Part shown: positions 1 to 27,978 of the stretch, piece after piece
Layout of the letters: each line of letters starts with the position of its first letter
Numbering within the stretch: position 1 is the first letter of the stretch
Assembly: GCA_020350725.1 (NCBI GenBank)
Contig: CP070719.1
Location: forward strand, 1,274,124-1,302,101
DNA from: a bacterium
Lineage (GTDB): Bacteria; BMS3Abin14
Direction of reading: 5' to 3'
DNA length: 27,978 bases
Made by a program: the position numbers and the translations under genes
Notes under the pieces: generated by a model
The model's input: the letters and a program-made list of their open reading frames with translations, nothing else
Told to the model about the DNA's origin: nothing
Database searches by the model: none

Positions 1-430
1 CCTCACCCCTTGACCACACAGCCGCCTCTTTCCCTTCTCTTCAGTTCTGTGTGGTCCTCAAACTCCGATGGTCATAAAGGTGCCGTGAGCGGAGCCGGTG
101 TTCGCGCAGAGGGTGATTTCAACCCTTTATCGACTAGTCTTCACCCCTTGACGCCACACAGCGGCCTCGCTTCGGGAGCACTGTTCCCCACCCGGCACAC
201 GTTCACTTCCTGATCCGGTCCGGGGATCGGCCCGGCCCCGGCAAAGAAAAACCGGGACCGCAGTGCCCGGTTTTTCCCTCTCTCTTCTTTAGCATTGTGT
301 GGTCAGGGACCATCTTTCTTTCCGGTTGTTTCAGGGTGAAAACATCCCTCGGAGCTGATTTTCGCGCAGAGGGTGGTTTCGCCCCTGAAACAACGCCCCC
401 TTACCCCTTGACCACACACAGCGGCCTCAT
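1..430. repeat. Degenerate direct repeats that include the 3' end of rtcB
   Basis: This stretch downstream of rtcB has no convincing gene. It is built from imperfect direct repeats. The block at about 91-174 aligns without gaps to 351-434, exactly 260 bp further on. Shared landmarks are TTCGCGCAGAGGGTG (101 and 361), CACCCCTTGAC/TACCCCTTGAC and CACACAGCGGCCTC (about 155 and 415). A third, shorter copy of the CCCCTTGACCACACAGC-CGCCTC motif lies at 7-28, so the array may continue past the left edge. A second shared segment (TTCCCTTCTCTTC...TGTGTGGTC) occurs at about 29-57 and 274-304. The right-hand copy contains the last codons and stop of rtcB, so the gene's tail has been duplicated into non-coding DNA, or the gene ends inside a pre-existing repeat. 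Confidence 0.75.
247..275. terminator. Bidirectional rho-independent terminator after rtcB
   Basis: A perfect 10-bp inverted repeat (AAAAACCGGG at 247-256 and CCCGGTTTTT at 266-275) encloses a 9-nt loop. The GC core is flanked by A-runs and T-runs on both sides, so a U-tract follows the hairpin on either strand. It lies about 125 nt past the rtcB stop codon on the minus strand. It plausibly ends the archease-rtcB transcript and could also stop anything arriving on the plus strand from the left. Confidence 0.85.
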
Positions 431-1858
431 CTTCGCCACTTTCGCCGCGATCCCCGCCTGGTGGACGACCTCCACGACCTGTGAGACGTCCTTGTAGGCG
501 TCCGGCATCTCCTCCTTGAGGGACATCTTGCCGGCGGCGCGGGCGTAGATCCCCTGGTCCTCCAGCTCGCGGTGGATCGCCCGGCCCTTCGACGACCGGA
601 TGGCCGCCTTGCGGGACAGGACCCTGCCGGCCCCGTGGCAGGTGCTGCCGAAGGTTTCCTCCATGCCGGTCTCCGTGCCCCGGAGCAGGTAGGAGCAGGT
701 TCCCATGTCCCCCGGTATGATCACCGGCTGCCCGTACGGCCGGTAGGCGGCAGGGACGTCGGGATGGCCCGGCGGGAAGGCCCTGGTCGCTCCCTTGCGG
801 TGAACGGCGAGCTCCATTTCCCTGCCGTCCACGGTGTGGCGCTCCAGCTTGACGATGTTGTGGGCGACGTCGTAGACCAGCCTGAAACCGAGGTCGGTCG
901 GGCCGATGGAGAAGAAGTCCTGGAGCGCCTCCCGGACCAAGTGCATGAGGCACTGTCGGTTGGCCCAGGCGTAGTTGGCGGCACACTTCATGGCCCTCCA
1001 GTAACTCTGGCCCTCCGGGGAATTGAACGGCGCGCAGGCGAGCTGCCGGTCGGGAAGATCGATGCCGTATTTGGACACGGCCCTGTTCATGACCTCCAGA
1101 TGATCGGTGCATACCTGATGGCCGAAACCGCGGGAGCCGGAGTGGACCATCACGGTGATCTGGCCCGGCCGGATGCCGAAGGCCCCTGCCGTCTTCTCGT
1201 CGTAGATCTCCTCCACGTACTGGACCTCGACGAAATGGTTGCCCGAACCGAGGGTGCCCTGCTGAGGAGCACCCCTCTGAAGGGCCCGGTCGCTGACCTC
1301 GGAAGGGTCTGCGCCCTTCATGGATCCCCCTTCCTCGGTGTGCTCCAGATCCGACGGCTCGCCGAGGCCCCTGTCCACAGCCCACTTTGCCCCCTTTGTC
1401 AGGACCTGCTTCAGCTCCTTGCTGTTGAGTTTGATCGGTCCCTTGGATCCGACGCCGCTGGGGACCTTGGAGAAGAGGGCGTCCACCAGTTTGCGCAGCT
1501 TTTCCCTTTTCCCCAGGTCTTCCCGGGTCAGATTGGTGGAGGCGAGGCGCACGCCGCAGTTGATGTCATATCCCGTTCCGCCGGGGGAGATGATCCCGCC
1601 GCTCTGGGTATCGGTTGCCACGACGCCGCCGATGGGAAGTCCGTAGCCGAAGTGCATGTCGGGCATGGCCATCGACGCCCCGACGATCCCGGGGAGGGTC
1701 GCCCCGTTGGCCACCTGCTGGGCGCTCTTATCCCCCCGGATCTCCCTCATGAGGGCTTCGTCGGCGTAGATGAGGCCGTGGACCCGCATGCCCGGCACGG
1801 CTCCCACCGGGATCTCCCATTTGTAGGGCGAAAGCTGTCGCAAAGTGATGTCAGGCAT
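401..1858 (-). CDS. rtcB: RNA-splicing ligase RtcB
   Basis: RtcB joins RNA 2',3'-cyclic phosphate or 3'-phosphate ends to 5'-OH ends, using GTP and divalent metal, in RNA repair or tRNA splicing. The 485-residue product is full length for the longer RtcB class. The N-terminal region carries MPDMHFGYGLPIGG (residues 65-78). The metal-site motif DINCGVR places the ligand Cys at 101. GSGNHF (about 204-209) and VHSGSRG (about 238-244) follow. VHRKGATRAF contains the His (353) that is expected to be guanylylated. No intein interrupts it. A GGGAGG ribosome-binding site lies 6 nt before the ATG. The gene follows archease, its known activator, after a 211-nt gap that contains a heptamer array. The last codons fall inside a repeated sequence that recurs downstream. 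Confidence 0.97.
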   Translation of the reverse strand: MPDITLRQLSPYKWEIPVGAVPGMRVHGLIYADEALMREIRGDKSAQQVANGATLPGIVGASMAMPDMHFGYGLPIGGVVATDTQSGGIISPGGTGYDINCGVRLASTNLTREDLGKREKLRKLVDALFSKVPSGVGSKGPIKLNSKELKQVLTKGAKWAVDRGLGEPSDLEHTEEGGSMKGADPSEVSDRALQRGAPQQGTLGSGNHFVEVQYVEEIYDEKTAGAFGIRPGQITVMVHSGSRGFGHQVCTDHLEVMNRAVSKYGIDLPDRQLACAPFNSPEGQSYWRAMKCAANYAWANRQCLMHLVREALQDFFSIGPTDLGFRLVYDVAHNIVKLERHTVDGREMELAVHRKGATRAFPPGHPDVPAAYRPYGQPVIIPGDMGTCSYLLRGTETGMEETFGSTCHGAGRVLSRKAAIRSSKGRAIHRELEDQGIYARAAGKMSLKEEMPDAYKDVSQVVEVVHQAGIAAKVAKMRPLCVVKG

Positions 1859-1893
1859 GGGGTGCCTCCCGGGTAATAATGCTAATAATTTAG

Positions 1894-2012
1894 AACCAAG
1901 AACTGAGAGCTAAGAGCTAGGAACTAAGAACTAAGAACTCGATCTAACCTGTCTCAATCATCCAATGCCCGATGTCAGATATCGGACCTTCACATTCTGA
2001 TTTCCAGTCTCT
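1894..2012. repeat. Heptamer (7-nt period) degenerate array in the rtcB leader
   Basis: In the gap between archease and rtcB, the plus strand reads as consecutive 7-mers: AACCAAG, AACTGAG, AGCTAAG, AGCTAGG, AACTAAG, AACTAAG, AACTCGA, TCTAACC (1894-1949). The same phase can be followed with weaker similarity through GATGTCA, GATATCG, GACCTTC, ACATTCT, GATTTCC and AGTCTCT up to 2012. The array begins only 36 nt upstream of the rtcB ATG, so it would sit in the 5' untranslated RNA. No coding potential or hairpin explains it. Confidence 0.75.
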
Positions 2013-2069
2013 GTGTGCGTCCCAATTCCGGGCACCTGGTTTTCTGCCCCTGGCGTTTTGCACTATACG

Positions 2070-2492
2070 TTAAACATCAAAAATCACCCGGACCCTGAAG
2101 CCGGTTTTATTCTCCTCGATCCTCAATCCATGATAGGTGGCCGCCTTGACCTCCATGTTACGCCGGTGTACCGACGCGTCGTAGGAGGAACCGGAGATCG
2201 TGGAACAAAGTCGGTTGCCGTCGATATCCAGAGAGGCGACCTCCAAGGGGAGGAAATCCTCCGTCTCCTCCAGAAAGATGATCTCGTTGAGGAAGGTCAC
2301 GAGAAGAGAGGCCCTGTCATCAGCTGTGACCGAGATGTCCAGGAGGAGGTCTCCGGCCAGCGCCCCCCTGTCGGACATGAGGGAGGCGAGGGCATTTCCG
2401 GCATGGGAAAAGGCCTCTTCAAGGGTCTGACCCCAGGCCTCGATACCCACGTCCGCGGTGACCCCATCTAACTCCCTGAATCCGGCGGACAT
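2070..2492 (-). CDS. Archease, RtcB activator
   Basis: Archease helps RtcB turn over by promoting formation of the guanylylated enzyme. The 140-residue protein has the family layout. Its N-terminal motif is TADVGIEAWG, with the conserved acidic residue in TAD. A helix of the type TLEEAFSHAGNALASLM follows. A central strand region around NEIIFLEETEDFLP precedes the C-terminal KAATYHGLRIEENKTGFRVR segment, and the protein ends in VIFDV. Where the family normally has Asp-His-Thr-Ala-Asp, this protein reads Asp-Gly-Val-Thr-Ala-Asp, so the usual histidine is absent. The start is the first ATG and has only a weak upstream GAGGGG. The gene stands directly upstream of rtcB, its expected partner. The assignment is firm; the effect of the altered motif is unknown. 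Confidence 0.9.
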   Translation of the reverse strand: MSAGFRELDGVTADVGIEAWGQTLEEAFSHAGNALASLMSDRGALAGDLLLDISVTADDRASLLVTFLNEIIFLEETEDFLPLEVASLDIDGNRLCSTISGSSYDASVHRRNMEVKAATYHGLRIEENKTGFRVRVIFDV

Positions 2493-2531
2493 GGTGAAAT
2501 TTTACCGCCCCTCAACCGGCCATGCAAGACC

Positions 2532-2627
2532 GGGCGCGGGGAGAAATGAGTCCAGAGTCCAGAGGCCAGGGTCCAGAGGAGACGCGAGGACCTACCCGAG
2601 GGGGCGGTGGGGCGAGGGGGAGAGGGG
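2532..2627. repeat. Dispersed intergenic repeat, block A copy 1
   Basis: This roughly 95-bp block matches the reverse complement of 27865-27955 with only a handful of substitutions and two small gaps. The longest shared exact run is GGACCTACCCGAGGGGGCG. Its left part is itself heptameric (GAGTCCA, GAGTCCA, GAGGCCA, GGGTCCA at 2548-2575), and its right part is a G-rich run on the plus strand. It lies in the 485-bp gap between panD and archease, which contains no gene. Confidence 0.85.
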
Positions 2628-2635
2628 GCGACAAT

Positions 2636-2670
2636 CTAGTTCCTAGTTCACGGTTCACAGTTCACTGTTA
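2636..2670. repeat. Short heptamer array (CTAGTTC/ACGGTTC type)
   Basis: Five consecutive 7-mers read CTAGTTC, CTAGTTC, ACGGTTC, ACAGTTC and ACTGTTA. The array directly follows dispersed block A. The GGTTCAC-type words recur at 27716-27729 near the inverted copy of the element. Confidence 0.7.
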
Positions 2671-2728
2671 GTGCTTGGAACGTGGAGCGCGTATCACCAG
2701 CGACGAGGACGTAGGGACAAAAGACGGT

Positions 2729-2762
2729 TGTCATTGCGAACCGGTGCCTGTGTGAAGCAATC
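2729..2762. repeat. REP-like palindromic element CATTGCGA...GAAGCAATC
   Basis: The sequence TGTCATTGCGA is followed 14 nt later by GAAGCAATC, so ATTGC (2733-2737) can pair with GCAAT (2757-2761). From memory, the same outer words (GTCATTGCGA...GAAGCAATC) mark a widespread extragenic palindromic repeat in many uncultured bacteria. Only one copy was found in this window, and no REP-associated transposase gene is present. Confidence 0.55.
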
Positions 2763-2765
2763 TAT

Positions 2766-2935
2766 AACTGAGAACTGGGAACGGTGGACTGTGAACTGGT
2801 CTTTCCGAATCACGAATCACTAGTCACTAATCACGGCGGTTTACCGACCGTGAACGGTGAACTGTCTTTTTGGATTTTGGACTCTGTATTGATCTCTAAT
2901 CTCTAATTTCTAATCCTCTAATCCTCTGATTTCCC
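2766..2935. repeat. Long heptamer array between panD and archease
   Basis: About two dozen consecutive units keep a 7-nt phase: AACTGAG, AACTGGG, AACGGTG, GACTGTG, AACTGGT, CTTTCCG, AATCACG, AATCACT, AGTCACT, AATCACG, then GTGAACG, GTGAACT, GTCTTTT, TGGATTT, TGGACTC, and finally ATCTCTA, ATCTCTA, ATTTCTA, with two 8-nt units near the end. The word family changes along the array while the phase is kept. The part from about 2808 to 2875 matches the reverse complement of about 27705-27770. The rest of the 2493-2977 gap holds the other repeats listed here and no gene. Confidence 0.8.
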
Positions 2936-2977
2936 CCGTAAACCGGGAACCGGCCTTTGCCGACCACTTGTCCCGAT

Positions 2978-3340
2978 TCACCCCTCCTTCTTCTCCACGA
3001 TGGCGTTCCCGGCATCCACGTAGACGAGGGACGGTTTGTGGGCATGGGCGTCCTTGGCATCGACGTGTATGTAGCAGGCCACGATGATGAGGTCGCCCGG
3101 CGAGGCCTTGTGGGCGGCGGCGCCGTTCAGGGCCATGGACCCGGAACCCCTGTCGCCGACAATGGCGTAGGTCTCGAATCTCTCGCCGTTGGCGATGTTG
3201 TAGATCTGAACCTGGGCAAACGGCGGGATCCGTGCGGCCTCCAGGAGGTCCTGGTCTATGGTGATGGATCCCTCGTAGTCAAGGTTGGTGTCCGTGACCG
3301 TCGCCCTGTGAATCTTTCCAGCCAGCATAGTGTATCTCAT
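2978..3340 (-). CDS. panD: Aspartate 1-decarboxylase (pyruvoyl enzyme)
   Basis: PanD makes beta-alanine from L-aspartate for pantothenate synthesis. It is made as a proenzyme that cleaves itself between Gly24 and Ser25 to form a pyruvoyl cofactor. The sequence shows YEGSITID with the Gly-Ser pair at exactly 24-25 when the ATG at 3340 is used. MLAGKIHRATVT precedes it and NGAAAH (the conserved NGAAAR/H region) follows. The length of 120 residues is normal. A GGAGG ribosome-binding site lies 10 nt upstream of the start. The gene follows panC by 17 nt, so the two are almost certainly cotranscribed. Confidence 0.97.
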   Translation of the reverse strand: MRYTMLAGKIHRATVTDTNLDYEGSITIDQDLLEAARIPPFAQVQIYNIANGERFETYAIVGDRGSGSMALNGAAAHKASPGDLIIVACYIHVDAKDAHAHKPSLVYVDAGNAIVEKKEG

Positions 3341-3357
3341 GGTTGTCTGACCTCCGC

Positions 3358-4230
3358 TCAGGAATTCATCCCTGCTCTAGATCGCCTTTTCCCAAGAACC
3401 GTATTGTCTATCAATCTTGCCTTTCCAAAATAGACCGCCATCGCCAGAAGACTGGGGCCGGAGATGGTCTCCACGGGTGTCAGTTCTACGGCATCGACGA
3501 TCTCTATGTAATCGATCCTGGCGTGGGGCGCCTCTTCCACGGTCTCCCTGACCCGGTCCCTGATGGCGGCGGAGTCCAAAACACCGTCTTCGAACATATC
3601 CTCGGCCAGCCGCAGGGCGCGGTTGAGGGACAGGGCGCTCCGCCTTTCCTCCTCGGAAAGGTAACTGTTCCTGCTGCTCATGGCCAGGCCGTCATCCTCC
3701 CTGACGGTGGGCAGGCCGACGACATTGACACCCATGTTGAGGTCCCGGACCATGGTGGCGATGACGCGGTACTGCTGGTAATCCTTGAGCCCGAAGTACG
3801 CGTTGTGGGGCTGAACAATGGAGAACAGCTTGGCTACAACCGTTGTAACACCATCGAAATGACCGGGTCTGGACGCTCCGCAGAGGACGCCGGTCAATCC
3901 GGAGACGTGGACGATTGTCTTCGAACCCTCCGGGTACATCTCCTCGGCCGAGGGAGCGAACAGGACATCCGTCCCAACCTTCCGACAGAGGACGGAGTCG
4001 TTTTCAGGGTCCCTTGGATAGGACTTGAAGTCCTCGTTGGGTCCGAACTGGGTCGGGTTGACGAAGATGCTCGTCACGAGGGTGTGGTTCTCCTCCCGGG
4101 CCTTCCTCATCAGGCTGAGATGGCCTTCGTGGAGGAAACCCATAGTCGGGACGAAGCCTATTCTGTTCCCTTCGTCCCTGAGCCTGTCCGAGTGTTCTCT
4201 CATCTGTTCTATAGTGGTGATGATCTTCAT
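3358..4230 (-). CDS. panC: Pantothenate synthetase (pantoate-beta-alanine ligase)
   Basis: PanC condenses pantoate with beta-alanine using ATP, through a pantoyl-adenylate intermediate. It supplies the product of the PanB and PanD branches encoded next to it. The 290-residue protein has the nucleotidyltransferase HxGH motif in MGFLHEGH (His34, His37). VNPTQFGPNEDF follows, then PGHFDGV, then YFGLKDYQQ (where relatives usually have FGEKDYQQ), and finally the KMSKS-like MSSRN. The start ATG has GGAGA close upstream. A 186-nt gap separates it from panB, and a possible promoter lies in that gap. Confidence 0.96.
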   Translation of the reverse strand: MKIITTIEQMREHSDRLRDEGNRIGFVPTMGFLHEGHLSLMRKAREENHTLVTSIFVNPTQFGPNEDFKSYPRDPENDSVLCRKVGTDVLFAPSAEEMYPEGSKTIVHVSGLTGVLCGASRPGHFDGVTTVVAKLFSIVQPHNAYFGLKDYQQYRVIATMVRDLNMGVNVVGLPTVREDDGLAMSSRNSYLSEEERRSALSLNRALRLAEDMFEDGVLDSAAIRDRVRETVEEAPHARIDYIEIVDAVELTPVETISGPSLLAMAVYFGKARLIDNTVLGKRRSRAGMNS

Positions 4231-4298
4231 CGCTCTCCGGTGAGGCCCCCCATGGCAAGGTACCTGCGGCGTTGCCGGGTTTAGGAGATCCTCGACGT

Positions 4299-4326
4299 AT
4301 TACATATACAACTCCGGTACCCTCAA
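4299..4326 (-). promoter_or_regulatory. Possible sigma-70 promoter for panC-panD
   Basis: On the minus strand TTGAGG is followed after 16 nt by TGTAAT, giving 4/6 and 5/6 matches to the -35 and -10 consensus, about 70 nt before the panC start. The gap is otherwise unexplained. This is a pattern match only. Confidence 0.35.
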
Positions 4327-4416
4327 GCCTGCTGCGGCCTTGCGTTGACCGCACCCGGAAAGGCCCTGTTTGAAACGGTTCACCTTATTCCCTTCGTCTT
4401 CCGTGTCCTCTGCAGT

Positions 4417-5223
4417 TCATTCATAGGAATGCTCTTCGTCGGGGAACACGCCTTCCTTGACCTCCCGGGTGAATTGCCTGAGCGCCTTCTCGGTGGCCGC
4501 TCCCAACTCTCCGTAGCGCTTGACGAACTTGGGAACAAAGCGGTCATAGATGCCCAGCAGGTCGTTATAAACCAGCACCTGACCGTCACAGTGCGGGCCG
4601 GCACCGATGCCGATGGTCGGTATGGAGACGCTCTCCGTTACGAGCCTCGCCGCCTCGGCGGGGACACCCTCCACGACCATGGCGTAGGCTCCCGATTCGA
4701 CCACCGCCCGGGCATCGTCGAGGAGGATCCTCAGGCCCTCGTCCCCGCGACCCTGGATCCGGTAGCCACCCATCTGATGGACGGATTGAGGCAGGAGCCC
4801 GATGTGCCCCATGACGGGGACACTCCTGCGGGTCAGAAACTCTATGGTTTCGGCCATGGATACGCCGCCCTCGATCTTAACGCTCTCAGCCCCTGCCTCC
4901 TTGAGGAACCGGGCGGCATTTTCCATGGCCTGCTGAGGGCCTGCCTGATAGGAGCCGAAGGGCATATCGGCCACCAGAAGAGCCCTCGAGCATCCCCGGC
5001 TCGCGGCCCTCGTGTGGTGCAGCATCTCGTCCATGGTAACCGGGACCGTGCTTTCATATCCCAGCACGACCTGGCCGAGGGAATCGCCAACGAGGATGAT
5101 CTCCGCCCCGGCCCGCTCCGAATAGAGGGCTGAAGGATAGTCGAAGGCGGTGAGCATGACGATCTTGTCACCGTCCTTCATCGACATGACAGTCCTGGTG
5201 GTCACTTTTTTGTCCATTTCCAT
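4417..5223 (-). CDS. panB: 3-methyl-2-oxobutanoate hydroxymethyltransferase
   Basis: PanB transfers a hydroxymethyl group from 5,10-methylene-tetrahydrofolate to ketoisovalerate to make ketopantoate, the first committed step to pantothenate. The protein (268 residues from the chosen start) has TAFDYPSA near the N-terminus. VGDSLG follows, with the metal-binding Asp at about 47, then the family block VTMDEMLHH, and further on VKIEGG and MGHIGLLPQ. The ATG at 5223 was preferred over a GTG 57 nt upstream because AAGGGA lies at a suitable distance and the upstream residues look unlike the family. A hairpin with a T-tract sits immediately upstream, so panB may have its own promoter or be attenuated. 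PanB uses folate and folK lies just upstream, which may be a functional link. Confidence 0.96.
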   Translation of the reverse strand: MEMDKKVTTRTVMSMKDGDKIVMLTAFDYPSALYSERAGAEIILVGDSLGQVVLGYESTVPVTMDEMLHHTRAASRGCSRALLVADMPFGSYQAGPQQAMENAARFLKEAGAESVKIEGGVSMAETIEFLTRRSVPVMGHIGLLPQSVHQMGGYRIQGRGDEGLRILLDDARAVVESGAYAMVVEGVPAEAARLVTESVSIPTIGIGAGPHCDGQVLVYNDLLGIYDRFVPKFVKRYGELGAATEKALRQFTREVKEGVFPDEEHSYE

Positions 5224-5240
5224 CCGATACCCGGTCCCTT

Positions 5241-5274
5241 CAGAAAAAGGAAACCCCCGCACGTGGACGGGGGT
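5241..5274 (-). terminator. Rho-independent terminator or attenuator between the kinase gene and panB
   Basis: On the minus strand ACCCCCG (5268-5274, read in reverse) pairs with CGGGGGT (5253-5259) across an 8-nt loop, and TTTCCTTTTT follows. It lies in the 98-nt gap between the deoxynucleoside kinase stop and the panB start. It fits a terminator ending the dap-folK-kinase transcript, or an attenuator in front of panB. Confidence 0.65.
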
Positions 5275-5321
5275 CGACACAGACCAGCTGACAGGTTGCC
5301 TGTTCCCCGTCCCGGTCCGCG

Positions 5322-5963
5322 CTACGCGGATCCGAGCGGCACGTAGAACTGTACCCCTTTTTTCATCCTTCGGATCTCCCGGACGAGGTCCTGGAAGTCC
5401 TCCGGTTTCCTGACGAAGTCAACCTCTGCGGTGTTGATGATCAGGAGCGGGGTTTCATCGTAATTAAAAAAGAACCTGTTGTAGGCTTGGTTGACAGCCT
5501 CAACATATTCCCTGCTGATGTCTCTCTCGAAGCTCCGGCCCCTCATCCTTATCCGCTGCTGCAGAACCTCAGTGGGGGACTGCAGGTAGATGACGAGGTC
5601 GGGGCGCGGGATCCTCTCGTCCAGCATGGAAAAGATCTGCTGGTAGAGGGACATCTCATCCTCGTCAAGGTTGACCGACGCGAATATCCGGTCCTTGGCG
5701 AAGAGATAGTCGCAGATGACACTCTGGCTGAAAAGGTCCTGTTGTGCAAGCTCTTTTTGCTGCTGATATCGGCTGAGGAGGAAGAACATCTGCGTCTGGA
5801 AAGCGTTGGCCGATGGATTTCTGTAGAATTTGGCCAGGAAGGGGTTCTCGTCCACCCGTTCGAGGACAACACGGGAGCCGAATTCCCCGCCCAGCATCTC
5901 GACCAGACTCGTCTTGCCGACGCCGATGGGCCCCTCGACAACGATGTATCTCTTGTCTGTCAT
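5322..5963 (-). CDS. Deoxynucleoside kinase (dAdo/dGuo kinase-like)
   Basis: Members of this family phosphorylate deoxynucleosides (deoxyadenosine, deoxyguanosine or deoxycytidine) for DNA precursor salvage. From the ATG at 5963 the 213-residue protein opens with a P-loop, GPIGVGKTSL (residues 11-20). An ENPFLAKFY segment typical of the substrate pocket follows, then QSVICDYLFAKDRIFA with the family's D-R motif, and an Arg-rich lid (QQRIRMRGRSFERDIS). A TTG further upstream is in frame but gives residues unlike the family. No clear ribosome-binding site is visible. The gene lies between folK and panB, and the exact base specificity cannot be read from the sequence. Confidence 0.88.
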   Translation of the reverse strand: MTDKRYIVVEGPIGVGKTSLVEMLGGEFGSRVVLERVDENPFLAKFYRNPSANAFQTQMFFLLSRYQQQKELAQQDLFSQSVICDYLFAKDRIFASVNLDEDEMSLYQQIFSMLDERIPRPDLVIYLQSPTEVLQQRIRMRGRSFERDISREYVEAVNQAYNRFFFNYDETPLLIINTAEVDFVRKPEDFQDLVREIRRMKKGVQFYVPLGSA

Positions 5964-6032
5964 TGCAGGGTTCGAATTATAATGGGTGCCAGTCCCTTTG
6001 GTCAACCCGAAGGCCTGCCCCCAGCCGTTTCG

Positions 6033-6548
6033 TCAGGAGCTAAGGGGCGTGACAGGGCCCAGGTTCCTGACCACCTGGTCCGGGTGGCGTCGCCCGAGAT
6101 CATCCGCTATCTCGCGTGCCGTTCGAACCTCGCCAGGGATGATCAGGCCGGGCGCGAGTTCTGCAAGAGGTTCCATCACGAAGCGCCTCTGCGTCATGCG
6201 GGGATGCGGTACGGTCAGCAGGGTGTCCTGGATCTTCATGTCTCCGAAGAGAAGAACGTCCAGGTCGATGGTCCGGGGAAGCGTCCCCTTTCCCCCTCGC
6301 TCTCTGCCTAGGGAGGTCTCGATACCGATGAGGACCTCCATGAGGGCCGCCGCCGACAGCGAGGTCCTTATCCTTGCCACCGCGTTGAGAAATGGTTCCC
6401 CGGTGACGTCAAGGGGGCTGGTCTCAAAGACCGACGAAACGTCCTCCACAGCGGTGAAGTCGCCCCGGTCCAGGGCGTCGAGAGCTCTCCTGAGAAAATC
6501 GGACCTGTCCCCCAGGTTGCTGCCCAGGCCGATAAAAACGGTGGTCAC
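6033..6548 (-). CDS. folK: 2-amino-4-hydroxy-6-hydroxymethyldihydropteridine pyrophosphokinase
   Basis: FolK transfers pyrophosphate from ATP to hydroxymethyl-dihydropterin in folate synthesis. The protein (171 residues) starts with a GTG and reads VTTVFIGLGSNLGDR, the characteristic HPPK N-terminus. The signature PRTIDLDVLLFG lies at about 91-102 with the two metal-binding Asp residues at 95 and 97. VPHPRM and RRFVMEPLAELAP follow. The in-frame reading continues upstream to 6647, but that stretch overlaps dapL and does not resemble the family. GGTGA lies at a suitable distance before the GTG. The gap to the dapL stop is 10 nt, so the two genes are cotranscribed. Confidence 0.95.
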   Translation of the reverse strand: MTTVFIGLGSNLGDRSDFLRRALDALDRGDFTAVEDVSSVFETSPLDVTGEPFLNAVARIRTSLSAAALMEVLIGIETSLGRERGGKGTLPRTIDLDVLLFGDMKIQDTLLTVPHPRMTQRRFVMEPLAELAPGLIIPGEVRTAREIADDLGRRHPDQVVRNLGPVTPLSS

Positions 6549-6558
6549 ACCGATACCG

Positions 6559-7725
6559 TCACCATTGAAGTCTCTCCATCCGGGACAGAGCTTCCGCCAG
6601 CCGTTCCTCGTCCACAGTAAGTGAGATGCGGAAATACCCTTCACCATGCTGCCCGAAACCGTTGCCGGGTGTGAGGACGACGCCGGTTTCAGTCAGGACC
6701 CGGGAGACAAAATCGGCCGACCCGACTCCCTCGGGAGTATTGACCCACATGTAAAAAGTCGCCTTAGGCACCAGACAGGTGAATCCCATTCCGGTCAGTG
6801 ATTCGCAGGCGAGATCCCTTCGCCCCTGGTACGTCTTCCTCAGTTCGGCAACCGGCTCCTGGGAACCTGTCAGCGCCTCGATCCCCGCCTCCTGCACGGC
6901 CTGGAAGATCCCCGAATCTATGTTGGTCTTGATCCGGCCGAGACCGGCCACCACATCGGAGTTGCCGTACGCGAAACCGATCCGCCACCCGGTCATGTTG
7001 TATGTCTTGGAGAGGGAATGGAACTCGACACCGACCTCCATCGCCCCCTGCGCCTGGAGGAAGCTCACCGGGGCTTCGTCATCGTAGTAGACCTCCGTGT
7101 AGGCGGCATCGTGGCACACGATGATCCCATTGTCCCTGGCGAAGTCAACGACCCTTTGGAAAAAATCCAGCGTCGTGCATGCGGACGTGGGATTGTTGGG
7201 ATAATTCAGGAACATCAGCTTCGCTCTCGGCAGGATGTCCCCCGGAATAGCGTCCAGGTCGGGGAGGAAGCCGTTCTCCTCCTTCAGCGGCATGATATGC
7301 GTCTCGCCGCCGGCGAACAGGGTGCCGATCTCGTAGACCGGATACGCCGGATCCGGACAGAGGACGACATCTCCGGGATTGACAAAGGCGAGGGGCAGGT
7401 GGGCGATGCCCTCCTTGGATCCGATGAGGGAGACGACCTCCGTTCCCTGATCCAGGTCCACGCCGAACCTCTTCCGACACCAGTCGGCAGCCGATTTGCG
7501 GAAAGACGGCATCCCCTCGTAGCTTGGATACCGGTGGTTGACCGGGTTCTGGGATGCCTCTTTAAGCCGTTCGACGATGTGGGGTGGTGTGGGCAGATCG
7601 GGATCCCCCACCCCGAGGCTGATGATGTCCACGCCCTTTGCCGCCAGGTCTGCTTTTTTGCGGTCGATCTCGGCAAAGAGATAGGGGGGTAGGGCCTTCA
7701 GGCGGTCTGCTTCAATAATCTTCAA
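6559..7725 (-). CDS. dapL: LL-diaminopimelate aminotransferase
   Basis: DapL converts tetrahydrodipicolinate directly to LL-diaminopimelate using glutamate and PLP, replacing the DapD-DapC-DapE steps. The 388-residue fold-type I aminotransferase has SLGVGDPDLPTP near the N-terminus and FLNYPNNPTSA (about 172-182). HDAAYTEVYYDD follows, then SLSKTYNMTGWRIG with the PLP lysine at 240, and the C-terminal YFRISLTV arginine motif. The start codon is TTG, supported by an AAGGAGG ribosome-binding site 6 nt upstream. It follows dapB, which makes its substrate. Other class I aminotransferases look similar, but the position right after dapB and the absence of dapD, dapC and dapE here support DapL. Confidence 0.93.
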   Translation of the reverse strand: MKIIEADRLKALPPYLFAEIDRKKADLAAKGVDIISLGVGDPDLPTPPHIVERLKEASQNPVNHRYPSYEGMPSFRKSAADWCRKRFGVDLDQGTEVVSLIGSKEGIAHLPLAFVNPGDVVLCPDPAYPVYEIGTLFAGGETHIMPLKEENGFLPDLDAIPGDILPRAKLMFLNYPNNPTSACTTLDFFQRVVDFARDNGIIVCHDAAYTEVYYDDEAPVSFLQAQGAMEVGVEFHSLSKTYNMTGWRIGFAYGNSDVVAGLGRIKTNIDSGIFQAVQEAGIEALTGSQEPVAELRKTYQGRRDLACESLTGMGFTCLVPKATFYMWVNTPEGVGSADFVSRVLTETGVVLTPGNGFGQHGEGYFRISLTVDEERLAEALSRMERLQW

Positions 7726-7731
7726 TGTAAT

Positions 7732-7738
7732 CCTCCTT
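7732..7738 (-). promoter_or_regulatory. Ribosome-binding site deciding the TTG start of dapL
   Basis: AAGGAGG on the minus strand lies 6 nt before TTG at 7725. No ATG or GTG is better placed, so this site fixes the unusual TTG start. Confidence 0.85.
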
Positions 7739-7761
7739 CTGATGACGGCAGATGCACCCCC

Positions 7762-7860
7762 GAGTGGGAGAACGGGTGATAGAGGAAATGGGCGAATAAA
7801 GCATGAAACAAGTCAATGGTTCTTTTTCCGACCTGACTTTTTGGTCAATGTCTCCCACTC
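7762..7860. other. Inverted repeat in the dapB-dapL gap
   Basis: The 165-nt gap between dapB and dapL carries GAGTGGGAGA (7762-7771) and its exact complement TCTCCCACTC (7851-7860), 79 nt apart. The right arm continues into a C/T-rich run (CTCCCCCTCTCCCCATCGC) that resembles part of dispersed block A near 27867. No T-tract is present for a terminator. It may be the remains of an intergenic repeat or an mRNA fold; its function is not known. Confidence 0.45.
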
Positions 7861-7891
7861 TCCCATGCTCCCCCTCTCCCCATCGCGACCA

Positions 7892-8701
7892 TTATTCAAG
7901 TTCCAGAACATCCTCCATGCTGTACAGGCCGGACGGTTTTCCGAAAACCCACAGAGCGGCTCTGACGGCGCCCCTCGCGAAATTGTCCCGGCTATGGGCC
8001 CTGTGGGTCAACTCCAGACGTTCCCCCGGTCCGGCCAGGATGAGGGTGTGTTCTCCGACGATGTCTCCCCCCCGGACCGTCTGAATGCCGATCTCTTCAT
8101 CCGTACGCTGGCCTATAACTCCTTTTCGTGCGTAAACAGCGTGCTGCTCGAGGCTTCTGCCCAACGTCCCGGCAACGACTTCAGCCAGCCTCAGGGCCGT
8201 TCCGCTGGGGGCGTCCTTTTTCATTCGGTGATGGGCTTCCACGATCTCCGCATCGTAGCCCGGTCCCAGGGAACCGACGGCACTCTGGGCGATTTTGAAC
8301 AGCACGTTGACCCCGACGCTCATGTTCGGGGAGAGAACCATGGCAGTCCGCTGGGCGAACATCTGCAGGGCCTCGGTCTGTTCCGGTGAGAAACCCGTCG
8401 TCCCCACGACGGCCGCGATACCCCTGTCGGCGCAGCCCTCCAGATTGATCAGAGCGGCCTGAGGAGCCGAAAAATCGATGAGGACGTCCACGTTCGCCGA
8501 TTCCAGAAGGGCAAAGGGGTCCACGGTGACCATGACGCCCACGTCGCCCATGCCGGCGACGTCCCCGGCGTCGCGGCCCTCGTCGGGATGCCCCTCACGC
8601 TCAAGGGCTCCCGAAAGGGTGATTCCGTCCGTATCGCCCAGTGCTCTGATTATGGCCGTGCCCATCCGGCCGCACGCCCCGGATAATGCAGCTCGAATCA
8701 T
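7892..8701 (-). CDS. dapB: 4-hydroxy-tetrahydrodipicolinate reductase
   Basis: DapB reduces the DapA product to tetrahydrodipicolinate with NAD(P)H. The 269-residue protein has the N-terminal dinucleotide-binding loop GACGRMG (about 8-14). VLIDFSAPQA and GTTGFSPEQ follow, then the substrate-binding catalytic motif EAHHRMKKDAPSGTA with His157, His158 and Lys162. GGDIVGEHT near the C-terminus is also typical. The ATG has GGGGAGG upstream. It follows dapA by 12 nt and is followed by dapL, so the pathway order matches the gene order. Confidence 0.97.
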   Translation of the reverse strand: MIRAALSGACGRMGTAIIRALGDTDGITLSGALEREGHPDEGRDAGDVAGMGDVGVMVTVDPFALLESANVDVLIDFSAPQAALINLEGCADRGIAAVVGTTGFSPEQTEALQMFAQRTAMVLSPNMSVGVNVLFKIAQSAVGSLGPGYDAEIVEAHHRMKKDAPSGTALRLAEVVAGTLGRSLEQHAVYARKGVIGQRTDEEIGIQTVRGGDIVGEHTLILAGPGERLELTHRAHSRDNFARGAVRAALWVFGKPSGLYSMEDVLELE

Positions 8702-8713
8702 GGGTGCCTCCCC

Positions 8714-9592
8714 TCAATCCAGGGCTATGCCGAAGGCCTTGAGGGCGTCCTTTACCTTCTGACGGCCCGTCTCGGACAGCGGCACCAGGGGAAGGCGCAG
8801 TTCGTTCTTGATCCTCCCCATCATGCTGAGTGCTCCCTTGACCGGTATGGGGTTCGTCTCGACGAACATGGCCCCGGACAGGGGGAGCAGTCTGTAGTGG
8901 AGCTTCTGCGCGTCCTCTATATTCCCGCTCAGGTAGGCGCTGACCATCTTTGCCATCTCGGCGGGGGCGACGTTGGACACCACCGAGATGACCCCCTTGC
9001 CGCCCAGGGTCAGCAGAGGATAGACCATGGCGTCCTCGCCCGAGAGGATGACGAAATCGTCCGGGACGACCTGAAGCGTGTAACTGGCCTGAACCAGATC
9101 TCCGGTGGCGTCCTTGAGGCCCACGATATTCGGGATCTTCGACAACCGTCCCACGGTCTCGGCCAGCATATTCACCCCCGTCCGCCCCGGAACGTTGTAC
9201 AGGATGATGGGGATGTCAACGCTCTCGGCGATCAGGCTGAAATGTTGATAGAGACCCTCCTGGGTGGGTTTGTTGTAGTAAGGGGTGATCATCAGGCTCC
9301 CATCCGCCCCCACTTCCTTGACCCGCCTGGTCAGCTCGAGCGCTTCCGCAGTGGAGTTGGAGCCGGACCCCGCGATCACCGGAACCCGCCCGCCGACCTG
9401 GTCCACGGTGATCCTGACCACTTCAACGTGTTCATCATGACTCAACGTGGACGCTTCTCCCGTCGTCCCGCACGGCACGACTCCGTGAATGCCCTGCTTG
9501 ACCTGAAACTCGATGTGGTCCCGCAGGGACTTCTCGTCGATACTGCCGCTCGAAAACGGCGTTACCAGAGCTGTAAATGCTCCCTGAAACAT
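8714..9592 (-). CDS. dapA: 4-hydroxy-tetrahydrodipicolinate synthase
   Basis: DapA condenses pyruvate with aspartate semialdehyde through a Schiff-base lysine, the entry to lysine and diaminopimelate. The 292-residue TIM-barrel protein has GTTGEASTL with Thr43-Thr44, and TPYYNKPTQEG. YNVPGRTG carries the catalytic Tyr at 132, and GLKDATGD carries the Schiff-base Lys at 160. The ATG at 9592 was chosen over a TTG two codons upstream because GGGGAGG lies 6 nt before it. The dapF stop codon lies only 2 nt upstream, so the two genes are probably translationally coupled. Confidence 0.97.
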   Translation of the reverse strand: MFQGAFTALVTPFSSGSIDEKSLRDHIEFQVKQGIHGVVPCGTTGEASTLSHDEHVEVVRITVDQVGGRVPVIAGSGSNSTAEALELTRRVKEVGADGSLMITPYYNKPTQEGLYQHFSLIAESVDIPIILYNVPGRTGVNMLAETVGRLSKIPNIVGLKDATGDLVQASYTLQVVPDDFVILSGEDAMVYPLLTLGGKGVISVVSNVAPAEMAKMVSAYLSGNIEDAQKLHYRLLPLSGAMFVETNPIPVKGALSMMGRIKNELRLPLVPLSETGRQKVKDALKAFGIALD

Positions 9593-9594
9593 AC

Positions 9595-10437
9595 TCAACC
9601 TCCCCGGATTGTCTCCTCGGTAAGCTGGCCCCGGTAGACGAGCAGGGCCGGTCCCTGGAGAAAGACCTCCCCCTCGACCGGGTTCTCCCCGTCGAGGTAG
9701 ATCCTGAGAACGTCCTCCCCATGCGTCTGAACCCTGACCGGCGGATCGACCAGCCTGCGCAGCACACAGATGATCGCCGCCGCTACGGCCCCCGTCCCGC
9801 AGGCCAGGGTTTCCCCCTCAACCCCCCTCTCGTAGGTGCGGATACGGATGCCTTCCCTGTCCAGGATCTCAACGAAGTTCACATTGGTCCCCGCGGGTGA
9901 GAAACGGGGATGGTACCTGATCTCCCGGCCCAACAGCTCGACGGGAACCTCTTTCAGTTTCCCCTCCGGTACGACAATAACCGTATGGGGCACACCGGTG
10001 TCGATGAATCCGGCCTCGATCTCCTCACCGCTCTCGAGTTCGAGATCGAAGCTCTTCTCCGTCCCAAAGGGCCTGGTGAGCTGGACCCTTACGCCATCGT
10101 CTTCCACCTCGGCACGGATGGGTCCGGCGATCGTCCGGAAGACCATCCCCGACCCCGCGATGCCCGACATGTTGGCGAACCTGGCCGCACACCGGGCGCC
10201 GTTGCCGCACATCTCCGCTTCGCTGCCGTCGGAGTTGAAAAACCGCCAGGAGAAATCCAGCTCCGGGTCTTCCTGGAGAAGGATCAGGCCGTCGGCTCCT
10301 ACAGACTGCCTTCTCCTGCAGACGCGGATAGCCAGGGAACGCATCTCCTCGGAACCGATGGAATGGTCACGGTTGTCAATGAGGATAAAATCGTTTCCCG
10401 TGCCGCTCATCTTGACGAACGGAATGGGGAATTTCAT
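9595..10437 (-). CDS. dapF: Diaminopimelate epimerase
   Basis: DapF interconverts LL- and meso-diaminopimelate without a cofactor, using a pair of cysteines. The 280-residue protein starts MKFPIPFVKMSGTGNDFILID. It has the first catalytic cysteine in MCGNGARC (Cys77) and the second in LACGTGAVAAA (Cys213). The intervening segment GVPHTVIVV is also typical. The ATG is preceded by a GGGAGAGG stretch. The gene is separated from lysA by a 174-nt gap filled by a heptamer array, and it runs almost directly into dapA. It supplies meso-diaminopimelate both to LysA and to peptidoglycan. Confidence 0.97.
   Translation of the reverse strand: MKFPIPFVKMSGTGNDFILIDNRDHSIGSEEMRSLAIRVCRRRQSVGADGLILLQEDPELDFSWRFFNSDGSEAEMCGNGARCAARFANMSGIAGSGMVFRTIAGPIRAEVEDDGVRVQLTRPFGTEKSFDLELESGEEIEAGFIDTGVPHTVIVVPEGKLKEVPVELLGREIRYHPRFSPAGTNVNFVEILDREGIRIRTYERGVEGETLACGTGAVAAAIICVLRRLVDPPVRVQTHGEDVLRIYLDGENPVEGEVFLQGPALLVYRGQLTEETIRGG
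9599..9605 (-). promoter_or_regulatory. Ribosome-binding site deciding the dapA start
   Basis: GGGGAGG lies 6 nt before the ATG at 9592 and would be at spacing 0 from the in-frame TTG at 9598, so the ATG is the start. The site is inside the last codons of dapF. Confidence 0.75.
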
Positions 10438-10473
10438 CTGCCTCTCTCCCGGCTATGCGCGCCCTCGGCGATC

Positions 10474-10621
10474 GATGTCCATTGCCTGATGTCCAACTCG
10501 GATCTCCAATTTCCAATTTCTAATGTCTAATTCTCTAATCTCCAATTTCTAATCTCTGATTTCTAATCTCTAATGTTTAATGTCTGATGTCCAATCCTCG
10601 GTTTCCAGTCTCTAACCTTCA
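10474..10621. repeat. Longest heptamer array, ending at the lysA stop codon
   Basis: Twenty-one consecutive units run in phase, all 7 nt except one of 8 nt: GATGTCC, ATTGCCT, GATGTCC, AACTCGG, ATCTCCA, ATTTCCA, ATTTCTA, ATGTCTA, ATTCTCTA, ATCTCCA, ATTTCTA, ATCTCTG, ATTTCTA, ATCTCTA, ATGTTTA, ATGTCTG, ATGTCCA, ATCCTCG, GTTTCCA, GTCTCTA, ACCTTCA. The unit GTCTCTA (10608-10614) contains the lysA stop codon on the minus strand, so the array abuts or slightly enters the gene end. It occupies nearly the whole lysA-dapF gap. Confidence 0.85.
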
Positions 10622-11862
10622 AAAAACCTCTCTCCCCTGATCAGGTCCTGGTATGTCTCGCGGTCCCGGACGACCTCGAACCGGCTGTCCCTGACCATGA
10701 CCTCCGCGCACCTGGGTCGGGAATTGTACTGCGACGCCATGGGGAATCCGTAGGCCCCCGCACTCATGACCGCAAGGAGCTCTCCCGATCCCAAACGGGG
10801 CAGCAAGTGGTCTCTGGCCAGAAAATCGGCGGACTCGCAGACCGGGCCGACCACGTCGACGACGATCGCTTCCCTGTCGGTCTTGGTCACAGGCTTGATC
10901 TCCTGGTAGGCGTCATAGAGACTCGGCCTGATGAGGTCGTTCATGGCGGCGTCAACGATGACGAAGTTCTTGGTCGCTCCCTTCTTGTTGTAAAGGACCC
11001 TGGCCACCAGGACCCCCGCGTTCCCCACGATGACCCTGCCCGGTTCGAAGATGAGGGTCCGTTCGCCTCCTCCGACCGCTTCCAGGATGGTCTCCGCGTA
11101 GGTTGAAGGAAGAGGAGGTGATTCGTTGTTGTAGACGATGCCCAGACCGCCGCCCACATCGACGTAGCGGACACTTATCCCTTCGGCCTCCAGCCGGCCC
11201 ACCAGGTCCATGATCCTTCTCACGGCCTCACCGAAGGGATGCACAGAGGTCAGCTGGGAACCGATGTGGCAGTCGATGCCGACAACGTCCAGGTTGGGCA
11301 TGTCGGCCGCCTGCCGATAGAGGGTGAGGGCTTCCGTTACAGGAACGCCGAACTTGTTCTTCTCCAGCCCGGTGGAGATATAGGGGTGAGTCTTCGGATC
11401 CACATCCGGGTTGACCCTGACCGCAATGGGTGCCTTCAGGTCCATTTCCCTGGCGATACCCTGGACGGACTGCAGTTCCTCCGAGGACTCGATGTTGAAC
11501 ATGAGGATGCCGGTGTCAAGGGCGTACCGGATCTCGTCGTCCCTCTTTCCCACCCCCGAGAAGACGATCCTGTCGGGCGGAATGCCGGCCTGCAGGGCGC
11601 GGTAGAGCTCTCCCCCCGACACGATGTCGGCCCCGGCTCCCATTGAGCCGAGCAGTTTGAGCACGGCGAGGTTGGAATTGGATTTAGCGGAAAAACAGAC
11701 GAGATGATCCACCTCGGAAAACGCCTCACTGAAGACCCGGTAATGACGTTCTATGGTCGAGGCACTGTAGACGTACAGAGGCGTTCCCACCTCCTCGGCG
11801 ATCCTCGCCACGGGGACATCCTCGCAATAGAGTTCGTTACCTTGGTAGTTGAAGTAGTTCAT
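10612..11862 (-). CDS. lysA: Diaminopimelate decarboxylase
   Basis: LysA decarboxylates meso-diaminopimelate to L-lysine with PLP, the last step of the pathway. From the ATG at 11862 the 416-residue protein reads MNYFNYQGNELYCEDVPV, a typical LysA start. The PLP lysine lies in CFSAKSNSNLAVL (Lys60). GGGLGIVY and FEPGRVIVGNAG follow, then GPVCESADFLARD, and GAYGFPMASQYNSRPR at the C-terminal end. An in-frame GTG at 11901 would add 13 residues. Neither start has a good ribosome-binding site, so the start is less certain than the gene. Its stop codon lies at the edge of a heptamer array. Confidence 0.95.
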   Translation of the reverse strand: MNYFNYQGNELYCEDVPVARIAEEVGTPLYVYSASTIERHYRVFSEAFSEVDHLVCFSAKSNSNLAVLKLLGSMGAGADIVSGGELYRALQAGIPPDRIVFSGVGKRDDEIRYALDTGILMFNIESSEELQSVQGIAREMDLKAPIAVRVNPDVDPKTHPYISTGLEKNKFGVPVTEALTLYRQAADMPNLDVVGIDCHIGSQLTSVHPFGEAVRRIMDLVGRLEAEGISVRYVDVGGGLGIVYNNESPPLPSTYAETILEAVGGGERTLIFEPGRVIVGNAGVLVARVLYNKKGATKNFVIVDAAMNDLIRPSLYDAYQEIKPVTKTDREAIVVDVVGPVCESADFLARDHLLPRLGSGELLAVMSAGAYGFPMASQYNSRPRCAEVMVRDSRFEVVRDRETYQDLIRGERFFEG

Positions 11863-11962
11863 CCAGCTGTCCGGAATACGTTTGGCGGCATTGATGGTCA
11901 CCGAAAAAGCCGAACTCTGATCGGTGATTTTTCAAAAAGAAGCGCCAATCTAGCAGAGGTTT

Positions 11963-12142
11963 TTACCGCGTGTCAATCGGTGCGGAACCGTTTTCCCCGC
12001 CGGCCTCATTCCCCTCCGGTGGAGGCTCATTCCCCCTCTCGGGCCCCCATATCCCCACGGGATGGACCGGCGGCGACTTGACCCCGCATGCTGAAACCAG
12101 GATTAGCAGCAGGAGAAGGCTAGCGGTCAGGTATCTGATCAA
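11963..12142 (-). CDS. lptM: Small LptM-like lipoprotein
   Basis: LptM (YifL) is a small outer-membrane lipoprotein that in Escherichia coli assists the LPS translocon LptD. Here a short reading frame encodes a positively charged start, a hydrophobic stretch (LTASLLLLLILV) and a lipobox LVSAC followed by GVKSPP, close to the LptM motif CGxKGP. The tail is short, low in complexity and rich in Pro, Gly and Glu. A TTG at 12142 gives a 59-residue product with a compact signal peptide and has GAGAG 6 nt upstream. An ATG at 12169 is also possible. The gene overlaps the end of argH by about 20 nt. Its place just upstream of lysA and dapF is the usual place of this family. Function is inferred from motif and position. 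Confidence 0.8.
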   Translation of the reverse strand: MIRYLTASLLLLLILVSACGVKSPPVHPVGIWGPERGNEPPPEGNEAGGENGSAPIDTR

Positions 12143-13511
12143 GATATTCTCTCGCCTCTTTGATGGCATTGCGTACGGCGCCCGACGCTGTCCCGCCCGG
12201 CAGGTCCTTTCCCTCGATGGACGATCTCAGCGAGATGGACTCGAACACGTCGCTCTCGATCAATTCACTGAATGCCCTCATCTCGGCAAGGGGCATTTCC
12301 TGGAGCTCCCAGCTTTTCTCGATGCACCTCTTGACGATCCTACCCACGATCTCGTGGGCCTGGCGGAAGGGGACGTTCCTGGCCACGAGATAGTCGGCAA
12401 GGTCGGTGGCCGTGGAGAATCCCTCCGCGGCTGCAGCCTCCATCCGAACGGTATCGAACTGTACCTCGGTCAGGAGGGCTGTCATTATCCCGATCGATCC
12501 GGTGAGCGTGTCCAGCGAATCGAAGACCGGCTCCTTGTCCTCCTGGAGGTCCCGGTTGTAGGCCATGGGCAGGCCTTTGAGCGTGACCAGGAGGGAGATC
12601 AGATTGCCCACGGCCCTGCCGGTTTTGCCCCTGACCAATTCGGCGGGATCCGGGTTCTTCTTCTGCGGCATCATGCTGCTGCCGGTACAGTAGCTGTCCG
12701 GAAGGCGGACAAAGGCGAACTCGGAAGTGGACCAGATAACCATCTCCTCGGCCACCCGGCTGAGATGGATCTGGCACAGAGCGACGGCAAAGAGAAATTC
12801 GGCCGCAAAGTCCCTGTCGGAAACGGAGTCCATGCTGTTCCGGGTCAGCCCGGAGAAACCCAGCTCCCGGGCGGTGCTCTCCCGGTCGATGGGCAGGGCC
12901 GTCCCAGCCAGGGCTCCGGAGCCAAGCGGCGATTCGCTCAGCCGGTCTGTCATCGCCCTGAATCTCTCGAGGTCTCTCCTGAACATCTCGAAATAGGCCA
13001 TGAGGTGATGGGAGATGAGGATCGGCTGCGCACGCTGGAGATGGGTGTAGCCCGGTGCAATGGATCCGAAATGAGCCTCCGCCTTATTCAAAAGGGCTCC
13101 GAGGAGACCCTTCAGGAGGGAGGCCACCCCCCGGACCTCCTCCCGGAGGAAGATCCTCAGGTCGAGGGCCACCTGGTCGTTCCGGCTTCGGCCGGTGTGC
13201 AGTTTTGCTCCCGCGTCGCCGATCATCTCGGTCAGGGCGTGCTCGATATTCATATGGACATCCTCGAGAGAGGGATCCCAGGTAAACTCCTTCCTGTCGA
13301 TCATGTTGCGGATCCTCTCCAGGCCACCCACAATGCTCCTGGCATCCTCCTCGGAGATGATCCCCCGCTCTCCCAGCATGCGGGCGTGGGCGATGCTTCC
13401 CTCAATGTCGTACGGGTAGAGACGGTGATCGAAGGAGATCGATTCCGAAAAGCGCTCCAGATCAATCGATGTCTTGCCCTCGAGGCGGCCCTGCCAAGGT
13501 TTTTTCGTCAT
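12120..13511 (-). CDS. argH: Argininosuccinate lyase
   Basis: ArgH cleaves argininosuccinate to arginine and fumarate, the last step of arginine synthesis. The protein (463 residues) begins MTKKPWQGRLEG, with SISFDHRLYPYDIEGSIAHA close after. HTGRSRNDQVA lies near residue 107 and GYTHLQRAQP near 154. The superfamily signature GSSMMPQKKNP lies at about 277-287 and carries the catalytic serine loop. The ATG at 13511 was preferred over the ATG two codons upstream because GAGGAG then lies 6 nt away instead of touching the start. It is separated from argG by the Nudix and nitrilase-like genes, and the lipoprotein gene overlaps its 3' end. Confidence 0.97.
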   Translation of the reverse strand: MTKKPWQGRLEGKTSIDLERFSESISFDHRLYPYDIEGSIAHARMLGERGIISEEDARSIVGGLERIRNMIDRKEFTWDPSLEDVHMNIEHALTEMIGDAGAKLHTGRSRNDQVALDLRIFLREEVRGVASLLKGLLGALLNKAEAHFGSIAPGYTHLQRAQPILISHHLMAYFEMFRRDLERFRAMTDRLSESPLGSGALAGTALPIDRESTARELGFSGLTRNSMDSVSDRDFAAEFLFAVALCQIHLSRVAEEMVIWSTSEFAFVRLPDSYCTGSSMMPQKKNPDPAELVRGKTGRAVGNLISLLVTLKGLPMAYNRDLQEDKEPVFDSLDTLTGSIGIMTALLTEVQFDTVRMEAAAAEGFSTATDLADYLVARNVPFRQAHEIVGRIVKRCIEKSWELQEMPLAEMRAFSELIESDVFESISLRSSIEGKDLPGGTASGAVRNAIKEAREYLDQIPDR

Positions 13512-13576
13512 GGTCATCTCCTCAATCCACGGGGACCAGGATCATTCCGACGGTCTCCGACCCCCCGGGTCTCCCG

Positions 13577-14743
13577 CTACCAATCCGTCGACTGGTCCTC
13601 GTCCGATACTCCCATGACCAGGTCGTCACCCTTGATCCTGAGCCATGCCGGTCCCGGTGCCGGATAGTACACTCCCGTCACCTTCAGCATGGCCCTCGAC
13701 GAACGGGGATCCGTCTCGTGGTGGGGGAAGATCCGCGTCGTGTAGATCCTCGTGGCCTGACCGAATCTCAGCCGGGAGACACTGGATCCATGGAAATCGT
13801 CCGTGCGGAACTCGGACAGCTTGATCCGTGGAAGTTTGTGCCGTATGCCGCACAGGATGTAGCTGTACCCGAAGGCGTTCTTCTCGAAGGAGCCTGCCAA
13901 TTCCGTCTCCTCGGAGGTGTTGACGAAAACGGTGATGGTATCCCTGACGCCGGGCGTCTTGAAAAGATGTTCGCCGTAAAAACCTGTGGCCACGTCCCTG
14001 AATACCTTGTGCTCAGGCTTCGGGTTGCACTGAATGACCACCAGGAGATCCAGTTCCTGTCTCTGCCGGGCGTACATGTCGTTTGCCATCTCGATTATGG
14101 CCATGATGTTGGAGCTGTTCAGGTCGCGATACACGTAATCGAAACATATGAGGGGCATGAAATTAAAGGTCATGGGCTCGCAGCGGAAAAGGAGGAAGGA
14201 TTTGCCTCTGAAGAGATCGAAGCCGTGATCGACCGATTCCTCGCCGGCGAAGGGATGGGTCTTGGCGGAGAAGAAACATCGGACCCTTCCGCTTCTCTCC
14301 TTAATGACTGTGGCGCAGAGGTTCACCGGTTTGTCCCTGTCCGATTTGGTCTTGGCCTGGCGGACCATGGCAAGGGAGTCCTCGTTGTCCTCGGCGTGCC
14401 TTTCCATGAGGGCCATGTACTGGAGGAGGGTGATATGCTCCAGTCCGAAGATCGCCACGGTGTTCTGGGAGAACCGGTCACCGATGGTCTCGATGAGTTC
14501 CTCCAGGTGGGAGTAGGGAACGCTGCTCTCGGGGAGGACGAGAAAGTGAAGCTGATCATCCGCATCGTGGGAGGCGGCAAGGTCCACCACGGACCTGATC
14601 ACATTTCGCTGGTCGTCGGGGTCGATCAGCTTGAAGAGTCGGTCTTCCATATGAAGGCGGTTGGGGATCTGGGCGATAAGGCAGTGGATGCCGTCCCCCA
14701 AGGGGAATTGCAGATCCACACTGTGCTCTAGAATATGGACCAT
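13577..14743 (-). CDS. Nitrilase-superfamily (carbon-nitrogen hydrolase-like) protein of unknown substrate
   Basis: I do not recognise a named family. The 388-residue protein shows the three sites of the nitrilase triad in the right order and surroundings. Glu72 is in FLVLPESSVP. Lys161 is in FFSAKTHPFAGEE, which matches the usual K-x-H/L-x-P-x-GE pattern. Cys200 is in MPLICFDYVYRD, which matches the usual LICYDxxFPE. Further typical pieces are the strand DLLVVIQCNPKP and TVFVNTS. The N-terminal 60 residues and the C-terminal roughly 80 residues do not resemble standard nitrilases, and no transmembrane segment is obvious. It lies between the Nudix gene and argH, inside the arginine cluster, so an amide or guanidino metabolite is a possible substrate, but that is inference. 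Confidence 0.75.
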   Translation of the reverse strand: MVHILEHSVDLQFPLGDGIHCLIAQIPNRLHMEDRLFKLIDPDDQRNVIRSVVDLAASHDADDQLHFLVLPESSVPYSHLEELIETIGDRFSQNTVAIFGLEHITLLQYMALMERHAEDNEDSLAMVRQAKTKSDRDKPVNLCATVIKERSGRVRCFFSAKTHPFAGEESVDHGFDLFRGKSFLLFRCEPMTFNFMPLICFDYVYRDLNSSNIMAIIEMANDMYARQRQELDLLVVIQCNPKPEHKVFRDVATGFYGEHLFKTPGVRDTITVFVNTSEETELAGSFEKNAFGYSYILCGIRHKLPRIKLSEFRTDDFHGSSVSRLRFGQATRIYTTRIFPHHETDPRSSRAMLKVTGVYYPAPGPAWLRIKGDDLVMGVSDEDQSTDW

Positions 14744-14828
14744 TTCCAGCCCCCCTGGTGATTCCGGATCCGGTTTCAGGATCCGATCAGGCGTTTTCAG
14801 GTCTGTGGCTTCGGCGTCCCAAGGGATC

Positions 14829-15242
14829 TCAGACGAAGACCTTTGACAGAATGTGTCTGGTACCGTTCGAGATGTCCAGCTTCTCCGTCGTGCTGCGGTC
14901 GGCCCATACCGCTTCCGATATCTCTTTCTGGTTGGGCAGGAGATCTCCTCCCTTGGGTACCGCCAGATAATATAGTATCACGTAATGGACGCTGTGCTCA
15001 GCGGACGGCACGATCTCGAAGATGTCGATGAGGCCTTCGACGTGTATCTCCAGTCCGACTTCCTCAAGGACCTCCCTCTTCAGGGCGGCCGTGATCGGCT
15101 CCCCCAGATCGATCTTGCCCCCCGGCATGACCCATTTACCGAGATAGGGCGGTATCGCCCGTCTGGTGAGGAGAACCCTCTCCTCCGGGTCCTTGACGAC
15201 GGCTACCACCGCGGTTCTGACGTCTTTTTTGCGATAACGCAT
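14829..15242 (-). CDS. Nudix hydrolase
   Basis: Nudix enzymes hydrolyse nucleoside diphosphates linked to another group, often damaged nucleotides. The 137-residue protein has a perfect Nudix box GX5EX7REUXEEXGU at residues 42-64, with REVLEEVGL as its core. WVMPGGKIDLGE precedes it. The pattern of an LLTRRA strand before the box resembles MutT/ADP-ribose pyrophosphatase-like members, but the substrate cannot be read. The ATG has no clear ribosome-binding site. The gene follows argG by 30 nt and precedes the nitrilase-like gene by 85 nt, so it is probably expressed with the arginine genes. Confidence 0.9.
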   Translation of the reverse strand: MRYRKKDVRTAVVAVVKDPEERVLLTRRAIPPYLGKWVMPGGKIDLGEPITAALKREVLEEVGLEIHVEGLIDIFEIVPSAEHSVHYVILYYLAVPKGGDLLPNQKEISEAVWADRSTTEKLDISNGTRHILSKVFV

Positions 15243-15272
15243 AGGACGATATTAAATGCCTGCTCTCCGCAC

Positions 15273-16487
15273 TTACTTCTTTTTTCGTTTCCGCAAGGCG
15301 TTGATCTGGAGCCTGAGAGCGTTGACCCTGATGAAGCCGGTGGAATCAGCCTGGTTGAACACCGATTCCTCCTCGAAAGTGGCGAAATCGTGCATGTAGA
15401 GGGAATCGGGCGCCCTCCTTCCCACCACCCGGCATGACCCCTTGAAGAGCTTGACTCTCGCCGATCCGGTAACCCCCAGCTGTGTTTCGTCGATGCACTT
15501 CATCAGCCATTCCATCTCCGGTGAGAACCAGTAGCCGTTGTAGATCAACTCCGAAAACCGGGGTGTGAGGGAGTCCCTCAGGTGCATGATCTCCCTGTCC
15601 ATGGTCAGGGATTCCACAGCGCGGTGGGCATGGTGGAGGATGGTGCCGCCCGGTGTCTCGTATACACCTCTGGATTTCATGCCGATGTAGCGGTTCTCCA
15701 CCATGTCCAGCCTTCCCACTCCGTGACGTCCTCCCACCTCGTTCAGCCGGAAGAGAAGCGACGCCGGGGAGAGTCTTTCCCCGTCCACGGTGACGGGCGT
15801 ACCGTCCTCGAAGCCGACCTCCACGTATTCCGCCTGGTCCGGAGCCTCCTCGGGCGCCACGGTCAGCGTGAACATGTCCTCGTCCGGTTCCATCCACGGG
15901 TCCTCGAGGATGCCGCCCTCGTAGCTTATGTGCAGGAGGTTTCGATCGCTGCTGTACGGTTTCTCCTTGGTGACGGGGATGGGTATATCATGTCTTCTGG
16001 CGTATTCAATGAGGGAGGACCTGCTCCCGAGGTCCCACTCCCGCCAGGGGGCGATAACGGTGATCCCGGGCATGAGGGCGTGGTAGGCCAGTTCGAACCG
16101 GACCTGATCGTTCCCCTTCCCCGTAGCTCCGTGGGAGACGGCATCAGCACCCACCCTGCGGGCCACCTCGATCTGCGTCTTGGCGATAAGGGGGCGGGCG
16201 ATCGATGTCCCGAGCAGATAGTACCCTTCATAGACGGCATTTCCCCTGAGAGCGGGGAAGACGAAATCCCGGACGAATGCCTCCTTAACGTCCTCGATGT
16301 GAACCTCGCTGGCCCCGGTCTTCATCGCCTTCTCCCTGAGACCGTCCATCTCTTCCCCCTGGCCGAGGTCGGCGGCGAAGGCCACCACCTCGCATCGATA
16401 CTCCTCCCTGAGCCAGGTCAGGATGACCGACGTGTCCAGGCCGCCGGAATAGGCGAGGACGACTCTGTTGACCTTGGGTCTACTCAT
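15273..16487 (-). CDS. argG: Argininosuccinate synthase
   Basis: ArgG joins citrulline and aspartate with ATP to make argininosuccinate. The 404-residue protein carries the PP-loop AYSGGLDTS at 12-20. [15 protein letters not shown]-type binding residues appear as [11 protein letters not shown]. The later conserved stretches [33 protein letters not shown] and [12 protein letters not shown] are also present. The C-terminus is a basic tail. The ATG has AGGAG 6 nt upstream. It follows argF after an 89-nt gap and is followed closely by a Nudix gene and a nitrilase-like gene before argH. Confidence 0.97.
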
Positions 16488-16496
16488 GGTTTTCTC

Positions 16497-16517
16497 CTGT
16501 TAAGAGCTAAGAGCTGA
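16497..16517. repeat. Short heptamer run upstream of argG
   Basis: Three units (CTGTTAA, GAGCTAA, GAGCTGA) stand at the start of the argF-argG gap, next to the argG ribosome-binding site. The words match those of the array at 1901-1921. It is too short to be convincing alone. Confidence 0.45.
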
Positions 16518-16576
16518 GGTCGTTTTCCATCGTAAATAGTTCTTCGCCCCACGTTCGTTGTGCTTCTTGTCCTGCC

Positions 16577-17491
16577 CTATTCTATGATCCATTCCAGCAG
16601 GGCTTTCTGGGTGTGGAGTCGGTTCTCGGCCTGATCGAAAATAACGCTCTGCGGATGGTCGATCACATCGTCGGTGATCTCCTCCCCCCTGTGCGCGGGC
16701 AGGCAGTGGAGGATCTTCGCTCTGCCGCCGGCATCGGACAGCCGCTCCGAGTTGAGCTGGAAGGGGGCGAAATCCTTACGCCTCCTCTCGGATTCCTCCT
16801 CCTGACCCATACTCGTCCACACGTCGGTGTAGAGAAAATCAGCTCCCGTCGATGCCTCTCGCGGATCGCGGGACATCCGCACGGATCCCCCCGACTCCTC
16901 CGCCAGGCGCACCCCTTTATCGAGAAAATCCGGATCCGGATCGTACCCTTCCGGACAGGCCACCGTGAGGTGCATCCCCATCATGGCGCATCCGATGATG
17001 AGGCTGTTGGCCACGTTATTTCCGTCGCCGAGATAGGTCACCCTGGTTCCGGCCAGGTCTTCCACATTCTCCTTCATGGTGAGGAGGTCTGCCAGAGCCT
17101 GGCAGGGGTGAGCCAGGTCGGTCAGGGCGTTGATGACGGGAATGTCCGCCTCCCGTGCCAGGATCTCGATGGTCTCCTGGGAATAGGTTCGTACCACCAG
17201 CCCCGACAGGTATCGTGACAGGACACGCGCCGTATCGCTGAGCGGTTCGCCCCGGGAGAGATGGACGTCCCTGGGACTCAGGAAAATGGATTGACCGCCC
17301 AACTCGTAGATACCCACCTCGAAGGAGACACGCGTTCGGGTGGAAGCTTTTTCGAACAGGAGACCGACGCTTTTGCCGAGGAGCGGACAGTGTCCGGGTT
17401 TCGGCTGCTGCTTCATGTCCTCGGCCCTCTGAACGAGATAGGCCAGTTCGGAGGGCGACACATCCAGCAGGGTGAGAAAATCCCTCTTCAT
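16577..17491 (-). CDS. argF: Ornithine carbamoyltransferase
   Basis: ArgF makes citrulline from ornithine and carbamoyl phosphate. The 304-residue protein has the carbamoyl-phosphate motif STRTR at 50-54 and HPCQ at 128-131. DVWTSMG lies at about 223-229. The ornithine-site motif HCLPAHRG lies at 262-269 and separates it from aspartate carbamoyltransferase. The ATG at 17491 overlaps the argD stop in an ATGA, which suggests translational coupling. The same frame stays open far upstream through argD, but that extension is a reading-frame shadow with no family resemblance. Confidence 0.97.
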   Translation of the reverse strand: MKRDFLTLLDVSPSELAYLVQRAEDMKQQPKPGHCPLLGKSVGLLFEKASTRTRVSFEVGIYELGGQSIFLSPRDVHLSRGEPLSDTARVLSRYLSGLVVRTYSQETIEILAREADIPVINALTDLAHPCQALADLLTMKENVEDLAGTRVTYLGDGNNVANSLIIGCAMMGMHLTVACPEGYDPDPDFLDKGVRLAEESGGSVRMSRDPREASTGADFLYTDVWTSMGQEEESERRRKDFAPFQLNSERLSDAGGRAKILHCLPAHRGEEITDDVIDHPQSVIFDQAENRLHTQKALLEWIIE

Positions 17492-18708
17492 TCGGATGCC
17501 CCCCCTAGCGATTGTACAATGTCCTCGAGGCTGACGATCAGGCCGTCGATGTCCCCCTTGCTGATGGTGAGAGGGGGGGTGAAGCGGAGGGTGTTCTCCT
17601 GGACCACCGTGACAAGGAAGCCCCTTTCCATCAGTCGTTCCACCACGGGTGCGGCCGGCACCCGGAGCTCGATCCCGAGAAGAAGGCCCTCCCCCCGGAC
17701 TTCCACGGCCGCCGGATATCGGTCCACCAGAGAGTTGAGCTTTTCGCGGAAGTATTTCCCCATCCGTCCCGCGGCGGAGGACAGATCCTCGGCCAGCAGG
17801 GTTCTGAGAGTGGCCAGCGCGGCCGCGCAGGCCAGGGGATTGCCGCCGAAAGTGCTTCCGTGGGACCCCGGTCCGAAATGGGCCGCCACCTTCTCCCTGG
17901 CGAGGACAGCTCCAATGGGGAATCCGTTTCCCAGCCCTTTGGCCAGGGTGAGGACGTCCGGCGTGACACCGTAGACCTGATAGGCGAAGGTGGCGCCGCA
18001 CCGACCCATGCCGGTCTGGACCTCGTCCAGGATGAACAGCACATCCTCTTCCCTGCAGGCGGCCTCGGCCTCCCTGAGGAAGGCGGGATCCATGGGTCGA
18101 ACACCGCCCTCGCCCTGAATCGGCTCCAGGAAGAGGGCGCACGCTTCCGGCAGGTGCTGCCGGAGGGCGCCGATGTCTCCGGGCTTGATGTGGACAAAGC
18201 CCTCCGGGTAGGGCGAGAAGGCTTCGAGGTGATGTTTCGGATCGGTGGCGGTCAGGGCTTTCATGGTTCTTCCGTGAAATGCCCCGTGCAGACTGACGAC
18301 CAGATTCCTGTCCGGACCGAAGGTTTCGAAGGCCCTTTTCCTCGCCAATTTGATGGCCGCCTCAGCGGCCTCCGCTCCGCTGTTGCAGAAAAAGACCCGC
18401 TCCAACCCGGTAATTTCAGTCAGGAGTCCGGCCAGGTCGATCTGGGGGGCGTTGAAATACCAGTTGGAGACGTGAATGATCTCATCGGCCTGCCGCTTGA
18501 TGGCTTCCGTGACCTCCGGACGGGTGTGACCCAGATTGCAGGTGGCAATGCCTGCCACGAAGTCCAGGTATTCCTTTCCGTCCGACCCCCACACACGGCA
18601 ATCCCTTCCCCGCACGATCACGACCGGGTACTGTCTGTAATTGGGAAAGAGGGCACTGGAAGCTTTTTCAAGGGCGCCCCGGATGTCCGTGTCCCTGGCC
18701 CGTTTCAC
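17488..18708 (-). CDS. argD: Acetylornithine aminotransferase
   Basis: ArgD transfers an amino group from glutamate to N-acetylglutamate semialdehyde, giving N-acetylornithine. The 406-residue PLP enzyme has [18 protein letters not shown] (about 106-123) and HGAFHGRT (141-148). EPIQGEGG lies at 195-202 and [11 protein letters not shown] at 226-236. The PLP lysine is in [11 protein letters not shown] (Lys257). The start is a GTG that overlaps the argB stop by 4 nt (GTGA). The relatives GabT and DapC-type enzymes are similar, but the position between argB and argF settles the assignment. Confidence 0.95.
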
Positions 18709-19583
18709 TGGACGATCTCGGTGCCGATCCCCGTCTCTGTGAACACCTCGAGGAGAACGGCATGGTCTATGGTGCCATTGATAATGTGCACCTTTGATAC
18801 ACCGGCCTCGAGGGCGTCTGCAGCGGCCTCGACTTTAGGGAGCATACCGCCGTGGATGGTCCCCCTGCTGACCATCTCCCCGAGGGTGCTCTGATTGAGG
18901 GAGGAGATCAGTTCGCCCTCCTCGTCCTGAATGCCCGGGACATCCGTCATGAGGATGAGCTTCTCGGCCTGAAGGGCTCCGGCGAGCGCCCCCGCGACGG
19001 CATCCGCGTTAACGTTATAGGTGTTCCCGTCGACGTCCACTCCCACCGGCGCCACAACAGGGATGAAATTGCTGTCGTCCAGTTTCCTGATGATCTCGGG
19101 ATCGACCCGGGTGACCTTCCCGACCCTGCCCGGATCTATGATCTCGGGCGGTCCGTTCACCTGGGGCTCCTCGATGAGGAGTTTCTCCACGGTAAAGAGA
19201 CCGCCGTCCTTGCCGGTCAAACCCACGGCCCGGCCGCCGTGCTTCTGGATGAGGGCGACGATGTCCTTGTTCACTTTCCCCCCGAGGACCATCTCCACCA
19301 CATCCATGGTCTCCTCGTCGGTTATCCTGTGTCCCTTGACGAACCGGGTCTCCTTGCCCATCTTGTCCAGGATCCGGCCGATCTGGGGGCCTCCTCCGTG
19401 AACGACGACGGGTTTGATGCCGATATATCGGAGAAGGATGATATCCCTCGCGAAATTGGACCTGAGGGAGTCGTTCACCATGGCGTGTCCGCCGTATTTG
19501 ATGACGACCGTCCTGCCATAGAACGCCTTGATATAGGGGAGAGCCTCGAGCAGAACGTTCGCTTTTCCGATCAGTTCTTTCAT
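18705..19583 (-). CDS. argB: Acetylglutamate kinase
   Basis: ArgB phosphorylates N-acetylglutamate, the committed and often arginine-controlled step. The 292-residue amino-acid kinase has [10 protein letters not shown] (about 26-35), [10 protein letters not shown] with the glycine loop at 63-65, and the later [15 protein letters not shown] and LMTDVPGI stretches. An N-terminal helix ([18 protein letters not shown]) is present, as in the hexameric arginine-inhibited class, so feedback inhibition by arginine is likely. That is inference from the family. The start ATG overlaps the stop of the GAF-domain gene (ATGA), and its own stop overlaps argD. Confidence 0.96.
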
Positions 19584-21121
19584 GTGGCCGCCTTTCCCAT
19601 GAAACGGTCCAGCTCAGCGGTCTTCCGGGCGAGTTCCTGCCGGACATCATCCAGTTCCCTGCTGGCGCGCACGATCTCCTCTATGTTGTCTATCAGATTC
19701 ACGTAAAGCCAGGCGTTTTTCAGGCCCATGGTCAGATGGGGAGCGAGGGCTGACATGACCTCCACATCCCATTTGTCGAACGGTTGGCCGTCCTCCTTGT
19801 CAAAGACCGACAGGATGCCGATGACCTCATCTTTCTGTCTGAGAGGCACGGCCAGCATCCGGGACGGTGATGTTCCGCCCGGCAGGTCGACCGTTCTGTC
19901 CAGATCCGGTTCGTTGTTCAGGTTGTTGGCCAGGTAGGGCTTCTTGAGGCTCAGGACCTTGGACATGATGCCCTTGCCGACGTCATGGAGGGACCTGGTC
20001 TGGCTCAGCTCCTCCATGGAGCTTGCAGCCTGGACCATCAGTTTCTTTCCCTGTTCCTCAACCGTTATGAGTGAGCACGTCGTGGCTCGGAGATTGGTCC
20101 TCATGCGGTCCACAAGGGTCCCGTACAGATCATCCGGGCTGACGCTGGAGATGAGACCGAACACGAGGTTGTTGATATACGTGATCTTCAGGTGTTCCCT
20201 CTCCACCATGCGGTTGATGGCCAGGTTGGAGATCCCCATGGACATGAGGTGGGAGAAAGTCGTCAGGATAGCCAGGTCGCCCTCACTGAAGGGATCCATG
20301 TCCCGTCTGTCGTTGACGCTTATGGTCCCCACCACCTTGCGGTTGTAGAAAAGAGGGGCACAGATGAAGGATGGCGATTCGTACTGCACCGTGTAGGTGG
20401 CCGTTTTGATCCGCTTGTCCTTGTTGACATCCTCGATCAGGACCGGTTTCCCCTCCCTGAAGACGTACCCCGCCACTCCCCTCGTGGTGGGCTGCCTGAT
20501 CGTGTTCATGACCTCCCGGGTCATCCAGTTGGACTGGGCCATGTAGAGTTGGTCCCTTTCCCTGTCGTGGAGCATGAGGGACACTTTGTTCGCCTCGAGG
20601 ACTTCAGCCGTCAGCTCGATGATCTTCTTCAGAAAACGGTCTTCTTTGATCAGTTCTTCGGGAAGATGCTCGGTCGTGTCCATCAGGGTCAGCTCGGCAG
20701 CGTGTTTCTCCAGGAGTTTGAGGCGTTTGAGATGCCCCTCGCTTTTCCTCTGCAGGCGGGCCTTTTCGATGATGCTCTTTACCGAGTGGACGAGCTCCTC
20801 TGACTTGACCGGCTTCTTGACGATGGCCGCCGCTCCCCTGCCCATGGCGAGGGTGGTTGCCCGCTGATCTTCCCGGCCCATGAGCATGATGACGGATTGC
20901 TTCGGTTTGAAGTTCTTGATCGCGATCAGGGTGTCGTTTCCGGACAGGCCGGGAAGGCGGTCGGCGAGAAGGACGATCTCATAGGGTCCGGAGTTCCTGA
21001 CGGCGGCAATAGCCTTCTGGCCGTCCTCCGCCTCATCGACATCGAATCCCTCCCTGGATAGAGTTTCCCGGAGAGCCTGTCTGTGGATCTGCTGGCTTTC
21101 GACCACAAGAAGCTTATTCAT
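19580..21121 (-). CDS. Degenerate receiver plus two GAF domains, signalling protein
   Basis: The 513-residue protein has an N-terminal receiver-like domain (about 1-115), a helical linker (115-155), a GAF domain (about 155-305), a second GAF domain (about 315-475) and a C-terminal coiled stretch. The receiver looks unable to work in the standard way. The phospho-acceptor position in the LLxxRLPG motif is Ala53 (Asp is shifted to 54), the usual Thr/Ser is Met81, and the first acidic pair reads Glu8-Ser9. The conserved lysine is kept (VKKP, Lys103). There is no DNA-binding, GGDEF or HisKA output. It is encoded 28 nt after hslU and overlaps argB by ATGA, so it is made together with acetylglutamate kinase. 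A role as a small-molecule sensor is plausible, but the ligand is unknown. Confidence 0.85.
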
Positions 21122-21149
21122 GCTTCAGTACCTGATCCCCTGTCATCGA

Positions 21150-22496
21150 TCACAGGATGTAGCGGCTCAGGTCGTCATCCTCGACGACGTCCAATAGTCT
21201 GTCTCTCACATATGCGGCATCGATGTTCAGGTCCTTTTCTGAGAGGTCCGGGGCAGTAAAGGAGATCTCCTCGAGCAATCTCTCCATGATCGTGTGAAGC
21301 CTTCTGGCCCCGATGTTCTCAGTCCTCGTGTTGACCGCCTCGGCCATGTCGGCCACCGCCTCGATGGCGTCGGGGGCGAAGGTGATATTCAGCCCCTCTG
21401 TCTTGAGCAGCTCCCTGTACTGCAGGATAAGGGCATTTTCCGGCTCGGTGAGGATCCTGACGAAGTCCTCCCTCGTCAGGGCGTCCAGCTCCACCCTGAT
21501 GGGGAATCGGCCCTGCAGCTCGGGCAGGAGGTCGGAAGGCTTGGTCCCATGAAAGGCACCTGCGGCGATAAAGAGGATATGGTCCGTTTTGACCATGCCG
21601 TGTTTGGTTGTCACGGTCGTTCCCTCTATGATCGGCAGGAGGTCCCTCTGGACCCCCTCACGCGAGACATCCGGTCCATGGGTTGCGGAACCGCGGCCCG
21701 TTATCTTGTCGATCTCATCGAGGAAGATGATGCCGTTCTGCTCCACCCGGGTGACGGCCTCCGCGGTAACCTTGTCCATGTCGATGAGTTTCTGAGCTTC
21801 CTCCTGGGTGAGGAGGGCGATGGCCTCGGGCACCTTGACCTTCCTGACCTTACGGCGGCCCGGGAAGATGTTCCCCATCATGTCCCTGAGATTCAGGTCC
21901 ATACCCTCCATGCCCGGTGCGCTGAAGATCTCCACAAGGGGCGTCGACCTCTCCTCAACCTGGACCTCCACCTCCCGTTCGTCGAGTTCCCCGTTCCTCA
22001 TCATCCGGCGGAGCTTGTCACGGGTTTCCGTTCTCCCGTTCCCCGTCTCCCCCGGTGCCGCCGGCTGCAGTGTGGTCCCGGGCAGGAGGAGGTCCAGCAC
22101 CCTCTGTTCCGCGAGGAGGTCGGCGCGTTCCATGACCGCCTTCAGCTGTTCCTCCTTGACCATCTTGATGGCCAGTTCGGTCAGATCCCTCACCATCGAT
22201 TCGACATCCCTGCCCACGTAGCCCACCTCCGTGAACTTCGTGGCCTCGACTTTGAGGAAAGGAGAGTTGGCCAGAGTCGCCAATCTGCGGGCGATTTCGG
22301 TTTTGCCGACCCCGGTGGGACCCATCATGATGATGTTTTTCGGGGCGATCTCATCACGGAGGTCCTCCGGGACCTGGCGTCGGCGCCACCTGTTCCTGAG
22401 GGCGATGGCCACGCAGCGCTTGGCCTTCTCCTGGCCGATGATGAATCGGTCAAGGCTGTCGACGATCTCCCGCGGGGTGAAGTTCCTCGCTGTCAT
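21150..22496 (-). CDS. hslU: ATP-dependent protease ATPase subunit HslU
   Basis: HslU is the AAA+ unfoldase that feeds proteins into the HslV peptidase. The 448-residue protein begins [22 protein letters not shown]. It has Walker A GPTGVGKT (59-66), the pore motif GYVG (92-95), an I-domain insertion of about 100 residues, and Walker B IIFLDEID (256-263). It ends in DLSRYIL, the tail that docks into HslV. The ATG overlaps the hslV stop (ATGA). The order xerC-hslV-hslU is the same as codV-clpQ-clpY in Bacillus. Confidence 0.97.
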
Positions 22497-23020
22497 GTCA
22501 GTTCTTCCACGTAGATCTCATCGTTGGTGTAGATACATATTCTCGAGGCGATCTTCAGGGCCTCCTCAACGACCTGCCTGGCCGACAGCGCCGAGTGACT
22601 GATCAAGGCCTCGGCTGCCGCCCGGGCATAGGCTCCTCCCGACCCGATAGCCAGGACCTCTCCCTCAGGCTCCAGGACATCACCGGTCCCTGAGATGAGA
22701 AACATTTTCTCCCGGTCGCTGACGGCCATGAGGGCCTCCAGCCTCCTGAGCACCTTGTCCGTCCGCCAGTCCTTTGCCAACTCCACGGAGGCCCTGGACA
22801 GGTTGCCCGAATACTGGTCCAGCTTCTTCTCGAATCGTTCGATAAGGGTAATGGCATCGGCAGTTGATCCGGCAAACCCCGCCAGGACCTTTCCCTGGTG
22901 GAGGATCCGTACCTTCCTGGCCGAGTGTTTTATGACGGTCTCACCGAGAGTGACCTGGCCGTCACCGCCCATGGCGACCTTGCCGTCCCTCCTGACCGCA
23001 AGGACCGTGGTTCCTGTCAT
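22493..23020 (-). CDS. hslV: ATP-dependent protease peptidase subunit HslV
   Basis: HslV is the N-terminal-threonine peptidase of the HslUV complex. The 175-residue protein reads MTG and then [20 protein letters not shown]. Aligned to the family, the catalytic threonine is Thr4, so a three-residue leader must be removed rather than Met alone. Conserved [14 protein letters not shown] and [11 protein letters not shown] segments follow. The start shares one base with the xerC stop (TGATG), and the stop overlaps hslU. It is a complete and ordinary member. Confidence 0.96.
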
Positions 23021-23952
23021 CAGTCCGTCCTCCTCTTCGCCGCCCTCGGGTGGGTCCTGTCGTAGACCTCCAGAAGCCTGTCGAGGGTGACGTGGGTGTA
23101 TCTCTGGGTCGTCTCCAGGCTCTCATGGCCCAGCATCTCCTGGATGGCCCTCAAGTCGGCCCCGCTGTCCAGGAGATGGGTGGCGAAAGTGTGCCTGAGG
23201 ACATGGGGGCTGATGCGCTTTCCGATGCCGGACCTGCGAAGCCGAAGGTCCAGTCTTCTCTGAATGCCTCGGACACCCAACCGGGTTCCCCTGGTGCTGA
23301 GGAAGACCGGCTCCCCTATCCTGGCGTGGGGCCATCTTTCCGTGGCCCTCAGGTACCTCTCCAGTGTCCCGGAGGCTTTCCCGCCCAGGGGGACGATCCG
23401 CTCCTTTCGCCCCTTACCCCGAACCCTGATGGTCTGGCCCGAGGAGTCCCAGTCGGCCAGGTTCAGGCCCGCCAATTCGCTGACTCTGAGGCCGGAGGAA
23501 TAGAGGACCTCCCAGAGTGCAGTGTCCCGAAGCTCGAGAACGCCGTCGCCTGAGGGGCAATCCAGAAGAGCCGAGATCTCCTCCAGGCTGAGGAACATGG
23601 GGTTCTTCCTCGACGCCCGTGGTGAGGGCATCCCATCGCAGGGATTCGAGGCCAAAAAACCCTCCCGCACCCGGTACCTGCAGAATGAACGCAACGCGGA
23701 CATCTTCCGGGACATGGTGGACCGGGCAAGTCCCCTCCGGAAGAGCTCCCCCAGGAAGGAACGGACGGCCTCCCGGGAGCCCTCCTCGAGATCCCTGGTG
23801 GAGACGTAGCCCAGGTATTCCTCCAGATCCCGCCGGTAGGCGTTGACGGTGTGGGACGATGAACCTCGAATGTCCGACAGGTGTCTCAAAAACTCCCCCA
23901 GCTGCCTGGCTCCCTCCGCGGGAGACGGGCTCTCACATCCCCTGGCCATCAT
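23020..23952 (-). CDS. xerC: Tyrosine recombinase XerC
   Basis: XerC acts with a partner recombinase at dif sites to resolve chromosome dimers. The 310-residue protein has an N-terminal SAM-like core-binding domain (about 15-105) and a catalytic domain. Arg156 is in SSGLRVSEL and Lys180 is in [11 protein letters not shown]. His250 and Arg253 are in [10 protein letters not shown], His276 is in GHESLETTQ, and the nucleophile Tyr285 is in RYTH. All catalytic residues are present. The position before hslV-hslU and after trmFO fits XerC/CodV rather than an integrase. Two consecutive ATG codons are possible starts. A candidate promoter lies about 145 nt upstream. Confidence 0.94.
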
Positions 23953-23997
23953 GACCGCCGTGAAGTGAACCGCTCACAGGAGGCGCCCCCCTTCCGG

Positions 23998-24081
23998 AAC
24001 TCCAGGTTCCAGACTTCAGGTTCCAGGTAGCAAATTCCAGGTTCCAGGTCCTAATTCCTGAGATCTAATCTCTAATGTCCC
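23998..24081. repeat. Heptamer array between trmFO and xerC
   Basis: Twelve units are exactly in 7-nt phase: AACTCCA, GGTTCCA, GACTTCA, GGTTCCA, GGTAGCA, AATTCCA, GGTTCCA, GGTCCTA, ATTCCTG, AGATCTA, ATCTCTA, ATGTCCC. The array shifts from TTCCA-type words to the TCTAAT-type words seen at 2892-2928 and 10502-10593. It would lie in the leader of the xerC transcript if the nearby promoter is real. Confidence 0.85.
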
Positions 24082-24097
24082 CTTAAACCAATTAGAA

Positions 24098-24126
24098 AGT
24101 ATATTTCTTTTGATTTTCAAAGTCCA
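24098..24126 (-). promoter_or_regulatory. Candidate sigma-70 promoter for the xerC-hslVU-arg operon
   Basis: On the minus strand TGGACT (24126-24121) and TATACT (24103-24098) are separated by 17 nt, matching the -35 and -10 consensus at 4/6 and 5/6. It sits in an A/T-rich patch at the very end of trmFO, unlike the GC-rich surroundings. It is the only well-spaced candidate upstream of xerC. Confidence 0.45.
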
Positions 24127-25436
24127 GACGGCAGGCTTGCGATGTATTCGCGCATGTCGGCGAGCGCCCTCTCGGACAGGAGCGTGCGCCGGTCTGACCT
24201 GCGGCCTCCCTGCCCGTCCATGGTCTGGAGGAGACCGAACTGGGCGTTGACGGGCTGGAACGGTTTGCTCGCCTGATGTGTCAGATGATGAAGAAGGGCG
24301 CCCACCATGGTTGTGGGCGGCGGAGGTTCCACGGGTATGTCCCTGTAGGCAGCGGAGGCGTAGATGCCCGCCAGGGCCCCGCTGGCTATGGATTCGACGT
24401 AACCTTCCACTCCCGTGATCTGACCGGCGAAGATCAGACGGGGAGCTTTCCGGGCCCTCTGAAACCTGTCCAGGAGCCTCGGTGCGTCGATAAAGGTGTT
24501 GCGGTGAACGCTTCCTAACCGCTCGAACCGGGCCCGCTCCAGGCCCGGGATCATCCTGAACACCCTCTCCTGCTCGGCATATTTGAGTTTCGTCTGGAAT
24601 CCCACCATGCTGTAGAGGGTTCCGGATTCGTTTTCGGGCCTCAACTGAACCACAGCGAAGGGACGTCGGGATGTCCTCGGATCGGTCAGTCCCACCGGAC
24701 GCATGGGACCGAACGCGAGGGTGCGATCACCCCTCGCAGCAAGAACTTCCACCGGCAGGCAGGCTTCGAAAACCCTTTCCTCCTCGAAGGGACGCGGCAT
24801 GACCTGTTCGGCCTTTCTGAGGGCCTCGAGGAACACGAAATACTCCTCCCTCTCGAGGGGACAGTTGACGTAGGCTCCGGACCCGGCATCTCCGTAGCGG
24901 TCCTGGAGGAAGACCTTCTCCCAATCGATGCTCTCCGCCTCCACCGTGGGAGCAATGGCGTCGTAGAAGGCAAGACTTCCCCTGCCCATGAGGTTCTCGA
25001 TGGATCCTGCCAGGCTGTCGGAAGTCAGGGGACCCGTGGCGACCACCGTCGGTCCCCCATCGGGCAGGGTCAGGATCTCCTTTCGAACGAGAGATATCAG
25101 GGGTTGGTCTTCGATGGCAGCGGTGACAGACTGGGAGAACCGATTTCGGTCGACACAGAGGGATGACCCCCCCGGGATGGCCGTCCGGGAGGCTATGTCA
25201 AGGAGGAGGGAGCCCATCAACCTGAGCTCGGCTTTCAGGAGACCTCCGGCACGGTCGATACGATCTGACTTCAGGGAATTGCTGCACACCAGTTCCGCAA
25301 GATCGCCGGACCTGTGGGCGGGCGACCGCCGGTGGGGCTTCATCTCGGATATCAGAACAGGTATGCCGCGCTTGGCGATCTGCCAGGCCGCCTCACATCC
25401 GGCCAGGCCGCCGCCTATGACCTCAATCGGTCTCAT
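24117..25436 (-). CDS. trmFO: tRNA (uracil-54-C5) methyltransferase TrmFO, folate/FAD dependent
   Basis: TrmFO methylates U54 of tRNA using methylene-tetrahydrofolate and FADH2. The 439-residue protein opens with the FAD-binding loop VIGGGLAGCEAAW. It has VCSNSLKSD with the conserved Cys51. FEACLPVEV carries Cys226, the same number as the catalytic Cys of the Bacillus enzyme. FAGQITGVEGYVESIASG lies near the C-terminus. The ATG at 25436 was chosen because the residues before it are not family-like. The start overlaps the topA stop region by 14 nt. topA-trmFO-xerC is the same order as topA-gid-codV in Bacillus. Confidence 0.96.
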   Translation of the reverse strand: MRPIEVIGGGLAGCEAAWQIAKRGIPVLISEMKPHRRSPAHRSGDLAELVCSNSLKSDRIDRAGGLLKAELRLMGSLLLDIASRTAIPGGSSLCVDRNRFSQSVTAAIEDQPLISLVRKEILTLPDGGPTVVATGPLTSDSLAGSIENLMGRGSLAFYDAIAPTVEAESIDWEKVFLQDRYGDAGSGAYVNCPLEREEYFVFLEALRKAEQVMPRPFEEERVFEACLPVEVLAARGDRTLAFGPMRPVGLTDPRTSRRPFAVVQLRPENESGTLYSMVGFQTKLKYAEQERVFRMIPGLERARFERLGSVHRNTFIDAPRLLDRFQRARKAPRLIFAGQITGVEGYVESIASGALAGIYASAAYRDIPVEPPPPTTMVGALLHHLTHQASKPFQPVNAQFGLLQTMDGQGGRRSDRRTLLSERALADMREYIASLPSGL

Positions 25437-27678
25437 GGCGGCGCTGACGGTAGCCGCACCCCTTGCGAGGACAGACGAGATACTCATCTCCTCTTGTGGA
25501 CTTTATGGTCATGATGGGACTGTCGCACTGCGCACAGGGCTGATCGACCGGTTCGTCCCAGACGGCATACCGGCAATTGGGGTAATTGGAGCAACCGTAA
25601 AAGGTTCTTCCTTTTTTACTTCGCTTGATAACCAGTTCCCCGTCACAGCCTTCCTCGGGGCAGTGGACACCCGTTGACAGGGGTCGCGTTCCCCTGCACT
25701 CGGGGTACAGGGAACAGCCCAGAAAGGGGCCGGCCCTGCTCTGCCTGACCACCATCGGATTGCCGCACACCGGGCACTTTTCTTCCCGCTCCTCCTCCTC
25801 GACCAGCTTGATGCCGCCATCCGGGGTCCTGGTGAAGTTGGAGGTGAATCGGCACTCGGGATATCCTGAACAGCCGACAAATTCCCCGTTTTTGCCGGTG
25901 CGTATGAGAAGCTTGTTCCTGCCGCACTCAGGACAATCCATGTCCGTCTGGCCCCAGACATGTCGCTCGCCGACCTCACCCTCCTTTTCCAGTTCACTGA
26001 CAAAGGGGTCGTAGAATGTGGTGAGCATCTCCCGGTAGGAGCGTTTGCCTTCCTCGATATCGTCCAGCTCGTCCTCCATTTTGGCCGTGAATTGGACGTC
26101 TACGAGGCGGGGGAAACGCTCGATCAGGAAATCGCTCACGCCCATGCCGAGGGCCGTCGGGATGAAACGCCTCTGTTCCTTGGTGACGTAATTGCGTTTC
26201 TGGATCGTGTCGAGGATGGCGGCGTAGGTGCTGGGGCGGCCGATTCCCTTCTCCTCGAGCTCTTTCACCAGGGTGGCCTCGGTGTACCGCGGCGGCGGCT
26301 GCGTCGTCTTCTTTTCGATCTCGACATCCTTCAGGTCGAGTTCCTGTCCCTTTGCCAGAGAGGGCAGGACGGGCTCGCTGTTGTTATCCTCGTCCCGGCC
26401 TTCTTCGTAAAGGGCGGTGAAGCCCTTAAAGAGGACCACCTGACCGGTCGCCTCGAGGAGATAGGGGCCTGCGGTGATCTTAACCCTGGTCCTCTCCAGC
26501 TGGGCGTCGGCCATCTGCGACGCGAGGAACCGCCTGTAAATGAGCTCGTAAAGCCGCTTCTGGTCCTTGTCGAGGAATGGATCAACGGCTGACGGTTTGA
26601 GCTCCGGCCGTGCGGGACGGATAGCCTCGTGTGCGTCCTGGGTCCCTTTGCGGTTCCGGTAGTATCTCGCCTTTTCGGGGAGATAATCCGGCCCGAATCT
26701 CCCACGGATCTCCCCGCGCGCCCTGTCGACAGCTTCCGCCGACACGCGAACCGAATCGGTCCTCATGTAGGTGATCAAACCCGTGGTCCCCATGTCGCCC
26801 AGCGAGACACCTTCGTAGAGCTGCTGGGCGATCATCATCGTTCTCTTGGCTGTGAAACGCAGTTTCCTGGCCGCTTCCTGCTGGAGAGTGCTGGTGATGA
26901 AGGGAGGGGAGGGCGATCGGCGGGCCTTCTTGACCTGGATGTCGGAGACGACGTGCCGTTCCCCCCTCAGCCTGTCGCAGATCCGGACGGCCTCGGCTTC
27001 CACGCTGAGCCGGTGACCTTTTCCGTCGACCTTTTTCCCCTCCGCCTCAACCAGTCGCGCCTTCAGGGGGGGTGGAGAGTCACCCTCAAGATGGGAGAAA
27101 ATGAGCCAGTAGTCTTCCGGCTGGAAGGCCTGTATCGCCTTCTCCCTCTCGCTTACCAGGCGAAGGGCCACCGACTGGACGCGTCCCGCCGACAGGCCTC
27201 TCTTGATCCTCTCCCACAGTACGGGACTGAGCTTGTAGCCCACCAGCCTGTCGATGGCCCGCCGGGCCTGCTGGGCTTCGAATTTGAGGTGGTCCGGCTT
27301 TCCCGGATTCTCGAGGGCTCGGAGGACGCCGTTTCGGGTGATCTCGTGGAACAGAACCCTGAAGATCCTGTCCTCGGGTATCTTCAGATGGCTGGCAAGG
27401 AGATAGGCGATGGCTTCCCCTTCCCTGTCCGGATCGGTGGCCATGAGGATGCGGTCCGAGTCTTTGGCCGCCTTCGAGATCTCCGACAGGATTTTTCTCT
27501 TGCTCGGTATGACACGATTCTTGAGGACGAAGCCGTTCTCGGGATCGACGGCCAACTCCTTCTGGGGGAGATCGATGACATGACCGTTGGAGGAGAGAAC
27601 CTGGTAGTCCCCGCCCAGGATCCGCCCGATGGTCCTGGCCTTGGTGGGTGATTCGACGATAATCAGGGGTTTGGTCAT
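25423..27678 (-). CDS. topA: DNA topoisomerase I
   Basis: TopA relaxes negatively supercoiled DNA by cutting one strand through a tyrosine. The 751-residue protein has a Toprim domain with Glu9 and the DPDREGE motif (82-88), and RAIDRLVGY. GLSAGRVQS lies near 161-169. The active-site Tyr304 is in GLITYMRTDS. Four C-terminal tetracysteine zinc motifs begin at about residues 582, 635, 673 and 715. The ATG has AAGGA 8 nt upstream. The 300-nt upstream gap is filled with repeats. In related genomes dprA often precedes topA, but the window ends first. Confidence 0.97.
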   Translation of the reverse strand: MTKPLIIVESPTKARTIGRILGGDYQVLSSNGHVIDLPQKELAVDPENGFVLKNRVIPSKRKILSEISKAAKDSDRILMATDPDREGEAIAYLLASHLKIPEDRIFRVLFHEITRNGVLRALENPGKPDHLKFEAQQARRAIDRLVGYKLSPVLWERIKRGLSAGRVQSVALRLVSEREKAIQAFQPEDYWLIFSHLEGDSPPPLKARLVEAEGKKVDGKGHRLSVEAEAVRICDRLRGERHVVSDIQVKKARRSPSPPFITSTLQQEAARKLRFTAKRTMMIAQQLYEGVSLGDMGTTGLITYMRTDSVRVSAEAVDRARGEIRGRFGPDYLPEKARYYRNRKGTQDAHEAIRPARPELKPSAVDPFLDKDQKRLYELIYRRFLASQMADAQLERTRVKITAGPYLLEATGQVVLFKGFTALYEEGRDEDNNSEPVLPSLAKGQELDLKDVEIEKKTTQPPPRYTEATLVKELEEKGIGRPSTYAAILDTIQKRNYVTKEQRRFIPTALGMGVSDFLIERFPRLVDVQFTAKMEDELDDIEEGKRSYREMLTTFYDPFVSELEKEGEVGERHVWGQTDMDCPECGRNKLLIRTGKNGEFVGCSGYPECRFTSNFTRTPDGGIKLVEEEEREEKCPVCGNPMVVRQSRAGPFLGCSLYPECRGTRPLSTGVHCPEEGCDGELVIKRSKKGRTFYGCSNYPNCRYAVWDEPVDQPCAQCDSPIMTIKSTRGDEYLVCPRKGCGYRQRRHETD

Positions 27679-27708
27679 TCTCGTGTTCCTTAAATCAAGG
27701 GAAAAGAC

Positions 27709-27861
27709 AGTTCCCGGTTCACGGTTCGCAGTTGAGACCGCCGTGATTCGTGATTAGTGATTCGTGATCAGTTGACGAATCCAAAATCCAAAGTACTAAG
27801 TGATATGTGATAACTAACAGCTCAGTAGACTTATCTCTTATCACTCATCTCTTAGAACTAT
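27709..27861. repeat. Long heptamer array upstream of topA
   Basis: After four units of GTTCCCG/GTTCACG type and one 6-nt step, the array reads GTGATTC, GTGATTA, GTGATTC, GTGATCA, GTTGACG, AATCCAA, AATCCAA, AGTACTA, AGTGATA, TGTGATA, ACTAACA, GCTCAGT, AGACTTA, TCTCTTA, TCACTCA, TCTCTTA, GAACTAT, all in 7-nt phase. It lies 31 nt upstream of the topA start. The part 27705-27770 matches the reverse complement of about 2808-2875. Apart from this and block A, the 300-nt gap at the right edge holds no gene. Confidence 0.85.
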
Positions 27862-27864
27862 ATA

Positions 27865-27955
27865 CCCCTCTCCCCATCGCCCCCTCGGGTAGGTCCCCGC
27901 GTCTCCTCTGGACGCTGGCCTCCGGGCTCTGGACTCATTTCTTCCCCTCGCGCCC
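27865..27955. repeat. Dispersed intergenic repeat, block A copy 2 (inverted)
   Basis: The reverse complement of this block matches 2532-2627, with a few substitutions, a 1-2 nt insertion near the start and a short gap in the G-rich run. It keeps the shared exact run GGACCTACCCGAGGGGGCG on its complementary strand. As at copy 1, a heptamer region with GTGATTC and AATCCAA words lies beside it in the same relative order. Confidence 0.85.
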
Positions 27956-27978
27956 AAGCTTAACTGCCTCCAAACATA

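Follow-up and report, generated by a model that had tools for sequence, protein, structure and literature searches.

The degenerate heptad array located between the lysA and dapF genes belongs to a class of short intergenic heptad arrays that occurs throughout the genome. It extends over positions 10475-10617 of the window (the whole stretch of 27,978 nucleotides that was analysed) on the minus strand, and consists of about 21 units that read NATYRGA on this strand and TCYRATN on the plus strand. About 13 of these units are good, and the outermost ones are weak or degenerate. The array is detected by autocorrelation and is called independently by TRF, and unit analysis places its best conserved core of 13 units at 10502-10593. 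The lysA gene (10612-11901, named from its sequence and position) and the dapF gene (9595-10437, named from its sequence), which is next in the same-strand cluster, are both located on the minus strand and are separated by 174 bases. As the preliminary description stated, the lysA stop codon lies inside the array: this TAG (10612-10614) falls in GGTTAGA (10611-10617), the first unit on the minus strand. The lag-7 identity of the 148 bases from 10474 to 10621 is 0.610, as compared to 29% in shuffles (z 8.3), and the identities at lags 14, 21 and 28 are likewise elevated. The lag-7 value is matched by none of 2,000 dinucleotide shuffles, the best of which gives 0.482 at any lag.

The phase of the array was originally described as strict. 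The array itself is confirmed, but its strictness is not, because a 6-nt unit is present besides an 8-nt unit and the ends are weak. The AT-N-TC-Y-R units start at 10475, 10489, 10502-10523, 10531-10587, 10601 and 10608, with phases of 3, 2 and 3 (mod 7). The 6-nt unit (10496-10501), identified from the unit phases and by direct reading of the sequence, shifts the phase by −1, and the 8-nt unit (10530-10537), identified from the unit phases, shifts it by +1, so that the array regains its first phase. The 8-nt unit is crossed by a 36-nt near-duplication inside the array (10497-10531 versus 10533-10567, 83%). Retention of the phase despite the variant units had been regarded as odd; it need not be, because in-register copying or slippage preserves the phase by nature.

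The chromosome that carries the array is complete (2.78 Mb), and stretches amounting to 1.2 Mb (43%) of it were sampled. Genes in this sample were predicted by a simple home-made codon model, the array thresholds are arbitrary yet identical for all periods, and runs of 100 N at several places in L006-L025, which make simple repeat counts too high, were left out of the later tallies. The intergenic DNA of the sample contains 233 arrays with period 7, 58 with period 8, the sole other short period enriched, and 0-2 at each of periods 2-6 and 9-13, with multiples of seven also present, all these counts being inflated by composite copies. The seven-base step is genome-wide, and genes are excluded from it, with only 7 period-7 arrays found in the genes of the sample. 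At a laxer threshold, 226 of the 683 gaps of at least 40 bp, or about one third, have an array. When autocorrelation is computed over 140 kb of intergenic DNA, as the preliminary description proposed, the peak is at lag 7 (0.332 versus 0.257 in shuffles, z 76), followed by lags 14, 21 and 28, with small shoulders at 6, 8 and 15. The excess is intergenic: coding DNA shows none comparable in an initial analysis of a smaller sample, where a small residual z of 4.6 is left without the N runs. The view that something favours seven is therefore borne out, since period 7, and less so period 8, is nearly the sole short period in the gaps and the signal is intergenic. A contiguous stretch of 280 kb alone gives the same outcome as the larger sample, indicating that the result is not created by the extra stretches, which were chosen near known arrays. 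The period-8 arrays, which occur at 2597-2631 of the window and in other gaps of the chromosome, are mostly AGGGGGCG-like; some of them consist of the TCTAAT word in an 8-nt form.

The arrays on this step differ in their words. In the window, TRF detects heptad arrays of AGAACTA (1892-1939) and TCCAGGT (24001-24049). TRF combined with word-family analysis detects GAGTCCA (2548-2578, CTGGMCN family), AGTTCAC (2645-2669, GTGAACN family), AACTGGG/GTGAACN (2766-2799), and CGAATCA and CGTGATT (2806-2835 and 27742-27772, both GTGATTN family). A short array of the lysA-dapF word at 2892-2923 lies in a dispersed composite, the flank of which recurs at several other loci. At least five large word families, GTGATTN, CTGGMCN, GTGAACN, YTTTGGA and NATYRGA, share the seven-base step. 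The first four consist mainly of four-unit modules in dispersed composite elements with shared linkers, and copies of these modules are therefore not independent observations. Four units are the mode in each of these families (78/84, 45/57, 68/99 and 42/72). The NATYRGA arrays vary broadly in length without a four-unit mode, and the long ones (5-22 units) have flanks that are mostly unique in the sample. The presence of NATYRGA at such unrelated sites indicates that this word is shared in trans, through copying or selection. A palindrome-like element, GTCATTGC..GAAGCAATC (2730-2762 of the window), is present in 81 copies in the 1.2 Mb; in the composites it often separates the CTGGMCN array from the GTGAACN/GTGATTN arrays. 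Two further candidate features were rejected. A mirror architecture of the gaps is accounted for by polar composite elements, and avoidance of identity between adjacent units holds in two families, is reversed in two and is absent in NATYRGA.

The orientation of the arrays is suggestive of a polarity away from genes. Long NATYRGA arrays with unique flanks point away from the gene edge that they abut in 16 of 22 cases (p 0.05), and those within about 35 nt of a gene edge do so in 11 of 13 (p 0.02), as tallied by eye and assessed by a binomial test. In the composite families the polarity is strong, but it is the trivial outcome of a polar element filling a gap. General inverted pairing is absent in this genome, in which same-word neighbours are direct in 63 cases and inverted in 21. 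In the relative G008, three same-word neighbours are inverted and none is direct. The inverted pairs of heptad arrays in G008 are about 10-130 bp apart (L101 7377-7502, L102 13771-13947 and L061 6197-6364) and could form long imperfect stems.

The phylum sample that was compared comprises 12 species, all of which belong to one family and none of which form strain pairs. The lysA orthologues in the family are about 71-75% identical. At the same gap the word turns over: the lysA-dapF gap contains heptads of GACAGTA in G007, AAGACCA in G004, TTTGGAC in G002 and G011, and GCAGCAC with an inverted partner in G008. No array is seen in G003, G005, G009 and G010, in which the gap is almost absent, nor in the visible part of the region in G001 (partly masked) and G006 (cut by a contig end). 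Arrays touch stop codons in relatives too, in agreement with the earlier proposal that the array grows right up to the coding limit. The congeners G003 and G009 (about 86% DNA identity) differ by about 750 extra bases with arrays in one gap of G003 and by about 250 extra bases with arrays in another gap of G009. This presence of array-bearing blocks in one congener and their absence in the other indicate that arrays come and go as whole blocks.

Intergenic lag-7 peaks are weaker in other members of the family, are present in the unrelated genomes G076 and G117, and are absent from most of the other genomes sampled. G105 has many period-7 arrays with other words; at L177 17473-17523 of this genome, GTGAACN and GTGATCN alternate to form a 14-nt higher-order unit. 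An exact 24-mer of the lysA-dapF word occurs in about eight phyla, one archaeon included. We take the carriers to be Bacteroidota, Campylobacterota, Acidobacteriota, Chloroflexota, Bacillota, two CPR groups and an archaeon. Of 181 genomes of other families, 12 contain TCTAATN, 15 contain GTGAACN and 5 contain the reversed GTGAACN word, and CTGGACN is limited to this family apart from two single matches. A vocabulary shared across phyla was nevertheless rejected, because the scrambled control word TACATTN is itself abundant in four other genomes, and the sharing is weakly if at all special. The abundance of this control suggests that many genomes have arbitrary words, rather than that one word is common to them.

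These arrays may well arise when short modules of several units are copied in register from gap to gap, a route that is tentatively favoured over fresh slippage at each site. Pieces of an existing module, comprising several units and typically about four, would be copied to other gaps and to other arrays, by template switching during replication or by short-homology recombination. Pairing in register would cause the seven-base step to be inherited and would give common words to sites whose flanks are unrelated. An insertion ending at a stop codon would be tolerated and one within a gene would not, so that arrays would reach the coding edge, and rapid gain and loss of whole array-bearing blocks would provide each species with its own words. 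We infer this copying route and near-neutrality. Some points count against or qualify the copying of modules. Local duplication also acts, as seen in the 36-nt near-duplication of the lysA-dapF array. Within a word family, certain columns vary freely and the rest are nearly invariant, which is not predicted by neutral copying alone, although descent from a small number of variable modules would produce the same pattern. Finally, module copying leaves the choice of seven as the step unaccounted for.

In the main rival explanation, the polymerase slips at each locus, inherently favouring steps of seven, and point mutations follow. As the sole origin such slippage is possible but rather unlikely; local slippage surely contributes. 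Slippage has been proposed in the literature for the heptamer excess across bacteria, seven bases being the length of DNA that contacts the polymerase (PMC4679880, PMC4692102). It fits the presence of one step common to many different words in one genome, and also the 36-nt near-duplication. It fits the result with the scrambled word as well, the abundance of TACATTN in four other genomes suggesting that the step weighs more than the word. However, the similarity of NATYRGA units is 0.766 between neighbours and 0.767 between arrays, and in the other four families the value for neighbours is within about 0.03 of the between-array value. Neighbouring units are thus no more alike than units of different arrays, which counts against fresh slippage at each site. 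Slippage also does not readily explain why one word occurs at many sites with unrelated flanks, and why most arrays end at about four units.

Recognition of adjoining 7-bp sites by a protein that reads the six conserved bases, with the free base serving as a spacer, might in principle account for the conservation, which differs column by column, but such a protein is an improbable explanation. The analogy is with ribbon-helix-helix ParB (omega), which binds the WATCACW heptads of pSM19035 parS and is fully active only on four or more contiguous heptads (PMC9499535). This functional minimum makes a binding protein attractive in view of the four-unit mode observed here, and the AATCACN family includes an ATCAC core. 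This likeness is post hoc, however, and the word of the lysA-dapF array does not contain ATCAC. The words of this genome are many and unrelated, and those of the relatives are different again, so that no single protein could read them all. An omega homologue (PF07764) was not found in the genome, which is a weak argument, because this family matched no control genome either. The parS of pSM19035 likewise consists of contiguous seven-base sites, but it differs from the arrays described here in being the centromere of a plasmid, with a single word and a protein dedicated to it.

The array could also act in RNA, where an unstructured purine-rich spacer past the stop codon might alter the stability of the mRNA or separate the translation of lysA from that of dapF, but this is quite unlikely. 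The sense strand of the lysA-dapF array is predicted to fold slightly more weakly than shuffles (z +1.26). Of 19 long NATYRGA arrays in same-direction gaps, 14 are on the sense strand, or 13 of 18 (p about 0.10) once the lysA-dapF array, which was counted twice, is corrected for. This bias is not significant, however, and the other words have no consistent strand relative to transcription. The lysA-dapF array gives no Rfam match and contains no terminator, no regulatory role was found there, and the gap is missing altogether in several relatives. That a reverse transcriptase adds repeats to broken DNA ends, or that REP-associated (Y1) transposases move them, would suit the polarity of the NATYRGA arrays and the inverted pairs in some relatives, but is hardly credible, as RVT_1 proteins are absent from the heptad-rich G000, G003, G004, G008, G051, G076 and G105, Y1 transposases are present also in heptad-poor genomes and absent from heptad-rich G105, same-word neighbours in this genome are mostly direct, and the polarity of the composite families is trivial.

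To our knowledge, reports of an excess of heptamers in bacteria date back to 2007, and there is no agreed cause. The preliminary description knew of no comparable system for such a genome, a view that is not supported: heptameric repeats are abundant in bacteria, and GGGNATC arrays are described in Xanthomonas and Nostoc (PMC4679880, PMC4692102). As cited in these two papers, heptamers outnumber the other classes of long repeats in the majority of the bacterial genomes surveyed. To the extent that this general class is characterised there, it resembles the present arrays in being seven-base, over-represented relative to other unit lengths and located mainly outside genes; the present arrays differ from it in being degenerate, in using multiple words and in lying in many cases in composite dispersed elements. 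The arrays of GGGNATC and GGGGAYT in Xanthomonas and Nostoc, which have G-tract words and have been studied as quadruplexes (PMC4692102), share several features with those described here. Their step, too, is seven bases, most of them have four units although a long tail exists, and some of their positions are conserved and others free; about 90% are intergenic, they abut and overlap stop codons, and the long ones do not recur at the corresponding genes of related species. They also point away from the abutting gene, a polarity that is only suggestive here. They differ in that NATYRGA, GTGATTN, GTGAACN and TTTTGGA contain no G-tract, that many words coexist in one genome here, and that the convergent inverted pairs common in Xanthomonas are not common in this genome. 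The TAACTGA repeats of Beggiatoaceae (PMC4679880) are likewise intergenic direct repeats of a heptamer, scattered over distant phyla. They consist, however, of one nearly exact word, with related heptamers being rare, and lie just upstream of start codons, whereas the lysA-dapF array has a different word and is placed after a stop codon. The element of Geobacter metallireducens containing GGACCGG (49 copies; PMC2700814) is also dispersed and has four tandem heptamers, but its word is different and it occurs within genes as well.

Thus the seven-base class itself is known, and what is new here is the presence of many words that are not G-rich in one genome and their fast turnover. One genome separates the step, which is seven almost alone, from the word, which is one of many and is quickly replaced. 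Explanations that depend on a particular sequence, quadruplexes and a lone binding protein among them, are weakened by this separation, which also yields a clear prediction for assays of slippage or template switching across unit lengths. It is conceivable, though on balance doubtful, that bacteria have in common an undescribed process by which intergenic arrays are produced or kept up. Such a process would use a step of seven, or less often eight, mostly irrespective of the word, and its modules, about four units long, would be able to point away from a gene edge; each lineage would have its own changing vocabulary. If such a word-independent process with a step of seven exists, the interpretation of the Xanthomonas arrays as quadruplexes would follow incidentally from one of its words.
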